Below are positions 1 to 64,000 of a stretch of DNA of 64,000 nt, piece after piece; within the stretch, counting starts at the first letter, position 1; the number at the start of each line of letters is the position of its first letter. Under the pieces are notes generated by a model that ran no database searches, was not told where the DNA came from, and worked only from the letters and a program-made list of their open reading frames with translations. The stretch covers positions 124,001 to 188,000 of the forward strand of contig NZ_JAGSYI010000006.1 in assembly GCF_025685625.1 (NCBI RefSeq). Reading direction: 5' to 3'. This stretch comes from Acidicapsa acidisoli. Its GTDB lineage: Bacteria; Acidobacteriota; Terriglobia; Terriglobales; Acidobacteriaceae. The position numbers and the translations under genes were made by a program.

Positions 1-786
1 AAGAGCCGTGAGCCCGACATTCACCTTCATACCATTTTGAATCTGTTCACTGTACGCCTCGGGCACGGACACGAAGATACGCATCATGCCGATTCTCGAA
101 ACCCGAAAGAGCTCAGTGCCCAGGCCGCCGTTGCCGGCGTTTACGAGATCGCCGATGTCCGTGCGCCGCTCGGTGATCACGCCGTCAAACGGAGCAATGA
201 TCTTCTCGTAGCGCTGCTCCTGCTCGAGCCACGCAACCTGCGCGGTCGCGGACTGTACGCTGGCTCGCTGCACCGCCTGGTTTTGCAGGTTCTGATCGAG
301 TTCCTGCTGCGAGACGGAGTTGCTTACGATCAGATCCTGGTAGCGCTTTGTGGTGGTGTCTGCCAGTGAAAGAGTGGCTCGCGCCTGGTTGAGCGTTTCG
401 CGGGCCTGCACCAACTGCTGGTCGACCTGTGGTGCATCGATGGTGGCAAGAACCTGACCTGCTTGCACATGCTGGCCGATGTCCGTGTACCACTTCGCTA
501 CGTATCCGTTGACGCGAGCGTAGACCGGTGATTCATCGAAGGCCTGAAGCATGGCCGGCAGGACAAGGTCTTGGCTCGCGTCACCGGGCGCGGCATGGAA
601 AACGGCAACCGGCTCTGCAGCGGAAGCCTGTGTTTGCGTTGCGAGAACCTTTTCGGTTTGCATGCGGGCCGCTACAGTCACCAGTCCGCCTACGCAGAGC
701 ACCGCTGGAAGAACGAGAAACCAAAGCAGTTTCCTACGGCCGGAAGCCTGGACTCTCTTTGTTGGTTGATTCGATCGCTGGTTCAT
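1..786 (-). CDS. RND efflux periplasmic adaptor (membrane fusion protein), 3' end cut by window
   Basis: HlyD/AcrA-type adaptor that links an inner-membrane RND pump to an outer-membrane channel. The frame is open from an ATG at 786 to the window edge (262 codons seen). It shows a basic N-terminus, one membrane segment at about residues 20-41, a lipoyl-like half motif (GQHVQAGQVLATIDAP), a Gln/Ala-rich helical hairpin (around LVQARETLNQARATL), then the returning beta domain (IIAPFDGVITERRTDIGDLV). The start is supported by GGGAGGAAGCAA just before the ATG. It lies 16 bases after the stop of the RND gene, so the two form an operon. An outer-membrane factor may follow outside the window. Confidence in the family is high; the substrate is unknown. 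Confidence 0.9.
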   Translation of the reverse strand, partial: MNQRSNQPTKRVQASGRRKLLWFLVLPAVLCVGGLVTVAARMQTEKVLATQTQASAAEPVAVFHAAPGDASQDLVLPAMLQAFDESPVYARVNGYVAKWYTDIGQHVQAGQVLATIDAPQVDQQLVQARETLNQARATLSLADTTTKRYQDLIVSNSVSQQELDQNLQNQAVQRASVQSATAQVAWLEQEQRYEKIIAPFDGVITERRTDIGDLVNAGNGGLGTELFRVSRIGMMRIFVSVPEAYSEQIQNGMKVNVGLTAL

Positions 787-802
787 TTGCTTCCTCCCAA
801 AA

Positions 803-3800
803 TTAGCGGTGTTTCCGCATCACGCGTTCGACAAGGTGAATCATCCGCCCCAGAAATCCTGTCGCATGCCCGTTCGTCCGAAGCTCGCACTGGCAACCCA
901 GGGCCAATTCGCCGGCCCCTTCCGGATGCAAGGCGGAGGATGGAGTGCCGGGCCCATCTGCATTTTTCTTCTGCCGAATTAACGCAAAGACGGTCGGCAC
1001 GAAGAAGAGCGTGGCCACTGTCGCTAGAAGCAGGCCGCCAATTACGGCGCGTCCAAGCGGCGCATTCTGTTCTCCGCCTTCTCCCATGCCCAGCGCCATC
1101 GGCACCATGCCGATCATCATCGCAGTTGCGGTCATCATTACGGGACGCAGCCGTGTTGCGCCGGCTTCGACGGCCGAACGGAATGCGTCCTTCGTCTCAC
1201 TGAAGCGTTGGTTGGCAAAGCTGATGACCAGAATGCTGTTAGCTGTCGCCACGCCAACACTCATAATTGCCCCCATCAGTGCGGGAACGCTGAGCGGAGT
1301 GCGCGTCAAGAACAGCATCCAGCAGATACCGGACAGCGCACCGGGTAATGCTGTGATGATGATGAAAGCCTCGCTCCAGGACTGGAAGTTGACTACGAGG
1401 AGCAGATAGGCCAGCGCGATTGCAAAAGCAAGGCCGCCGAGAAGCCCGACGAAAGAAGACTGCATGGTTTCGACCTGACCGCGTGTGACGAGGTGACTGC
1501 CTCGCGGCAGAGTCTTCTCCGCTCGCTGCGTAATCTTTGCAACGTCGCTTGCGACTGAACCAAGATCGCGGCCCTGCGCGGTGGCGAAGACATCGATCAC
1601 CGGCTGAACGTTGTAGTGACTGACGTCCGCTGCCTCTTCCGTAGGATGCATCGAGCTCAGATTTTCAAGAAGCTGAGGCGCGCCGGTTCCGGGCATGCCA
1701 GTTCCTGAGCTGTTGGTTGCAAGAGCAGCAGATGAAGGCGCGCTGATGGGAATTGTGCGCACGGCATCGAGCGAATTGATCTTGTACTGTGGCGTTTGCA
1801 CGACCAGAAAGTAGGAGACGCCGTTCTTCGGATTGAGCCAGAGATTCGGACTTGTCTGCAAGCTGGAACTCAGCGATACCAGCATGCTGTTGGCGACGTC
1901 CGATTCGGTTAAACCCATCTGCTGCGCGCGTACTCGATCTACGTTGAACTGCAGGCGAGGTTCGTCGAACTGCTGGCCGATGTACACGTCGACGGCTCCG
2001 GGAATATGCCGTATCTGCGCGGCGATCTGCTTTGCGACTTCCATGTTGGCGACAAGATCCTTGCCCACAATCTGAATATCGATGGGCGCAGGCACTCCAA
2101 CGTTCAACGTCTGGCAGACAATATCCGCCGGCTCGAAGAAGAACGTCGTTCCAGGAAACTTGTTCGACAGCTCAGTGCGCAATTGCGAGACGTAATCGGC
2201 CGTCGGTTGATGCTTCGGCTGCAATGATCCAAGTACCTCGGCGTCCGCGTTGCCGATGGTGCCGCCGTTGCTGTACGAAAGATTGATACCGCTCACCGGA
2301 AGCCCGATGTTATCGAGAAGCCCTCCAAGCTCCGAGGAGGGAATGGTCTTGCGAATGGTGCGCTCCACCTGATCGACCAGGCGAGCCGTCTCTTCAATGC
2401 GTGTTCCGGTCTGAGCACGAACGTGCAAGCGGAATTGGCCCGAATCCACTTCGGGGAAAAAGTCTCTTCCCAGAAACGGTGCAAGCAGCAGGCTGAGAAG
2501 ACAGAAGCCCAGGAATCCGCTTGCAAAGAGTTTTCTGTTGGCGATGCAAGCTTGAAGAACATTCTCATATCTCCCCTGCAGCCGCTCAAACGCATGCTCG
2601 AATCGCTGATGAAGGCGCGCAAACCATCCCGCATTCGCAGCATTCGCGTTCTTGCGATGCTCAACTTCGGCGCGCATCAGGAATTTCACCAGTGTGGGCA
2701 CGATGGTGCGCGAAAAGAAATACGAAGCCAACAGCGCGAAGATCACTGCTTCGGCCAAGGGGACGAACAGATACCGCGGAACACCGTGAAGAAGGAACAT
2801 CGGCACAAAGACGATGCAGATGCACAGGGTTGAAACGAAGGCAGGCACGGCGATTTCCTGCGCGCTGTCGAGGATCGCCTGTTCCAGCGGCTTGCCCGCA
2901 GCTAGTTGACGCTCGGCGTTTTCGATTTCGACTGTCGCATCGTCCACGAGAATTCCGACTGCTAGCGCGAGGCCGCCCAGTGTCATGATGTTGATGGTCT
3001 GGCCGGTGAGGCTCAGCACCAGCAGCGACGTGAGGATAGAGAGCGGGATGGAAACGCAGATGATCAGCGTTGCACGCCAACTGCCGAGAAAGACGAGAAT
3101 CAGGATTGAAGTAAGCGCAGCGGCAATCGTTCCCTCACGAATGACTCCATTGAGCGATGCCTTCACAAAGATCGACTGGTCGAAAAGCGGCCGCATCACC
3201 AGCTCAGGCGGAAGAGTGGTTGCAATCTTGGGCAGCGCCGCGCGTATCGCGGAGACTACGGAAAGCGTCGACGCATTGCCGGACTTGAGCACCGTGAGCA
3301 ACACGCCCCGGTGTCCATCCTGATTCACGATGTTGGTTTGGACCGCGAAGCCATCGTGCACGTGGGCAATGTCACCCAGATGAATCGTGGCGCTGCTTAC
3401 GGTCTTCACCGGGATGTCGTTTAGTTGTTGAATCGTCTCGGGAGTCCCATTCAATCCGACGTTATATTCCCGCGCTCCGATCTTGGCGGTGCCGGTGGGC
3501 AATACGATGTTCTGAGCATTTACCGCGGAGACAATGTCCTGCGGTGAAAGGCCGGTGGAGAGCAGCTTCTGCGAATCAATATCCACCATGATTTGCCGCA
3601 CCTTGCCGCCGTAAGGAATCGGCACAGCGGCTCCGGGAATGGTGGCGAGTTGCGGACGGATGAAGTTGGTGGCGTAATCATTCAGTTGTTGTTCGCTGAG
3701 GTTTTTTCCGCTCAAGCCTATCTGCAAAATCGGAACGGTCGAAGCGCTGTAGCGAATCACCAGAGGCGGCTGAATACCGGGCGGCAACTGCTTCATTGTG

Positions 3801-4144
3801 GCCTGCGCTTCGGCGATCACTTCGGCGATGGCGCCATCCACATTGGCGCCGGGCTGCAGGTAGACCTTAACAACCGCAACGCCATAGAGCGACTGTGATT
3901 CGATGTGCTCGATGTTGTCGACGGTCGTGGTGAGGGCCCGCTCATAAACAGACGTGATGCGGTCGCCCATTTCGCTGGGCGCAAGCCCGCTGTAGGTCCA
4001 GATGATGCTCACGACCGGAATGTTGATCTCCGGGAAGATATCGACCGGCGTACGCATCAACATCACTGGTGCGAAGAGAAACAGCACGAGCGCCAGGACG
4101 ATAAACGTGTAGGGCCGCGAAAGTGCAATTCTGACAATCCACAT
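803..4144 (-). CDS. RND efflux transporter, AcrB/HAE-like inner-membrane pump
   Basis: Proton-driven resistance-nodulation-division pump of about 1113 residues. Visible features are the N-terminal helix (MWIVRIALSRPYTFIV), a large periplasmic loop, and the TM4 proton-relay motif VDDATVEIEN with paired Asp near residue 401. A second half repeats the layout and ends in helices (GRAVIGGLLLATVATLFFVP). The ATG at 4144 was chosen because MWIVRxAL is the usual family start. A GTG five codons upstream (4159) is in frame but has no better ribosome site. About 60 polar residues follow the last helix, longer than typical AcrB. It follows the two-component genes on the same strand and precedes the adaptor, so regulation by that system is likely but inferred. 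Drug or metal specificity cannot be read. Confidence 0.92.
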   Translation of the reverse strand: MWIVRIALSRPYTFIVLALVLFLFAPVMLMRTPVDIFPEINIPVVSIIWTYSGLAPSEMGDRITSVYERALTTTVDNIEHIESQSLYGVAVVKVYLQPGANVDGAIAEVIAEAQATMKQLPPGIQPPLVIRYSASTVPILQIGLSGKNLSEQQLNDYATNFIRPQLATIPGAAVPIPYGGKVRQIMVDIDSQKLLSTGLSPQDIVSAVNAQNIVLPTGTAKIGAREYNVGLNGTPETIQQLNDIPVKTVSSATIHLGDIAHVHDGFAVQTNIVNQDGHRGVLLTVLKSGNASTLSVVSAIRAALPKIATTLPPELVMRPLFDQSIFVKASLNGVIREGTIAAALTSILILVFLGSWRATLIICVSIPLSILTSLLVLSLTGQTINIMTLGGLALAVGILVDDATVEIENAERQLAAGKPLEQAILDSAQEIAVPAFVSTLCICIVFVPMFLLHGVPRYLFVPLAEAVIFALLASYFFSRTIVPTLVKFLMRAEVEHRKNANAANAGWFARLHQRFEHAFERLQGRYENVLQACIANRKLFASGFLGFCLLSLLLAPFLGRDFFPEVDSGQFRLHVRAQTGTRIEETARLVDQVERTIRKTIPSSELGGLLDNIGLPVSGINLSYSNGGTIGNADAEVLGSLQPKHQPTADYVSQLRTELSNKFPGTTFFFEPADIVCQTLNVGVPAPIDIQIVGKDLVANMEVAKQIAAQIRHIPGAVDVYIGQQFDEPRLQFNVDRVRAQQMGLTESDVANSMLVSLSSSLQTSPNLWLNPKNGVSYFLVVQTPQYKINSLDAVRTIPISAPSSAALATNSSGTGMPGTGAPQLLENLSSMHPTEEAADVSHYNVQPVIDVFATAQGRDLGSVASDVAKITQRAEKTLPRGSHLVTRGQVETMQSSFVGLLGGLAFAIALAYLLLVVNFQSWSEAFIIITALPGALSGICWMLFLTRTPLSVPALMGAIMSVGVATANSILVISFANQRFSETKDAFRSAVEAGATRLRPVMMTATAMMIGMVPMALGMGEGGEQNAPLGRAVIGGLLLATVATLFFVPTVFALIRQKKNADGPGTPSSALHPEGAGELALGCQCELRTNGHATGFLGRMIHLVERVMRKHR

Positions 4145-4290
4145 AGAAGGCTCAGGCACTTGCGGGAGGGTGGGAATGTGTGATTGAAGAGAACCAGTCC
4201 CAGTGCCTGAATTCAGACTATGGATATTCGTGAGAGTACGAAACGCGAGACTAGGCAGGTATGCACTAACTCTTTCGGGTGTATTCCGAA

Positions 4291-4920
4291 TTAAAGATGA
4301 AGAATGCCTCGTCGCAGCGCCACGGTGACGGCTTCCGTTCGATCGTTGACCTCGAGCTTCTCAAGTATGTTCTTCACATGCATCTTCACGGTGTCTTCAG
4401 CAATTCCAAGCGCGGCGCCGACCTCTTTGTTCCGTTTGCCAGCGGCAATTTCAGCGAGCACTTGCAGCTCCCGATCGGTGAGCTTCTCGGAGCCCAGATG
4501 TTCCGCAATCTTCTCCGCTACAGAACCTGGAATATGCCGCCGTCCGGCATGCACTGTACGAATGGCAGCGAGCAATTCGTCACGTCCTGTTCCTTTCACA
4601 ACGTAGCCTCGCGCACCAGCTGCAAAGGCGCGCTGGATGTCGGCGTCTCCTTCGTATGAGGTCAGAACGATGACCTGACGGCCGGACTCATGCGCGAGGA
4701 TCTGGCGAGTGAGTTCGTGTCCGCTCATATCCTTGAGCCGCAGGTCCACGAGAGCGATATCGATGGCCAAGGCGCGAAGGAGATGCAGGGCCTCGGCTCC
4801 GGATTCGGCCTCGCCAGCCAGTTCCATGTCAGGCTGCAAGGCAATGATGCTCGCAAGGCCTTCGCGAACGATAGGATGGTCGTCCACGCATAGGATTCGG
4901 ATTTTCTTCGTCGAACTCAC
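4291..4920 (-). CDS. LuxR/NarL-type response regulator
   Basis: DNA-binding response regulator of 209 residues. The receiver domain has the acidic pair (VDDHP, residues 13-14), phospho-acceptor Asp59 (ALVDLRLKDMSG) and the conserved Lys (YVVKGTG). The C-terminal HTH is GerE/LuxR type (LTDRELQVLAEIAAGKRNKE, then TVKMHVKNILEKL). The start is a GTG at 4920 whose bases overlap the TGA of the kinase gene (GTGA, 4-base overlap), preceded by GAGAGGAGAAAGAGAA. An open frame runs 17 codons further upstream but lies inside the kinase gene. The coupled kinase is its partner. The next gene downstream on the strand is the RND pump, 146 bases away, a plausible target. Confidence 0.93.
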   Translation of the reverse strand: MSSTKKIRILCVDDHPIVREGLASIIALQPDMELAGEAESGAEALHLLRALAIDIALVDLRLKDMSGHELTRQILAHESGRQVIVLTSYEGDADIQRAFAAGARGYVVKGTGRDELLAAIRTVHAGRRHIPGSVAEKIAEHLGSEKLTDRELQVLAEIAAGKRNKEVGAALGIAEDTVKMHVKNILEKLEVNDRTEAVTVALRRGILHL

Positions 4921-7900
4921 TTCTCTTTCTCCTCTCGCGGTCGCAAACGAAAAGGTTCCCACAATCGCCATCCAGAGCGATTGTCCGCTTCGCCAGCCGA
5001 GTCCTTTTGATACGCTCGGATTCCTGGAACCGAGATGAGCACCGTTGTTCCGCTTCGCGGCGCACTTTGTATCATAAACTCAGCTCTTATGCGGGCTGCG
5101 CGTTCGCGCATACCGACAAGTCCATAGTGGCCCGGTGCTCCCGCTCGCAACACTGTCTCGTCAACGCCCGGTCCCTCGTCGTGAACACTCAAATCGAGAG
5201 ATGCCCGGCCAAAATGGAGGCGCACCGTAATCGCTGCTTCGCCTGCATGCTTCAACGCATTGCGCAATGCTTCCTGTCCTATCTCACTTAAATCCTCGGC
5301 AATTTCAGGACACAATGGCCGTTCGTTTCCTTCCATGAGATATCGCACGGGTATCCGGTCCTTGTCCGGATACGCTTCCGCGGTTCTTCTCAGCGCCTCC
5401 AGAAGCGTCGGTCCGGTAATCGTGCGATCGCGCAGGGACTGGAGGGTGAGCCGTCCGCTTGCGATTGCGGAACGCGAAAGAAACAGGGCTCGCTGAAGCG
5501 GTTTCTTCGCGCCCGTGTCTTCTTGTATGAGGTCGTGTGCAACCTCCAATTGCATTCCGATGCCCACCATCTCCTGAAGGAGATGGTCGTGAAGTTCCTG
5601 CGCAATGCGGGTGCGTTCTTCGACACGTTCCTCATACCGCAATTTCATCATCCGCTGCGCTGTTCTCAACCGGACTCTGAAAATAATGAGCACGCAGGCG
5701 AGTACGACGGCTGCGCATAGCAGTCCGAACCAGAGGGTTTGAAAGTACGCGGGAGCAAGGATGAAGTCCAGTGTGGCTCCGGTATCATTCCACACGCCGT
5801 CACTGTTTGCCGCCAGGACGCGAAACATATAGCGACGCGGAGGCAGGTTTGTGTAAGATGCCTCGCGCCGCGATCCGCCGTCGTGCCATTCCCGGTCGAA
5901 GCCCACGAGCCGGTATCGAAAGCGCACCTTTCGCGGATCGGACATGCATAGTCCAGTGAACGAAATTTGAATGCTGTGCGTAAGCGGCTGCAATCTGATT
6001 GCCCGCGAGAGATCGACCTGCTGCCCGTCGGCTTCGAGTCCCAGGATTTGAATTGGTGGAGGGATCGGGTTTGTTCGCAGGTGTGCCGGGTCGACGACAG
6101 CGATACCCTGCGAGGTTGTCAGCCAGAGACGACCATCCGGCGCAAGGACAGCTGGAGCGTTGCCTTCCCGATCGGGGCTGTTCTCGATTCCATCTCCATC
6201 GTCAAAGAGCTTGCCCTGAATCCCTTCGGTGCTTGAAGACGCGTTGTTACGGAGTTCCCGCGCATCGAGGCGCGCGACGCCGAAGTTATATCCAAGCCAG
6301 ATATTTCCGCCGACGTCAGGGATCGCCCATAGCAGCCGGTCGCCGGGCAAACCGCTCTTTGTATTCCTGCACTCGAAGTGTTCGCCGTTAGAGAAGCACA
6401 GGCCGCGTTCCGTGGCCGCCCAGAGCTCTCCTGCGGCCCCTTCGGATAGTCCGCGAACTTCGCCCCCCGACAAACCGTCCTGCGGCGAATATGCGTGGAA
6501 TTTACCATCCCGATAGTTGACGATGCCGCCGTTCTCCAGGCCGAACCAGATCACGCCATCGCGACTACTGTACATGGCTGTGATCGTCTGCCGGACAAGG
6601 GAGCTGTCTGTAACTGGCGCAGCAGGCTGGCTGGGCTTTTGGTAGAAGAGTCCTTTATCGGTGTCATAGAGCCAAAGCGTTCCAGTTGAATCTTCGGCGA
6701 GCTCCGTAACCGCAAGGAAGTTCGCATCCTGGCGCAGGGACGCGATGCGCCCATCTGTCCACTGCATGAGCCCACCTCTGGTTCCTATCCATAGTCTCTG
6801 ATCCCGGCCCATCAGCAGGGAGAGAATTCGTGTTCCTCGCAGATAGACGGCATGTTGCTCGCCGACTATTTGCTCAAGGCCTTCTGAAGTGCCAAGCCAG
6901 ACGGAGTTATCTCTCCCCGCGGCGATTGAGGTGACGGTGTCGCTGAGCAAGCCTTCGCGACGGGTTAGCGAAAGGATACCGTTTCGCCGCAGCCGATCGA
7001 GACCGTTTTCGGTCGCCGCCCAGAGATTGTGTTCTCGGTCTTCAAAGAGAAATCGCACGAAATCACTGGAGAGTCCCTCACCGCGCGTAAATCGCTCCTC
7101 GGATGCGTGTCCATCTGCAGGCGTGAGGCGAAGGACGCCGCTCCCCAGCAGGGCGATCCATACGTTTCCGTCGCTGTCAACAGTCGCTCCCGAGATCGTG
7201 GACGGTTTGGGAAGAGGTGCTTTTGACTGCCAGATCGTCTTCCCGCTCCCCGGCGACTGCAAGCTGCCGTGTTCGTCGAGCAATTCGAGGCGACCATCCG
7301 GAGTATGCAAGAGCCATGATCGGAGAGTCGGGGATGGGGCTGGGGATTGGGCCGGGAATTGGATCATCCGGCCTTGCAAGTCAACGTGAAATACTCCCTT
7401 GCCGGTGGTGATCCATTCGCTGCCGTCGCGGTCCTGCTGTGGTCCGGAGAGCCAGCCCATCGGCAGATCAAGAGGTGGCCGCAGAGACTGGAGAGTCGTT
7501 GCATCGAGATGCCAGAGGGCTTTGCTGGTCGCTACCCAGAGAGAACCGTCTTGCGCCTCCTGAATCGATTCCACGTAGGAACGCAGCGGGCTGGTTTGAA
7601 GATCGCCGTTCCGCATCTTTCCGAGCAGGCCGCTACCCGTCCCCAGAAGCAGGTCTCCCGTGCGGAGGAGATTCAGGGTTGTCACACGTCCAAGCGGCTG
7701 GCCATTCGGTCTGACCGAGCGCCACTGCGTGAATTGCACTCCGTCGAAGCGCACCAGGCCGTCGGCTGTACCAAGCCAGAGGAAGCCGTCGGGGGTCTGC
7801 GCAACTGCATAAATGAAGGTCGAGGGGAGTCCGTCTTTGTGCCCCCATGCGGTTACCGAGTATTGAGCCGTCGTTTGAGTGGCATGGATTTGCCGGCACG

Positions 7901-7979
7901 GCGCAAGCCCGCTCAGAACAGCGAAGCCTAACGCCACTTGATAAGCACGCCTCAAACGCCGCTCATTCCACACACCCAT
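4917..7979 (-). CDS. Beta-propeller (Reg_prop/Y_Y_Y) sensor histidine kinase
   Basis: Membrane sensor kinase of 1020 residues. The N-terminus is signal-like (VALGFAVLSGLAPCRQIHA). It is followed by about 600 residues of repeats of the form 'dGslWvaT..GL.r' (for example GFLWLGTADGLVRFDG, SVWLGTSEGLEQI), a periplasmic two-component propeller. A Y_Y_Y-type Ig-like domain (VRFRYRLVGFDREWHDGG) precedes one membrane helix (around FGLLCAAVVLACVLIIFRV). The cytoplasmic part is HisKA_3 type, with phospho-accepting His near residue 796 (RIAQELHDHLLQEMVGIGMQ) and an ATPase domain (EIGQEALRNALKHA, DEGPGVDE, HYGLVGMRERA). It resembles Bacteroides HTCS sensors, but the regulator is a separate protein. Such propellers often sense carbohydrate; here the downstream genes are an efflux pump. 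Confidence 0.92.
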   Translation of the reverse strand: MGVWNERRLRRAYQVALGFAVLSGLAPCRQIHATQTTAQYSVTAWGHKDGLPSTFIYAVAQTPDGFLWLGTADGLVRFDGVQFTQWRSVRPNGQPLGRVTTLNLLRTGDLLLGTGSGLLGKMRNGDLQTSPLRSYVESIQEAQDGSLWVATSKALWHLDATTLQSLRPPLDLPMGWLSGPQQDRDGSEWITTGKGVFHVDLQGRMIQFPAQSPAPSPTLRSWLLHTPDGRLELLDEHGSLQSPGSGKTIWQSKAPLPKPSTISGATVDSDGNVWIALLGSGVLRLTPADGHASEERFTRGEGLSSDFVRFLFEDREHNLWAATENGLDRLRRNGILSLTRREGLLSDTVTSIAAGRDNSVWLGTSEGLEQIVGEQHAVYLRGTRILSLLMGRDQRLWIGTRGGLMQWTDGRIASLRQDANFLAVTELAEDSTGTLWLYDTDKGLFYQKPSQPAAPVTDSSLVRQTITAMYSSRDGVIWFGLENGGIVNYRDGKFHAYSPQDGLSGGEVRGLSEGAAGELWAATERGLCFSNGEHFECRNTKSGLPGDRLLWAIPDVGGNIWLGYNFGVARLDARELRNNASSSTEGIQGKLFDDGDGIENSPDREGNAPAVLAPDGRLWLTTSQGIAVVDPAHLRTNPIPPPIQILGLEADGQQVDLSRAIRLQPLTHSIQISFTGLCMSDPRKVRFRYRLVGFDREWHDGGSRREASYTNLPPRRYMFRVLAANSDGVWNDTGATLDFILAPAYFQTLWFGLLCAAVVLACVLIIFRVRLRTAQRMMKLRYEERVEERTRIAQELHDHLLQEMVGIGMQLEVAHDLIQEDTGAKKPLQRALFLSRSAIASGRLTLQSLRDRTITGPTLLEALRRTAEAYPDKDRIPVRYLMEGNERPLCPEIAEDLSEIGQEALRNALKHAGEAAITVRLHFGRASLDLSVHDEGPGVDETVLRAGAPGHYGLVGMRERAARIRAEFMIQSAPRSGTTVLISVPGIRAYQKDSAGEADNRSGWRLWEPFRLRPREEKEK

Positions 7980-8054
7980 ATTCTAAGAGTTGCCTTCTGG
8001 CGGCGCTTAGGTACCGATCAAAACTGAGTTCAACGGTGAGTATGCGCCGTCGAC

Positions 8055-8085
8055 GCGGGCCGCGCAAATCTATTTTGCGGCCCGC
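8055..8085 (-). terminator. Terminator-like hairpin across the stop codon of the peroxidase gene
   Basis: Perfect 9-base arms GCGGGCCGC (8055-8063) and GCGGCCCGC (8077-8085), with a 13-base AT-rich loop that contains the TAG stop at 8070-8072. No clear U-run follows on the minus strand, so it may be an RNA-stabilising or rho-assisted structure. Confidence 0.45.
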
Positions 8086-9602
8086 TGGCTTGGGATTTTG
8101 TAACCGTCGGTGAGCGTCTTCATGAAAGCGACAACGGCATCTTCTTCCTCGTTCGTCAGCTTGAGGTTGCCGAGCTGGCGCTTATTCATATTGGTTGGAT
8201 TTTCGGGCGTGGGCCAGCAGGTCACTTTTTCTCCGGGATCGTTGGGCCCGCACCTGGGAAGAACATCCCGCGTGTTGTAGAAGTGCATGACATCCTTGAG
8301 GTTCTTGAAGTAGCCATTGTGCATGTACGCCTTCACAAAATCGGGAGTTGGCCGCATATCCACATTGCGAAGTGTGGGCACCTGGTACTTGCCGTCGAAC
8401 TTAGGCGCCAACTGAATCCATCCGGAGTCGGGATTCAGTTGCCCACTCAGGCTTTTCAGCTTGCGCAGAAAATGTCCTACTCCTGCATCGACATATGCCG
8501 TTCCGTCAGGATTGGCGCTATAGCCGCGCTGGTCGGGCGCTTCTTCGTAGTAGTACTGCAATGCGGAATTCCGCGGAACACCGAGGTTACTGGCAGTGAA
8601 ATCGGTGAACAGCGGCTCTTCTCCCGGGCCGCCGTCGCGATGACATTCATTACATCTGGCTTTGCCCCGGAACAGTTCATAACCCAGCTTTTCCTGGGCC
8701 GTGAATTGATCTTTCCCTGCCTGCACTGCGTCATACTTCGATGTAAACGGGCTTACCTCCGGCGAGAATTCGTACGCGGAGATCGCCAGGGCGAAGCCGT
8801 CATAGACATGATCGGACCGAGCCCGGTCTGACGCACTGAGATGGACAGGATACTGATCGTTCTCGGGTGGCGGTCCTGGAGTTGAACAGATTTTTTCGAC
8901 GTTCTCAGGCCATTGAATGCGGAACGAATCTATCCCCCACACCGTCTCAAAGAGCTTGCGATAGGGAGCAGAGGAAAGACGGAAGGCGATACAGGCTGAA
9001 TCCGGTAATCCCATTTCAACAGGATTCGTAGGCGGTCCCTGCGCTTGTTCAGCGCTTGGACTCTGCAACCGATAGCCGCTGGCGCGCATATCCCAGAAAT
9101 TGCCGCCGACAAAATCGCCTTGCAGTTCGTTGAAGTGGAGCACGGGCGCGAAGGGAGCATACATGTAGCTCTGCGGCTTTCGATTGCTGAACCGGGTTCG
9201 CTCGGACCCTGGATACGATACCGTAGTTTCATTCAGAGACTGAATTGGCCCGGTGAATCCCGTTTCCGGCATGTGACAGAAACTGCACGCTTCGTTCTGA
9301 TGGACAGAGAAATGCTTGTCGAAGAGCAGCAACTTGCCCAGAGTCCGCACCTGCCCCTGGCGATCGAGGGTGGTACTTACTGCATGGCCAAGAGTATCTG
9401 CCTCGATCCGGTCTACTTCGGCCTCGACTCTCGCCACCTCCTTGTCGAAATCGGGCGGCATCCGGCCTGCTGGCTTGGCCGACGATTTTGCTTCGTCTGA
9501 AGCGGCAGCTCGCACAACTCGGCGCTTATAGCCGGTTGAAAAGATGACCGCACCCAATACGAGAGAACCTGTCACCAACAGGGAAATTGCACGAACGCCC
9601 AT
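8070..9602 (-). CDS. Di-haem cytochrome c peroxidase / MauG-family protein
   Basis: Periplasmic di-haem protein of 510 residues. One N-terminal membrane segment (AISLLVTGSLVLGAVIF) is followed by two c-type haem sites: CSFCH in the first third (EACSFCHMPETGFTGP) and CNECH in the second half (ARCNECHRDGGPGEEP). The first haem domain carries the MauG/peroxidase signature GKLLLFDKHFS. The segment AYMHNGYFKNLKDVMHFYNT is the usual region of the second haem's distal ligand. It is longer than classical bacterial peroxidases (about 330-350 residues) through the N-terminal region and an insertion between the haem sites (NPVEMGL to the YDAVQAGKDQF region). The ATG at 9602 has GAGG upstream. It stands alone, divergent from kdsC. 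It could be a true peroxidase or an oxidase of the MauG kind; sequence alone does not decide. Confidence 0.9.
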   Translation of the reverse strand: MGVRAISLLVTGSLVLGAVIFSTGYKRRVVRAAASDEAKSSAKPAGRMPPDFDKEVARVEAEVDRIEADTLGHAVSTTLDRQGQVRTLGKLLLFDKHFSVHQNEACSFCHMPETGFTGPIQSLNETTVSYPGSERTRFSNRKPQSYMYAPFAPVLHFNELQGDFVGGNFWDMRASGYRLQSPSAEQAQGPPTNPVEMGLPDSACIAFRLSSAPYRKLFETVWGIDSFRIQWPENVEKICSTPGPPPENDQYPVHLSASDRARSDHVYDGFALAISAYEFSPEVSPFTSKYDAVQAGKDQFTAQEKLGYELFRGKARCNECHRDGGPGEEPLFTDFTASNLGVPRNSALQYYYEEAPDQRGYSANPDGTAYVDAGVGHFLRKLKSLSGQLNPDSGWIQLAPKFDGKYQVPTLRNVDMRPTPDFVKAYMHNGYFKNLKDVMHFYNTRDVLPRCGPNDPGEKVTCWPTPENPTNMNKRQLGNLKLTNEEEDAVVAFMKTLTDGYKIPSQRAAK

Positions 9603-9727
9603 ATCCGAATGTCCTCAAGTATTAGAGAGCCGAGCGGTTGTTCGAGAGGCACAATTCCGTTGGTCCGCGCAGGAACCACCCGCTTCAGTCGTTTTGGCCC
9701 CTCGTGCCATTGCATTAAAATCGCTGT

Positions 9728-10312
9728 ATGTCCAACCTCGCCCTTGCTTCCCTGGCTTCGCCTGACGTATTGGCCCGTGCCCGTAAGATCAAACTCTTCC
9801 TAATGGACGTGGATGGCACGCTGACCGATGGCGGCGTCTGTCTGATTTCGACGACGACCGCGGACGGCGCCGGAGACCCGGTTGTCTCGGAGATGAAGGT
9901 ATTCAATGCGCAGGATGGGCAGGGACTATCGCTTGCACATACCATGGGGATTCAGACGGGATTCATCACCGGCCGATCTTCCCCAGCCGTGGCCAGGCGC
10001 GCGCAAGAACTGAAAGTCCCTTTTGTATACCTGGGACAGGCGAAGAAGACCGAGGCTTTTGAGGAGTGCATGCAGAAGGCAGGCGTGACCGAAGAAGAGG
10101 TCGCCTATATGGGCGACGATTTGCCGGACATTCCTCTGGCGCGTCGGGCCGGACTGGCGGTTTGCGTTGCCGGTGGCGCTCCCGAGCTGGCCGCAGTCTG
10201 CCACTTTACGACCCGCCGGCTCCCCGGACATGGCACCGCGCGTGAGGTAATCGAGCTCATATTGAAGGCACAGGGACGTTGGGAACAGGCCGTGCCGCTC
10301 GCACTTGCCTAG
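9728..10312 (+). CDS. kdsC: 3-deoxy-D-manno-octulosonate 8-phosphate phosphatase (KdsC-like HAD)
   Basis: HAD phosphatase of 194 residues that removes phosphate from KDO-8-phosphate in lipopolysaccharide core synthesis. The cap-less KdsC layout is visible: motif I LFLMDVDGTLTDGGV with nucleophile and acid Asp near residues 26 and 28, motif II FITGRSS, the lysine (LGQAKKTEAFEE), and motif IV GDDLPDIPLARRAGLAVCVA. An N-terminal extension of about 20 residues and a short C-terminal tail (EQAVPLALA) frame the domain. The insert STTTADGAGDPVV after strand one is slightly longer than in E. coli KdsC. The 125-base gap to the divergent peroxidase gene must hold both promoters. No other KDO genes are in the window. 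Confidence 0.9.
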   Translation: MSNLALASLASPDVLARARKIKLFLMDVDGTLTDGGVCLISTTTADGAGDPVVSEMKVFNAQDGQGLSLAHTMGIQTGFITGRSSPAVARRAQELKVPFVYLGQAKKTEAFEECMQKAGVTEEEVAYMGDDLPDIPLARRAGLAVCVAGGAPELAAVCHFTTRRLPGHGTAREVIELILKAQGRWEQAVPLALA

Positions 10313-10420
10313 CCACTTCGGCGATAAGCCTCGCCGTTCCGGAACCTGCTCAGCTTCCGAATTGCCGCTGACTCGCTCCAAACCTGAATACTCGCCTATA
10401 TCCGCACCCCCGCATCGTGG

Positions 10421-10442
10421 CAAATATTCAATGGAATATTTG
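10421..10442. promoter_or_regulatory. 9-4-9 inverted repeat upstream of the permease gene
   Basis: Perfect arms CAAATATTC (10421-10429) and GAATATTTG (10434-10442) separated by AATG. It sits about 90 bases before the permease start in otherwise GC-rich DNA, which fits an operator. The binding protein is unknown. Confidence 0.45.
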
Positions 10443-10532
10443 GAACAATAGCTCTTGTTCGCCCGTATCCCAGGTTAGCCCCAGCGCGAGTAGAAGACGA
10501 TGCTCGCGCCTGGTCTTCTATCAGGGGGGAGT

Positions 10533-12965
10533 ATGAACGCCGATATACGACTTGCCTTGCGTCAGTTGTTCAAGGCGCCCGGATTTGCTGTGACCGCAGT
10601 GCTGACGCTTGCGCTGGCCATTGGCGCCAATGCAATCGTTTTCAGCGTATTGAATGCGCTGGTGTTGCGCCCGCTCAGGGTGCCACACCCGGAAAATCTG
10701 TTCATGGTGCAACGGGCCTACGGCGAGAGAAGTGCTCCTTCGCAAGCGTATCCCGACTACCTGGACTTGCGCGACCAGAACCGCAGCTTCGAATCCCTGA
10801 TCTCCTATGACATTATCGGTGGCGTTGGGCTCGATACCGGCAGCGGGAGTCCCTCCGTCGTCTGGCCCTACATGGTGAGCGGCAATTATTTCGATTCCCT
10901 CGGCATCCAACCTTATCTGGGCCGCTTCCTGCATAGTTCCGACGAGCATGGAAAGAACAGTGTGCCCTACATCGTCCTGAGCTATGCCTACTGGCACAGT
11001 CATTTCAACAGCGATCCCGCCGCCGTGGGTCGTACCGTTCAAATCAACAAGCATCCGTACACGATTGCGGGGGTTGCGCCGCGCGATTTCCGAGGTACAG
11101 AACTCTTCTTCGCGCCTGATCTCTGGGCGCCGCTGGTGGATCTGCAACAGATTGGCGGATGGGACCCGCTGGAGGAGCGCGGCTCGCACTTCACCTGGGT
11201 GATCGGCCATCTGAAGCCCGGGGTGACGCCTGGCGCGGCGACCTCGGATTTGAACACTATTGCGGCCTCGCTGGCGAAATCGTATCCGAAAGACGACGAT
11301 GGCCTGAAGTTCTCCCTGGCGCGGCCAGGGCTCGTGGGAGATACGCTCGGCCGCCCGGCGCGCGCCTTCATGGCTGGTCTTATGCTCTTGGCGACGCTCA
11401 TCCTGCTGGCCGCCTGCGCCAACCTCGGCAGTCTCTTCGCCGCGCGCGCGGCTGATCGCTCGCGGGAGATCGCGTTGCGCATGGCTCTTGGAGCCCGCCG
11501 CCAACTCATCCTCCGCCAGCTTTTCACGGAGGCGCTTCTCGTATCCCTGGCCGGAGGAGTGTGCGGCATCGTGGGAGCAGTGGCCATTCTGCGCGTGTTG
11601 AGCACATGGAGGCCAATCCCCGGCATACCGATCAATGTGCCGGTCAATCCGGATGCAAGAACCTACGCCGTGGCGCTGCTGCTCGCCCTCTTCAGTGGCC
11701 TGCTGTTCGGCTCGGTTCCAGTTCGGCAGGTGCTGCGCGCCGATCCCTGGCAGGTCATCCGTTCAGGCTCTTCTGGGTTGGGCAGCTTGCGCCGCTTCAC
11801 GCTGCGTGACGTGTTGTTGAGCCTGCAGATCGCCATCTGCGCCGTTCTGGTCACCGCATCACTGGTCGCGGTGCGCGGCTTGGCGCGGTCGCTACGAAGC
11901 GATTACGGTTTCCAGCCGCAGGGAGCGTTGCTGGTCAACACCGATCTGCACATGGCAGGTTATGACGGCGATCAACGACCTCTTATGCAGCGGCACATGC
12001 TCGATGCCGCGGAGGCCATCCCTGGCGTAACTGCGGTGGGCTATTCGGACCGGCTGCCGCTGAGTATCGGCGGCAACGACTCATCCGTTTTCACCGATAG
12101 CACGACGGACTTCCGGCCCACGAATTCCGTCGCGGATGCGCAGCAGTTCAATGTCTCACCGGATTATTTCACCGCAGCCGGGACTGCGATCCTGGCGGGG
12201 CGAACCTTTACACTGCACGATGAGAGCAAGGCACCGATGGTCGCTGTCGTCAATCGGACATTTGCCCGCAAGGTTCTTGGCACGGTCGATAAAGCCGTAG
12301 GCGGTCATTTCAAAGTCTGGGGTGGCACGCGAGTTGAAGTCGTGGGCGTGGTGGAAGACGGTAAGTACGAAACCCTGACGGAAGATCCTGAACCGGCCAT
12401 GTTTTACTCGTTCCTGCAGCAGCCCTCCAACAATACCTGGATCATTGTTCGATCGCAGCGCGACGCGCAGGAGATCGCCGCCGCGTTACAGCGTTCGCTG
12501 CGTAAACTCGATCCCGCACTGCCGCTTGAGATCAAGACCTGGAACAGTGAATTGGATTCCGCTCTGTTCGCCGCCCGCGTAGCCACTGTATCCCTGGGTG
12601 TGCTGGGCCTGCTGGGTGCGATGCTCGCCATCACCGGCATCTTCGGCATGGCGTCGTACTCGGTGAGCAAACGTCTGCGGGAGTTGGGCATCCGTGTGGC
12701 GCTCGGTGCGAATCAGCGCAATGTGTTAAATGCCGCGCTGGGACGCGCTTTTCGCCTGCTCGCAATTGGCTCGCTGGCGGGCATGGTCCTCGGTGTGCTC
12801 GCAACCCGGGTGCTGTCCTACATTGTCTACCAGGCCACGCCGAAAGACCCGGTCGTACTCGGCGGAGTCATCCTGACGATGCTCGTCGTGGGCCTTGTCG
12901 CTGCATGGATCCCGGCACGGCACGCACTCGCGGTCGATCCCATGATCCTGCTGCGCGAAGAGTAG
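10533..12965 (+). CDS. MacB-like ABC permease of the acidobacterial orphan duplicated type (ADOP)
   Basis: Membrane protein of 810 residues with two FtsX/MacB permease modules in one chain and no ATPase gene beside it. The first module starts DIRLALRQLFKAPGFAVTAV, then a MacB_PCD periplasmic domain (FSVLNALVLRPLRVPHPENL, SYAYWHSHFN, VQINKHPYTIAGVAP) and three helices (LMLLATLILLAACANLGSLF; SREIALRMALGARR). The second module repeats this (SPDYFTAAGTAILAGRTF, then LGVLGLLGAMLAITGIFGMA, KRLRELGIRVALGANQRNV) and ends AWIPARHALAVDPMILLREE. The ATG at 10533 is chosen for its GGGGGG site and the usual N-terminus; another ATG lies 11 codons upstream. Such permeases are abundant in Acidobacteria; the transported molecule is unknown. 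It converges on the DUF4175 gene with 12 bases between. Confidence 0.9.
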   Translation: MNADIRLALRQLFKAPGFAVTAVLTLALAIGANAIVFSVLNALVLRPLRVPHPENLFMVQRAYGERSAPSQAYPDYLDLRDQNRSFESLISYDIIGGVGLDTGSGSPSVVWPYMVSGNYFDSLGIQPYLGRFLHSSDEHGKNSVPYIVLSYAYWHSHFNSDPAAVGRTVQINKHPYTIAGVAPRDFRGTELFFAPDLWAPLVDLQQIGGWDPLEERGSHFTWVIGHLKPGVTPGAATSDLNTIAASLAKSYPKDDDGLKFSLARPGLVGDTLGRPARAFMAGLMLLATLILLAACANLGSLFAARAADRSREIALRMALGARRQLILRQLFTEALLVSLAGGVCGIVGAVAILRVLSTWRPIPGIPINVPVNPDARTYAVALLLALFSGLLFGSVPVRQVLRADPWQVIRSGSSGLGSLRRFTLRDVLLSLQIAICAVLVTASLVAVRGLARSLRSDYGFQPQGALLVNTDLHMAGYDGDQRPLMQRHMLDAAEAIPGVTAVGYSDRLPLSIGGNDSSVFTDSTTDFRPTNSVADAQQFNVSPDYFTAAGTAILAGRTFTLHDESKAPMVAVVNRTFARKVLGTVDKAVGGHFKVWGGTRVEVVGVVEDGKYETLTEDPEPAMFYSFLQQPSNNTWIIVRSQRDAQEIAAALQRSLRKLDPALPLEIKTWNSELDSALFAARVATVSLGVLGLLGAMLAITGIFGMASYSVSKRLRELGIRVALGANQRNVLNAALGRAFRLLAIGSLAGMVLGVLATRVLSYIVYQATPKDPVVLGGVILTMLVVGLVAAWIPARHALAVDPMILLREE

Positions 12966-12977
12966 AGCGCGGAACGT

Positions 12978-15900
12978 CTATGGATTCTTGCTTAGTTGTC
13001 GATAGTATTCGGCAACCGATTCCTGATAACCGACTGGCACGGAGTCCGGCTTCCCTGTACGGATGTCGGACGAAACGCCCTCGCGCTGTAACCTAAGCTC
13101 AATCCGGTCCAAAGAGGAGAGTATCTCGCGGTGCATCTGCTCGACCATTGCGGGATTCCCAGGAAAGCGGCTTGGATCAAGGTGTTGCATCTGCCGGGTC
13201 AGCTCGGCTATGTCTTTGGCAGCCTGCGGATCGGCTGTGACCATCTGGCGTAGTTGATTCAGTTCACGCATGGCGAACTGATCGTTCCCCTCGGCATCTT
13301 GAGGATTGCCGGAAGCGCCAGTTGCCGCAGAATGTTGCGGCGGATGACCGTAGCGATTGTTGCCGGTGTTGATGTTGTTCCACACAGTACCGTCAACGGA
13401 TTGGCCGCCGCCGTAGCGAACTTCTCCGCTCAGCGCGCCCGATTCCTGGTTACTTGGGGAGCCGTTGCCGCCGGATCTCGTTTGCTGGTTGCCGCCGGAT
13501 CTCGTTTGCTGGTTGCCGCCGGGTTGGCCGGAGCCAAAGTTGGATTGCCGGCCGCTCTGGCCTCGTGCGTTCTGTCCAGCTTGCCCGTCCGTGCCCGGTT
13601 GGCCGTTCCGGCCAAGCTGTCCGTTATTCCCTTTCGACGGGGGCATTGCTCCGAAGTGAGATTCGATCTGATTCCGCAACCGCTCAACCTGATCGACGAG
13701 TTCGGCGTTGTCTTGCCCGGCACCTTGTTTTCCTCCTTGTTTCGCTTGCCCCATTCCCTTCTGTGCCTGTTGAATTTGTTGGCTCAACTGCGCGAGTCCC
13801 TGGGCGACCTTGTCTTCCGCTCCATTGGCGGTGGGGTCGATGCCACGGCGCAACCAGTCGGCCGATCGTTGTACGCGATTGTCGAGATCGGAGTTATCCA
13901 TCTCAGTAAGCGCATTGCGAAGGCCCTGCGCAACACCGGGCTGATTGGCGGCCATCTCCCGTGCAGTTTCGCGAAGATTCTTCTGCAAATTTGAGAGGCT
14001 ATCGGAGAGTTTTTGCCGATCCTGGGCAAGTTGCGTAAGCTCGTGACGGCGCGCCAGCATCGCGTTCAAATCCGTAACGTCGGGAGCGTCTTGCTGATTG
14101 GCAAATTTGCCGATCTGTCCGGCCTGGGCGCGTTCCTCTTGCCTCAGCCGCTCGGCTTCGCGCGCCAAAGAGTCCATCTTGCCCGAGGCGAGCTGTTTCT
14201 GGGTGCCTGCGAGGAGGTTTGAGGCTTGATTCAGTTTTTCGGCGGCTTGCTGCGCGTTGGCATTGCTACCGGGATCTCCACTGCGCTTCATCGCATCCGT
14301 TGCCTGCCGCAGTCGGCTCAGCGCTTGTTCGATGCGCTGATCGGATGACGCGCCGGAGGACTGGCTTGACGAAGAATCGGAGGATTGAGAGCCAGACGAT
14401 TGGCCACCAGATTCTTGACGAGGTGAGGAAGAGCTGGTTTGGTTTTCAGAATCGGCCTGGCCACCGGATTGGCCGCCAGAACGGCTCTCGGAGGATGTGC
14501 TTCGTTGCGAACTCGCTTGGCCCGATTGCGAGCCATTCGAGTTTTGCTGGCCATTTTGCGCGAGTTGCTCCATTTGCCGTTGCAGCTGCTCTGCTTCGCG
14601 GCGCAACATCTCCTGTTCCCAACGTTCCTGGAAGGATTGCTGCGGATTCTGCTGCCGGTTGGCGAGGTCTTCCTGCCGTTTGGCTAAGGCATCGAGCTTG
14701 GCAAGCGTGTCTTCAACATCCTTTTCGTGCTGCTGGGCGGGGTTGGCGCTCTGCGCAGTTTCGTACTGATTCTTCGCCGTATCTAACTCCAGATCGAAGA
14801 GACTCGCCAGGTCGCGACCGGTATTGCCTCCTCCGCCACCACCGCCGCCTTGCTGACCGAAGGCGACCTGAATCTTGCGGAAGGTGGCTTCGGCGCGCAG
14901 CAGCGCCTGGAGCGCCTTTTGTTCGAGCGGAATCGCATCCTTCCATTGCATGGATTGCAGTTTTTCCGCCGATGGCGCCATGGCGACGGCCGCGTCGCGC
15001 ATGTCCCGATCGAAATCAGTGAACTCCTGGTTGGCTTCGGAGATGTCGCGGCTCTGCATGCGAACGGAAAGCGCGTTGACCTGATCGCGCAACTTTTGTT
15101 GTGCCTGGGAAAGGAACTCGCCCTGCGCTGCTGCGCTGGTTGGGGTTGCGGTCTTGTCGTTCTGTTGCTTCCATGTGGCGGCAATCAACTCTTTCTCGCG
15201 CTTGGAGATCTCAGTCTGATCGCCGCTCTGGCCGCCGCTGCCGCCTGCTCCACCGCCGGATTGCTGCGACTGGGAAAACTCGCGCTCGAAGGGATCGATC
15301 TGGATGAAAGAAATGTCGGTGCGTGCCTCGCTGTGACCGTCCCTGGCAGTTGCGTAGAGGCTGACCAGATCGCCGGGAGCCAACTTGAAATCCTCCAACG
15401 GCAGCGTGTGGGAGCCGTCCGCGCTTCTTGCGTCTGGAGTTTTCAACAGACTCATTTCGCGATCTGGACCACCGTTGACGGAGTAATGCAGGTGCATGTC
15501 TTTCAGGCCGAACTCGGCCGTACCTTTCACGCCGATGGTGACCTCTTCAATGGGGCTGGCGCGGTAATCGCCGCCGGGCCGGACGATGGAGATTTCAGGC
15601 GGAGCGGCTTTATCCGTGGCGATGAAGTAGTCTTCGGAGAGGCGGACCGGCTGGCCTTCATCGATCGCGGCAAGATGATAGGCGCCGTCTTTCTCCATAT
15701 GAATGGAGCCTTGGTAAAGATTGTTTTGGCCTCCGCTTAGATGGACCGTCTGACCGTTATCCAAAACGAACTGCCCGTCTTTCAACGGATGGTCTGTCTC
15801 AACCTGAATGGTGGCGTCGGTACCTTCGATGGCGCGCAGATCGCCGGAGTGCTCTTCGGTTACGGGTTTCATGCCGGTCCACGCAGGATAGTGATAAGTG

Positions 15901-16760
15901 ACGTGAATCTCGTTGACGGACGGCAGGTCGACCACGCGGACTTTATAGTGCGGCGAAACGAGCGGTCCAGCTCCCACGTAGTACTCGACGTTTTCCGGCA
16001 ATCCGGCGAAAAGGAACTGAAAGGTTGCGCCGGAGTTTGAACCAGAACCGGGCGTGCGCTGCATCGCGACTGGTTCCCATCCGGCGGCGCTTTGGTAGCG
16101 CGCAAATATCTGCGCCTTGCCGGGTTGCATGCCGGTGATGTTGGCAGTGACGAGCTGGTCGCTGTTACGGCGCACGGTTACGTTGCCGGGGGCAACGGAG
16201 AGTACGTACAGAGGAGCGGCGTTCTTCTTAGGACCGGCCCAGAGCAGCGACGCTCCGTAGCCGAGATAGCCGGGTCCGGCAGCGATTATCCAAACGAGGA
16301 CAGCGAGGCAGGCGAGACCAGCGCCGCCAAGAGCGAAGAGATGTTTATCTGGCACGAGTATTGCTGGCTCGGCATCCTGGGCATAGGCCAGAGTGTCTGC
16401 GGCCAACAGTTCGAGGAACGGATTGTTTCCCTGACTGGCCCGTTCCTGGAAGGTTGTCAAACGATGACCTAGTTCGGGATTGGCCGTTTCGGCATGACGC
16501 ACTGACTGAGCCTCAGTCAAGCGCTTAATAGGCAACGCGATCCCGAATACTGCGGCGGCAGCGAGCACGGCTAGAATGACGACACGAGAAAGCGTGACAC
16601 CCTGGGCCGGGAAGGCTAGCTGGTTGAGCACCAGCACCAGAGCCACCGTAACCACGAGCGCCGTGCCGGTAAAGATAGCTGCGCCGCGCAGCCACGCTCC
16701 CAACCGCAGTCTTTTCTGTAGTTGCGCGATATAGGAATTGAGCTCAACGCGGTAGCTCAT
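12978..16760 (-). CDS. Large membrane-anchored DUF4175-like protein, last gene of the MoxR operon
   Basis: Protein of 1260 residues. Two N-terminal helices (about 27-46 and 60-78) and a third near 144-166 precede a periplasmic region with Ig-like strands (VRVVDLPSVNEIHVTYHYPAW; GVKGTAEFGLKDMHLHYSVNG). The second half is long helical, Gln/Ser/Gly-rich and probably coiled coil (EREKELIAATW; ERWEQEMLRREAEQLQRQME), with serine-glycine-glutamine runs and short RSGGNQQT repeats near the C-terminus. The overall form matches DUF4175 proteins of Acidobacteria and Bacteroidetes. The ATG overlaps the stop of the BatA/VWA gene (ATGA). No enzymatic motif is visible. A structural or adaptor role beside the VWA proteins is an inference. 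Confidence 0.8.
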   Translation of the reverse strand: MSYRVELNSYIAQLQKRLRLGAWLRGAAIFTGTALVVTVALVLVLNQLAFPAQGVTLSRVVILAVLAAAAVFGIALPIKRLTEAQSVRHAETANPELGHRLTTFQERASQGNNPFLELLAADTLAYAQDAEPAILVPDKHLFALGGAGLACLAVLVWIIAAGPGYLGYGASLLWAGPKKNAAPLYVLSVAPGNVTVRRNSDQLVTANITGMQPGKAQIFARYQSAAGWEPVAMQRTPGSGSNSGATFQFLFAGLPENVEYYVGAGPLVSPHYKVRVVDLPSVNEIHVTYHYPAWTGMKPVTEEHSGDLRAIEGTDATIQVETDHPLKDGQFVLDNGQTVHLSGGQNNLYQGSIHMEKDGAYHLAAIDEGQPVRLSEDYFIATDKAAPPEISIVRPGGDYRASPIEEVTIGVKGTAEFGLKDMHLHYSVNGGPDREMSLLKTPDARSADGSHTLPLEDFKLAPGDLVSLYATARDGHSEARTDISFIQIDPFEREFSQSQQSGGGAGGSGGQSGDQTEISKREKELIAATWKQQNDKTATPTSAAAQGEFLSQAQQKLRDQVNALSVRMQSRDISEANQEFTDFDRDMRDAAVAMAPSAEKLQSMQWKDAIPLEQKALQALLRAEATFRKIQVAFGQQGGGGGGGGNTGRDLASLFDLELDTAKNQYETAQSANPAQQHEKDVEDTLAKLDALAKRQEDLANRQQNPQQSFQERWEQEMLRREAEQLQRQMEQLAQNGQQNSNGSQSGQASSQRSTSSESRSGGQSGGQADSENQTSSSSPRQESGGQSSGSQSSDSSSSQSSGASSDQRIEQALSRLRQATDAMKRSGDPGSNANAQQAAEKLNQASNLLAGTQKQLASGKMDSLAREAERLRQEERAQAGQIGKFANQQDAPDVTDLNAMLARRHELTQLAQDRQKLSDSLSNLQKNLRETAREMAANQPGVAQGLRNALTEMDNSDLDNRVQRSADWLRRGIDPTANGAEDKVAQGLAQLSQQIQQAQKGMGQAKQGGKQGAGQDNAELVDQVERLRNQIESHFGAMPPSKGNNGQLGRNGQPGTDGQAGQNARGQSGRQSNFGSGQPGGNQQTRSGGNQQTRSGGNGSPSNQESGALSGEVRYGGGQSVDGTVWNNINTGNNRYGHPPQHSAATGASGNPQDAEGNDQFAMRELNQLRQMVTADPQAAKDIAELTRQMQHLDPSRFPGNPAMVEQMHREILSSLDRIELRLQREGVSSDIRTGKPDSVPVGYQESVAEYYRQLSKNP
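13465..13522. repeat. Two perfect 24-base tandem repeats plus a partial third, inside a coding region
   Basis: The unit beginning TTGCCGCCGG and ending GTTTGCTGG occurs at 13465-13488 and 13489-13512; 10 bases of a third copy follow (13513-13522). On the minus strand it encodes the RSGGNQQT repeats of the DUF4175-like protein. The 24-base unit keeps the frame, so copy number can vary without breaking the gene. Confidence 0.8.
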
Positions 16761-18799
16761 GTTTCCTCCCGCTGCGTGCCCATGTAGCCGCTCGCAACCG
16801 CCATTTCGGCAATTGTGGCTGCCAATGCAAGCAGCATAACGTAGAACCAGAGTGATATGGGGTGATATTTCTCTTGATGGTCTACAGCAGTTCCATCCTG
16901 CGAAGCGCCGTTGCCGGAGTTTCCGCTCCAGAGCTGCTGCACGTCTTTGGACAGCGGCTCCAGATCCGATTCGCGGCGGTCGGGATTCACTCCAATCACC
17001 GCGTTGCGCCCGTTGGCGAAGCGGACCTGATAGAAGCCCGCACGGGCGAGGCGAAAGGTTTGCGCGGCGCGGGCTTCGCTTAGCGAAAGCGGCCTACGCC
17101 CATCCGGATCAATCACTTCGACATTTGCCACTGTTCCTACGGGCGCAGCCGTTGCGCGCAGTTGGACGAACGAATCCACGATTCTCGACCCGCTCAGCCC
17201 CTCCGAACCCGACAGGTAGCGGGCGGTGTGATCCACGAAGGCAACGAAGACGGGATGCAACGGCAGATCGTTGGTGAAGTTTTCGAACCCCGAAGCGAAG
17301 AGCATTATGCGGCCCTCGCCAAGCTGTTTTTCCAGCAAGAGCGGCGTGCCGCCGGTGAGCCGTGCCGCCACACGCGCCTGGTCGGGATTCACCTCCGCCG
17401 CATAAAAGACTTTGACATCGGCCCAGCCGCCGTTGTCTCGACCAGGCTGCGTCTGCTGAAGAGCTGGAAAACTGAAGTCGACTTGGCCGACGGCTGCCGG
17501 ATCGCCGCTGCGTGCAAAATTATGCGTATCCCGCACCTCGCCGCCCCATAATGGGATGGCCGAGCGGCGTGGCGCGTTCGTGCCCAGGGTAATCAGCACG
17601 CTGCCGCCCTTGGTGACGTATTGCGCCAGCGTATGTTCGAAGATCGATGGCAGAGCCACGGCGTCCGACAGCACTACGAAGGCAAACCGCGATGGATCGA
17701 TATCGGCGGTCTGCTCTGACGACATTGATTGCAGCACAAACGATCCTTGCGCTGCGGCTGCCAACGCCGCGCTGAAGTAAGTGAACGAGCGCGTATCTCC
17801 AGCGGCATGAACAAAGAGCACCCGCTCCGGATCGGACCTCCGCACTGCGAAGACGCTTTGGTCGTCGTTGGGAAACGCGTCACCGTCAATGGTTACAGTG
17901 CAGCGGTTGAAGCCATATCCGACATCGAGCGGCGCAAAGTCGACGGTTGCATGGCCATTCGCCGGTACATCAATTTTCTTCGTCGCTATCGCCTTTCCGT
18001 TCACGACGAGCGATACGGTCTTGGCCGTTGCAGGCGTGTGGAAGCCAGCAATGACAGCACGGACGCGGGAGCGCCTGGGATCTTTGGGATCGGATAATGC
18101 AGAGGGAGCTTCCACGCTTTCGACTGTCCAGTTCGGCGTCGGGGCTCCTTCCGCAACAGGATGCAGAAACAGCTTCGCATTAACTGGCAGAACCACGTCG
18201 GCGAAGCTGGCCGGCATCGCGCTGCGCTGCATGTCGCTGAAGAGATGAAGATCGATTGGACCATGCACGGTTTCTGCGAGGGAGCGGACGGCTCGTGCGA
18301 GTTCGCCAAAGCTGGCATGACCGTCGCCTGGCTGGATGCTATCGAGCGCAGAGCGAAGTCGGGCGTCGTCGGCGATAGGCTGCGTGAGGATTTCGAGTTG
18401 TCCGCCAAGGGCTATGATCTGCGCTTTGTCGTTATGAGGCTTTGCTGCGAGTGCTGCAAAAGCTTGCCGTTTGGCGTCGGCAAAGCTCGTTCCTGCACGC
18501 ATGCTGAATGAGTTGTCGAGCACGATCAGATGCGTGTGTCCATTGGCATCGGCCGTCGAGCGCCGCACAAACGGATTAGCAAAGGCAAGCACGAGCAGCA
18601 GCAATACGGCAGAGCGCAGGGCGAACAACAGCAGATAGCGGAGCCGCCGGTGCTGCGTCGAACTCTGCGTGCCGCGCTCAAAGAACATGAGCGAGCTTAC
18701 CGGGCGCGGTGTGGTGACATGACGGCGCAACAGATGCACGAATACGGGTACGCCGAGCGCTGCCAGGCCAGCGAGAAACCATGGCGCAAGAAAGCCCAT
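16757..18799 (-). CDS. BatA-type membrane protein with von Willebrand A domain
   Basis: 680 residues. The N-terminus is the BatA module: helix FLAPWFLAGLAALGVPVFVH, the conserved RRHVTTPRPVSSLMFFERG, and a second helix (LLFALRSAVLLLLVLAFANPF). A VWA domain follows with MIDAS motif DNSFSMRAG (DxSxS). The middle has a gatase-like segment (FVVLSDAVALPSIFEHTL, YVTKGGSVLITLGTNAP). One helix closes the C-terminus (WFYVMLLALAATIAEMAVA). The VWA region would be cytoplasmic or periplasmic depending on topology, which I cannot settle. The start ATG shares one base with the DUF58 stop (TGATG), and its stop overlaps the next gene (ATGA). Such proteins are usual partners of MoxR ATPases. Confidence 0.88.
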   Translation of the reverse strand: MGFLAPWFLAGLAALGVPVFVHLLRRHVTTPRPVSSLMFFERGTQSSTQHRRLRYLLLFALRSAVLLLLVLAFANPFVRRSTADANGHTHLIVLDNSFSMRAGTSFADAKRQAFAALAAKPHNDKAQIIALGGQLEILTQPIADDARLRSALDSIQPGDGHASFGELARAVRSLAETVHGPIDLHLFSDMQRSAMPASFADVVLPVNAKLFLHPVAEGAPTPNWTVESVEAPSALSDPKDPRRSRVRAVIAGFHTPATAKTVSLVVNGKAIATKKIDVPANGHATVDFAPLDVGYGFNRCTVTIDGDAFPNDDQSVFAVRRSDPERVLFVHAAGDTRSFTYFSAALAAAAQGSFVLQSMSSEQTADIDPSRFAFVVLSDAVALPSIFEHTLAQYVTKGGSVLITLGTNAPRRSAIPLWGGEVRDTHNFARSGDPAAVGQVDFSFPALQQTQPGRDNGGWADVKVFYAAEVNPDQARVAARLTGGTPLLLEKQLGEGRIMLFASGFENFTNDLPLHPVFVAFVDHTARYLSGSEGLSGSRIVDSFVQLRATAAPVGTVANVEVIDPDGRRPLSLSEARAAQTFRLARAGFYQVRFANGRNAVIGVNPDRRESDLEPLSKDVQQLWSGNSGNGASQDGTAVDHQEKYHPISLWFYVMLLALAATIAEMAVASGYMGTQREET

Positions 18800-19686
18800 C
18801 AGTTGCCTGTCTGTCTCAGCGTGAGGTACTCGCGCAGCGCCAGATCGAGTGGTTGACTGGTGATGAGAAGCTGGTAATCCATGCCTGCTCCGCGAGCGAG
18901 AGATCGAAGCTGCTCGATGTGCGCGTCGATCCTGGCTCGATATGCGGTCCTGGTGTATTCGGGCACGACTTCAATTCTCTGGTTAGTCTCGAGATCGACG
19001 AGGATGGCCGACTCCTTCATCGCAGGCCTGATCTCCTGTGGGTCGAGAATGTGAAAGAGAATCACTTCATTGCCGCGAAAGCGCAGTGGCGCAATGTCGT
19101 TCATGATCGTTTCAGGACTCTCATAGAAGTCCGAGATGACGATGGCGATGCCTCGCCGGTGCTGAGCATTCTGCAAGTGTTGGAGCGGCTTGGCGAAATC
19201 AGTCTGTGCTTGCGGCGTGGCTTGTTCGAGGCCCGCGAAGAGGCGCGCCAACTGTCCTTGCCGCGTGGAGGGACGAATGTATTCGCGCACATCCTCGTCG
19301 AAAACAATGAGTCCCGCGGCATCGCGCTGATTGTGAATCGCCAGATAGAAGAGCGCAGCGGCGAGGTAGCGTGCGTAGTCCATTTTGTTTGGCACGCCCG
19401 AGGTGTATTGCATGGAGTTGCTGGCGTCGAGCAGCACCGTGAGCTGGCTGTTGCTTTCGCCGCGATAGCGCTTGAGATAGCAGCGTTCCGTTCGGGCAAA
19501 GAGATTCCAATCGACGTGACGCAGATCATCTCCCGGTGTATAGGCGCGGTATTCGGCGAACTCCTGACTGAAGCCAAAGTCGGCGGAACGATGCAAGCCG
19601 GCGACGAAGCCGTCCACGACCGTCTTCGCCAGCAGATCGAGCGAGGAGATGCCGGCTAGCACTGCGGGATCGAGGAAACGCTGCAT
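18799..19686 (-). CDS. DUF58 (VWA-like) protein, MoxR partner
   Basis: Soluble protein of 295 residues with the DUF58 hallmark EYRAYTPGDDLRHVDWNLFA near residues 45-64 and a VWA fold with MIDAS-like DASNSM. Further VWA strands are visible (IAIVISDFYESPETI). It starts 11 bases after the MoxR stop and shares one base with the following gene, so the MoxR-DUF58-BatA trio is translationally linked. DUF58 proteins are near-constant neighbours of MoxR ATPases and are thought to act as their adaptors. The role in this organism is not known. Confidence 0.92.
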   Translation of the reverse strand: MQRFLDPAVLAGISSLDLLAKTVVDGFVAGLHRSADFGFSQEFAEYRAYTPGDDLRHVDWNLFARTERCYLKRYRGESNSQLTVLLDASNSMQYTSGVPNKMDYARYLAAALFYLAIHNQRDAAGLIVFDEDVREYIRPSTRQGQLARLFAGLEQATPQAQTDFAKPLQHLQNAQHRRGIAIVISDFYESPETIMNDIAPLRFRGNEVILFHILDPQEIRPAMKESAILVDLETNQRIEVVPEYTRTAYRARIDAHIEQLRSLARGAGMDYQLLITSQPLDLALREYLTLRQTGN

Positions 19687-19697
19687 CCATTCTTCCT

Positions 19698-20726
19698 TTA
19701 TTTCTCGCTGGGCCGCGGTACATACGCCACGAGCTGCCTGAGAATCTCGTCTGTGTCGATGCGGTCGGATTCTGCATGGAAATTGAGCAGAACGCGATGC
19801 CGCAGTACTGGTGTGGTCATGGCTGTGATGTCGTCGTACGTGACGTGATAGCGCTTATATGAGAGCGCCCGCGCCTTGGCAGCCAGAACGATAAACTGCG
19901 CGGCGCGCACACTGGCTCCGTAGTTGACGTACTTCTTGATGAATGCTGGCGCAGTCTCATTCCTGGGCCGCGTCGCGCGTACCAGGCTTATGACGTAGCG
20001 CGAAATAGTTTCGGCAATGGGCACCATGCGCACGAGCTGCTGGAAGTCGAGCAGGTCTTCGGCTGAGGTCACAGCTTCGACCTTTGTCTGGCGAGTGGTC
20101 GTGGTGCGGTCGATGACTTTCAACTCGTCTTCGGCGCTCAGGTCTTCGAGGAGCGCATTGAAGAGGAACCGGTCGAGTTGCGCTTCCGGCAGTGAATACG
20201 TGCCTTCGAGCTCGATGGGGTTTTGTGTTGCCAGCACGAAGAACGGCGCGGGCAGGCGATAGATGTGGCCGCGCACGGTGCATGAGTGCTCCTGCATGGC
20301 TTCGAGAAGGGCGGATTGCGTCTTCGGTGGAGTGCGGTTGATCTCGTCGGCCAGCAGTATGTTGCCGAAGATCGGCCCTTCGACGAAGGTCCATTTGCGA
20401 TGACCGGTTTCGAGATCTTCTTCAATGATGTCGGTGCCGGTGATATCCGAGGGCATCAGGTCGGGCGTGAACTGGATGCGGCGAAACTCAAGGCCGAGCG
20501 CCTCGGCCATGGTTCGCACCATCAGCGTTTTAGCAGTACCGGGCATACCGGTCATGAGGCAATGGCCGCCTACGAAGAGAGCGATGAGGATCTGTTCCAG
20601 CACCTCGTGCTGGCCCACGATCACCTCTCGCACCTGTCGCAGAATTTTTTCGCGCACTACATGGAAGCGTTCGATGCGTTGTTGCAGCAGCTCTGCATCC
20701 TCATCCAATCCAGTAAATGAAGTCAT
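19698..20726 (-). CDS. MoxR-family AAA+ ATPase
   Basis: AAA+ ATPase of 342 residues, the usual MoxR length. Walker A is GMPGTAKT (residues 60-67), Walker B ILLADEINR, sensor 1 LATQNPIELEGTYSLPEAQ, and the AAA-lid carries ISRYVISLVRATRPR. MoxR proteins are chaperone-like ATPases that work with VWA proteins to mature or insert cofactors in target complexes. The start is supported by AAGGAATTCG before the ATG. It sits between the TPR-metalloprotease gene (15-base gap) and DUF58 (11-base gap). Confidence 0.94.
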   Translation of the reverse strand: MTSFTGLDEDAELLQQRIERFHVVREKILRQVREVIVGQHEVLEQILIALFVGGHCLMTGMPGTAKTLMVRTMAEALGLEFRRIQFTPDLMPSDITGTDIIEEDLETGHRKWTFVEGPIFGNILLADEINRTPPKTQSALLEAMQEHSCTVRGHIYRLPAPFFVLATQNPIELEGTYSLPEAQLDRFLFNALLEDLSAEDELKVIDRTTTTRQTKVEAVTSAEDLLDFQQLVRMVPIAETISRYVISLVRATRPRNETAPAFIKKYVNYGASVRAAQFIVLAAKARALSYKRYHVTYDDITAMTTPVLRHRVLLNFHAESDRIDTDEILRQLVAYVPRPSEK

Positions 20727-20741
20727 CGAATTCCTTTCGCG

Positions 20742-22964
20742 TCATTTGGGAGTTGCAGATGCTTGTTGCAGTTGCAGAAGCAGCTTCTGCGCGGGGCGAT
20801 AGCCAGGCGCGGTTTCGAGCGCGGCCAGTACGCTTTCTTCGGCCTTGTCCTTTTGGTTTGCAGCGAAGTACGCTTGCGCAAGACTGAACTGCGCGCCGGC
20901 CTTGTCTACGGGATTGGACGCTATGAGAGCGTTATATTCAACGATGGCGCGGCCATATTGCTGCTGCGCATAGAGCAGGTCGCCTAAATGCCTATGCAGA
21001 TCTTCGTCTTTCACTGGGTAGATGTAATTCAGGCGTTCAAGCGTTGCTACGGCTTCCGCCTTTTCTCCGGCAGCTTCTTCGAGTGCAGCCAGGCGTTTCA
21101 ACATATTCGTCATCTGGCCGCCCTGATGTTCATATGCAGTCAGGATTGCAGCTTCTGCTTTGGAATCGTCGTGAGCCTTGTCCGCTTCGGCCATCAATTC
21201 GTAGGCGTTTGCTTCGTCCACGTACTCGGGATACATGGCAAGCACGGCAGGTAAATCCTTCAGCACAACGTCATACTGTTGCTGCTGCGCCGCAGCGACG
21301 AGCGCCTTGAGCTTATCGCGCCACTGATCGAAATGCGCGACTTCCGGGCCGTACTTCTGGTCGATCCACGCGAGGAATTGCTTGTCGAAGTTCTCTGGCG
21401 CGAGGTTGAGGTCCTGCTGGATCACCTGCTGCGTGCTCTGCATCTTTGCATACGAATGAACCATGTCGAGGAGCTTGCCTTCGCTCCACTTTTCCTTGAT
21501 GAACTCGCAGATGGCGCCGGCCTGGAAGTAGGAAACAATGACCTGCGCGGGATACTCGGGATAGACGAAGCCGCGATCCAGCTTGACGACGGGCAAAAGC
21601 TTCTTGTCGCGTATCGCGACGAGTACATCAGGCGTAACGCGATCGCTCCACTCGGGCGAGCGCTCGCCTTCTTCGTGCACAGCGAGGCCTTCTGTGAACC
21701 AGCGCGGCACGCGATGATTGGTCGCGGTAAGGATGTAGACATGGCTCATCTCATGCCAGAGCGTTGCGCCCCAGTTGAAGTCTCCCGGCTTGCGCGCCGA
21801 TGGGCTGTCCATTGCGACCACGTCGCCAAAGGTCACGCCGAGAGCGCCCAACCCAGGCATGCCCATGGTGCGCACAGCAAAGTCTTCGTGGTCGGGATAG
21901 ACTTCGACCTGCACAGGGCCGGGAAGCTTCATTTGGTATTTCTTTTCATAAGCGGCGAGAATCGAATGCAGTTCCGCCTGCATGTAGGGCTGAAGCAGCG
22001 CGGCCTCTGACTTATGGAGTTTCAGAATCGTTGTGTTATCGCGGATCGTATCGAAGTTCTTGTAGCTGTCGAGCAGTCGCAGGCTGTTGACCGTGGCTTT
22101 ATTACGATAGCCATTGTTGTAGCTCAGTTCCAGTTGCTGGCGCGACTCGTCTTCTTTGCCCAGCCGCATCAGCTCGATGCCCAGAGCCGAATGAGCTGAC
22201 CAAAGACGCGGGGCAGCATCGATCGCCTTGCGGTAATACGTGACTGCATCCTCGTAGCGATAGTGCAACTCAAGCTGATGTGCGACCTGCGCGTATCCTT
22301 CGCCATAATGGGGGTTGATGGCCGCCATCTTAGTGAACCATCCATCGGGAGCGCGATCGGCCAGCAATTCGATAGCTGCATGTGTGGCCATGGCATCAAG
22401 CGAATCAGCCTCAAGGGCGAGAGCTTTTTCGGCCTCGGCAGCGGCTGCATCGCGATCATCGTTTTCAAGAGCTAGTTCAGCCATCAGCTCATGGGGCTCG
22501 GAGAATTTCGGATCGAGTTCGATGGCTTTCGCAAGATAGGTTGCGGCTTTGCCGTCGAAGCCATCGGCGGAGACGCGCGCAAGTCCGAGATATGCCTCGG
22601 CATTCCCGGGATCTTTCTGGAGTGCTTCACGAAAGAGATCGGCAGCATCGGATTGGTTGAAACGCTCGTGCAGCAACAGACCCCAGCGCACTTTGTAAAG
22701 CGCATTGCTGTCTGCTGGCTGTGTGGCGAGACGGAACTGCTCATTGGCGCGATCCCAGTCTTCGACTCCCCAGAAGCCTTCGGCGCGGAGGTAAACATCA
22801 GAGCTTCGCATGAGCGCTTCGAAGCAGGCCTGCGCTTCAGCATCATGGCCGTGCTTGCGCTGCATCCAGCAGTCGTCAGGGACAACGGCCCGGGCCGACA
22901 CGAAGCACGTGAGCAGGATGGCCGGAAGCCAAGTGACGTGTCGTATTGGCTTTGTCTTATTCAT
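20742..22964 (-). CDS. Secreted TPR protein with gluzincin (peptidase MA-like) domain
   Basis: 740 residues. A signal peptide (WLPAILLTCFVSARAV) leads to about eleven TPR-like helices (for example DPGNAEAYLGLARVSADGF, SAHSALGIELMRLGKEDES). A metalloprotease domain has HEMSH at 404-408 and a downstream WFTEGLAVHEE that supplies the likely third zinc ligand, so the HExxH site looks intact. More TPRs follow to the C-terminus. The fold and motif match peptidase MA-like proteins of the gluzincin group. Its start overlaps the stop of the caspase-like gene by 8 bases. The substrate is unknown. Its place inside a MoxR operon suggests processing of exported operon products, which is inference. Confidence 0.85.
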   Translation of the reverse strand: MNKTKPIRHVTWLPAILLTCFVSARAVVPDDCWMQRKHGHDAEAQACFEALMRSSDVYLRAEGFWGVEDWDRANEQFRLATQPADSNALYKVRWGLLLHERFNQSDAADLFREALQKDPGNAEAYLGLARVSADGFDGKAATYLAKAIELDPKFSEPHELMAELALENDDRDAAAAEAEKALALEADSLDAMATHAAIELLADRAPDGWFTKMAAINPHYGEGYAQVAHQLELHYRYEDAVTYYRKAIDAAPRLWSAHSALGIELMRLGKEDESRQQLELSYNNGYRNKATVNSLRLLDSYKNFDTIRDNTTILKLHKSEAALLQPYMQAELHSILAAYEKKYQMKLPGPVQVEVYPDHEDFAVRTMGMPGLGALGVTFGDVVAMDSPSARKPGDFNWGATLWHEMSHVYILTATNHRVPRWFTEGLAVHEEGERSPEWSDRVTPDVLVAIRDKKLLPVVKLDRGFVYPEYPAQVIVSYFQAGAICEFIKEKWSEGKLLDMVHSYAKMQSTQQVIQQDLNLAPENFDKQFLAWIDQKYGPEVAHFDQWRDKLKALVAAAQQQQYDVVLKDLPAVLAMYPEYVDEANAYELMAEADKAHDDSKAEAAILTAYEHQGGQMTNMLKRLAALEEAAGEKAEAVATLERLNYIYPVKDEDLHRHLGDLLYAQQQYGRAIVEYNALIASNPVDKAGAQFSLAQAYFAANQKDKAEESVLAALETAPGYRPAQKLLLQLQQASATPK

Positions 22965-23883
22965 CGAGCTTCCCCTGCACTTGTGCCAGTTCTACCAGAG
23001 CATCCGTGAGCTGTTTCTTGTAATCCGCAGGATCCATCGCCGCTTTCTGATACTTCAGGATATCTATCTTCTGCTCCAGTTCTTCCTTCCTGGCCAGTAA
23101 CGCGAGCTTCGCCGGATCGTTGGCGGCCGTTTGACTCGCGCCGAGGCGCAGCAGCGTGAAGCTCGACAACAGCGATCCCTCACCATTGCCGGATTCGCGC
23201 ACAGCTTCACCGTGACCCACGTCGTTGAAGACCGCGTGTTCAGTTGCAAGCCGTTTCTCAGCATCGTAAAAAGCAGCGGTTTTCTGTGTTGTGTAACGAA
23301 AGGCTTCCATGGCACTGACGGAGTCGCTTTTGTCTGTGTCGACGGAAGGGTCTTGCAATGCTTCTATCCAATACCGAACGAAGACGGTTGCATTTTTCTC
23401 AGTGCCGGATTTGGTCGCGGCGATGACGGCGCGACCCGACTTCTCGAGCGCCGACACCGCGCCGCCGCTGGCGCTGGTGGTATCGACGATGAGTTGGCGG
23501 CGCGATGGGATGCGGCCGCACAAGGCGGCGATTTCGCCTGCAGTCACGTCAGGGCCTATGAGATTAAATTTGTATTCAACGCCATCGAATGAGCCGTGGC
23601 CGATGAGGATCAGCACAAAGTCATCTTCGGCTTTCGCCTCGCGCGCGACTGAGCTCATCGCGTCGCGGAACTGCGCTGCCGTGGCTTGCGCTCCTTTGAG
23701 AGTAACGACGTGTGCGGTGGGGCCTGAGGATTGGAAGATGCGGTCAAGGTCCTTTGCGGCTGATGTAAAACGCTGCTCGTAGTCGAGCTCTCCGCCAAGA
23801 CCAGCGACGATGACGTAGTAAGTCGTGGCGTGCGCCTGGAGCGCGAAGAAACACGCGGAAGCCAATAAGATCGCGCGCTTCAT
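22957..23883 (-). CDS. Secreted caspase/C13-like protein lacking the usual catalytic Cys
   Basis: About 308 residues. A signal peptide (MKRAILLASACFFALQAHA) precedes a clan CD-like alpha/beta fold. The histidine block is LILIGHGSFDG (His96), where active members have His-Gly. The cysteine block is QLIVDTTSASGGAV (residues 130-143): after the Asp the typical Ala-Cys is replaced by Thr-Thr-Ser, so no nucleophilic Cys is seen. The C-terminus is a predicted coiled coil (LLARKEELEQKIDILKYQKA). I start it at 23883, where ATGA overlaps the stop of the VWA/GATase gene, instead of 27 codons upstream, because the signal peptide begins there. It could be a pseudo-protease scaffold or use a Ser. Confidence 0.72.
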   Translation of the reverse strand: MKRAILLASACFFALQAHATTYYVIVAGLGGELDYEQRFTSAAKDLDRIFQSSGPTAHVVTLKGAQATAAQFRDAMSSVAREAKAEDDFVLILIGHGSFDGVEYKFNLIGPDVTAGEIAALCGRIPSRRQLIVDTTSASGGAVSALEKSGRAVIAATKSGTEKNATVFVRYWIEALQDPSVDTDKSDSVSAMEAFRYTTQKTAAFYDAEKRLATEHAVFNDVGHGEAVRESGNGEGSLLSSFTLLRLGASQTAANDPAKLALLARKEELEQKIDILKYQKAAMDPADYKKQLTDALVELAQVQGKLDE

Positions 23884-26165
23884 ACGATTCCCCACTTTCG
23901 CCGCAGCAGCCACTCGGCGATTGGCAGGCCTAGCAGGAATAGGAACACGATGGGCATGTTCCACAGCTCTTTGACGGTACGGACTGAGATGCCGGCTTCG
24001 GAGTAGGAGATGTCACGCGGCAGATTCTTCAATTCGGAGGGTTTCCAATAGCGACCGCCGGTTTGCGATGCGAGTTGTTCGAGAAAGGCGCGATTCTGCT
24101 CCGTGTGAAAGTTCTCTGCGACGCCGTTCTCGCGCTGGAACGTGACTACGTCGCGGCCCAGTTCCTGCTGCTGGCTGCTTGCGGATTCCGCTGCCACTTC
24201 CGCCAGATACGTGCCGGGTTTCTCCGCCGTCCACTCTGTCTGGTATTGTCCTGGCGTGGTTTGGGAGGGCGTTAGTTCGACGAGGGCATCGACACCGCCG
24301 GGGCCGACGATGTGTGCGGTGACATGCGCGTCTGCTGCAGGTTGAAATGTCCGGTCGCGTACCTGCGCGATAAGCTGCACGCTTCCCTCATCCATGAGCA
24401 GGCGCGACGGAATAGAGGCAGCAACCGGACCGGGTGACTCGGCAACCAGCCAGCGCAGGAGTTGCTGCCAGAAAAGATCGTGGGAGGGATCGCCAAGCGC
24501 TTCACTCATCTGCCAGCGCCAGGTTCCGCCAGTGGCCAGGATGGCCGTGCGCCCGCTTCCGTAGCTCTGCGTGACGAGCAGCGGCAATGTGCGACGTCCG
24601 GTATGTAGATCGACTAGTTCGGTCGCGCCTGGTTTGAGGGAACCGGGGTCTTCATAGTCCGCGAGATAGGTCAGCTTTTTCCAGCGCTCCGCATTTTTTT
24701 CGGGATCGTCGAGCAGGCGCGTGATGGGTGAGTCGATGCCCGCCGCAGTCAGTTCTACGGTGGCGGGATTGCGGCGGAAGTTGTGATTACCCGATGGCAG
24801 AAATGTGGGCAGCAATTCACTCAAGCTGGAGGCGCGCCAGCCTCCGTCGCTGAGAGAAGAACTGCCGCCGAGAAAAAGAAGGCCGCCACCACGGCGATCG
24901 ACATACTCGCGCAGCAGTTCCTGCTGCAAGGGGGTGAAGTAATCGGCGGCGACGGAGCCGATGATGATGCCGGAGTAGCTGAAGAGATCCTCGGCGCGCA
25001 CGGGAAAGCCTCCGGCGAGCTCGGCCGGGTCGCTGATGCCCTGGCGATAGATCTTGTTTTCGCTTGTGCGCAACATAGATACGATCTGTACTGTCGGATC
25101 ATCCTCTTCTGCGCGGCGGATGAACTTGTACTCCCAGCGCGGCTCGCCCTCAATGTAGAGAATGCGCCGTTTGGCGTTGCCGACCACGATGGGACGCGTC
25201 ATCACGTTGTTGGTGATCGATTCCTCGCCGGGGAGCGGCTCTACTGCAAAGGCGAGACTCTTTGCGCCCGCACTGCCAGCGGGAAAAAACAACGGTTCGG
25301 TCTGCAACTGGCCGTCCGTCGTCAATGTGATCTGGCGCTGCGCGAGAGTCTTATCACCGTCACGTACAGTGAGCGTTGCCTGGCGCCCCGCATAGCCGTG
25401 TTGCATCAGAGTGACCGCGGTTGAAATCTTCGCATTCACCACAGCGCTTGCCGCCACACTGACGTCTTCGATCTCTACATCGTGTTCATGTTCGGGCTTA
25501 CCGAACCCTATGGTGTGCACGGGCAAATGGCGCTCCCTGAGGGCCTGCAACGCATCTGAGCCGATACCGGAGCTGCCGATGCCTGCTGAGTTCTGGCTTC
25601 CGTCACTCAACAGGAGTATGGCTCCGACCGGGAGGTCTCGAGTTTCTTGCGCGAGTTGCTCCAGCCCTTGACCGATGTGAGTAGCAGCATCTACGGGCGC
25701 GATTTCATTCGGAGCACCGACTTGCGTCAGTCCTCCCCCAAGTCGGTAAATGCGCGTCTGGAAGCGATTTTTCAGTCCAGCCAAAACACCGTTATCCAAC
25801 GCTGCGATGGCGGCGTCCTCGCGCGTTTTTCCGTCGCCGTCGGCAATACCCATGCTGCGCGATCCATCGACTACTACGGCGATGATGTTCTGCCTCGAAC
25901 TCAGTTCGCCTACGATCATGGCCGGCTGCCACAACAGGAGCAGCAGCAGCGCAACCAAGGTTGACTGCATGCCCCAGATCGCGCCTGCCCTGCCGCCGTG
26001 GACCTTCGCTTCTGAGTGTCGCAATCGCCAGCGGATGAGCAGAGCCAGCCCTCCGACGGAAATCAAGATGAATACAGGCAGCAGCCAAGCCGGCCACGCA
26101 CTGAGCAGCGCGAACCGGCCTTTGGTAAACACCGGGCTCGGGTACTTGAATAGGAACTGAAACAT
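23880..26165 (-). CDS. VWA / glutamine-amidotransferase-like membrane protein
   Basis: 761 residues. The N-terminus has helices (SAWPAWLLPVFILISVGGLAL; IWGMQSTLVALLLLLLWQP). A VWA domain carries MIDAS motif VVVDGSRSMGIADGDG (DxSxS). A class I glutamine-amidotransferase-like domain follows (RRILYIEGEPRWEYKFIRRA; YSGIIIGSVAADYFTPLQQE; RRGGGLLFLGGSSSLSDGGW). The catalytic Cys of true amidotransferases is not seen, so the domain is probably binding only. An Ig-like stretch and a C-terminal helix (LWNMPIVFLFLLGLPIAEWL) close it. It follows the DUF4159 gene by 63 bases and its stop overlaps the caspase-like gene (ATGA). Confidence 0.85.
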   Translation of the reverse strand: MFQFLFKYPSPVFTKGRFALLSAWPAWLLPVFILISVGGLALLIRWRLRHSEAKVHGGRAGAIWGMQSTLVALLLLLLWQPAMIVGELSSRQNIIAVVVDGSRSMGIADGDGKTREDAAIAALDNGVLAGLKNRFQTRIYRLGGGLTQVGAPNEIAPVDAATHIGQGLEQLAQETRDLPVGAILLLSDGSQNSAGIGSSGIGSDALQALRERHLPVHTIGFGKPEHEHDVEIEDVSVAASAVVNAKISTAVTLMQHGYAGRQATLTVRDGDKTLAQRQITLTTDGQLQTEPLFFPAGSAGAKSLAFAVEPLPGEESITNNVMTRPIVVGNAKRRILYIEGEPRWEYKFIRRAEEDDPTVQIVSMLRTSENKIYRQGISDPAELAGGFPVRAEDLFSYSGIIIGSVAADYFTPLQQELLREYVDRRGGGLLFLGGSSSLSDGGWRASSLSELLPTFLPSGNHNFRRNPATVELTAAGIDSPITRLLDDPEKNAERWKKLTYLADYEDPGSLKPGATELVDLHTGRRTLPLLVTQSYGSGRTAILATGGTWRWQMSEALGDPSHDLFWQQLLRWLVAESPGPVAASIPSRLLMDEGSVQLIAQVRDRTFQPAADAHVTAHIVGPGGVDALVELTPSQTTPGQYQTEWTAEKPGTYLAEVAAESASSQQQELGRDVVTFQRENGVAENFHTEQNRAFLEQLASQTGGRYWKPSELKNLPRDISYSEAGISVRTVKELWNMPIVFLFLLGLPIAEWLLRRKWGIV

Positions 26166-26228
26166 CCGCGTTTCCAGTTCTCCGTAAACCGATTGCTGTG
26201 CTGGGCTCTTATCTTGGCCCGGTAGAGT

Positions 26229-27041
26229 TCAATGAGTCATTCCATAGATGATGTAATCCAGCCCGACACGAAAGGCCATCGACGCGAAGGTTTCGGGATA
26301 GTTCGGATCGTCCGCCCACTCCCATGCATCGCCCAAGTGCATGTTATGACAGATAGCGACGATAATGCGGCCCTTGTCGTCGCGAATCGCACGCCACTTA
26401 GGCTGATATCCGTCTTTCTCGTAAGTGCGGCCAGACCAGACGTATTGTTCGCCGGGTATTTGCATCTTATCGTCGATGTCGTAGAGGGTGTGGAAGATTT
26501 CATCTCCGCTTTGGAGGTTTTCAATAGGCTTGTCGGGCAACACCTGCCGCATGCCATTCATGAAATTCTCCCAATCTTCAGTGCCGTGGAAATCATCCAC
26601 CATGAGAAAGCCGCCTTTGAGGAGATACTCCCGCAGCCGCTTGGCTTCCGCGTCTGTAAAGGCCCAGTTCTGCACCTGAACGGCGTAAATCCAGGGATAA
26701 TTGAAGATTTCATCGGAGTCGAGCGTTACCACCTGCTCCGTAGGGCGGCCGTCGATGCGGGTCAACCGGTGCATGGCAATGAGAAACTGGCGGTCAGCTT
26801 TGGGATAGTCGCGCGACCAGGAATTGAACCAGCGGCGGCCATAGCCACCAAAGGTCTGGGCACTCGCAGCGTAAGAGAGGCGCGAGGAATAAGCCAGGCG
26901 GGACCAGTAGAACTCCGCCTTCACATTGGTGGGTGAGTCGTCGTTGCCAAAGCCAAAGTCAGCCGTCTGCTGCCAGGCCCAGAGGGCTCCGCAGAAGGCC
27001 ATGGCTGAGATCGCCGTGATGGCAATACGCGAAATCTTCAT
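26229..27041 (-). CDS. DUF4159 exported protein, first gene of the MoxR operon
   Basis: 270 residues with an N-terminal signal or anchor (MKISRIAITAISAMAFCGALWAW has about 20 hydrophobic positions). The DUF4159 pattern is visible: AEFYWSRLAY, NYPWIYAVQVQNWAFTDAEA, KGGFLMVDDFHGTEDW, ICHNMHLGDAWEWADDPNYP. The fold resembles a class I amidotransferase without its catalytic residues. The start has GGAGG at 7-base spacing. It faces the multicopper oxidase gene with 193 bases between, so that gap holds the operon promoter. DUF4159 genes are regular neighbours of MoxR and DUF4175 genes in Acidobacteria and Planctomycetes; function is unknown. Confidence 0.85.
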   Translation of the reverse strand: MKISRIAITAISAMAFCGALWAWQQTADFGFGNDDSPTNVKAEFYWSRLAYSSRLSYAASAQTFGGYGRRWFNSWSRDYPKADRQFLIAMHRLTRIDGRPTEQVVTLDSDEIFNYPWIYAVQVQNWAFTDAEAKRLREYLLKGGFLMVDDFHGTEDWENFMNGMRQVLPDKPIENLQSGDEIFHTLYDIDDKMQIPGEQYVWSGRTYEKDGYQPKWRAIRDDKGRIIVAICHNMHLGDAWEWADDPNYPETFASMAFRVGLDYIIYGMTH

Positions 27042-27234
27042 GGAGGAACCTCCGCGTGGAGAAAACGCGCGAGAACCGAAGACGTTTGCCGGTTAGACGG
27101 TCCAACCCGGCGGTTGGTTGCAGCGCCCTGAGCGTGCAGGCCTCAAGTGCGTGGCTGGTTGTCTGAGCAACTTGTCTGGGCAGCTTTGCGCGTGAGAGGA
27201 TGCAGTCATTGCACGGCCCTGATTTCCCTCCGGC

Positions 27235-28662
27235 GTGATTGTGAACAGACGCGAAATCCTCAAGCTTGGCGGCATGGCTCTGGCGCAGGCCGGAGCGTCA
27301 CGAATTCTGTTTGGCGCACAGGCCGCAGCCGTTGAAAGCAAAGCCGATTACACTCTGCGGATCGCTCCGGTGACCGTCGAGCTCGACCGCTCGCATATTC
27401 TTTCGACCATTGGCTACAACGGCATTGCGCCCGGGCCGGTGCTGCGGATGCGCGAGGGTAGGCCGGTCACGGTCGAGGTAATCAACGATACGGATACACC
27501 GGAACTGGTGCATTGGCACGGGATGCTGATCCCTCCGGAGGTCGATGGCACGGAGGAAGAAGGTGCGCCGGTTGTGGCTCCGCGCGGGAAGCGGCGCTTT
27601 AATCTCACTCCCGGACCTGCCGGAAGCCGCTGGTATCACTCCCACGCAATGGCGATGGATGATCTACACAAGGGCGCTTACACCGGTCAGTTTGGCTTTG
27701 TGTATGTCGAGAACGGTCGCGATCCGGGCCAATACGATCAGGAGCTCTTCCTCGCGCTGCGAGACTGGGAGCCGTTTTTTACCGGCACGATGGACGATGA
27801 AGACGACGATACGCATGATGGGCCGTTGCTGGAGAAGCCAGCCACGCTCAATACCGATCCGGACGGCCTTGAAGTTGGTTCGATGACCTACTCGATCAAT
27901 GACAAGGCTCTTGGATCGGGCGAGCCGATCCGTGTCCGCCAGGGCCAGCGGCTGTTGATTCACTTCCTCAATGCCAGCGCGATTGAAAACCGCCGCATTG
28001 CCTTTGCCGGACACCGGATGAAAGTAATCGCGCTGGATGGAAACCCTGTCCCAACTCCGCAATTGCTCGATTCGATCTTTGTCGGCGCGGGTGAACGCAT
28101 TGATGTCGAGGTCGAAATGAAGAATCCTGGGGTCTGGGTTCTTGGCTCGACGGAGAAGACGGTGCGCGAATCGGGACTGGGCGTTGTGGTCGAATACGCG
28201 GACCAGCACCGTCCACCGCAGTGGGTCGATCCGCCTAAAGCGCGCTGGGACTACACCATCTTCGGGGCCGCCGGTTCCAGCTCACCCGCGCCGCAACAGA
28301 CGATCGAGTTGATCTTTGAGAAGATCCCGGGCGGAGCCGGCAAATTCAATTTGTGGCTTGTAAACGGCAAGCCTTATCCGCACGAACGGGAATTTGTGTT
28401 GCAGCAAGGCGCGCGTTATCGGCTTGTCATGCGAAATCGCACAGACGATGCCCATCCCATGCACCTGCACCGCCATCTGTGGGAGCTGGCCGAAATCAAT
28501 GGGAAAAAGACCGCCGGCATAATTAAGGATACGGTTGTCGTGCCGTACTATGGCCGGGCCGTCGTCGACTTTACGGCGGATCAGCCCGGGCTTGCTCTGT
28601 TCCATTGCCATATCCAGCAGCACATGGACTACGGCTTCAAGGCCCTTTTTCGATATGCATAA
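27235..28662 (+). CDS. Tat-exported multicopper oxidase (laccase-like)
   Basis: Periplasmic copper enzyme of 475 residues. A twin-arginine signal (NRREILKLGG) is followed by cupredoxin domains with all four copper motifs: HWHGML, WYHSHAM, HPMHLHRHLWEL and HCHIQQHMDYGF. The set supports one type 1 and a trinuclear type 2/3 site with a Met near the type 1 copper. It oxidises phenolic compounds or metals at the expense of O2; which one cannot be told. Two GTG codons (27235 and 27241) are possible starts, neither with a clear ribosome site. It is divergent from the MoxR operon and 118 bases before the DUF885 gene. Confidence 0.92.
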   Translation: MIVNRREILKLGGMALAQAGASRILFGAQAAAVESKADYTLRIAPVTVELDRSHILSTIGYNGIAPGPVLRMREGRPVTVEVINDTDTPELVHWHGMLIPPEVDGTEEEGAPVVAPRGKRRFNLTPGPAGSRWYHSHAMAMDDLHKGAYTGQFGFVYVENGRDPGQYDQELFLALRDWEPFFTGTMDDEDDDTHDGPLLEKPATLNTDPDGLEVGSMTYSINDKALGSGEPIRVRQGQRLLIHFLNASAIENRRIAFAGHRMKVIALDGNPVPTPQLLDSIFVGAGERIDVEVEMKNPGVWVLGSTEKTVRESGLGVVVEYADQHRPPQWVDPPKARWDYTIFGAAGSSSPAPQQTIELIFEKIPGGAGKFNLWLVNGKPYPHEREFVLQQGARYRLVMRNRTDDAHPMHLHRHLWELAEINGKKTAGIIKDTVVVPYYGRAVVDFTADQPGLALFHCHIQQHMDYGFKALFRYA

Positions 28663-28780
28663 AGGGGATGAATTACACCGTTGTGAGTCCCAGAATCGAG
28701 GCCCCCGAGACCGTAAGCACTGACTTCGCCCGCTGAACTTTTCCGTCCGCGGTTCGAAGTGCTCTGCTAATCTGGTCCGC

Positions 28781-30571
28781 ATGCGTCCCAACCTGCTGGC
28801 TACCACCGCCCTTTTTCTGGCTAGTGTTTCTCCGTTCGCCTCAGCCCAAACGCCCGCAACCCCGCACGAATCCGTGGCATCGCGCCTCGCCGCCCAGAAC
28901 GCCCTCTTTGACGACTCGTGGCAGGCCACCCTCAAGATGAATCCCATCCTGGCGACTGCCGTCGCCGACTATCGCTACAACGACCAACTCGGCGATTACT
29001 CCCTCGCTGCCTCTGCCGCCCGGCACCAGCGCGACCTCGCGGACCTGGCCAGCATCAAGGCCATTGATGCTACAGGCTTTCCCGAGCAGGATCTGATCTC
29101 TCACGACCTCTTTCTCCGCCAGCTCCAGCAGCGCGTCGAGGACTACGACCTCAAAGAGTTCGAGATGCCTCTCAGTGCGTCAGGCGGCGGAGGGGGCATC
29201 CATGCCAACCTCGCTGACCTTCCGCTGTCCATGCCATTCGACTCGGTAAAGCATTACGAGGACTACATCTCTCGCCTCCATCAGATCCCCAAGGCCTTCC
29301 TCCAGACCGAGGATGTCCTCCGCGCCGGCGTGAGCGATCACCTCGTGCCCGTCAATTTCATCGCCGAAAAGATTCCTGGCCAGGCCGAGGGCGTTATCGC
29401 TGCCAACCCCTTCGTCCTGCCGCTGAAGAAATTCCCCGCTAGCTTTTCCGATGCGGAGAAAAAGCGTCTCACGGACGAGATCACATCCACGGTCAACAAT
29501 GAGGTTTTTCCGGCCTACAAGCAGTTTGCTGCCTTCATCACTACGGATTACATCCCCCACACCCGCACTACGCTCTCTATCAACTCCCTCGGCGGAGGCA
29601 AGCGCCGCTACCAGGCCACTCTCCGCCGCTTCACCACGACTGACCTCACAGCCACGCAGATTCACGAAATCGGCCTTAAGGAGGTCGACCGCATCACCGG
29701 AGAGATGACAGCACTCGCCAAGGCCAACGGCTATCCGGACCTCGCCAGCTTCCGCGACCACGTCGAAAACGATCCCAAGTATCAGGCTGTCTCCGCAGAA
29801 GCCATCGTCGAAGACTTCCGCAAGTACATTGCTCAAATGCAGCCGCGCCTGCCTGAACTCTTCAATCTGCTGCCCAAAACCGCCGTCACTGTCGAGCCGA
29901 TCCCGCCCTTCCAGGCTACCGCCGCCACGCATTACCAGGGTGGAACCCCGGATGGCAAGCGTCCCGGCCGCGTCTCCGTCGCGGTTTCTGACCCCACCCA
30001 TCGCAGCTATATCAACGACGAGGCTGTCGCCTATCACGAGGGCGTTCCCGGACACCACCTTCAGATCACTATCCAGCAGTCCCTCACCGGCCTGCCAGAG
30101 TTCCGTAAACATGGCGGAAACTCCGCATACACCGAGGGCTGGGGCCTTTACGCCGAGGAACTCGGCAAAGAGATTGGCTTCTATCAGGACCCAGGCTCCG
30201 ATTATGGCCGCCTTCGTTCGGAGCTATTTCGGGCTGTCCGTCTGGTTGTCGATACCGGCATTCACGACGAGGGCTGGAGCCGCGATCAGGTCGTGGAGTA
30301 TATGCGTGGTTCCCACGCCATCGACGAACCCACCATCCAGGCCGAGACCGACCGCTACATCTCCGGTCCGGGCCAGGCATGTAGCTACAAACTCGGCCAG
30401 CTCAAGATCCGCGAGCTACGCGAACGCGCAAAACAGCAGTTGGGCTCTAAGTTCGACCTGAAGACCTTCCATGACGAAATCCTCTCCGGCGGCGCGCTCC
30501 CGCTCGACCTCCTCGACGCCCGCGTCAACCGCTGGATCAAGGCCCAGCTTCCCGCAATGGCCAGCAACTGA
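28781..30571 (+). CDS. Exported DUF885 protein (predicted metallopeptidase)
   Basis: 596 residues with a signal peptide (LLATTALFLASVSPFASA). It shows the DUF885 core: the early SHDLFLRQLQQRVEDYDL region and the conserved metal-binding segment DEAVAYHEGVPGHHLQITI near residues 413-431, followed by AYTEGWGLYAEELGKEIGFY. The HE...GHH plus a downstream Glu pattern is typical for this family of putative zinc peptidases. Length agrees with exported members (580-620). The ATG at 28781 is kept because the signal peptide starts at it. Substrate unknown. Confidence 0.9.
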   Translation: MRPNLLATTALFLASVSPFASAQTPATPHESVASRLAAQNALFDDSWQATLKMNPILATAVADYRYNDQLGDYSLAASAARHQRDLADLASIKAIDATGFPEQDLISHDLFLRQLQQRVEDYDLKEFEMPLSASGGGGGIHANLADLPLSMPFDSVKHYEDYISRLHQIPKAFLQTEDVLRAGVSDHLVPVNFIAEKIPGQAEGVIAANPFVLPLKKFPASFSDAEKKRLTDEITSTVNNEVFPAYKQFAAFITTDYIPHTRTTLSINSLGGGKRRYQATLRRFTTTDLTATQIHEIGLKEVDRITGEMTALAKANGYPDLASFRDHVENDPKYQAVSAEAIVEDFRKYIAQMQPRLPELFNLLPKTAVTVEPIPPFQATAATHYQGGTPDGKRPGRVSVAVSDPTHRSYINDEAVAYHEGVPGHHLQITIQQSLTGLPEFRKHGGNSAYTEGWGLYAEELGKEIGFYQDPGSDYGRLRSELFRAVRLVVDTGIHDEGWSRDQVVEYMRGSHAIDEPTIQAETDRYISGPGQACSYKLGQLKIRELRERAKQQLGSKFDLKTFHDEILSGGALPLDLLDARVNRWIKAQLPAMASN

Positions 30572-30816
30572 AATCCGTCCCTGCCCCTCAAATTGGATAG
30601 GCGGCGCGACGCTCTCTGATGGAGCGTGTTGGGCCTTGCCACGTGTCGAATGCAAATTCTTGAGCACCACTCGCGTTCGAAATCAAGCCAAGAGGGATGC
30701 AGTTGATGTGTTTGGCATGGTGTTCTCGAAAGATCGACCTGAGCCGGACTCCCACAAAAGTCCACAAAATAAAGTCCAATCGAAATGGACATACCTTATA
30801 AGCTATTGATTCTAAA

Positions 30817-30893
30817 TGGTAGGCGAGGCAGGGCTTGAACCTGCAACCCCCGGCTTAGAAGGCCGGTGCTCTATCCAATTGAGCTACTCGCCC
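30817..30893 (-). tRNA. tRNA-Arg (anticodon TCT)
   Basis: A 77-nt cloverleaf on the minus strand including encoded CCA. Acceptor arms GGGCGAG and CTCGCCT (one G-U pair), anticodon stem CCGGC/GCCGG around loop CTTCTAA, and T arm with GGTTCAAGCC. Anticodon TCT reads AGA/AGG. Confidence 0.97.
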
Positions 30894-30910
30894 ACAGGCT
30901 TACCGCAAAA

Positions 30911-31549
30911 CTATTGTATCGCCTCAAATTTCGTTCGGTGCTTTGTCGGAATCCGCGTGGTTTCATGGATGGCTTTCGCAAAAACTGCCAGCGCCCAGCC
31001 AAGCGATTCATCGGCTTCAGCGGGGGTCGCGCCACAAGCGGATAGGTAGGCTGTGACGCCAAGACCGTCCTGCTCGCCGACGAAGGCGCGCCGAATCACC
31101 AGATCGGCCCGGCAGCGGTGCGCCGTCATCTGCCGAATCCTCTCTACTTTGCTGCGAATCCACGCTTCCAATCGATCGATCTCCGCAAGTGTAACCCGGT
31201 CTCTTGGCAAAAGATCGATATAGCAAGCCACTCCAGCCACGCAATCCAGAGGGTCGGCGTCCATTTCATCCGGATCGCACTGCTCGATACCGCCTTCCAG
31301 GCGCCAGACATCGCATTTGGAGGTCCAAACGGACAAAACTCCTGCTCCATCCTCTTCGCTAGACTCGGGATGTGAATCCGGTCCATTCAACCGCAGAAGA
31401 GCGCCGGACAGCGCGGGAAACAGACTAGCCTCCTCCAAATCGCAGACGCGTTCGGGAAAACATCTCAGATCCACAAACCCCGGCCAAAGCGCATCCAGAA
31501 TTGGCGCCCCGGGGCCGATCTCAACTTCCCAGTCAGCTTCCATCGCCAT
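30911..31549 (-). CDS. Conserved hypothetical protein
   Basis: 212 residues, no signal or membrane segment. I do not recognise a domain. It is acidic, with notable segments ADWEVEIGPGAPILDALWPG at the N-terminus and a Cys/Trp-rich stretch (VWTSKCDVWRLEGGIEQC). Its start overlaps the 3' end of the YheT-like hydrolase gene by 17 bases (or 11 if the second Met is used), and tRNA-Arg follows 17 bases after its stop, so it is probably the second gene of a pair. A real gene is supported by the overlap and by normal composition, not by homology that I can name. Confidence 0.6.
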   Translation of the reverse strand: MAMEADWEVEIGPGAPILDALWPGFVDLRCFPERVCDLEEASLFPALSGALLRLNGPDSHPESSEEDGAGVLSVWTSKCDVWRLEGGIEQCDPDEMDADPLDCVAGVACYIDLLPRDRVTLAEIDRLEAWIRSKVERIRQMTAHRCRADLVIRRAFVGEQDGLGVTAYLSACGATPAEADESLGWALAVFAKAIHETTRIPTKHRTKFEAIQ

Positions 31550-32675
31550 GCCCCGCCACGGCCATCAGATAGCGAACCAACGATGCTTCGGCCCAGTGAC
31601 GGCAATCTCGAGGAACAAATGGAAAGCTCGTCGCATCGCTTCTATTCGTCTTCTGGAGAAATGCGCAATGGCCTCCGTGCTGTGTCTCGACCAGCGTGAC
31701 GGCACGGTTCGCCATCAAGGCGTGTCTCGATTCTTGAGTAAGACGAATGAAGGGGTCATCTAAAGCATGGAGCACCAGCGCTGGAATCGTAATTCGCGCA
31801 ACCACCCTGGCGCTCGCCGCCCGGAAATAATAATCGTCTGCCCCAGAAAATCCGCTGTGGCGCGCCGTGATCCGGTCGTCAAACTCCCGAATCGTCCGGA
31901 TCTGCCCCAAGCCGTCCATGGAATAGATATCCGGAAACAGCTCGGATTTGCGCCGGAACCGCCGCATGAGGTTGCGCAAAAAATGACGCTCGTACATGCA
32001 ATTGGAAGGTTCATGCAGCGCATCGGCGCTGGCTGCCAGATCGATCGCCGGGCTTACTCCCACGACGCCCACCAGCCACTCGGGGGCCTGTGCGCCAAGC
32101 TCACCCGCCAGCTTCAACACCAGATTCCCACCCATCGAATAACCGGCCATAGCCACCCGCCGGAGCCCGTACAGATCTACGAAATAATGCAGCACAGCTT
32201 CCACGTCTGCCGACAATCCGGAGTGGTAGAGCGTGGGAGACCAGGTATCCGTGCCGCCGCAGTTCCGCATATTCATGCGAATGATGTTGCAACCGGCATC
32301 CCAGGCCAGTTGCGTGATTCCAAGGATGTAGCGCGAATCCGAAGAGCCCTCCAAGCCGTGCAGCAGCACTAGAGTCAGCCTATCCGCCCGTACCTGTTCC
32401 GCCTGCCAGTGGCAATGGCACAAAACCCGGCTGCGGTCCGCAGGATCAACGTCAACTGCCACCGGATCATGCGGAATCTCGCGGAGAACGCGCGGCCAGT
32501 AGTTTCCAGCCAAAGTCTGCGCATGACCGCCTCGCAGCCACGACAGCGGTTCAAAGGGCGTAAACCAGTCCGCATGCGGGCGCTCGAAAGACGAATGCCG
32601 CCCGTCGACCTGGCTGGCCGATATGCTCTGCACTGGAGTTGATGAGGAATCGTCCGAAAGAATCGGCGGGATCAC
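31533..32675 (-). CDS. Alpha/beta hydrolase, YheT/EMB8-like
   Basis: About 380 residues of the YheT hydrolase family. The N-terminal signature is PLSWLRGGHAQTLAGNYWPR. The fold shows the oxyanion segment VLLHGLEGSSDSRYI, the nucleophile elbow MAGYSMGGNLVLKLAG (Ser in GxSxG), and later DDPFIRLTQE (acid) and ETQHGGHCAF (His). The open frame reaches 32759 but that part lies in tRNA-His, so the ATG there cannot be the normal start. The first in-frame codon before the conserved domain outside the tRNA is a GTG at 32675, with no strong ribosome site; start uncertain. Substrate unknown, probably a short-chain ester or lipid. Confidence 0.85.
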   Translation of the reverse strand: MIPPILSDDSSSTPVQSISASQVDGRHSSFERPHADWFTPFEPLSWLRGGHAQTLAGNYWPRVLREIPHDPVAVDVDPADRSRVLCHCHWQAEQVRADRLTLVLLHGLEGSSDSRYILGITQLAWDAGCNIIRMNMRNCGGTDTWSPTLYHSGLSADVEAVLHYFVDLYGLRRVAMAGYSMGGNLVLKLAGELGAQAPEWLVGVVGVSPAIDLAASADALHEPSNCMYERHFLRNLMRRFRRKSELFPDIYSMDGLGQIRTIREFDDRITARHSGFSGADDYYFRAASARVVARITIPALVLHALDDPFIRLTQESRHALMANRAVTLVETQHGGHCAFLQKTNRSDATSFPFVPRDCRHWAEASLVRYLMAVAGHGDGS

Positions 32676-32716
32676 GAAGTCGATTAGAACAGAATCTTCT
32701 GGATTTGTGCGAGAAT

Positions 32717-32792
32717 TGGGGCGGCTAGTGGGGATCGAACCCACGACATCCTGAGCCACAGTCAGGCGTTCTGCCGCTGAACTATAGCCGCC
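32717..32792 (-). tRNA. tRNA-His (anticodon GTG)
   Basis: A 76-nt cloverleaf on the minus strand with encoded CCA (32719-32717). Acceptor GGCGGCTA pairs with TAGCCGCC over 8 positions, which gives the extra G-1:C73 pair typical of tRNA-His. Anticodon stem CCTGA/TCAGG around CTGTGGC; anticodon GTG. Confidence 0.97.
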
Positions 32793-32883
32793 ATCCGCAT
32801 GTCTGATTGTAGCATCGAAGCTGAGATACGGTCTTGAGACCGCGATCTGTTTCGCCGCTTCCGGGTGAGGCGGGAGGAAACCA

Positions 32884-33450
32884 ATGCCGTCCTATCAACC
32901 GCAAGGACTCGTCGAGCCGCCCGAACCCAGCCGCAGGGCAGGCCAAACCGCCAGCGCCCGACCCGGAAATCGCTGGAACCAAGGCAGCATGCTTCTGAGC
33001 GACGACCGCCTCCAATGGCTTGAGATTCTTCTCGACGAAGCCTTCGTGATCCCGGGAACCCGCATTCGATTTGGGATCGACGGCATCATCGGCCTTATCC
33101 CCGGCCTGGGAGACGTCCTGGTTGGGATTCTCTCGCTCGTCATTCCACTCGTTGCCTGGATCCGCGGTACTCCCTACATCACCCTCGTGCGAATGCTGAC
33201 CAATGTCTCCATCGGCCTGCTTATCGGAACGATTCCCATCCTCGGCGACGCCTTCGACATCTTCTGGAAGGCCAACCGCCGCAATTACCGACTGCTCACC
33301 CGCTCCATCGCCGAGCCGCACCGCCATACCTGGCGAGACTGGGGCTTCCTTTTCGTTCTTGGCGCAGGCATCGCCATCGTCTTCGCCATTCCTGTTGCCT
33401 TCGTGATCTGGCTTGTGACGATGCTGGCTCACTGGCGGCCTGTTGGTTGA
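32884..33450 (+). CDS. DUF4112 membrane protein
   Basis: 188 residues. After a Pro/Arg-rich polar N-terminus of about 35 residues, the DUF4112 core appears: LLDEAFVIPGTRIRFGIDG, IIGLIPGLGDVLVGILSLVI, VRMLTNVSIGLLIGTIPILG, DAFDIFWKANRRNYRLL. A third hydrophobic stretch (FLFVLGAGIAIVFAIPVAFV) is followed by a short tail. Three or four membrane segments are likely. DUF4112 proteins have no established function. It lies alone between tRNA-His and tRNA-Pro, 92 bases before the latter. Confidence 0.88.
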   Translation: MPSYQPQGLVEPPEPSRRAGQTASARPGNRWNQGSMLLSDDRLQWLEILLDEAFVIPGTRIRFGIDGIIGLIPGLGDVLVGILSLVIPLVAWIRGTPYITLVRMLTNVSIGLLIGTIPILGDAFDIFWKANRRNYRLLTRSIAEPHRHTWRDWGFLFVLGAGIAIVFAIPVAFVIWLVTMLAHWRPVG

Positions 33451-33542
33451 GACCAAGGACAACAATTCCGAGTCAGGGTACAATCGAAGAGTGATTCCGC
33501 ATTCGGACCAACTGAAAGCGGCGTCTATCGAAGGACCGGTAT

Positions 33543-33619
33543 CGGGGCGTAGCGCAGTCTGGTAGCGCATCTGCTTTGGGAGCAGAGGGTCGGGGGTTCG
33601 AATCCCTCCGCCCCGACCA
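33543..33619 (+). tRNA. tRNA-Pro (anticodon TGG)
   Basis: A 77-nt cloverleaf on the plus strand with encoded CCA. Acceptor CGGGGCG pairs with CGCCCCG; anticodon stem TCTGC/GCAGA around TTTGGGA; T arm GGTTCGAATCC. Anticodon TGG. Remnants of an integrase start 88 bases after it. Confidence 0.97.
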
Positions 33620-33706
33620 AAATAAACACAATTCCTTCTATAGCTTAAGATGAACATTCCAGCCGTGGGTACGGTAGCGGATACCGTTTTGCCACACTTT
33701 CTAATT

Positions 33707-34038
33707 ATGGAAGGGAATCTCACCAAGCGAATCGACACACCCGATAGAAGACCCGGTGGTCATCGCTGCAAAAGGGTGATTAAAGCCGAATCGGGTGCTG
33801 GTAAACGGCAGGTCCGAGAGGTATGACTCCGCTATCTACTACCAGGAGTGGCACGAGAATGGGAAACGCAAGCGTCTCTCTGTCGGCAGAGATTCAGACG
33901 CAGCGCATCAACGCCAACTCTTACTTGTATGCCCTCCAGGCCAGGTTCAATACGAGACGCGCCCACATAACGCCGATCGGGCACATCCAAGCCTATCATC
34001 TTGCGGTTTTGGCAGCTTGCGAAGGCAATAGTGTTTGA
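33707..34038 (+). pseudogene. Remnant of a tyrosine recombinase/integrase N-terminal region
   Basis: Three short open stretches in different frames line up as one integrase start. From the ATG at 33707: LTKRIDTPDRRPGGH to about 33783. In a second frame from about 33786: KPNRVLVNGRSERYDSAIYY, then QEWHENGKRKRLSVGRDSDA (to about 33905). In a third frame: NSYLYALQARFNTRRAH to the stop at 34036-34038. The YYxEWxENGKRKRxSVG pattern is typical of the SAM-like core-binding region of tyrosine integrases found in Acidobacteria. At least two frameshifts and loss of the catalytic domain make it dead. It lies next to tRNA-Pro, a usual integration site. Confidence 0.65.
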
Positions 34039-34107
34039 GTAGTGTTGACGAAGAGTTCGCTTCACTCCACAGCGTCTTCAATCCCGCACGCGATCGAAGT
34101 TTCGGGT

Positions 34108-34388
34108 ATGGATGGCCACTTGACTCGCCTCGACACCGCTTTCTTACGCGATCAAGACGACAAAATCTATGTACAAGACAGAATGTTTGAACAAGCGCCG
34201 TTGTCTGGAGTTGGCTGCAGGATGGCGCCAGCGTATACGTGTGCGGTGATGCATCACACATGGCGAAGGACGTAAATGCTACGTTGCATCGCATTGTAGA
34301 AACACAGGGCGGCATGTCGGCGCAGGTGGCCGAAGAATATGTGCATACCCTGAAGGAAGATCATCGCTATCACCGAGACGTGTATTGA
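34108..34388 (+). pseudogene. C-terminal fragment of a CysJ/P450-reductase-type flavoprotein
   Basis: Two frames join to give the NADPH-binding C-terminus of a diflavin reductase: GHLTRLDTAFLRDQDDKIYV then QDRMFEQAPLSG in frame one (34108 to about 34205), then LQDGASVYVCGDASHMAKDV and YVHTLKEDHRYHRDVY with a stop in frame two (34215-34388). The YVCGD, MAKDV and RY.RDVY ends are hallmarks of sulfite reductase flavoprotein and of P450-reductase fusions. The FMN and FAD domains are absent and one frameshift is present, so it is a dead fragment. It cannot serve as a reductase for the tmo cluster. Confidence 0.7.
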
Positions 34389-34526
34389 CGAACCAAGATA
34401 CTGTTCGTCGACTCACAACCAAGTCGTCGACTCACATTCAAGCAGGTGGAAATGCTACTGCTGACACAGAGGGCCTTGGCCACTGCAGTTCGTTGTCTGC
34501 AAGAGAGAATGTTCAGAAATAACGAT

Positions 34527-34920
34527 ATGAAGCTGCGAATCAAAGGAAATTCATTACGACTTCGGGTCACGCGTTCAGAGACAGCTCGCTTGGCACACGC
34601 GGACGAATCGAGAAGACAATCCACTTTGCTCCAGAGGATGGCGCAAAGCGGACGTATGCTTTGGAACACTCAGACGTCATAACAGAGATGTCGCTTCGTT
34701 ACCGGCCGCAAGAGGTTGTGGTCCTGCTCTCGACCGGAGATACGCGCGGATGGTGTGAAAGCGACCAGGTCGGATTCTATCGTGATTTTTCCGTTCGTGG
34801 CGGAGTGCTGGCAGTACTCGTCGAGAAGGACTTTGCCTGTTTAGACGGAAGCGATGCCGACAACGAAGACGCGTTCTGGAATCCAAATCATGGGGCGGCA
34901 CATAGAGCGAACCCAACAGC
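34527..34920 (+). pseudogene. Frameshifted small conserved protein (DUF7009-like)
   Basis: The ATG at 34527 opens MKLRIKGNSLRLRVTRSE, a start I associate with a family of about 120-residue proteins (possibly DUF7009; name uncertain). After some 22 codons the continuation lies in another frame: GRIEKTIHFAPEDG, then SLRYRPQEVVVLLSTGDTRG, and VLVEKDFACLDGSDADNEDA. One insertion or deletion near 34590-34600 explains the break. The normal stop also seems lost, since the second frame runs on to 34999, into the 3' end of the ClC gene. A sequencing error at the frameshift is the alternative. Confidence 0.6.
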
Positions 34921-34981
34921 GTCGTGGTCGACGATGAGCTCTTGGGAACGTGAATTGTTCAACGTTCGAATCCGCCTAGAG

Positions 34982-36619
34982 TTATCCCTCTCTTTGTGAC
35001 TCAAGCTGGAAAGATCTGTTCCGCTCCAACTCGCGCACGATAGCTCGCCTGCGTCCAATCAATAGTTCCTGCGTGCTGATACTTCCACAGACCTGACCAG
35101 TCTCGCGATCTACCACCTGCATCTTCACCACCCCTGTCATTGCCATCTCCTCCGCCACGGACCGGCAAGTCTCATCTGTATATGCAAGCACATTGGGCTG
35201 AAGCTCTAGCTCGTCGCTGGCCTCCTCAATTTCGGCTGACAGTTCCGCCATCACATCCCCCACACAGACCATCTCAAGTGGGTCCACGCCATATTCGCGA
35301 GACAGATGGTACCCCCGGCGATTCAGCTTCTCCGTGAGAATAGACCGAGGCATGATCAGTGAGGTAACAAGGTACGAAGCTGTGCATGCGAGTGTCATAG
35401 GTAATAGAGCAGGCAGAGCATGGGTCAGCTCCAGTGAGAAGAGGATCGCCGTAAGGGGCACACCCAACGCTCCCGAGAGCATTGCTCCCATCCCCATCAA
35501 CGCCCAAAGAGCCTGTATTTCGCCTGGCATATGCGCCAGTCGAGCAACCGTTTCCCCCAGCGCAGCGCCGATCATCAACAAAGGAGCCAATACGCCGCCC
35601 GATGTACCGGAACTCAGCGAAAATGTCCACATCAGCGACTTGGCGACAAGCAGCCCCAGCAGCATCGAAATTGGAGCGTTCCCGCGCAACAATTCCGCAA
35701 TGTTATCGTACCCAACACCCAACCCACGCGGGAAAAAGAAACCGCCGATGCCAATGCCGAGGCCGCCAATCGCCGGCCACCACATCCAATGCACATTCAG
35801 ATGACCACAAACATGCTCAAACCCATCTTCGAGGCTATACATCAAGCGGCTCAGGCCGGCAGAGGCAAGGCCAACAAGCATTCCAATTGGACAGGCAACA
35901 AGGAGCGCCAGGCTCGTTGGAGTGGACGAGTGCAGTTCGACGGGAAATAATGGCCCCGCTCCGAGCCAGCTGATCCGCAATGCGCCAGCGACAACACTTG
36001 CCACTGCGACTGGTACCAGAGAACGTGGCCTCCACTCGAACAACAATAACTCGACCGCCAGCAGAATCGCAGCGATCGGCGCTGCAAACGTTGCAGACAT
36101 ACCCGCAGCCGCGCCGGCCACCAGCAACGTAGTTCGTTCGGCATCCGTAAGGTGTAGCCATTGTGCAACAAGTGAGCCGAAGGCGCCGCCAGTCATGATG
36201 ATCGGCCCTTCCGCGCCGAACGGCCCACCCGAGCCGATGGCGATCGCTGCAGAAAGAGGTTTAAGCAGCGCTACCTTGGGCTCTACGCGCGCGCCGCGTA
36301 GCAGGATTGCTTCAATTGCTTCTGGGATTCCGTGCCCGCGTATCTTATCTGACCCGTAGTGTGCGAGGAATCCTACCAATAGTCCGCCAAGAACTGGTAC
36401 AACGGGCATGATCCACGGTGAGAGCGGAGATCCCGCAGGGCCGACCAAAGCCAAGCTCAAACGATGGTAGTAAAAGAGGTTTGTCGCCAGAGCAATGGCT
36501 CGCAGCAAGAGCACAGCCAAACCTGCCGCACCCGCGCCGATAAACAGCGCCACTCCTGTCAAAAGCCATACCCGTCGATCCACAGTGAAGTCGCGCAACG
36601 CGGAAGGTCGAGACCTCAT
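34982..36619 (-). CDS. ClC-family chloride channel/antiporter with C-terminal CBS-like region
   Basis: 545 residues with about ten hydrophobic helices. The ClC selectivity signature is GSGGPFGAEGPIIMTGG near residues 129-145, including the gating Glu (AEGP). A Glu is also present in LLFEWRPRS at the position where E. coli ClC has its internal proton Glu, which favours an H+/Cl- antiporter; this is by eye. SGTSGGVLAPLLMIGAALGE is the third anion-site segment. The C-terminus (EMVCVGDVMAELSAEIEEAS onward) resembles a single CBS-type regulatory region. Its start overlaps the MarR stop (ATGA), so the two are co-translated. Role may be acid or ion stress. Confidence 0.92.
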   Translation of the reverse strand: MRSRPSALRDFTVDRRVWLLTGVALFIGAGAAGLAVLLLRAIALATNLFYYHRLSLALVGPAGSPLSPWIMPVVPVLGGLLVGFLAHYGSDKIRGHGIPEAIEAILLRGARVEPKVALLKPLSAAIAIGSGGPFGAEGPIIMTGGAFGSLVAQWLHLTDAERTTLLVAGAAAGMSATFAAPIAAILLAVELLLFEWRPRSLVPVAVASVVAGALRISWLGAGPLFPVELHSSTPTSLALLVACPIGMLVGLASAGLSRLMYSLEDGFEHVCGHLNVHWMWWPAIGGLGIGIGGFFFPRGLGVGYDNIAELLRGNAPISMLLGLLVAKSLMWTFSLSSGTSGGVLAPLLMIGAALGETVARLAHMPGEIQALWALMGMGAMLSGALGVPLTAILFSLELTHALPALLPMTLACTASYLVTSLIMPRSILTEKLNRRGYHLSREYGVDPLEMVCVGDVMAELSAEIEEASDELELQPNVLAYTDETCRSVAEEMAMTGVVKMQVVDRETGQVCGSISTQELLIGRRRAIVRELERNRSFQLESQREG

Positions 36620-37071
36620 CGAGCCTCCGCATCGGTTGATCTGTGCATATTGAATGAGATGTACTTCAACGCCTTTGTCAGCCGAGGCGCGAGTTCATTG
36701 AGCTCTTTCGCATGGTCGCCAGCGAGTCGGCCAAGAAGCAGCCTGCCTTTGCGGGTGACACGCAAAATAGCTCGCCTCTTGTCATCCACATCAGCCGTAC
36801 GTTCGAGCAGTCCCTCGCGCTCCGAGCGGTCAGCGAGTTCAACAGCACTATTGTGCTTCAGTCCAAGCCGTTCGGCCACATACGAAATCGTTAGAGCCGT
36901 ATTCTCGGGAGCGCCAGCCAACTGGAGCAGAAGTTGATGTTGCTGCGGCTGCAATCCCGCTTCCAAAGCCGCGCATTCGCTGAAGTGCAAAAAACGCCGC
37001 AGTTCATAGCGAAATTCAGCTAATGTCCTGAGTAGCAAGTCCGGGCCAGGCACAGCTGGTTGGTTGTTCAT
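36616..37071 (-). CDS. MarR-family transcriptional regulator
   Basis: 151 residues from the ATG at 37071. The winged helix is clear: HQLLLQLAGAPENTALTISY, VAERLGLKHNSAVELADRSE (recognition helix), and the wing DVDDKRRAILRVTRKGRLLL. The open frame extends 25 codons further upstream, but that part covers the palindromic operator region and is not MarR-like. The stop overlaps the start of the ClC gene (ATGA). With a 17-base palindrome just upstream, it very likely represses its own operon and responds to a small ligand or to stress. Confidence 0.9.
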   Translation of the reverse strand: MNNQPAVPGPDLLLRTLAEFRYELRRFLHFSECAALEAGLQPQQHQLLLQLAGAPENTALTISYVAERLGLKHNSAVELADRSEREGLLERTADVDDKRRAILRVTRKGRLLLGRLAGDHAKELNELAPRLTKALKYISFNMHRSTDAEAR

Positions 37072-37077
37072 ATATAT

Positions 37078-37094
37078 ATATCGTGACACGATAT
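37078..37094. promoter_or_regulatory. 17-base palindrome, probable MarR operator
   Basis: Perfect 8-base arms ATATCGTG (37078-37085) and CACGATAT (37087-37094) around one base, six bases before the MarR ATG. Size, symmetry and place match MarR autoregulatory operators. Confidence 0.6.
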
Positions 37095-37102
37095 TGAATA
37101 TC
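37090..37102. promoter_or_regulatory. Second palindrome overlapping the MarR operator
   Basis: GATATT (37090-37095), G, AATATC (37097-37102): perfect 6-base arms. It shares five bases with the first palindrome, so two dimers could bind on adjoining sites. Confidence 0.45.
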
Positions 37103-37179
37103 GCGCAACTCCATGTGTGCAAGATCACGGGCAAGCATGGTTTCATATTGCGCGCGAGGTCAGGGGAATCGCATTTAGT

Positions 37180-37539
37180 TCATTTCGGACGAAACAAATG
37201 AGCGTTCAAGAATTCACGAAGGGCAACCGCATTGTTGTATGTTTCGTCCTTCGCGCCATAGAGCAGAGTTACGGCTCCTTTCTTCTCGGCCTCGACAATT
37301 GGCTGCCACACATTTGGATTTGTTCTTAGCTCAGAGAAATAGTGGCGGCGGAATTCACTCCACTTGGTGGGATCGTGGCCAAACCACTTTCGCAATTCCG
37401 TGCTGGGAGCCACATCTTTAAGCCAAGTATCTACCTTCATTTCATCCTTCCCAACCCCTCTCGGCCATAATCGGTCAACGAGAAATCGGGTTCCGTCTTC
37501 GACGTCGACTGTGTCGTACACGCGCTTTATCTTGATCAT
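37180..37539 (-). CDS. DUF488 family protein
   Basis: 119 residues. The DUF488 pattern is complete: [80 protein letters not shown]. Biochemical function is unknown. The ATG at 37539 is preferred over a GTG three codons upstream because TGGAG is 8 bases before it. It lies upstream of the MarR-ClC operon on the same strand with 108 bases between, which contain the palindromes. Confidence 0.9.
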
Positions 37540-37559
37540 TGCTTGCACTCCATTAGTAG

Positions 37560-37850
37560 CTATCCCAAGTCTAAGTTCTTCATGAAGCCGCTAAGGTGCC
37601 CGTTGTGACTGTAATTCCTGCATCGCTCTCTATAAGACTGCAGGAGGTCTTGCTTGGCGTTCGACCTCGGGAAGTCTCTGAAGAGCCCCTCGGAGCCATC
37701 ATCGGTGCTGACCGTGATCGTCTTGGCAGACGAATCGATCGAACGAACCGTACCGCACAAGGCATGTACCACCTCTTGAGCAGTTGCTGAAAGGGTCGCC
37801 AGGGAAAAGCATCCGACGATCAAACAAAGCTTGAAATATCCTCCCAACAT
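37560..37850 (-). CDS. Small secreted protein, possibly internally truncated
   Basis: 96 residues. The ATG at 37850 has AGGGGAAAGACG upstream, and a signal peptide follows ([19 protein letters not shown]). The mature start [20 protein letters not shown], then [11 protein letters not shown], resembles small acidobacterial periplasmic proteins with a GTV...KTITV...DGSEG beta motif. In those a further strand-rich part follows; here the sequence after GLF is low in strands ([17 protein letters not shown]) and ends quickly in KNLDLG. An internal deletion or frameshift is possible. No function is known. Confidence 0.5.
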
Positions 37851-37952
37851 CGTCTTTCCCCTGCTTTCTCAGGTTGATGTTCGTGGAGTGGTGCGCAAGC
37901 AGGTTGTCAGAATAAATTCAGTGAGGCGCGTATGCTTCGATACTCGTAAGAG

Positions 37953-38048
37953 CTACGGTGGGTGCATTCTTCCCGTTCGGACGACCAGGTAGATGAACCA
38001 AAGCAGACCCACAAAGGGCATCGCAATCAGGACCCAGATCAAGTACAT
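37953..38048 (-). CDS. 31-residue single-span membrane protein
   Basis: An ATG at 38048 with a strong ribosome site (GGGAGAGAGGAAC) opens a 31-codon frame: MYLIWVLIAMPFVGLLWF, then IYLVVRTGRMHPP and a TAG stop. One hydrophobic helix with a basic cytoplasmic-type end, like small stress-induced membrane peptides or a trimmed PLDc_N segment. A longer in-frame reading to 38345 exists but covers the 3' end of transaldolase on the same strand. Confidence rests on the ribosome site and helix only. Confidence 0.5.
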   Translation of the reverse strand: MYLIWVLIAMPFVGLLWFIYLVVRTGRMHPP

Positions 38049-38157
38049 GTTCCTCTCTCCCTTAAGACAGTAAAACTTAATGCAATCGAGCGACCGCTGA
38101 CCGGATGAATAATCGTCATCACCGACCTTCGGCTTTCCATCTTCATCGTGTACGAAG

Positions 38158-39231
38158 TTAAGCAGCTTTGAGCGCATCGTTTTTAGAATCGATGCACACC
38201 AGCCGATCGTTCCAGGATTTCTCGAATGATACGTTCCCTTCTTCAAGAAGCTGCGCTGCCAAACGCTCAGTATCAATGCCAGCCCCGGCGAATTTGGCCA
38301 GCACCGCGTCGGCATCCACGGGTAATGCTTCGCCGAATTCTTCATGTTCGGCGAGCGCTTTCAGTGTGGCCTCAGGTACAGTATTCACGGTGAAGGGTCT
38401 GGCGAGCGATTGGACATAAAGGACATCCGAGGCTTTGGGATCCTTGGTTCCGGTACTGGCCCAAAGGAGGCGTTGGGAGTGGGCGCCAGCGTCTAAAATG
38501 CGCTGCCAACGCGGCGAGTCATGCAAGATGCGGTATCTCTCATAGACTTCCGAGGCGATGGCGACGCCAAGCTTGTTGTGCAAATCCTCTGGCACTTTGT
38601 TTCTTACCGCGACATCCCAGCGACTGACAAAGAGCGAAGCCACGGAGCCCACATTGGGATTCCGGCCCGTGGCGATGCGCCGCTCGATCCCGCGCAAGTA
38701 GGCTTTGGCAGCTCCAACATACTGTGTTTCAGAAAAAAGAAGCGTTACGTTAATCGGCACGCCGGCAAAAATAGCCTCTTCAATTGCCAGGAGACCAGCA
38801 TTCGTTCCCGGTATCTTGATAAAGAGATTGGGCCGGTCTACGCGAGCGTGGAGAGCGTTGGCCTCAGCAAGAGTGCCTTCTGTGCTGCGGGCTAGCAGGG
38901 GCGAAACCTCAAGAGACATCCAACCATCCACACCATTTGTCCGGTCGTGGATCGGCCGGAAAAGGTCGGCGGCCTGCCTGAGGTCCTCGATCGCCAACTC
39001 AAACAATAGGGCCTCGCCCGACCTGCCCTCTTTTAGTTTCCGGCCAATGGCGTCATCATAGTCGTGAGTGTTCTTAATTGCATGATCGTAGATCGTGGGA
39101 TTCGAGGTGAAACCGGTGATCGGGAGATCACGGATGTAGCGCTCAAGCGTACCGCTGGCGAGCAGACCGCGGGGGATGTTATCGAGCCAGAGACTCTGGC
39201 CAATTTCACGAAGTCTTTGAGTCGCAACCAT
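38158..39231 (-). CDS. tal: Transaldolase
   Basis: 357 residues, non-oxidative pentose phosphate pathway: moves a dihydroxyacetone unit from sedoheptulose-7-phosphate to glyceraldehyde-3-phosphate. Visible motifs are SLWLDNIPRGLL, ITGFTSNPTIYDHAI (family signature 1) and PNLFIKIPGTNAGLLAIEEA with the Schiff-base Lys near 139. GVPINVTLLFS and VASLFVSRWDVAV follow. Length fits the longer TalB-like/ bacterial class used with pgi fusions, not the 220-residue form. The ATG at 39231 has a strong site (GAGGAGGAAAACG). It is divergent from the Crp/Fnr gene and shares its 130-base control region. Confidence 0.93.
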   Translation of the reverse strand: MVATQRLREIGQSLWLDNIPRGLLASGTLERYIRDLPITGFTSNPTIYDHAIKNTHDYDDAIGRKLKEGRSGEALLFELAIEDLRQAADLFRPIHDRTNGVDGWMSLEVSPLLARSTEGTLAEANALHARVDRPNLFIKIPGTNAGLLAIEEAIFAGVPINVTLLFSETQYVGAAKAYLRGIERRIATGRNPNVGSVASLFVSRWDVAVRNKVPEDLHNKLGVAIASEVYERYRILHDSPRWQRILDAGAHSQRLLWASTGTKDPKASDVLYVQSLARPFTVNTVPEATLKALAEHEEFGEALPVDADAVLAKFAGAGIDTERLAAQLLEEGNVSFEKSWNDRLVCIDSKNDALKAA

Positions 39232-39300
39232 CGTTTTCCTCCTCAGTAGCACCGAGGAGCCTGCTCTGACCAAAGAGTATTCCGAGGCCACCGAGCATGC

Positions 39301-39316
39301 TATGACTTAAGTCAGA
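39301..39316. promoter_or_regulatory. CRP/FNR-like palindrome in the divergent tal / regulator region
   Basis: A perfect 12-base palindrome TGACTTAAGTCA at 39303-39314, read as TATGA-N6-TCAGA, close to the CRP half-site layout (TGTGA-N6-TCACA). It lies 46 bases before the regulator start and 71 before tal, well placed to control both. Confidence 0.55.
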
Positions 39317-39361
39317 GAACCGCACCTTTTTGCAGACCATCGTGCGAATTGCGGAGATGTC

Positions 39362-40096
39362 ATGAAAACGAAGCGGATCGCGGCTCTGCAATGCACGGCA
39401 CTCTTCGGCGGCCTGACAGTCGAAGCGCTCACCGACATCGCGTTGCGAACCGTAGAATTGCACCTTCAGAAAGGCGAGATGTTGTTCCTATCGGGGGAAC
39501 CGGCGAGAGGGCTCTTTGTCGTTGTCAGTGGCAAAATTCGCGCCTTCCAACAGAATGAAGATGGACGCGAACAGGTGATGTACGTTGATGCGGCTGGCTC
39601 TGTGCTCGGGGACGTTCCTGTGTTTGATGATGGACCTTATCCGGCCTCGGCGATCGCGGAAGCAGATGCGAATGTGCTCTTTATTGAAAAGAGCGATGTT
39701 CATGAATTTTGCGCCAAGTATCCATCTCTAGCGATCGCAGCGCTTAGGCTGATGGCAGGTAAGGTCAGGAAGCATGCAACGCTCGTCGAGGCGCTGTCAC
39801 TTCATGAGGTTGGACAGCGCCTCGCACTCTTTCTTCTTTCGGAAGTGCAATCTACCATCTTGTCCGCAGATCATCCGATATCATTTCGCCTGCGCCTTTC
39901 GAATCATGAGATCGCAAGTCGCATCGGTTCTGTGCGCGACGTGGTCTCGCGGGCTTTTTCCCGGCTCAAACACCAGGGGCTAATCGCTGTGGAAGGTCGC
40001 GATGTGAGTATCCTGGATTTGCAAGGCCTCAAGCGCTATGCCGCATATATCCGAAGCTCCGCCACCCGCAATAAACCACCTCCATTGGCCCCATGA
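39362..40096 (+). CDS. Crp/Fnr-family transcriptional regulator
   Basis: 244 residues. A cyclic-nucleotide-binding beta barrel (LFVVVSGKIRAFQQNEDGRE; GSVLGDVPVFDDGPYPASAI) is followed by the dimer helix and an HTH (LSNHEIASRIGSVRDVVSRA, FSRLKHQGLI). There is no N-terminal Cys cluster as in FNR. The cAMP-contact pattern (GE...R) is incomplete, so the ligand is unclear. The C-terminus has about 25 extra residues. It is divergent from tal, with a CRP-like palindrome between them. Confidence 0.9.
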   Translation: MKTKRIAALQCTALFGGLTVEALTDIALRTVELHLQKGEMLFLSGEPARGLFVVVSGKIRAFQQNEDGREQVMYVDAAGSVLGDVPVFDDGPYPASAIAEADANVLFIEKSDVHEFCAKYPSLAIAALRLMAGKVRKHATLVEALSLHEVGQRLALFLLSEVQSTILSADHPISFRLRLSNHEIASRIGSVRDVVSRAFSRLKHQGLIAVEGRDVSILDLQGLKRYAAYIRSSATRNKPPPLAP

Positions 40097-40426
40097 CGCA
40101 AATCGTACCCAACTCAGACTGAGCTCCGGTTGCCGGCTCCGTATGCGTCGCCGCAAAATATACGAATGTGTCCATGCACTCAACGAAATCACCACTTCTA
40201 TTCCACCAACGGCGGCGTCCCACTGAAGTTAGAATCGTGGTGGAGTTGCTGCGATCTTTTGCAGCAGTGCAACCGAAGTTTGGAGGGTGAGCCAGGCAAT
40301 CGAATCTGGCCGTAAACCAGAACATCCCATTGTACGGTCTGGCGGCTCTGCGCCTTCGGCAATTGAGTACAGCCGTATCCCAGACTTCAGCGGTGCTCCC
40401 TATGCTAGAGAATAGGCGTCGGTCCA
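40097..40426. other. Gene-free interval
   Basis: About 330 bases between the Crp/Fnr gene and a hypothetical gene that converges on it. Short open frames on both strands show no recognisable motif. An imperfect GC-rich hairpin lies near 40117-40143 after the regulator gene, but without a U-run. I see nothing else. Confidence 0.5.
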
Positions 40427-40882
40427 TCAATCTCTATGAAGCCCCCCACCCGACGCAAGGCGCTTTGCAACTTCTTGAGCAAGCTCTTCCAAGGCGTTAC
40501 GAGATGCCGTGTCTTGCTGTGACGGGGCCGTGGGATGGGCTTGACTTAGCCCAGACCGCATGCGAGCCAGGTCGGATGAACGAATGACCACCGGTCCTTT
40601 GGGAACCGGGCCGCCGAGTGCGGAGAACGTGTGTGATACAGGCCTTTCCGGATGCCGTCGTTGACGCGGCATCCGGGCTGGAACAATTTGGACTTCGACT
40701 TCTGAAACGCTGGGCAGTGCAACGGGCACTTGAATAGATTGCGGATTTCTCCGGCTCTTTCGCCGCGTTGGTTTTGTGTCTTTAGTTTCTGACGGTGTAT
40801 ACGGAGACGTAAGCAGATCTCGTGCCGCCTTCAATCTGGCGATGTATGCGTCAATCGCAGTGACGATCTCTTGAATAGCCAT
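40427..40882 (-). CDS. Hypothetical protein, basic and proline-rich
   Basis: 151 residues, no known domain. The N-terminus is a short amphipathic helix (AIQEIVTAIDAYIARLKAAR), the middle is basic (TKPTRRKSRRNP) and Pro/Val-rich, and the end returns to helix (ALEELAQEVAKRLASGGG). The look is of a small DNA- or RNA-associated protein, but nothing proves this. The ribosome site is weak. It lies alone between the Crp/Fnr and TPR genes. Another possibility is a spurious frame, but the opposite strand holds nothing better. Confidence 0.45.
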   Translation of the reverse strand: MAIQEIVTAIDAYIARLKAARDLLTSPYTPSETKDTKPTRRKSRRNPQSIQVPVALPSVSEVEVQIVPARMPRQRRHPERPVSHTFSALGGPVPKGPVVIRSSDLARMRSGLSQAHPTAPSQQDTASRNALEELAQEVAKRLASGGGLHRD

Positions 40883-41223
40883 GCTTCAATGTTAATCGCT
40901 GCGGACCCGAAGACGGTAGGACCAGGCGCCACGTGACCATGCAGTGAGAATCTGACTTGCCTGAAGCAGAACTCTACGACTTCCGCTGACGCATCTCCTC
41001 TGTAGGAACTGAATTCGACCAGTATTGTCAGAAATTTCGGCAAACTCAGATCGGGAGGTGCTTGAGTAGATCGGCGATTTTGCATTAACTGGCATGCTGT
41101 CGGTTTGCCACTCTAAATCGCGAGCGCGGTCTTCAGCCTGCTGAGAGCTGAAGGTGTCGAGCGGATGTAAGGCGACCTTCTTGTCTGCGAGTGGAGTTTC
41201 GTGGGCACCGAATCAAAACGGAG
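40883..41223. other. Gene-free interval
   Basis: About 340 bases. One minus-strand frame (40892-41095, 67 codons) lies 9 bases before the hypothetical gene but has a skewed Ser/Arg content and no family. A 7-base inverted repeat (CTTCAGC 41131-41137, GCTGAAG 41147-41153) follows the TPR gene without a U-run. Confidence 0.5.
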
Positions 41224-42837
41224 CTAGTCTTTGCCGAAAAAGGAATTTGCCTGCGCGAGTTCCTGAAGATCTGAATCGGCATGGCTGCAGTTTGTGAGCA
41301 GCCTGCGGTAATGCCGCTCCGCGGCGAGCCGTAGTCCTGCCTCCTGAGCGGAAACAGCGGCGCCGTATTCTGCTCTGAGGCGTCCCGGGGTGGATTTCAG
41401 GGCTGACTCATAGGCCGCCAACGCGAGCTTCGGCTGCTTTGCCAAAAGCAACATATCGCCCAGCATCTCCGGCGCGGGAGCGATGGAGCCTGGACTGACA
41501 GGAGATTTTTCGGTTGCGTCTTCCATTGCTGCGGCGGTTCTCATCTCTTGCAGGGCCGCATCGTGATCACCATCCGCCCATTTGATCCAGGCGCTCACAA
41601 TCTTCAGTTGAACGTTCACCTGATCCGCATCTCTGTCGCCGCTCTGCGCAAGTACGTCGCGCAAGGAAAGCAGAGGTTGCATTGCAGCCTGGGCTGCCTT
41701 AATGTCTCCGAGCCTTGATGCGCCAAGCGCGCGGGCGAAATGAAGAGCCGCCTGGGTCGATGCATATGCGTCCCCTGGAGAGGTTTGTGGAGGCAAGGGA
41801 AGGGCTGCGGCAGCTTCCCACTGCTGGCGCTCGATCCAATACCGGGCTGGTATCGCAGCTGTCGCGTATCGCCCGGCATAGCGGGCCGCATCGCCCGGTT
41901 CTACAACGGGAAGTTGTTGGGTCAGTTTGCGGGCTTCCGTTATGCGCCCCGTTTGCAGATACGCATAGACCAGGTAATCCAGGGCATGTAACTCGTCGCC
42001 GGCCAGCTTCAGTTTGCGCGCGCTGTCGGCCGAGGCGAGGTTTGAGGCAATAGAGTCGTCCCATAAACCGAGCCTTGTAAAAATGTGAGAGGGCATATGC
42101 AGTGCGTGAGGCGAGTCAGGGGCAATCTGGGAATAGTTCTTCGCCGCATCCAAAGCTAGCTGAGCCAACGCCGGATTATCGTCGGCATGGATTATGTAGT
42201 GCGCTACACCCGGATGTCGCGGCTGCTGCAAAATGATCGGCTCGAGAATTTGGGTCGCCTTCTTCTGATTGGCGTAGGTCTTGTCATTGAGCGGAGCATT
42301 CGCGATCAAAGACAGAGCATAAAAGATGGCAGCTTCGCTGTCCTGTGGATACCGGCCGTACAGTGACTCCATTGCAGTCTCATACCGTTTGGCGCGGATG
42401 CTGTGACTCTCTAAGCCAGCGTTTTGATAGAAGCCCTGAATAGCACCCAGGTAGTCGTGTTCCCTTTGAGTCTTCGGCCCCATCGACAAACCTTTTTGAG
42501 CGGCTTCGAGGCCGATCCTAAGATCGTCCTTAGTCGGCGGATCCCACAATTGGCGGTAGTGGCTCATCGCAATGCCCCACTCTGCCATGCTGCAATTGGG
42601 ATCTGTGCTCAAGACGTCAGCAAATAACTGCGCTGACTTCCGATAGCCGAAGGAATGTAAAGTCGCGACCGCCTGATCGAATTCGTCGCGCACCTCTGGG
42701 CGGCATGACGTGTCGAAGTGGACTGTTCCCATCCGGTCTGGCTGATCCGACGTATGATCATGTTGCGGTGCACATTTTACCCGGACTGGTGTGAATACTA
42801 AGAGGGCCAGAAACCATACGAAAACAAAGCGCAGCAT
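41224..42837 (-). CDS. Exported TPR-repeat protein
   Basis: 537 residues. A signal peptide (FVFVWFLALLVFTPVRVKCA) leads to a HFDTSC segment and then TPR helices across the whole chain (AVATLHSFGYRKSAQLFADV; GIAMSHYRQLWDPPTKDDLR). A characteristic block is HALHMPSHIFTRLGLWDDSI, shared by a widespread family of exported TPR proteins of unknown role. His-rich positions (HYIIHADDNP, HALHMPSHIF) might bind metal; this is inference. It stands alone, 162 bases after the enolase-type gene on the other side. Confidence 0.85.
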   Translation of the reverse strand: MLRFVFVWFLALLVFTPVRVKCAPQHDHTSDQPDRMGTVHFDTSCRPEVRDEFDQAVATLHSFGYRKSAQLFADVLSTDPNCSMAEWGIAMSHYRQLWDPPTKDDLRIGLEAAQKGLSMGPKTQREHDYLGAIQGFYQNAGLESHSIRAKRYETAMESLYGRYPQDSEAAIFYALSLIANAPLNDKTYANQKKATQILEPIILQQPRHPGVAHYIIHADDNPALAQLALDAAKNYSQIAPDSPHALHMPSHIFTRLGLWDDSIASNLASADSARKLKLAGDELHALDYLVYAYLQTGRITEARKLTQQLPVVEPGDAARYAGRYATAAIPARYWIERQQWEAAAALPLPPQTSPGDAYASTQAALHFARALGASRLGDIKAAQAAMQPLLSLRDVLAQSGDRDADQVNVQLKIVSAWIKWADGDHDAALQEMRTAAAMEDATEKSPVSPGSIAPAPEMLGDMLLLAKQPKLALAAYESALKSTPGRLRAEYGAAVSAQEAGLRLAAERHYRRLLTNCSHADSDLQELAQANSFFGKD

Positions 42838-42999
42838 AATCTGTGTCTCCTCAATCCATGGATCATAGTAGCCGGTCTCTCATGTTTTTAAGTCGACTTC
42901 AGGCCAACGCACGTTTCCAAGATCGATTCGGCCCTGTCTAGTGGCTTCTGGTTGCATCGCGGGCAATTCGGCAACGCGCATTCTGTTCATTCATGAGCA

Positions 43000-44334
43000 T
43001 TACTGCTTGATCACGGTGCCGTCACGCAGGCGGATTTCGCCCCATCCGCCATTCAGCGGGCTCGCAGTGAAGGGCGCCTTGGCTGCTTCTTTCTCGTCGA
43101 TCTCGATGCCCCAGCCCGGTTTCTCGCTGACCCAAAGGTAGCCGTCGCGCATCTCCGGACATCCCTGAAAGATGGCCTGGGTTCGCTCGTTGAAGGGCGT
43201 GTACTCTTGGATGCCGAAGTTATAGCTTACTAAGTCGAGAGTTACATTGGCCATATGGCCCACGGGCGAAACATCGCCGGGACCATGCCACGCGGTCTTT
43301 ACGCCGAACTGCTCGGCGAGAATTGCAATCTTGCGCGCCGGACTGAAACCTCCCGCCTGCGAAACATGCACGCGGATGTAGTCGATGAGCTGCTCGGTGA
43401 TGAGCGGCTGCCACTCGTGCGGGCTGTTGAAGAGCTCGCCCATGGCAATGGGGGTAGCGCAGTTCTGGCGGATCTGGCGGAAGTAGCCCAGGTCCTCGGG
43501 CGAGAGCGGGTCCTCGAGAAAAAACATGCGGAACGCTTCGGCCTCTTTGCAGAACTGAACGGCTTCGTTAGGCGAGAGGCGCTCGTGCATGTCATGGAGC
43601 AGCTCGACCTCGTCTCCGAGCTGGTGGCGGCAGATTTCGAGCAGCTTGATCGCGCGACGCATTTGTGCCCCACGATCAAAGAGAGGCTTGTCGTGCAGCG
43701 CCGTTGGTCTTCCCTGATCCTTGTGCTGCGAACCGTACCCCGCCATGCCGGGCAGGCCCACCTGTACCCGCACGTTGCGAAATCCTTGCGCCATCAGCTT
43801 CCTTGCGTTGTCCACAACTTCCTCGAACTCAGCGCCACTGGCATGCGTGTAGGCATCGACGGCTTCTCGGCACTTGCCGCCTGCCAGCTGGTAGACGGGC
43901 ATGCCGGCCTGGCGGCCCTTGATGTCCCATAACGCCTGGTCGATGCCGCTGATGGCGTTGTTCAGGACCGGGCCGTTTTTCCAGTACGAGCTGTCGTAGC
44001 AGGATTGCCAGATGTCTTCGATGCGATCGGTGGTTTTGCCGACGAGGAAGGGCTTGAGGTATCGCTCCACCGCGGGCTTCACCAAGTCGGCGCGCTGCGT
44101 GAAGGTGGCGCAGCCGTAGCCGTAAAGACCGTCCTGGTCAGTGGTGATTTTGACCACGGTCAGGCGCGCGCCTTGCGGCTCACACTCGATGACGCTGATG
44201 TCCTTGATGCGCGGAATGGGCATGGCGCGGGTAGCGCGCTCGGTTTGCGAATCGGCCAGGGTAAAGCGCGAAGCGGCGGTGAGTATGCCGGCACCGGCAA
44301 CGGAGGAGAAGAATCTTCGGCGCGAAATGGGCAA
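43000..44334 (-). CDS. Tat-exported enolase-superfamily dehydratase (mannonate dehydratase/RspA-like)
   Basis: 444 residues. A twin-arginine signal (ISRRRFFSSVAGAGILTA) is followed by the MR_MLE fold: capping domain (SSYWKNGPVLNNAISGIDQA) and barrel with ligands in LLHDMHERLSPNEA (Asp), FFLEDPLSPEDLG (Glu) and AMGELFNSPHEW (Glu), then KTAWHGPGDVSPVGHMAN. The pattern matches sugar-acid dehydratases of the mannonate/gluconate subgroup. The start is a TTG with AAAGG upstream; no ATG precedes the Tat motif. Most members are cytoplasmic, so export is unusual. The exact sugar acid is unknown. The DUF362 gene is 175 bases upstream on the same strand. Confidence 0.87.
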   Translation of the reverse strand: MPISRRRFFSSVAGAGILTAASRFTLADSQTERATRAMPIPRIKDISVIECEPQGARLTVVKITTDQDGLYGYGCATFTQRADLVKPAVERYLKPFLVGKTTDRIEDIWQSCYDSSYWKNGPVLNNAISGIDQALWDIKGRQAGMPVYQLAGGKCREAVDAYTHASGAEFEEVVDNARKLMAQGFRNVRVQVGLPGMAGYGSQHKDQGRPTALHDKPLFDRGAQMRRAIKLLEICRHQLGDEVELLHDMHERLSPNEAVQFCKEAEAFRMFFLEDPLSPEDLGYFRQIRQNCATPIAMGELFNSPHEWQPLITEQLIDYIRVHVSQAGGFSPARKIAILAEQFGVKTAWHGPGDVSPVGHMANVTLDLVSYNFGIQEYTPFNERTQAIFQGCPEMRDGYLWVSEKPGWGIEIDEKEAAKAPFTASPLNGGWGEIRLRDGTVIKQ

Positions 44335-44509
44335 GGCGTTTTTCCTTTATATGCGCAATAGAGATGGCGCGGATTGGCAACGCAATTCTAACCTGCCAAT
44401 AGACGTATCTGCGGGTACTAAAGATTTGGACCTGCGGATCGAGGTATGTGCAATCGATGAAAAGCGCAGCGGTTGGAATGGCTACCCACGCGATGTATCT
44501 GCAGCTTGA

Positions 44510-45676
44510 TCATCCCCAGTGCGTTAGCAGCGGATAGGGATAACGCACCTTTTCAATGGGAGGACCGACGACTTCAATGCGGGTCAGGTCGCGTGTGCCC
44601 ACGCCCAGGCTCTCTGCAAGCCGCAGCGTGCTGTCGCACTTCTGGAACGGCGGCTTTCCGCGATCGGCCATTGGGTCGAAGCCCATGATCGCAGTAGCCA
44701 CCGCATCGGTCGCCACGCAATTCATGCCTGCAACCAGCAGGCCGGGATGGATGGCCTGATTGACCCACTTTCCGCCGTCCCGATAGGGTAGTTCGCCAGC
44801 GGTCATGGTGTAGATGCCATCGATGACGGCAAGGTGAATGGGCCGCGAAGCAACGAGATCGGCGGTGATGCGCGGCACGCGGAAGCCCGGATCTGTGGAT
44901 TGAGCCACCGGCTGGGGCGCGCTCTTGGGAGGCGTGCGTGAGCCGGAGTGCATGGGACCCCGGTAGCCGATGGGGACGATGGCGGGTTCGTCTTCTGGCA
45001 CCTCGTCGCTGTAGATGGTGCAGGGCGTGATGCCGAAACAGTTTTTCATCGACAGCGTAACCCCTGCCGTGCGGTGCTCTTTCAGTTTGGCCAGCGAAAT
45101 GAATACATCGCAATCTCGATAGGAATGGTTCAGATCGTAACCTGCGTACATCAGGCCCCCGCCGGGGACCATGAAGCGCGCATAGGTTTTGGCGTTGCCC
45201 AGGAAGTTGGTATTTTCAAATTCGACCGACTTTGCGGCGCCGGCGAAATCCTGCGGCTTCCAGCCCGACGCGATCATGAATTCCTCAATTGGCTTGGTTC
45301 CAGCGGGCACACTTTCGAGCAGGCGAATGCGCCGCGCACCGGCCGAGCCAAGCAGCGTAATCAAAGAACCGATGACCTGCGGATGCACCCAGTGCGTGGT
45401 CTGATTGGGCAGGTTGCCTAGCTTCATTTGGGTTGTGCCGGTCATGTTCAGCTTGATTGCGACAGTCTTGCCCCGCACCAGCGGCCCGATGCCGCCGAGC
45501 TGATCAAACATCACGGCGAGCACATCCGTGACCTGGCGGTTGTATTCTGCGCATTGGCCGATGGCGACGCGCGCAGCCGGCGTTTTCAGAACCGATGCCA
45601 CGCCCGGCGCGGCCACAGCGCCGACTGCCACACCCGCAGCAGCAAGAAATTCCCGGCGGGAGAAATTCGTCTTCAT
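44510..45676 (-). CDS. Tat-exported DUF362 protein
   Basis: 388 residues. A twin-arginine signal (NFSRREFLAAAGVAVGAVAA) precedes a DUF362 domain: GKTVAIKLNMTGTTQMKLG, YRDCDVFISLAKLKEHRTAG, VTLSMKNCFGITPC, HLAVIDGIYTMTAGELPY, GMNCVATDAVATAIMGFDPM. DUF362 is often fused to ferredoxin, but no 4Fe-4S motif is seen here. The ATG at 45676 has GGAGGGTGGTC upstream; the frame extends 8 codons more. Its function is unknown. It may be cotranscribed with the enolase-type gene downstream, another Tat substrate. Confidence 0.85.
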   Translation of the reverse strand: MKTNFSRREFLAAAGVAVGAVAAPGVASVLKTPAARVAIGQCAEYNRQVTDVLAVMFDQLGGIGPLVRGKTVAIKLNMTGTTQMKLGNLPNQTTHWVHPQVIGSLITLLGSAGARRIRLLESVPAGTKPIEEFMIASGWKPQDFAGAAKSVEFENTNFLGNAKTYARFMVPGGGLMYAGYDLNHSYRDCDVFISLAKLKEHRTAGVTLSMKNCFGITPCTIYSDEVPEDEPAIVPIGYRGPMHSGSRTPPKSAPQPVAQSTDPGFRVPRITADLVASRPIHLAVIDGIYTMTAGELPYRDGGKWVNQAIHPGLLVAGMNCVATDAVATAIMGFDPMADRGKPPFQKCDSTLRLAESLGVGTRDLTRIEVVGPPIEKVRYPYPLLTHWG

Positions 45677-45955
45677 GACCACCCTCCATTCGCACATCAA
45701 TTATGGGCCTGTTTGTGGATCTCCGGAGGCCGAAATTTGTTATTTGCATGGCGGCACGGCTGAAACAGCCCCGGGTCAACCACCGGCAGCTATGAGCACG
45801 AACTTTCGACTACCGCAGCAAAATAGCCAACGACGATGGAATGCGGAGGCTCACCAGCCCCGAGAAAACAGATGGCAAATCGTCCGGAGATTGCCGACAT
45901 GCTGTCTGCGATTCGCGGTTCCGATTCATCTCTCCGATGATCCGGTTACGATTGC
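45677..45955. other. Intergenic interval
   Basis: About 280 bases between the DUF362 gene and the 3' end of poxB, all neighbours on the minus strand. It should hold the DUF362 promoter. I see no gene or clear structure. Confidence 0.4.
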
Positions 45956-47680
45956 TCAGCGTATAAGGTTGGTCTTGGCGAGGTCGATCACTTCGTCGCC
46001 TCGCCCGCTCAGCACAGCGCGAATCAGGTAGAGGCTAAAGCCCATGGCCTGCTCAACACTGATAGTCGGCGGCATAGACAGCTCCTGACGATTCACCAGC
46101 ACCTCAACCAGCGCAGGGCCCTTGTACGCCAGCGCTTTGGTCAGCGCCGGGCGCAGCTCTTCCGGTTTTTCCACGCGAACACCAAAAATATCAGCTGATT
46201 CGGCCAGCTTCGCAAAATTCGGATTGACCAGGTCTGTACCATAATCGACCAGTCCGGCTGCTTTCATCTCCAGTTCTACAAAGCCCAGAGAGCTGTTACT
46301 GAAAACCACCAGCTTTACTGGCAGTTTGAGCTGTCGGAGCGTCAGCAGGTCGCCGAGCAGCATCGCGAGCCCGCCGTCGCCGGAAAGGGTGATGACCTGC
46401 CTGCCAGGATGACTGGCCTGCACGCCGATAGCCTGGGGCAGAGCATTCGCCATCGAGCCATGCGTGAAGGAGCCGAGCAATCTGCGCTTGCCGTTCATGT
46501 GGAGATAGCGCGCAGACCAGACCGTAGGGGTGCCCACGTCGCAGGTAAAGACTGCATCTTCGGCCGCTAGCTCATCCAAAACCTTTGCAACGTACTGTGG
46601 ATGGATCGGAGTGCGGCCCGGTTCACCCACGGCGAGATCGTCGAGACTCTTGCGCGCATCTTTGTAGTGGCTGAGGCAGAGATCGAGATAGGAACGGTCA
46701 GACTTACTTTCAATCAGCGGAATCAACCGTTCCAGCGTGTCCTTCACATTTCCAATCAGGCCCAGATCCACCGGAGTGCGTCGTCCAATCTGGTCACCGA
46801 GCCGATCCACCTGAATGATCTTCGCGCTCTTCGGATAGAACTGCTGATAGGGAAAATCCGTTCCCAGCATGAGCAGCGCATCGCAATTCATCATGGCGTG
46901 GTAGCCGGATGAGAAACCCAGCAGTCCGGTCATCCCCACGTCATAAGGGTTGTCGTACTCGATAAATTCCTTTCCACGCAACGCATGGACAATCGGCGCC
47001 TTCAATCGCTCGGCCACTGCAATCAGTTCCGCATGAGCGCCCTCACAGCCAGCTCCACCAAGGATGGTGACCTTGCGCGCGTTGTTAAGATTGTCAGCGG
47101 CATTGCGCAGTTCATCGTCCGATGGGAAGAGGCGCGAGGCTGAACTCTCGATGCCGAGCGAAAGCGCGGGCGCGGAACACTCGCGCAACGCCACGTCACC
47201 GGGAATTATGACCACGGCAACGCCATGCTTCGTGATAGCCGTGCGCATGGCGATGCCCAAAACTCGCGGTATCTGTTCTGGTTGCGAAACCAGCTCGCAG
47301 TAGTGGCTGCAATCTTTGAACAGATGGTCTGGACGGGTCTCCTGAAAGTAGCCGCTCCCAATCTCGTGACTAGGAATTTGTGCCGCAATCGCAAGCACTG
47401 GCACGCGATTCCGATGGCAATCGAAAAGACCATTGATGAGGTGCAGATTGCCCGGACCGCAACTGCCCGCGCACACGGCAATTTCTCTTGTGAGGTGAGC
47501 TTCCGCGCCGGCCGCAAACGCAGCCACCTCTTCATGTCTTACATGCAGCCATTCGATCTGTTTACTTTTCCGAATGACATCGGTTAATCCGTTCAGGGAG
47601 TCTCCTACTACGCCATAGACACGCTCTACGCCTGCGTTCGCCAGCGTTTCGATGAATATTTCGGCCACCGTCTTTGCCAT
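45956..47680 (-). CDS. poxB: Pyruvate:quinone oxidoreductase (PoxB-like, ThDP-dependent)
   Basis: 574 residues, the length of E. coli PoxB. It decarboxylates pyruvate to acetate and CO2 and passes electrons to quinone at the membrane. Motifs are [39 protein letters not shown] (ThDP-activating Glu), [20 protein letters not shown], and the ThDP signature [20 protein letters not shown] followed by [16 protein letters not shown]. The C-terminus lacks the long PoxB membrane helix in clear form ([18 protein letters not shown]), so membrane association is uncertain. Related pyruvate oxidases and acetolactate synthases are the alternatives. The ATG at 47680 has AGGTGAGGACAAC upstream. Confidence 0.88.
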
Positions 47681-47788
47681 GTTGTCCTCACCTGGGTTTA
47701 GGGCTGCATCGAGCTTCTCGTTAGGAAGCTCGCCCACTTCGCGATTGGCGTTGGTAGCACATTATCAGGATGTCGCCTACATTCCGGG

Positions 47789-49744
47789 TTAGTCGGTGGG
47801 AGATGAGGATGCCAATGTAAATTGAAAGGTTGCGCCCCGTCCGGAGTTGGCGCTTACCCACAAGCGACCGCCATGCGACTCGATAATCTTTCGGCTGATC
47901 GACAACCCCATGCCTGTGCCCTGCGGTTTGGTGGTGAAGAACGCTTCGAAAATGTTATCGACTCGATCAGGAGCGATTCCGATACCAGAATCACTGACAG
48001 AAATCGATAATTGACTATCGGAAGTGTTCTTCGATGTGACGGTCAATTCCCCGCCCGTTTCTTTCATCGACTCGATGCCGTTGAGCATGAGGTTCATCAA
48101 CACCTGTTGCAGTTGCACGCGATCCGCCATGATCGCCGCAAGCCCTGCGTCGCACTCTGTGCGTATTGTAACGGAGTTGCGATTCGCCTTTTCACGCAGC
48201 AAAACGATCATCTCTCGAATGATTTCGTTTACATTCACCAGTTCCCGTTGTGGGTTATCTCGTCTGTAGAGTGAGGTAACCCGGTCGAGGATATCGGCAA
48301 CGCTCTTCGCGTTATTGACCATTCTCGAGGCCGCCTTGCATGCCTCGGCAATATCCGGCGTATCGCGCATGAGCCACTGGATGCAGGCATTGGCGTTGAT
48401 GCCAGCAGCAGCGATCGGCTGCTTGACCTCGTGCGCCAGGGATGCCGCCAGCTCGCCCATCATACTCACGCGATTGATGTGCGCGAGATCTGACTCTAGC
48501 TGGCGCAGCCTCTCTCGCTCCTCCACTGCCCTCTTGAGGTCCGTGATGTCAATGTTGGAACCGATATAACCCGCGAAGTCTCCCGCGCCGGTATATCTGG
48601 GAATGCCACTTTCAGTCACCCACCGGTATTCACCATCCGCCCGCTTCAGGCGATACTCGATTCTGAACGGCTTTCGTGCATGGAAGGCAGGCAGGAAGCC
48701 ATCGAAGCAACCTTGCACATCGTCTGGATGCACGCCCTCGATCCATCCCGTGCCCACTTCCTGCTCCATGGTTCGGTTAGTAAACTCAAGCCACGGTTTG
48801 TTGAAATAATTGCAAAGGCCATCCGTCCCGGTCATCCAAATCAGCACCGGCGCCGTATCGGCCATTTCCTGGAACCGCGCCTCGCTTTCCCGCAGCCGTT
48901 CTTCTGCATGTTTTTGCTCTGTGATATCCCGGTATATAGCATAATTCGCAATCTGCTCGCCAGAATCCGAAGTAACGGGAACGGCGACCATGGCGACACG
49001 AACTTCACTGCCGTCCTTTCTCCTACGAATGGTCTCGACCTCCACTCGACGACCGTCTCTGAGTTGATTTGTGTATTCGCTGGCCCTCTCAAGGAGGGCC
49101 TCAGGAACGATAAGATCATCTATGGGACGGCCCAGGGCCTTCTCCGCCTCGTAACCGAACATGCGCGTGAATTCGTTGTTGACGCTAACAATACAGCCGT
49201 CGGTTCTTAGGACGGCAGCCGCTTCCGGAGCCTGCTCAAAGAAACTGTCTGACCGAAAAGTCTGCTTCTGCAGTACCTCTTGTGCTCGCTTTAGTTCTTC
49301 GATCTCCGTGTTGATACCGTACCAGCGAGTAATTTGTCCGTCAACGCCGTGCCGAGGCACAGCACGAACCGCAAACCACCGATAAGATCCGTCACGTCGA
49401 CGCATGCGCAACTCTGTTTCCAATGAGAGCCCTTGCGTCAAGGCCGCTCGCCATTTTTCGTGAAAATGGGATTTGTCCTGGGGATATATCGCTTCGGACA
49501 ATCCCCCGCCCTGGAGCTGATCTAACGTCAGCCCTGTGTAGTCGAGCCATCTTTGGTTGCAGAATTCTACGCCGCCATCTGGTAGAGCGATCCAGACGAA
49601 TCCCGGAATCGCGTTCATCAACGACGCGCAGTCAAATTCAGTTATCTCGAGACCTGCTGTGTTTTGCGGGAATGCTGGCTGTTGCCTGACCTGCTCATTA
49701 AGCTGGTCAGGAGTCTCATGAACTCCGGATCGCGCGGGTCTCAT
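47789..49744 (-). CDS. Soluble multi-PAS sensor histidine kinase, FixL-like
   Basis: 651 residues without a membrane segment. Three PAS/PAC units occupy roughly 36-145, 160-275 and 285-400 (GFVWIALPDGGVEFCNQRWL; LRTDGCIVSVNNEFTRMFGY; LIWMTGTDGLCNYFNKPWLE). The HisKA domain has His near 437 (ELAASLAHEVKQPIAAAGIN) and the ATPase has QQVLMNLMLNGIESM, DSGIGIAPDRVDNIFEAFFT and TGMGLSISRKIIESHGG. The ATG at 49744 has GGGAGGAGACGT; the frame extends 20 codons more. No receiver domain or regulator gene lies beside it. It is divergent from the tmo cluster, as PAS kinases of the TodS/StyS kind are near aromatic oxygenases, so control of tmo is a reasonable guess. Confidence 0.9.
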   Translation of the reverse strand: MRPARSGVHETPDQLNEQVRQQPAFPQNTAGLEITEFDCASLMNAIPGFVWIALPDGGVEFCNQRWLDYTGLTLDQLQGGGLSEAIYPQDKSHFHEKWRAALTQGLSLETELRMRRRDGSYRWFAVRAVPRHGVDGQITRWYGINTEIEELKRAQEVLQKQTFRSDSFFEQAPEAAAVLRTDGCIVSVNNEFTRMFGYEAEKALGRPIDDLIVPEALLERASEYTNQLRDGRRVEVETIRRRKDGSEVRVAMVAVPVTSDSGEQIANYAIYRDITEQKHAEERLRESEARFQEMADTAPVLIWMTGTDGLCNYFNKPWLEFTNRTMEQEVGTGWIEGVHPDDVQGCFDGFLPAFHARKPFRIEYRLKRADGEYRWVTESGIPRYTGAGDFAGYIGSNIDITDLKRAVEERERLRQLESDLAHINRVSMMGELAASLAHEVKQPIAAAGINANACIQWLMRDTPDIAEACKAASRMVNNAKSVADILDRVTSLYRRDNPQRELVNVNEIIREMIVLLREKANRNSVTIRTECDAGLAAIMADRVQLQQVLMNLMLNGIESMKETGGELTVTSKNTSDSQLSISVSDSGIGIAPDRVDNIFEAFFTTKPQGTGMGLSISRKIIESHGGRLWVSANSGRGATFQFTLASSSPTD

Positions 49745-49803
49745 ACGTCTCCTCCCGAAGTGATCGCGACTCCAAAGAGAACTGAGGACAGGAACGCCGT
49801 TCA

Positions 49804-49851
49804 AGCATACGGGCCGCTGCGTTGACGCGACAGCCGCGACGAGAGTATGCT
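49804..49851. promoter_or_regulatory. Spaced inverted repeat in the kinase/tmo divergent region
   Basis: AGCATAC at 49804-49810 and GTATGCT at 49845-49851, perfect 7-base arms separated by 34 bases. It is central to the 199-base divergent gap and could be a pair of half-sites. No sigma-54 box was found. Confidence 0.35.
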
Positions 49852-49943
49852 ACCCCACCAGAAGCGGTTTTTCAATTCGCAACTGCAATCCATTGAAAGA
49901 GTAGTCCTTCGTATCCCCGCGTTGTCGAGATGAGGGAGGATAG

Positions 49944-51437
49944 ATGCTGAACAGAGAGGAATGGCTACCTCTCGCCCGTAAGCTGGATTGGGACTACTCG
50001 TATGTACGAGAAGAGGAAGTCTTCCCAGAGGAGATTAGTGGCCATCCCTGGTTGCCTCATTCCGAGTGGAAAGACTGGGAAGAGTCTTTTAAGACGTCCT
50101 ATCGCGAATACGTCGACAACCAATACGAGAAGGATATGGCGGTCTATGCTGTACGAGACGCCGTGGGCCGGATAGAAAACCTTCAAAAGCTGGCTTCGCC
50201 TTGGATGAACAGCCTGAAGATACACGCAGCCGCACTGCCGCTTGCGGAGTTCACCGGTGCGATCGGCAATCTACGGGGTGCGAGATTCGGCCGCGACAGT
50301 GCATGGCGAACCATGGCAACCTTTGGAGCGCTTGACGAATATCGCCATACTCAGATCCCGCTGCTACTCTTCCATCAGTTGGTAAGATTCGACTCCCAGT
50401 TCGACTGGGCTCATAAGTTCTATCACACCAATAATTGGTTCGCGATCGCGGCGCGGCACTTCTTCGATGAGTTGACGCTCGGGCAAAATGCGATTGAGTT
50501 TCACATCGCCACCAATTTCATCTTGGAAACCGGTTTCACCAATCTGCAGTTCGTTGGATTGGCATCTCTTGCTCGCGAAGCCGGCGACCATATGTTTGAG
50601 AGGATGGTCACCAGCATTCAAACGGATGAGGCCAGGCATGCGCAGATTGGGCACCCTGTTCTCGCTACTGTCATGAAACATGATCCCGAGTATGTGCAAT
50701 ATCTGGTTGATAAGTGGTTCTGGCGAAACTGGCGCGTTTTCTCAATTTTGACGGGAGTCTCTATTGACTATCTGACCGCGTTGGATCAACGTCCTTATTC
50801 CTTTAAGGAGTTCATGGAGGAGTGGATCATCGATCAATTCTTGCGGACACTGGATGAATTTGGACTTCAGAAGCCGTGGTATTGGGAGCTTTTCCTGGAG
50901 GAACTCGATATCTACCATCACATGATCTACGCGAGCGCTTATAGTTATCGAGCAACTTTGTGGTTCAACTTCGTGATACCGGGTCCGGCAGAAAGAAAGT
51001 GGTTAGGCCAGAAATATCCTAAGTATTGGGATGACATGGATGCTGTCTGGAAGCAAGTTAGCGAACGCTGGAAAACCGTCGGTCCTGGGCCTGAAAACGA
51101 ATTCGCGGTGCACGGTACTTCCCTGCCGGCTTTTTGTGATCTATGCCAATTACCGTTGAGTGCCGGTACTCCGAGTAAAAACACTGCGAGAGTCATTGTT
51201 CACGAAGGCGGCAAATACATTTTCTGTTCCGAACCATGTCAGTGGATTTTCCTGCGGGAGCCTGAAAGATATGCCAATCACAAGGATGTAGTGAAGCGCG
51301 TTCTTTCAGGAGAAGCCCCGGCTGATCTTCCAGGTTTGTTGACCGAGTATTTCAGACTGACCCCTGAAACCTGGGGCAAAGACGTTCATCATGGCGACTA
51401 CGAGTGGCTCCGCACCCCACAAACTTCCGGCACTTAG
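49944..51437 (+). CDS. tmoA: Diiron aromatic monooxygenase hydroxylase, alpha subunit (TmoA-like)
   Basis: 497 residues. The four-helix diiron site is complete: Glu102 (PLAEFTGA), Glu132 and His135 (DEYRHTQ), Glu195 (FILETGFTNLQF), Glu229 and His232 (QTDEARHAQ). The catalytic Thr of toluene 4-monooxygenase is kept (Thr199). The C-terminal part (about 395-450) has four Cys (398, 401, 428, 432) in FCDLC and FCSEPCQWIF, a YHS-like zinc or metal site. The ATG has GGGAGGATAG. First gene of a compact tmoABCDE operon. The enzyme would add one oxygen atom from O2 to an aromatic or alkene; the substrate is not known. Confidence 0.94.
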   Translation: MLNREEWLPLARKLDWDYSYVREEEVFPEEISGHPWLPHSEWKDWEESFKTSYREYVDNQYEKDMAVYAVRDAVGRIENLQKLASPWMNSLKIHAAALPLAEFTGAIGNLRGARFGRDSAWRTMATFGALDEYRHTQIPLLLFHQLVRFDSQFDWAHKFYHTNNWFAIAARHFFDELTLGQNAIEFHIATNFILETGFTNLQFVGLASLAREAGDHMFERMVTSIQTDEARHAQIGHPVLATVMKHDPEYVQYLVDKWFWRNWRVFSILTGVSIDYLTALDQRPYSFKEFMEEWIIDQFLRTLDEFGLQKPWYWELFLEELDIYHHMIYASAYSYRATLWFNFVIPGPAERKWLGQKYPKYWDDMDAVWKQVSERWKTVGPGPENEFAVHGTSLPAFCDLCQLPLSAGTPSKNTARVIVHEGGKYIFCSEPCQWIFLREPERYANHKDVVKRVLSGEAPADLPGLLTEYFRLTPETWGKDVHHGDYEWLRTPQTSGT

Positions 51438-51470
51438 CTTTCTGGCAATTGGTTACTGGAAAGGATAGTT

Positions 51471-51707
51471 ATGCCCGTTCCGCTCTATGGTTTCTTGCAG
51501 GGCGATGTACTTGGTCTTGTGATTCTGGCAGACGAAGAAGAGACAGTCCAAAGCCTGGCACAAAAACTTCAGGATGCATGCAGCCTGCGGGTCGCATGCA
51601 AAGATCATGTGCGCCTGATTTACAACAACAAAGAGATGAATCCGGCGCTTACGGTTGCGCAGGCAGGCTTTCAGGCGTTGGATCGGATCGATGTTGTTGC
51701 GGGCTAG
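51471..51707 (+). CDS. tmoB: Monooxygenase gamma subunit (TmoB-like)
   Basis: 78 residues, the usual size. It has a ubiquitin-like beta-grasp fold and packs on the alpha subunit of the hydroxylase. Signatures are PLYGFLQGDVLGLVILADEE and VRLIYNNKEMNPALTVAQAG. It starts 33 bases after tmoA with AAGGATAGTT before the ATG and ends 5 bases before tmoC. Confidence 0.92.
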   Translation: MPVPLYGFLQGDVLGLVILADEEETVQSLAQKLQDACSLRVACKDHVRLIYNNKEMNPALTVAQAGFQALDRIDVVAG

Positions 51708-51712
51708 CAGCG

Positions 51713-52063
51713 ATGGGCTATCAAAAGATTGCCGAAGTTGAAGACCTTTGGAGTGGCGAAATGAAAGGTCTGGAAGTCAGTGGAGAGCATATTCTGTTGG
51801 TCAACCTGGATGACCGCATTTATGCATACGCGGATGCTTGCCCTCACCAAAGGAGCCGTTTAAGCGAGGGCGCGCTCTCGGGCAAGGTTATCCGTTGCGC
51901 AAGACATCAGTGGGAATTTGATGTTTGCACTGGCAGTGGGGTGAATCCTCAGAATACCTGCCTAAGGGCGTTTCCAGTCAGGCTCGACGGACCGGACATC
52001 CTTGTAGACATCGATGCCTGTGCCGTTTCAGAAACCGCCATGGAAGGAGGACACGGGCGATGA
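51713..52063 (+). CDS. tmoC: Rieske ferredoxin of the monooxygenase (TmoC-like)
   Basis: 116 residues. It carries one Rieske 2Fe-2S cluster with ligands Cys43, His45 (ACPHQRSRL) and Cys62, His65 (RCARHQWEFDV), and delivers electrons to the hydroxylase. The ATG at 51713 is used because homology begins there; the frame opens 103 codons earlier inside tmoA and tmoB. Its stop overlaps the tmoD start (ATGA). Confidence 0.93.
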   Translation: MGYQKIAEVEDLWSGEMKGLEVSGEHILLVNLDDRIYAYADACPHQRSRLSEGALSGKVIRCARHQWEFDVCTGSGVNPQNTCLRAFPVRLDGPDILVDIDACAVSETAMEGGHGR

Positions 52064-52371
52064 CGCAAGAGGTAGCGGGAGACTACCATCGAGTCGGGCC
52101 TGTTCTCCAGGCAGGAAGCGTGGCCAACGCCATCGTTGCAGCGATCAGGGATCTGAATCAGGATGTTCTGGTCGTCGACCGAGGCGCTTATCTGCGCGTG
52201 CTTGTTCCCCAATGTTGCGTTGTGACGCGGTCCGCGATTGAAAAGCACCTGGGGCGCCCGTTTCGCTTCCCGGGCGAGTTGGAGACTGTGATGGCGGCCT
52301 TCAAGGGCTTGCTGGAGCTGAACCAGGACGATGCTGCGTGGCGGTTTGCGAGGACTCGCAATTCCGATTGA
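52060..52371 (+). CDS. tmoD: Monooxygenase effector protein (TmoD-like)
   Basis: 103 residues. This cofactor-free coupling protein binds the hydroxylase and tunes its active site. The core is RVGPVLQAGSVANAIVAAIR, DLNQDVLVVDRGAYLRVLVP, and QCCVVTRSAIEKHLGRPFRF. The ATG at 52060 overlaps the tmoC stop and has AAGGAGG upstream, so translation is coupled. The frame opens earlier inside tmoC, which is not used. Confidence 0.92.
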   Translation: MTQEVAGDYHRVGPVLQAGSVANAIVAAIRDLNQDVLVVDRGAYLRVLVPQCCVVTRSAIEKHLGRPFRFPGELETVMAAFKGLLELNQDDAAWRFARTRNSD

Positions 52372-52412
52372 AGCAATCCCGAATCAAGGCTGCTGTTTTC
52401 GCGGAGGAGTCT

Positions 52413-53417
52413 ATGACTCAACAAAAGACATTCTGGCATCTTTTGTCGCAAAGGCGAATGCCAACGGAATACGAACTCGTTACTTCAAAACTCCTCTGCT
52501 ACACCGGCGAAGGTTTTACGGGAAAGAGATTCGAGCTCGACGTTCCGCTCAAGGACTGGTATCGCCGATACCAGGAGGAGTCGCCGCTCGTGTGCAGCTC
52601 CTGGGAGCAGTTTCGCGATCCGCGAGAAACAACCTACACAAAGTACACGGAGTTGCAGAGAGACAAAGAGATCTTCGTCGATGGGATCGTGGAGGAAATC
52701 GAGCTTACCGGGTATGATGCCTCACTCCGTCCTGAATGGCTACACATCCTGCAGCGATTTGTTGCTCCATTTCGGTATCCGGGGCATGGTTTTCAAATGA
52801 TCGCATCTTACTTCGCTCAAATGGCTCCCAGCGGGCGCATTGCGATTGTAGCGGCGCTTCAATCGGCCGACGAGATGCGCCGCATTCAGCGAATCGCTTA
52901 CCGCATCCGGCAACTTCAGCAAGTCTATCCTGGCTTTGCCGACGACAGCAGAACCCTCTGGCAGGCGGACTCGATGTGGCAGCCGCTGCGTGAGGTTGTC
53001 GAGAGATTGCTGATCGCTTATGACTGGGCGGAATCGTTTACAGGGCTCAACCTGGTGCTCAAGCCTCTTGTCGACGAGTTATTCATGAAGCATTTGAGCG
53101 AGCTGGCTGTAAGTGAAGATGACTACCTGTTGGGGCAAATATTTTATTCGCTCAATGAGGACTGCCAGTGGCATCGGCAGTGGAGCGAGTGCCTGGTTCG
53201 AATGGCAATCGAAGATCATGCTGGAAACAAAGACACCATTCAGAGATGGATCAATCGATGGTATCCGCTGGCGGCTCGAGCAGTTCACGCATTTGCGCCA
53301 CTCTTCGAAGGCGCCCTGGAACGGAACGCGACGCCAACGCTTCAACCTGTCGGCGAAGCGTTGGATCGCTCTTATCGCGAGTATCTCCAGTCGATGAACC
53401 TGGAAGTTCCCTGCTGA
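52413..53417 (+). CDS. tmoE: Monooxygenase hydroxylase beta subunit (TmoE-like)
   Basis: 334 residues. It is the second large subunit of the hydroxylase, with the ferritin-like fold but no iron ligands. Visible segments are KTFWHLLSQRRMPTEYELVT, PLKDWYRRYQEESPLVCSSW, and RYPGHGFQMIASYFAQMAPS. The ATG at 52413 has GCGGAGGAGTCT; a frame of 25 codons upstream is ignored as it overlaps tmoD. It ends the operon: the next gene is on the other strand and converges 26 bases on, so no tmoF reductase follows. Confidence 0.93.
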   Translation: MTQQKTFWHLLSQRRMPTEYELVTSKLLCYTGEGFTGKRFELDVPLKDWYRRYQEESPLVCSSWEQFRDPRETTYTKYTELQRDKEIFVDGIVEEIELTGYDASLRPEWLHILQRFVAPFRYPGHGFQMIASYFAQMAPSGRIAIVAALQSADEMRRIQRIAYRIRQLQQVYPGFADDSRTLWQADSMWQPLREVVERLLIAYDWAESFTGLNLVLKPLVDELFMKHLSELAVSEDDYLLGQIFYSLNEDCQWHRQWSECLVRMAIEDHAGNKDTIQRWINRWYPLAARAVHAFAPLFEGALERNATPTLQPVGEALDRSYREYLQSMNLEVPC

Positions 53418-53443
53418 TGCACCTTGCCTTCAGCGACCGCGAA

Positions 53444-54883
53444 TTACTGCGCGGCCGTGGGCTTCGGAGCGAGCCACCGGTACGTGGCTACTGATCCGGA
53501 GCTTAATGAAGTCTGAAAGCTCTTGCCATGCCAGCTTACGGAGAAGTCCGCGGGCTGGTCGGCGTTGTTCAGCACCAGCAGCGCAATGGAACCATCCGTG
53601 TTCTGAAAGGCCACTGTTTCCAGGCTTTGCGGTCCCAGGTCGGTGGAGTCGATGCGCACGGCGCCAGGATGGACAAACTCGCTTGCGTGACCGATTGCGT
53701 AGTAATCCTCGGTGTACGTCACCTTATGGGGCGCAGTGCTTCGATCTATCGTGACAAAACCGCGACAGGTGGCACAACCGCCGGTATTTGGGCCGTTCTT
53801 TTCATCGAGCGCCAATCCCCATAGAACTACGGACTTTGCCCATTGGCGAGAAGACTCGATGACCAGCTTTTCGGTGTCGGCAAGCAGGTTTCCCTTTTGC
53901 CAGGTGCCACCGGAGCACTCGGTCATCCAGATTCCCCTGTTCGGAAAGCGTTCGTGCACAGGTCCCTGCGCGGAGACGTTTCCGCCGTAGCAGTGAAACG
54001 CCGATCCCGCCGTATATTGCGCCGCGTCGGGGTCAGAGAGCACTTCGACTGGATACTCGGGATGGTCCCAGTTGTGATCGTAGGCCAGGATGCTTGTCTT
54101 GAGGCCCGCCTTTTGCAGCGCTGGCCCGACGAAGCTCGCGATCAGCTTTGTCTCCTGATCGGCGTGCATCAGGGTACCGGGATAATCCTTGGTCTCATAG
54201 AGGGGTTCGTTTTGGAGCGATAGATATCTAACCAGGACCCCGGCCTTGTCGTAGGCGCTGACGGAATCGGCCAGGTAATTGGCGAACACCTGTGAATCCT
54301 CTACGAGCAACTGGCCGCCGTTCATCGTGTCTTTGGTCTTCATCCAGCCGGGCGGGCTCCAGGGGGTGACCATGACGCTGATGGAAGGATCGAGCTTGAG
54401 CGCTTCCAGCATTGCAGGCAGGATGTAGGCGCGGTCGTGATCGATGGAGAAGTGCTTCAATTCAGGATCGCGCTGACCGGCGGGCATGTCGTCATAGCTG
54501 TAGTGATTGCGCGCCAGGTCGGATGCTCCAAGCGGCACGCGGAGGAAGCTGACGCCGATGCCGTGGCCTTGGCGAGGATCGAAGAGTTTGCGCATGACTT
54601 CTTTGCGCTGGGATGCGGTCAATTGGTCTTGCAACAACCATGCCGAGGAGTCGGTCATAGCGGCTCCAAAGCCATCCATGGTCTGAAAGCGCTGGCTGTC
54701 ATCGACGCTGATGACTGTGCTGCCTGCAGGAGATGCCGCAAAGGAGAGCTTGTGCTCCGGCTGGAGCGCCTGCTTCAGGTCAGGAGTGGTCTGGTAGGCG
54801 GCGACCGTCTGCGCCTGTAGATTTACCAAGCTCGTAAAGGATAAGAAGACTGAGAGCGTGAGGCAACGACGAAGTGTTTGCAT
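53444..54883 (-). CDS. Glycoside hydrolase family 30 (glucosylceramidase-like)
   Basis: 479 residues. A signal peptide (LRRCLTLSVFLSFTSLVNLQA has a hydrophobic core) precedes a GH30 barrel: FQTMDGFGAAMTDSSAWLL, VSFLRVPLGASDLARNHYSY, VMVTPWSPPGWMKT. The acid/base Glu lies in LSLQNEPLYET (near 225) and the nucleophile in IWMTECSGGTWQ (near 320). A beta-sandwich follows with the usual end SVSWHGKSFQTSLSSGSVAT. It is exported and hydrolyses beta-glucosidic or beta-xylosidic linkages. The frame opens seven codons earlier with a TTG; ATG 54883 is used because it begins the signal. The TonB receptor lies upstream on the same strand with a hairpin between. Confidence 0.9.
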   Translation of the reverse strand: MQTLRRCLTLSVFLSFTSLVNLQAQTVAAYQTTPDLKQALQPEHKLSFAASPAGSTVISVDDSQRFQTMDGFGAAMTDSSAWLLQDQLTASQRKEVMRKLFDPRQGHGIGVSFLRVPLGASDLARNHYSYDDMPAGQRDPELKHFSIDHDRAYILPAMLEALKLDPSISVMVTPWSPPGWMKTKDTMNGGQLLVEDSQVFANYLADSVSAYDKAGVLVRYLSLQNEPLYETKDYPGTLMHADQETKLIASFVGPALQKAGLKTSILAYDHNWDHPEYPVEVLSDPDAAQYTAGSAFHCYGGNVSAQGPVHERFPNRGIWMTECSGGTWQKGNLLADTEKLVIESSRQWAKSVVLWGLALDEKNGPNTGGCATCRGFVTIDRSTAPHKVTYTEDYYAIGHASEFVHPGAVRIDSTDLGPQSLETVAFQNTDGSIALLVLNNADQPADFSVSWHGKSFQTSLSSGSVATYRWLAPKPTAAQ

Positions 54884-54959
54884 GCGGGTGTATTCCCACT
54901 CCAAGGAGCGATGTAGAGTAACAGGCCGGGGTCTGCGATGGATAGATACAAGGAGGGTG

Positions 54960-54989
54960 AGGACGCGAAGCCTTGCGACTTCGCGTCCT
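54960..54989 (-). terminator. Strong hairpin after the TonB receptor gene
   Basis: An 11-base perfect stem (54960-54970 with 54979-54989; core GGACGCGAAG / CTTCGCGTCC) and an 8-base loop, six bases after the receptor stop. On the minus strand only a weak T-rich stretch follows, so it may act as a partial terminator before GH30. Confidence 0.6.
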
Positions 54990-54994
54990 GGGAG

Positions 54995-57900
54995 TTAGAA
55001 GTTGATCTTGGCGCCGAGCTGGATCACGCGCGGACCACCGGGACCCGCCTGGCTGTAGACGCTGGTGGGCTGACCGTAGTTTGTATCCAGGTTGATGGAT
55101 TCGGGAGTGTATGTTCCCTGGCCATTCGCCACGGAGTAGCTGGGCAACGTGAAAGTGCCGCCAAGGTCCTTGGAGGCAAAGTTCGAGTGATTGAAGAGGT
55201 TGTAAGTCTCGCAGCGAAGCTGGATCGTGCGCTGGCTCTTTTCACCGATGGGGATGTTCTTGAACAGGGAGACATCCCAGGTCTGCATGCCGCCGGTACG
55301 CAGCTTGTCAGGCGTCCCGTAATAGGGTTGTCCGATAGCCGGTATGACAGGCTTGCCGTTTGAACCGACCCCGAGGTAGACCGGGGCCAGCTCGCTGTAC
55401 TGCCGACCGCCATCGAACTGGTTGGCCGGAATCCAGAAAGGCGTCCAGTTGGGGGTGCCGGTCATGAAGTTCGAAACGCCTGAGAGTTGATAGCCATCCG
55501 TGGCGTAGGCAATCCAGCGTGGTCCGCCGAGGTGTTTGGCCAGGCTCGGGATGTCGTAGACATAGTTAACCGCGGCGACGTTCCTGCGGTCCCAGGTCGC
55601 GACCTGGTAGTTGAGCTTGGGGTTGAAGGGATCGACCCAGCCGTTGTCCGAGGACTCGGTGGTCATTGACTTGGACCAGGTGTAGACCGCGCCCAGCGTC
55701 AGGCCGGTGCTGAAGCGGCGTTGGACAGAGGTTTGCAAGCCGTTGTAGTTGGAGGTTCCGTCGAACTTGGTGTACGGAATCTCTCCGTAGCCCCAATACG
55801 GAGCCAGATAGTTGGCCGGATAGGCATATTGGCCGCTGAAGCTGTAGCCAGCCGCTGCGTACTCGGGGGGAAGGTTAGGCTCCACGTCCGGGACCACGCC
55901 GCCGGGGAAGTTTGCCGGATTCTGCGCGGCCTTGGTGAAGGCGGTTCCATAGGGGATAGTGTTGATGTCGCGGTTGGTCACCAAGTGGCGGTTCACGTTG
56001 CCTACATATGCAATGTCGAGGGTAAAGCCGGAGGCGATCTCACGCTGCACGCCGAGGCTGTAGCTGTAGACCGTGGGGATCTGACCGCTGCGCTCCGCAC
56101 CCTGAATAGCGGTCAGTACGCCGGGTGCGCTCTGGGCTGCCGTCGAAATGCTGTTCAGGTTGAGGTAGGTAGGGGAGGTGATCGTCGGCGTGGTCACTTC
56201 CTGCGGATTGTTGAAGGCCGGATTGAAGACCAGGTTGCCTTGTTCGCGGTCGTGCGACATACCGAAACCGCCGCGGAGAACTCCCTTGTGGTCTCCGATC
56301 GGGTCCCAGGCAAAGCCGATGCGCGGTTCCGGCATGATGCCGCGGCTATCCCAGCCTCCCTTGGGCAAGGTGCCGTTGGAGGCATAGAGCATACCTTCCA
56401 GCTGATTTCCGCTGTTGGGGATCGGGTTGCCGGTTGTCGGGTCGATCTGTATGCCGGCGTTTCTTACGTACGAGGAAGGATCGAACAAGGCGATCTGGTT
56501 CTTGGCGTCGTATTGGGGCGGAATGTAGACAAACCGCATGCCGTAGTCGAGCGTCAGGCGTGGGGTAATCTGCCATGTGTCCTGCGCGTAGAACTCAACC
56601 TGGTTGTATCGGAAAAAGCCGATCGGCCGGGAACTGGACTGGTCGAAGGACTGGAAGTCGCCCAACAGAGCGCTGGCGTATGGCGAACCGGTGTTGGAGG
56701 AGCAGACCGTGTCGCTGTACGCGGTGGCGCAGTTGTTGAAGCTGAATTGGCCGTTTGAGTTGCCCCAGGAGATCTGATCCTTGCGGTTGCGCTGGTAGAA
56801 CAGGCCGAACTTGAAGGTGTGGTTGGACTTCACCCAGGTCAGGTTGTCATTGACATTGATGGTGGTGTTGGCCTGATACCACGGGGTCGCGCCGAAATAG
56901 GACCACGGATAGCTCTGGCCGTTGCCGCCATAGCTGACGTCAGGAATTGAGGTTGTCGAGGTCACCGGATACAACAGCGGCAAGTTGATGTTGTTATCGC
57001 CCACGGTGATGTTGCCGTTGTTGCCTGTGGTCGATGAGCGATAGGCGCTGGGACCGACGCTGAGTTCGTTGAGCAGCGAGGGTGTGAGGGTGCTCGTCAG
57101 ATCGACGGCAAGATTCCAGCCGTTTTGGGTGTTGAGGCAGCCACCTGGAATCTGAACTTCACCGTCGCAGGGCAGGCCAAACGATCCTATCGGACCGGTC
57201 GTGGACTGGAAGTTGCCGATCCAGCGAGCGTAGACCCGTTCTCCAGGCGAGATCTGGTAATCCATGCGCCCGATATACTCTTTGCGAGGATTGTTGAACG
57301 AGAGCGAGTCGACGCGGTTGTAGGAGTCCTGGCTGAGGCCGTAGCTGCTCACGTTCGGCTCGGCGTAAAGCTTCATGACGGACTCTATGCCACTGTTCAG
57401 TTCGGAGGTGGGGATTGTGTTGTTGGCGAATGGAGTAGTGGTTCCTGGCTGATAGATGGTCAGTGGCTGGCCGCTGCTGTTGATGCTCTGTGAGAAGTTG
57501 CCGGCCCGCTCCAGATCGGTGGGCACATAGTAGGAGTTTGTCCCCCCCGGCACCAGTTGCTGGTAGAACTCGCTGGAGAAGAAGAAAAAGAGCTTGTCCT
57601 TCTTGATCGGGCCGCCCACCGCGACACCTTCCGTGTTGTAACGGTAGAGCTGCTTGGGGATGTCGTTGTGGTTGTTGTACCAGCCGGTCGCGTTCATACC
57701 ATCGTTGCGGTGAAAGAAGTGCGCGTTGCCATGGAAATCGTTGGATCCGCCTTTGGAAACGACAGAGATCTGGCCGCCGGATGCCTTGCCGAATTCAGCC
57801 TGGTAATTCGAAGTGAGAACCTTTACTTCGGAGATGGCGTCGGGGTTGATGGTCACATGGGTGCCGCCGTTGTTACCGGTGTCCACGTTGGAGGTGCCAT

Positions 57901-58558
57901 CGAGGGTGAATTCGTGGGTGTTGGCGCGAGTTCCGTTGATGTTGTAGGAATCGAGGCCACCGGTGCCGGATTCGCCAAACGCACCTACGCCAGCCACGCC
58001 GGGCACCAGGCGCATGTAGTCGAGCACGTTGCGGCCGTTCATGGCCACCTGGTCAAGCTGCTTGCTGGTGATCAGGTCCGATCGCTCGCCCGAGTTGTTT
58101 TGCACCTGGAGCTGGCCCGTGTCCGCAGTTACCTCGACCGTGCTTGAGGCCGCGCCGACCTGCATCTTGAATACGCCGGCTCCGAGATTGTCTGCCGCGT
58201 TCAGAATGACGTCTGACTTATTTATGGTTTCGAAGCCTGCGGCCTCGACCTGAATGGAATAAGTTCCGGGAGGCAAATTAGGTAAGGAAAAACTCCCGTT
58301 ATTACTGCTGGTTGTGGAACGGGTAATGCCCCTGGTGGGTTCTGAAGCCGTAATCGTGGCCTTGGAAATCGATGCTCCGGTCTGATCCTGAACCGAACCG
58401 TAGATCGTCCCTGAAGTCACCTGCGCACGAGCCCACGGACCGAAGCCCAGCATTGCGGTCAGGGCGAGCAACACCCAGAGCGCCGGAGCAGGCCGACGCC
58501 CGCGGAATGATCTCTTGAGTCTCTGCATATTCCTTGTATTGCTTGCTGCGTACAACAT
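54995..58558 (-). CDS. TonB-dependent receptor with carboxypeptidase-regulatory-like domain (Oar-like)
   Basis: 1187 residues, outer membrane. A signal peptide (LWVLLALTAMLGFGPWARA) is followed by a carboxypeptidase-regulatory-like domain (TIYGSVQDQTGASISKATIT; NGSFSLPNLPPGTYSIQVEA), a plug (MNGRNVLDYMRLVPGVAGVG; EVKVLTSNYQAEFGKASGGQ), and a long beta barrel ending in the aromatic terminus GAKINF. No TonB box is evident. It is the acidobacterial type of large receptor that likely imports oligosaccharides. The ATG at 58558 has AGGAGGAAGA. It sits upstream of GH30 on the strand and is divergent from the CadC-like regulator. Confidence 0.93.
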   Translation of the reverse strand: MLYAASNTRNMQRLKRSFRGRRPAPALWVLLALTAMLGFGPWARAQVTSGTIYGSVQDQTGASISKATITASEPTRGITRSTTSSNNGSFSLPNLPPGTYSIQVEAAGFETINKSDVILNAADNLGAGVFKMQVGAASSTVEVTADTGQLQVQNNSGERSDLITSKQLDQVAMNGRNVLDYMRLVPGVAGVGAFGESGTGGLDSYNINGTRANTHEFTLDGTSNVDTGNNGGTHVTINPDAISEVKVLTSNYQAEFGKASGGQISVVSKGGSNDFHGNAHFFHRNDGMNATGWYNNHNDIPKQLYRYNTEGVAVGGPIKKDKLFFFFSSEFYQQLVPGGTNSYYVPTDLERAGNFSQSINSSGQPLTIYQPGTTTPFANNTIPTSELNSGIESVMKLYAEPNVSSYGLSQDSYNRVDSLSFNNPRKEYIGRMDYQISPGERVYARWIGNFQSTTGPIGSFGLPCDGEVQIPGGCLNTQNGWNLAVDLTSTLTPSLLNELSVGPSAYRSSTTGNNGNITVGDNNINLPLLYPVTSTTSIPDVSYGGNGQSYPWSYFGATPWYQANTTINVNDNLTWVKSNHTFKFGLFYQRNRKDQISWGNSNGQFSFNNCATAYSDTVCSSNTGSPYASALLGDFQSFDQSSSRPIGFFRYNQVEFYAQDTWQITPRLTLDYGMRFVYIPPQYDAKNQIALFDPSSYVRNAGIQIDPTTGNPIPNSGNQLEGMLYASNGTLPKGGWDSRGIMPEPRIGFAWDPIGDHKGVLRGGFGMSHDREQGNLVFNPAFNNPQEVTTPTITSPTYLNLNSISTAAQSAPGVLTAIQGAERSGQIPTVYSYSLGVQREIASGFTLDIAYVGNVNRHLVTNRDINTIPYGTAFTKAAQNPANFPGGVVPDVEPNLPPEYAAAGYSFSGQYAYPANYLAPYWGYGEIPYTKFDGTSNYNGLQTSVQRRFSTGLTLGAVYTWSKSMTTESSDNGWVDPFNPKLNYQVATWDRRNVAAVNYVYDIPSLAKHLGGPRWIAYATDGYQLSGVSNFMTGTPNWTPFWIPANQFDGGRQYSELAPVYLGVGSNGKPVIPAIGQPYYGTPDKLRTGGMQTWDVSLFKNIPIGEKSQRTIQLRCETYNLFNHSNFASKDLGGTFTLPSYSVANGQGTYTPESINLDTNYGQPTSVYSQAGPGGPRVIQLGAKINF

Positions 58559-58595
58559 TCTTCCTCCTTGCGGGTCGTTGAGCTTCCGTATCTCT

Positions 58596-58726
58596 GATGT
58601 TCTGAAGTGCCTTTTCAGCCCTGGTTTTAAGGAGAGCTCTCAGAGTCTTGAGTCAACTGCCCAACGGAACGAACGCTAGCCACGCAGAGTAACGATGGTC
58701 TTTAGGTTCGCCGGAGGATGTTCTGA
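58596..58726. repeat. 10-base direct repeats in the receptor/regulator divergent region
   Basis: GATGTTCTGA occurs at 58596-58605 and 58717-58726, in the same orientation. A 10-base palindrome GAGAGCTCTC lies between (58632-58641). They are possible sites for the CadC-like regulator; chance is not excluded. Confidence 0.3.
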
Positions 58727-58786
58727 TGATTTTCCGATGCCCTGTAAGCATCTGAAAATAAACTAGATAATTAGACTCGTTGCGCG

Positions 58787-61012
58787 GTGATAAACTTGGA
58801 TTGTTCAGGTGGAACACTGTTGCATAAGGATTTTTTAATTGGTGAATGGACTGTCAAGCCCGAGTTGAACGCAATCGCCGGTGACTCTGAGACGATTCGT
58901 CTAGAGCCCAAGGTGATGAAAGTACTGCTCCATCTGGCCTCGCATCCCGGCCAGGTCGTCAGCAAGGAGAGTCTAATATCCGCCGTCTGGGCGGATACGT
59001 TTGTCTCGGACGACGCCCTCACCCGCTGCATCTCCCTTTTGAGGAAAGAGATCGGAGATGACCCGCATACTCCCCGGTACATTCAGACCATCCCCAAGAT
59101 GGGTTACCGGCTGATTGCCGAGGTGCGCCCAGCCGTTGATCTGCGTCCAGCCGAGCAGGAAACCTCGCTGCGGGCGCTGAAGGAGAGCGTCGAGGATCTC
59201 GAACCTGCGGCCCAGCCCGCTATCGAACCTGAGTCCCAACGACTCGAAAATCCTCCTTCTCAGCCTCCATTGGCAAAGCTCAAGAGCATCTGGCTGTTCC
59301 TGATTGTCGTCGCTCTCATTTTCGGGGCCGCAATTGCATTTCTGCTTTGGAACACGCATCGCACCTCCCAGCTGGCCTTTCGCGTGGTTCCGCTCACCTC
59401 GGAAGCCGGTCAGCAGGACGAGGCTGCCTTCTCTCCGGATGGTTCCCGGATCGCCTTTGTCTGGGCCAGGAGCGGAGCCGGAAGCCGCAACATCTTTATA
59501 AAGCAGATCGGCAGCGAAACGCTGTTTCGGCTAACCGATGGAAACGAAATGGATTATTCTCCAGCCTGGTCCCCCGACGGAACACAAATCGCATACCGGA
59601 CCGTCTCCGACCATGGCCTCGGAGTTTACCTGGTTTCCAGCCTCGGTGGACCGGCGCAAAAGGTCCATTCTCTGTTGGGATTGGTCCGTGAGGAACAGGG
59701 CGGGCTATCCTGGTCGCGCGATGGCAAGAGTCTGATCTTCGCGGACGGATTCTCTGCCAATTCGCCGTCCTCGATTTATGAGTTGTCGCTGGACACGATG
59801 CAAGCGCGTACCATCACCACACCGCCGCGCGCCTGGGACGGCGACTTGAGTCCGGTCTTTTCGCCAGACGGACGCAAGATCGCGTTTCTGCGTGGAATCG
59901 AAGGTTCGGTTCGTGATATTTTTCTGATGCCCTCTTCCGGAGGAGAGCCCCGCCAAATCACCCACGACGAGAGAATGATCGACAGCCTGGTCTGGGCTCC
60001 GGACAGTAATTCGATCATCTTTTCTTCCGATCGGGGCGGAAAATTCGCTTTGTGGAAGGTTTCCGTTCGGGGCGGCGAACCCGAGCGGCTGCCTGTGGGA
60101 GATGAAGATGCATATCAGCCGGCTATATCGGGCTCGACCCATCGCCTGCTCTATACGGAGAGTTCGGCAACATGGAGTATCGTCGGCGTTCCGCTCAAGT
60201 CCAATGGGCAAGCCGGTAAGCCTGTGCCAGTGATCTCCTCGACGGAACAGGATTCCGCACCCTTTTTTGCGCCCGATGGCTCCCGCTTCGCTTTCCAGAG
60301 TTGGCGATCCGGCGCTCAAAACGTGTGGATTTCTTCTCGTGACGGACTCAACCTTCTGCAGCTCACATCCTCAGGGTTTGAGCTGACCGGCAGCCCGTCT
60401 TTTTCTCCGGATGGCCAACAGGTCGCCTTCGACGGTCGGCCCGACGGACATTCGCATATTTTTGTCGTACCATCCGCGGGCGGTTCGCAAAGACAACTGA
60501 CATACGGCAATTCCAACGACATTCTGCCCAGATGGTCAGCGGACGGGCAGTCGCTCTATTTTGCTTCCAACCGCAATGGCAGTTGGCAATCGTGGAGGGT
60601 CGCTGTTCACGGAGGGCAACTTCAGCAGATCACTACGAATGGCGGTTACCTGGCCATGGAGTCGCCCGATCGGCGCTGGATTTACTACACGAAGAGCGAT
60701 GCACCCGGAATCTGGCGGGTATCCATCGCGGGCGGGCCTGAGGCGCAGGTCTTGTCTCAACCCAGAACCGGCTACTGGGGTTATTGGAGCATCACCAGTC
60801 ATGGTATCTATGTGCTGGATGACGATCAGATGACGCCACGAATTGTGCTGGCTGATCCAGCCAGCGGAAAAATCACTCCCGTGATCACGCTGGACCAACA
60901 GCCTCCTCCATATGCAGGCATCAGTGTAAGCCCCAACGAAGATGAACTGCTCATTACCGACGAGCGCAATGCCGGCAGCCATATCACACTGGTTGAGGAT
61001 TTCGCCAGATGA
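58787..61012 (+). CDS. CadC-like membrane regulator with TolB/PD40 beta propeller
   Basis: 741 residues. An N-terminal OmpR/CadC winged helix (IRLEPKVMKVLLHLASHPGQ; LTRCISLLRKEIGDDPHTPR; IQTIPKMGYRLIAEVRPA) is followed by a Pro/Glu linker, one membrane helix (IWLFLIVVALIFGAAIAFLL, near 167-186), and a periplasmic propeller of PD40/TolB repeats (AAFSPDGSRIAFVW; SPAWSPDGTQIAYRT; SPSFSPDGQQVAFDG). It would bind DNA in the cytoplasm while reading a periplasmic ligand. The GTG at 58787 is taken as start, but TTG codons a few residues on are possible. It is divergent from the TonB receptor and may control it. Confidence 0.88.
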   Translation: MINLDCSGGTLLHKDFLIGEWTVKPELNAIAGDSETIRLEPKVMKVLLHLASHPGQVVSKESLISAVWADTFVSDDALTRCISLLRKEIGDDPHTPRYIQTIPKMGYRLIAEVRPAVDLRPAEQETSLRALKESVEDLEPAAQPAIEPESQRLENPPSQPPLAKLKSIWLFLIVVALIFGAAIAFLLWNTHRTSQLAFRVVPLTSEAGQQDEAAFSPDGSRIAFVWARSGAGSRNIFIKQIGSETLFRLTDGNEMDYSPAWSPDGTQIAYRTVSDHGLGVYLVSSLGGPAQKVHSLLGLVREEQGGLSWSRDGKSLIFADGFSANSPSSIYELSLDTMQARTITTPPRAWDGDLSPVFSPDGRKIAFLRGIEGSVRDIFLMPSSGGEPRQITHDERMIDSLVWAPDSNSIIFSSDRGGKFALWKVSVRGGEPERLPVGDEDAYQPAISGSTHRLLYTESSATWSIVGVPLKSNGQAGKPVPVISSTEQDSAPFFAPDGSRFAFQSWRSGAQNVWISSRDGLNLLQLTSSGFELTGSPSFSPDGQQVAFDGRPDGHSHIFVVPSAGGSQRQLTYGNSNDILPRWSADGQSLYFASNRNGSWQSWRVAVHGGQLQQITTNGGYLAMESPDRRWIYYTKSDAPGIWRVSIAGGPEAQVLSQPRTGYWGYWSITSHGIYVLDDDQMTPRIVLADPASGKITPVITLDQQPPPYAGISVSPNEDELLITDERNAGSHITLVEDFAR

Positions 61013-61043
61013 GCGTGACTGCATTTCTGGCTGACTTCCGGCG

Positions 61044-62981
61044 TTACGGCTTGGCGTTCTTATTCGAATGCTCGGAACCAGGCGCAGCTTCCACCATGCA
61101 GGACGAGCCTCCGCACAATGCTGCGGTGATCCCTTTAGCTTCGGTAATGGTGTAAATTCGATCCTCGGCAGGCAGTTTTACCAACTCTTTCGCGCCGGAC
61201 GGCCAGTGAATCTCCGCAGTTCCTGCATCGGTTGCGTCGCCCAAACCGAAGTGCAATCGCCGGTCGCTGGCTGAAATATAACTTCCACTGGCCAGTACAT
61301 CCTGACGCATGCGCATGCCGTTGGCCTTGAGATAAACTGTAGCGCATGTGGCATCACGCGGACTTCTGGTCCCTCCTACGAGCTTGATCTCCACCCAGTG
61401 ATGATGGTCCGGATTGATGTTTCTGAGCAAAACCGGCGCCCCATCGATCGGGTTGACGATCACATCGATCTTTCCATCATTGAAGAGATCTCCGAAGGCT
61501 GCTCCGCGCGCTGGAATTACATCCGCAAGCCCCGACCCTGTGACCGGAGGAATGTATTCAAACCTCCTTCCCTTTCCGTCCGGCACATTGCGAAACAACA
61601 GCGGCCGCTCGGCAAAGGTTGTGCCCCAGTTGTGCTGATCTACCTGGGGATAGACATGGCCGTTCACCATGAAGAGATCTAGCCAGCCGTCGTTGTCGTA
61701 ATCGATAAAACCATCGCCCCAGCCTACAAAAGGAATCGTCGTCTGCGCCACGTCGGCTTTGTAGCTCACGTCTGTGAAGCTCGCATTGCCGTCGTTGTGG
61801 TAGAGCACCTTGTAGTCGTCGCCGAAGTCGGTCACGAAAAAATCGATCAGCCCATTGTTCTCGTAGTCGCCCGCGGCAATGCCCATCGATGCGATTTCCT
61901 GCCCATCCTTATTCAGCGCGACTCCAGAGATGTAGCTTTGATCGTCAAAGGTCCCATTCCCTTGATTGAGATAGAGATAGTTTGGCTCCGAGTCGTTGCC
62001 CACCACCAGGTCCGGCTTGCCGTTTCCCTTGAGGCTCACAAAGATCGCGGTAAGTCCGTAATAGCGGTTCTTGTCCTCGACGCCGGCCTTCGTGGTTGTT
62101 TCTGTAAAGGTTCCGTCGCCGTTGTTATGGAAGAGATGGTCGGGTTCGCCAGCGAGGCCGCGTGGACCGCAGTTGACATTCGCGCCGCGATACAGACAGC
62201 TTGCATATCCGACTGCTTTGGTTCCGGCGACTGGTAAGTTATCCCGGTCGAGATGCACATACCCTGTTACGTACAGATCCAGCAGACCATCCCCGTCATA
62301 ATCCCCCCAGGCGGAGCCGGGCGACCAATTGCCCAGCGCTACTCCGGACTTCTCCGCAACGTCAGTAAATGTGCCGTCGTGGTTATTGTGGTAAAGGCGA
62401 TTCTTCCCATAGTTGCCGACGTAGATATCAGGCCAACCGTCGTTGTCGTAGTCCGCAATGCTCACGCCGTAACCCCATCGGTCATTGGTCACGCCTGCCA
62501 GCGCGGCCACATCCGTGAAAGTACCATCGTGGTTGTTGCGGAACAGCGCGGCATGGAGCGGTGTCTCCTTGCCATCCATTGCGTCAAAGGTAGAGCCATT
62601 GACCAGGTAGATGGAGAGCCAGCCGGAATTGTCGAAGTCTATCAATCCGACGCCAGAACCGTTGGTCTCAACGATGAACCTCTTTTCAGGCACTCCCATT
62701 TTGTGGGTCCAACCCGAGAGCCCGGCTGCTTTGGTGATGTCCGCAAAGACTACCGTGCCATGGTCAACAAATCCGCCCGCCGTAATCGGGCGCTTCTGTT
62801 CGTCATACACAGCGGGAGCACCGATGCCTCCCGCTATGCCGCTTGTACTCGGCCCAGGCGGGGGTGGTGCTTGTTGTGCCGGAAGTCCACAGGTGGCGAG
62901 GAGATTAGCAACTACGATATTCAAGAGCAATCCGCGGTTACGGAGCAACGAAGATCCTCCACGGCTCGAAGTGTATCGCAT
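61044..62981 (-). CDS. Exported FG-GAP/VCBS repeat protein with ASPIC/UnbV domain
   Basis: 645 residues. An N-terminal signal (LLLNIVVANLLATCGLPA) is followed by many FG-GAP/VCBS repeats of the form DYDNDGWPDIYVGNYG, DYDGDGLLDLYVTGYV and NNHDGTFTDVAEKSGV (calcium-binding DxDxDGxxD loops), folding as an integrin-like propeller. The C-terminus is an ASPIC/UnbV domain (HHWVEIKLVGGTRSPRDATC; LHFGLGDATDAGTAEIHWPS). Such CRTAC1-like proteins are common in Acidobacteria and have no proven role. It follows GH31 on the same strand with 60 bases between. Confidence 0.9.
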   Translation of the reverse strand: MRYTSSRGGSSLLRNRGLLLNIVVANLLATCGLPAQQAPPPPGPSTSGIAGGIGAPAVYDEQKRPITAGGFVDHGTVVFADITKAAGLSGWTHKMGVPEKRFIVETNGSGVGLIDFDNSGWLSIYLVNGSTFDAMDGKETPLHAALFRNNHDGTFTDVAALAGVTNDRWGYGVSIADYDNDGWPDIYVGNYGKNRLYHNNHDGTFTDVAEKSGVALGNWSPGSAWGDYDGDGLLDLYVTGYVHLDRDNLPVAGTKAVGYASCLYRGANVNCGPRGLAGEPDHLFHNNGDGTFTETTTKAGVEDKNRYYGLTAIFVSLKGNGKPDLVVGNDSEPNYLYLNQGNGTFDDQSYISGVALNKDGQEIASMGIAAGDYENNGLIDFFVTDFGDDYKVLYHNDGNASFTDVSYKADVAQTTIPFVGWGDGFIDYDNDGWLDLFMVNGHVYPQVDQHNWGTTFAERPLLFRNVPDGKGRRFEYIPPVTGSGLADVIPARGAAFGDLFNDGKIDVIVNPIDGAPVLLRNINPDHHHWVEIKLVGGTRSPRDATCATVYLKANGMRMRQDVLASGSYISASDRRLHFGLGDATDAGTAEIHWPSGAKELVKLPAEDRIYTITEAKGITAALCGGSSCMVEAAPGSEHSNKNAKP

Positions 62982-63041
62982 GCATGGGATTATGTGTCAT
63001 TGTCGCAATGCTTCGTAAATGCGATTGGTGAGTCCGGAGGG

Positions 63042-64000
63042 TCATTTACCAGCAAGCACGTCAATGTTCGCTCCTGTGCCACCATCCGTAATGAAAAAGC
63101 TCAGGCTATGCGATTTAACTTCGATGCGTTCCGAAACCCTCCTTGAATTGACAAATATCTCATCCTGATCGCGAGACAAGCCGTATATCTCGACTTGAAT
63201 TTCCTTCCACCACGCGGGATAAGAACCCTCATGCGAGCCGATCTTCAGATGCATGCCTTCGGCGTCCCTCTGGCAGTTGAACTTCATACGCAGATACGCT
63301 CCATGCTGGAAGGCGTACGTCTTGCCGTCATCCTGATACACCTCGCCGGTGCAGTTGTCTCCGGCATAGACTCGCAGCGTGAGGGCGCCTCTGGGTATCT
63401 CGTTTGTGCTTTGAGTCACAGGGGCGATGGGCAAGATCGAACCCGCGCGAACATAGACAGGAAGCTGAGCTGGATCGGGAGTGACACGGGCGGAAAGCGG
63501 CACGCTCGGACCGGTAGGCACCGATGGACTCGAAGTGTCCGGCGATGGCGGAGCAGGAGCCGGGATCTTTGCGCCGGTCCAGAAGTCGTACCAGTCGCGC
63601 GACGGAAACTCGATGGAATAGCCATCTCTTTCATCCAAATAGGGTGGGGGCGCGATGAGCAGATCGGCGCCAAGGAGAAACTCGCCGGACGCGTTGTTAT
63701 CGATGTCGATCGGGTGACGATCCGCGAAGGCATCTGGAAACTCCAGGAACAAGGGGCGCAGCATCGGAAGCCCGGTCCGCGAAGCTTCCTCGGCCAGCGT
63801 ATACAGGTAAGGCATGAGTTGATATCTCGTATCGATGAAGCGGCGGCGGATTGCCTCTTGATCCGACCCACCAACCCAGGGCTCCTGGTCGCCGGTTCCC
63901 TTCTCGGTGTGATCGCGGTCGATTGGCTGAAACGCGGCCACCTCAAACCATTTCGTCAATAACTCTGGGCTGGGCGTTCCAGCGTACCCTCCCACATCGG
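63042..64000 (-). CDS. Glycoside hydrolase family 31, C-terminal part (5' end outside window)
   Basis: About 319 codons are seen, open to the window edge; the first ATG-like codon near 63995 is really GTG within the gene. The text DVGGYAGTPSPELLTKWFEV, FQPIDRDHTEKGTGDQEPW and RFIDTRYQLMPYLYTLAEEA is the GH31 barrel end. Then a C-terminal beta domain follows (LPVYVRAGSILPIAPVTQST; VYAGDNCTGEVYQDDGKTYA). A Pro/Ser-rich insert (PAPPSPDTSSPSVPTGP) lies after the barrel. The catalytic Asp residues are upstream, outside the window. GH31 includes alpha-glucosidases and alpha-xylosidases; which one is unknown. Confidence 0.9.
   Translation of the reverse strand, partial: DVGGYAGTPSPELLTKWFEVAAFQPIDRDHTEKGTGDQEPWVGGSDQEAIRRRFIDTRYQLMPYLYTLAEEASRTGLPMLRPLFLEFPDAFADRHPIDIDNNASGEFLLGADLLIAPPPYLDERDGYSIEFPSRDWYDFWTGAKIPAPAPPSPDTSSPSVPTGPSVPLSARVTPDPAQLPVYVRAGSILPIAPVTQSTNEIPRGALTLRVYAGDNCTGEVYQDDGKTYAFQHGAYLRMKFNCQRDAEGMHLKIGSHEGSYPAWWKEIQVEIYGLSRDQDEIFVNSRRVSERIEVKSHSLSFFITDGGTGANIDVLAGK

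Follow-up and report, generated by a model that had tools for sequence, protein, structure and literature searches.

A legumain-like protein without the catalytic Cys in a MoxR/VWA operon of Acidobacteriota, probably an exported non-catalytic binding subunit

The caspase-fold pseudo-proteases described in the papers cited here belong to family C14 in Cyanobacteria and Alphaproteobacteria, to the metacaspases of trypanosomes, and to the effectors of MoxR-vWA conflict systems, where they occur as domains (PMC6426788, PMC6657590, PMC7159879). The first of these, the pseudo-orthocaspases, keep the caspase fold and lack the catalytic dyad, with a specificity pocket that is reported to be conserved; both dyad residues are often replaced (YS, YN, YA, FS), and QC and HA are also reported (PMC6426788). 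The main text of that paper does not mention Acidobacteria. Metacaspase 4 of Trypanosoma brucei, in which the Cys is changed to Ser, is described in a secondary report as catalytically inactive, still functional and membrane-linked (PMC6657590). Caspase-like domains also occur in the MoxR-vWA ternary conflict systems; where they take the effector position, about 70% are reported to be inactive (PMC7159879, whose main text does not mention DUF58). The third component of these systems is VMAP, iSTAND, FtsH or a beta-propeller. The Bat (Bacteroides aerotolerance) operon encodes BatA-type VWA membrane proteins, for which a periplasmic complex has been proposed and whose function is called elusive (PMC3557215).

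We describe here P0001, a Cys-less protein of the clan CD type encoded in a window of 64,000 nucleotides (the whole stretch of DNA that was analysed). A literature search over titles and the starts of abstracts, with few subscription journals covered, gave no paper on the P0001 family, and none was found on DUF4159, which is encoded in the same operon.

The gene, its neighbours and its distribution

The preliminary description had placed an exported caspase/C13-like protein at 22957-23883 without naming the strand. The protein is encoded there on the minus strand; the plus strand, translated in the same frame, contains stops. The features are collected in Table 1. No lipobox was seen by eye in residues 1-19 of P0001. 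In 59 of 100 aligned members of the family the domain is preceded by 15 residues or more, and 56 of these 59 have a hydrophobic 10-mer there, as called by a simple hydrophobicity rule and not by SignalP.

Table 1. Features of P0001 and of the surrounding operon (positions in the window)
Feature	Position	Strand	Basis
P0001 (308 aa), apparently exported protein of clan CD, legumain/C13-like, lacking the catalytic Cys	22957..23883	minus	translation; AlphaFold2; Foldseek; VIA-align 2; ATGA overlap with upstream gene
Signal-peptide-like N-terminus, residues 1-19 (KR, a hydrophobic stretch, and AHA at the end)	23827..23883	minus	read by eye
His block LILIGHGSFDG, residues 91-101, contains His96	23581..23613	minus	translation; His96 in 156/156 rows
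Former Cys block DTTSASGG, residues 134-141; Ser137 (23473-23475) on catalytic Cys site	23461..23484	minus	gap-free alignments
EF-hand-like loop, residues 182-193 (D-x-D-x-S-x-x-x-S-x-x-E)	23305..23340	minus	pattern search of aligned members
C-terminal helical hairpin, residues 257-307	22963..23115	minus	AlphaFold2 secondary structure
VWA-type membrane protein, 761 aa, D-G-S-R-S MIDAS-type motif; upstream of P0001	23880..26165	minus	weak VWA matches; motif by eye
TPR plus Peptidase_MA protein, 740 aa, HEMSH and downstream Glu as in zinc peptidases; downstream of P0001	20742..22964	minus	Pfam
DUF4159 protein	26229..27041	minus	Pfam, 1.5e-43
MoxR-type AAA+ ATPase	19698..20726	minus	AAA_3, 1.8e-60
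DUF58 VWA-like protein	18799..19686	minus	DUF58, 4.4e-42
BatA-type VWA membrane protein	16757..18799	minus	BatA, 2.8e-16
DUF4175-like large protein, 1260 aa	12978..16760	minus	Pfam, 3.3e-5, below curated cut-off

As had been described earlier, the gene lies between a VWA gene and a metalloprotease gene. It shares an ATGA overlap with the former, and its stop is overlapped by 8 nt by the start of the TPR/Peptidase_MA gene. The upstream protein matched VWA (E 0.07-0.08) and GATase1_like (2.7e-5), all under Pfam's cut-offs. When seven operon proteins were scanned with PADLOC, matches appeared for MoxR only, and these were weak; an anti-phage system was rejected, P0001 having no PADLOC match.

Homologues of P0001 were found in 10 of 61 related genomes (its own included) and in none of 14 genomes of the same genus. 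The VWA protein occurred in the identical 10 of 61 genomes (1.1e-11 under an assumption of independent genomes, which does not hold). The genomes that lack P0001 also lack this VWA partner, so the two have been lost or gained as a pair. Of these 10 genomes, 9 had a strong match (E<=1e-40) to the TPR/metallopeptidase, which none of the remaining 51 had. A search of the phylum gave a P0001 match at E<=1e-40 in about 113 of 396 genomes, as counted by hand from the result rows; the full tally of 148 of 396 takes in matches of E ~1e-3 to 1e-8, which were mostly ordinary caspase-like proteins where read. The strong-match loci were read in batches of 30, then 45, then 2, then the remainder. A plasmid of Gemmatirosa (Gemmatimonadota) also carries the P0001 gene set.

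Of 84 loci, 75 had the VWA gene adjoining the P0001 homologue on its upstream side; the two genes overlap by 4 nt in 24 of the 75, and 66 of the 75 adjacent VWA proteins had the MIDAS pattern. Gene starts were taken as the first Met near the domain, so that overlaps of any length but 4 nt are rough figures. On the downstream side, the next gene that could be recognised was the TPR/metallopeptidase in 57 of the 84 loci. Three loci (L091, L105, L125) gave no VWA gene, and there the upstream gene best matched the TPR/metallopeptidase query.

Predicted fold and the former Cys site

The AlphaFold2 model of P0001 (pLDDT 85.9, pTM 0.84) has a clan CD fold, and in Foldseek it matched legumain with E 1.8e-8. 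The top row of VIA-align 2 was prolegumain 4nol (Z 21.4, rmsd 5.3); human legumain 7fqi_B superposed on the model over 193 residues with Z 20.6 and rmsd 2.3 Å, and AtMC4 6w8r gave Z 20.3. Hence the structure prediction and legumain superposition that had been proposed as a check pointed to the alpha/beta caspase-hemoglobinase fold, nearest to the C13 legumains, and not to an unrelated fold. With this predicted fold and the homologues in related genomes, chance resemblance is excluded.

The profile of the 100-row alignment (A3) matched metacaspase-4 with E 4.1e-6. PF01650 (Peptidase C13) matched 48 of the 100 members at E<=1 (best 1.1e-9), as against 8 for C25 and 5 for Peptidase_C14 (best 0.002; the Pfam Peptidase_C14 profile was used here, not the p20 profile of PMC6426788). 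P0001 itself had no Pfam match at E<=1, to C14 or otherwise, and when its sequence by itself was searched against solved structures, only antibody chains came up (E 0.5-0.9), which were rejected. PF01650 scored over its cut-off in 4 of 199 genomes, and two of these matches, L147 (G216) and L148 (G189), fall inside the P0001-family matches.

The dyad His of clan CD, which follows strand 3 in an H-G pair, is present as His96, and the His-Gly block was found intact, as first read. The catalytic Cys after strand 4 is absent. In gap-free alignments to AtMC4 C139A and to two relatives that carry the Cys, L131 and L134, Ser137 stands opposite this Cys. The preliminary description had set DTTSASGG (in full VDTTSASGG, with Asp134 to Gly141 forming the block) against the D-A-C of active enzymes; the absence of Cys stood, and the matching of Asp134 with the Asp of D-A-C did not, since the alignments place the Cys site on Ser137. 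P0001 has two Cys residues in all: Cys11 belongs to the signal-peptide-like segment, and Cys122 precedes Ser137 by 15 residues, which agrees with the earlier remark that no other Cys is suitably placed. Cys122 was rejected as a nucleophile: it is present in 24 of the 100 aligned members, though this is the commonest Cys column.

To describe the family, 160 distinct rows were assembled; four were fragments lacking site 137, leaving 156. Residue 137 was Ser in 128 rows, Glu in 9, Asn in 5, Thr in 4, Ala in 4, Pro in 3 and Gly in 3, and Cys in none. The alignment of homologues thus bore out the lack of Cys, and P0001 as a single outlier was rejected. Ser137 occurred in all 24 rows of the alignment of close relatives (A2), and also in the five of 105 distinct rows that A3 omits as near-duplicates or truncated (L016, L018, L019, L021, L007). 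A hydroxyl was missing at 137 in 24 of the 156 rows (Glu, Asn, Ala, Pro, Gly), all of which keep His96. The rows are not independent: clustering at identities of 95, 80 and 60% gives 147, 117 and 69 clusters, respectively; among the 69 clusters, none had Cys137, 15 were non-hydroxyl, and all 69 had His96. When column 137 was removed and a FastTree tree was made from the 156 rows, at least 10 switches between hydroxyl and non-hydroxyl occurred on it at 137. A tree made earlier from 103 rows, with column 137 included, two outgroups on long branches and no bootstrap, gave 7 such changes with the outgroup states left out. Such counts give no direction of gain or loss, and the root is unsure.

His96, Gly95, Gly110, Asp112 and Glu215 were invariant in the 156 rows, and Asp182 and Glu193 were present in 155 of 155. 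The median pairwise identity in A3 was 35%. The EF-hand-like pattern D.[DN].[DNS]...[STDN]..E was found in all 100 aligned members; matches to Pfam EF-hand_5 were weak (12 of 100 members, best E 0.02). Cys occurred at 138 in 9 of the 156 rows, and 7 of the 8 such rows in A3 belong to one clade. Residue 139 was Ser in 151 rows and Ala in five (L177, L193, L197, L198, L200). For comparison, 18 distant ORFs came from 17 loci hand-picked among the weak matches of the phylum search; the Cys motif was present in 16 and absent in L140 and one frame of L139. The Ser of C-x-S-G, which corresponds to Ser139, was present in 15 of these 16.

Possible roles of the protein

From the fold, the conservation of the site and the gene neighbourhood, we infer that P0001 is an exported, non-catalytic pseudo-legumain, probably the binding subunit of a VWA-based envelope complex, and we put the probability of this reading at roughly 0.7. 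The Cys is missing in P0001 and in the relatives examined, and therefore it is more likely that the protein binds its partners than that it cuts them. P0001 would be exported to the periplasm, where the old active-site cleft may bind a peptide or protein segment, perhaps with calcium, and leave it uncleaved. The VWA protein of the adjacent upstream gene would form the base of the complex, which the MoxR/DUF58/BatA module would remodel, and any proteolysis in the complex would fall to the neighbouring HExxH metallopeptidase. A role as periplasmic scaffold, as suggested from the beginning, is plausible, and the co-occurring, overlapping VWA gene encodes the candidate partner.

The preliminary description had left the choice between a pseudo-protease and a Ser-based variant. 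A clan CD hydrolase with Ser137 as nucleophile and His96 as base would agree with the prevalence of Ser137, which is universal among the close relatives, and with the constancy of His96. However, 28 of 156 rows are non-Ser, and the 24 without a hydroxyl keep His96 all the same; moreover, the Cys-to-Ser metacaspase TbMCA4 is reported to be an inactive pseudopeptidase (PMC6657590). The repeated changes at 137, whose direction the tree does not tell, indicate that there is no universal nucleophile at this position, and P0001 is best read as a binding subunit without catalytic activity. Hence the pseudo-protease fits better, and we consider the Ser-based hydrolase improbable. A nucleophile shifted to Cys138 or Ser139 is very improbable: the clade of Cys138 rows and the high frequency of Ser139 would suit it, but Cys138 is missing from 147 of 156 rows, and Ser139, being the Ser of C-x-S-G in the Cys-bearing ORFs, is an inherited residue. 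A universal Ser139/His96 dyad, possible at 100 of 100 in A3, was ruled out by the five Ala139 rows.

The invariance of His96, Asp112 and Glu215 at such low identity could instead point to a repurposed active site, where these residues serve a new catalysis or hold a metal and the protein is a different sort of enzyme. Asp112 is opposite Thr in the HMMER alignments of L131 and L134, and therefore looks family-specific with respect to these two Cys-bearing relatives. Glu215, however, may serve the calcium-site region, and the equally invariant Gly95 and Gly110 suggest a structural role; a repurposed enzyme is, in our judgement, quite unlikely. A broader form, in which the three residues and the calcium-type loop would make up a new catalytic, metal or peptide-sensing site of an undescribed Acidobacteriota/Gemmatimonadota envelope machine, is unlikely too, if slightly less so. 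That the gene is decaying, or a local outlier without function, might be suspected from the 14 same-genus genomes that lack it. This has next to no chance of being right, as the ORF and operon are intact, the VWA partner is missing from the same genomes, and it is refuted by the conservation of strict residues in homologues across the phylum and on the Gemmatimonadota plasmid.

Some observations run against the pseudo-legumain. Every row read has kept His96, although a simple loss of catalysis would not demand this; Ser at the Cys site is above expectation for a free site; a Cys lies one residue on in the nine Cys138 rows; the MIDAS pattern is confined to 66 of the 75 adjacent VWA proteins; and in three loci no VWA gene was found.

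Comparison with known systems

Pseudo-caspases are known already; a C13-like, His-retaining, operon-linked family appears to be new. P0001 resembles the C13 family (legumain; PF01650) in its predicted fold and His-Gly block, the legumains being the closest solved structures, and differs in lacking the catalytic Cys, as does its family, and in having an EF-hand-like loop and, in the model, a helical hairpin at the C-terminus. As in pseudo-orthocaspases, a dyad residue is lost with the predicted fold kept; those described in PMC6426788 often replace both residues, whereas the P0001 family keeps the His in 156 of 156 rows and replaces the Cys. The Ser at the Cys site is shared with T. brucei metacaspase 4, as far as the secondary report describes it. 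The family, common within a single phylum, Cys-less, His-keeping and tied to one VWA protein, is a natural system for the role of a caspase cleft without catalysis. To our knowledge, the T. brucei protein, being eukaryotic, is not encoded beside VWA and MoxR genes.

The P0001 operon is like the conflict systems in having MoxR and VWA-type proteins together with a caspase-like protein. In those systems the vWA protein and the inactive caspase form a single fusion (PMC7159879), whereas P0001 is a separate protein beside DUF58/BatA genes. With the Bat operon it shares a BatA-type VWA protein, and MoxR also occurs in PMC3557215; a clan CD protein, in contrast, is a feature of the P0001 operon and not of the Bat operon as described in the accessible part of that paper. 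P0001 adds a conserved, apparently exported component to a MoxR/DUF58/BatA-type operon, a kind of cluster whose function has been called elusive (PMC3557215).

Gene, product and predicted fold

The gene under study, P0001, is tightly packed among its neighbors: the stop codon of the upstream VWA gene overlaps its ATG by 4 bases (ATGA), and the downstream TPR/metallopeptidase gene starts before P0001 has ended, the two sharing 8 bases. When the translation was inspected, both motifs named in the preliminary description, LILIGHGSFDG and VDTTSASGG, were present as claimed.

Coordinates of P0001 and of the adjoining VWA gene
Feature	Position	Strand	Basis or product
P0001 ORF	window 22957-23883	minus	translation, 308 aa
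P0001 signal-peptide-like segment, AHA end	residues 1-19	minus	judged by eye
VWA-type protein	window 23880-26165	minus	

Searched alone, P0001 gave no match in Pfam or NCBIfam at E<=1, and among solved structures its sequence retrieved antibody chains only (E 0.5-0.9). A model was then obtained with AlphaFold2 from 24 sequences (P0001 and 23 orthologues, 54-74% identical to it), with pLDDT 85.9 and pTM 0.84. The top Foldseek match of this model was legumain (E 1.8e-8). With VIA-align 2 it was superposed on human legumain 7fqi_B (Z 20.6, rmsd 2.3, 193 residues) and on Arabidopsis metacaspase-4 C139A (Z 20.3); prolegumain 4nol headed the list, with Z 21.4 and an rmsd of 5.3 across 232 residues. 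A profile of 100 homologues also matched metacaspase-4 at the sequence level (E 4.1e-6), and PF01650 matched 48 of 100 family members at E<=1. Because of the model, these superpositions and the profile and PF01650 matches, membership of P0001 in clan CD, judged by its predicted fold, is well supported.

The former cysteine site across the family

In profile alignments, Ser137 was aligned with the catalytic Cys site of metacaspase-4 C139A and with the Cys of L131 and L134, two relatives from this phylum that retain it, the block being gap-free each time, and Ser139 with the Ser of C-x-S-G. The earlier proposal of a C13-like protein with a replaced Cys was thus borne out, legumain superposing on the model and Ser137 falling on the Cys site by profile alignment. 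A third relative, L126, required one inserted residue at the Cys block. The Cys motif occurred in 16 of 18 distant ORFs inspected; therefore, the phylum does have Cys-bearing clan CD proteins. A 366-aa ORF (L140) is another clan CD-like protein lacking the motif, with GHGYLDEAG kept and ALDSPRS in place of the Cys block.

The phylum profile search gave matches in 148 of 396 genomes, strong (E<=1e-40) in about 113 of them by hand count; the weak ones, where read, were mostly ordinary caspase-like proteins. Site counts were made on the strong matches plus 25 loci from named genomes, which yielded 156 distinct rows that cover the site. Ser stood at position 137 in 128, Glu in 9, Asn in 5, Thr in 4, Ala in 4, Pro in 3 and Gly in 3, and Cys in none, so that P0001 is no lone outlier. 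His96, Gly95, Gly110, Asp112 and Glu215 were each invariant (156/156), Thr157 was kept in 153 and Ser139 in 151, with Ala in the other 5. Clustering at 60% identity left 69 clusters, with Ser at position 137 in 51, other residues in 18, Cys in 0, and His96 in all 69. An EF-hand-like loop pattern was found in 100 of 100 aligned members.

The Ser139 to Ala change (TSSAG; L177, L193, L197, L198, L200) was the sole departure seen at that position. Eight members (L028, L029, L032, L034, L066, L069, L072, L099) carry a Cys at position 138, one past the old site (T-[S/T/N]-C-S-G); seven of these fall within one clade of the 103-row tree.

Gene neighborhood and the VWA partner

P0001 and the 761-aa VWA protein occurred in exactly the same 10 of 61 related genomes (p = 1.1e-11, assuming independent genomes, which they are not). 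Strong TPR/metallopeptidase matches (E<=1e-40) were present in 9 of those 10 genomes and 0 of the other 51; with weak matches included, 55 of 61 have one. The Cys-less gene and its VWA partner were each found in none of 14 same-genus genomes; therefore, their presence is patchy even inside the genus.

The VWA gene lay directly upstream in 75 of 84 loci, 24 of them with the 4-nt overlap; elsewhere it was nearby (4), the contig start cut the locus (2), or the upstream gene matched the TPR/metallopeptidase query best (3). TPR/metallopeptidase was the next recognized downstream gene in 57 of 84. A Gemmatirosa kalamazoonensis plasmid carries, in a row, VWA, the Cys-less protein (block VDASSASADF, gene split across two frames), TPR/metallopeptidase, DUF4159, MoxR, DUF58, BatA and DUF4175. 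Copies L143 and L146 are divided between two frames, through real damage or sequencing error. The gene order seen around P0001 recurs at L061 (identity 56% by tblastn, 60% in the alignment of close relatives), whose contig is assigned to a Gammaproteobacteria MAG but is perhaps misbinned. The VWA-type protein also matched a GATase1-like domain weakly, at 2.7e-5, narrowly below the Pfam cut-off; this would be a second domain type with enzyme relatives that use Cys.

Probable role and relation to known systems

We consider it probable (roughly 0.72) that P0001 is an exported pseudo-legumain which partners the VWA membrane protein in an envelope complex remodeled by MoxR and holds a peptide or protein segment in the former active-site cleft. 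The analysis shows the predicted fold, the Cys loss, the conservation and the gene linkage; location in the periplasm, binding and a lack of activity are inferred, as is a role for calcium, which could act through the EF-hand-like loop. The strict conservation of His96, Asp112 and Glu215 would also fit a site rebuilt for another chemistry, a reading we consider unlikely. On the main tree (FastTree, 156 rows, column 137 omitted), at least 10 changes between hydroxyl and non-hydroxyl residues were required at position 137, and at least 7 on an earlier 103-row tree, gain and loss being indistinguishable on both. Repeated loss of the hydroxyl would be the simpler story, as Ser occupies most clades of the 103-row tree. 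His96 stayed unchanged while position 137 varied, a pattern that speaks against a general nucleophilic role for Ser137 and in favor of a different function of the cleft.

Bacterial caspase homologues without the dyad are already known. In one survey, 858 of 9,994 bacterial orthocaspases lack it; Rhizobiales commonly carry YS, YA or FS instead, and QC and HA have been reported as well (PMC6426788). An older survey gives the dyad as kept in 84% of bacterial metacaspases, with Ser the commonest Cys substitute (PMC3501461). For MoxR-vWA conflict systems, about 70% of effector-position caspase domains are reported to be inactive, and these are proposed to regulate in a dominant-negative manner or to bind peptides (PMC7159879). 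Among the papers listed by our literature searches, none dealt with the Cys-less VWA-linked family. Unlike the proteins described, its members are C13-like, keep the His in all rows read, and are separate proteins with a signal-peptide-like start in a distinct operon; hence, what appears to be new is a C13-like, His-retaining, separate and operon-linked variant.
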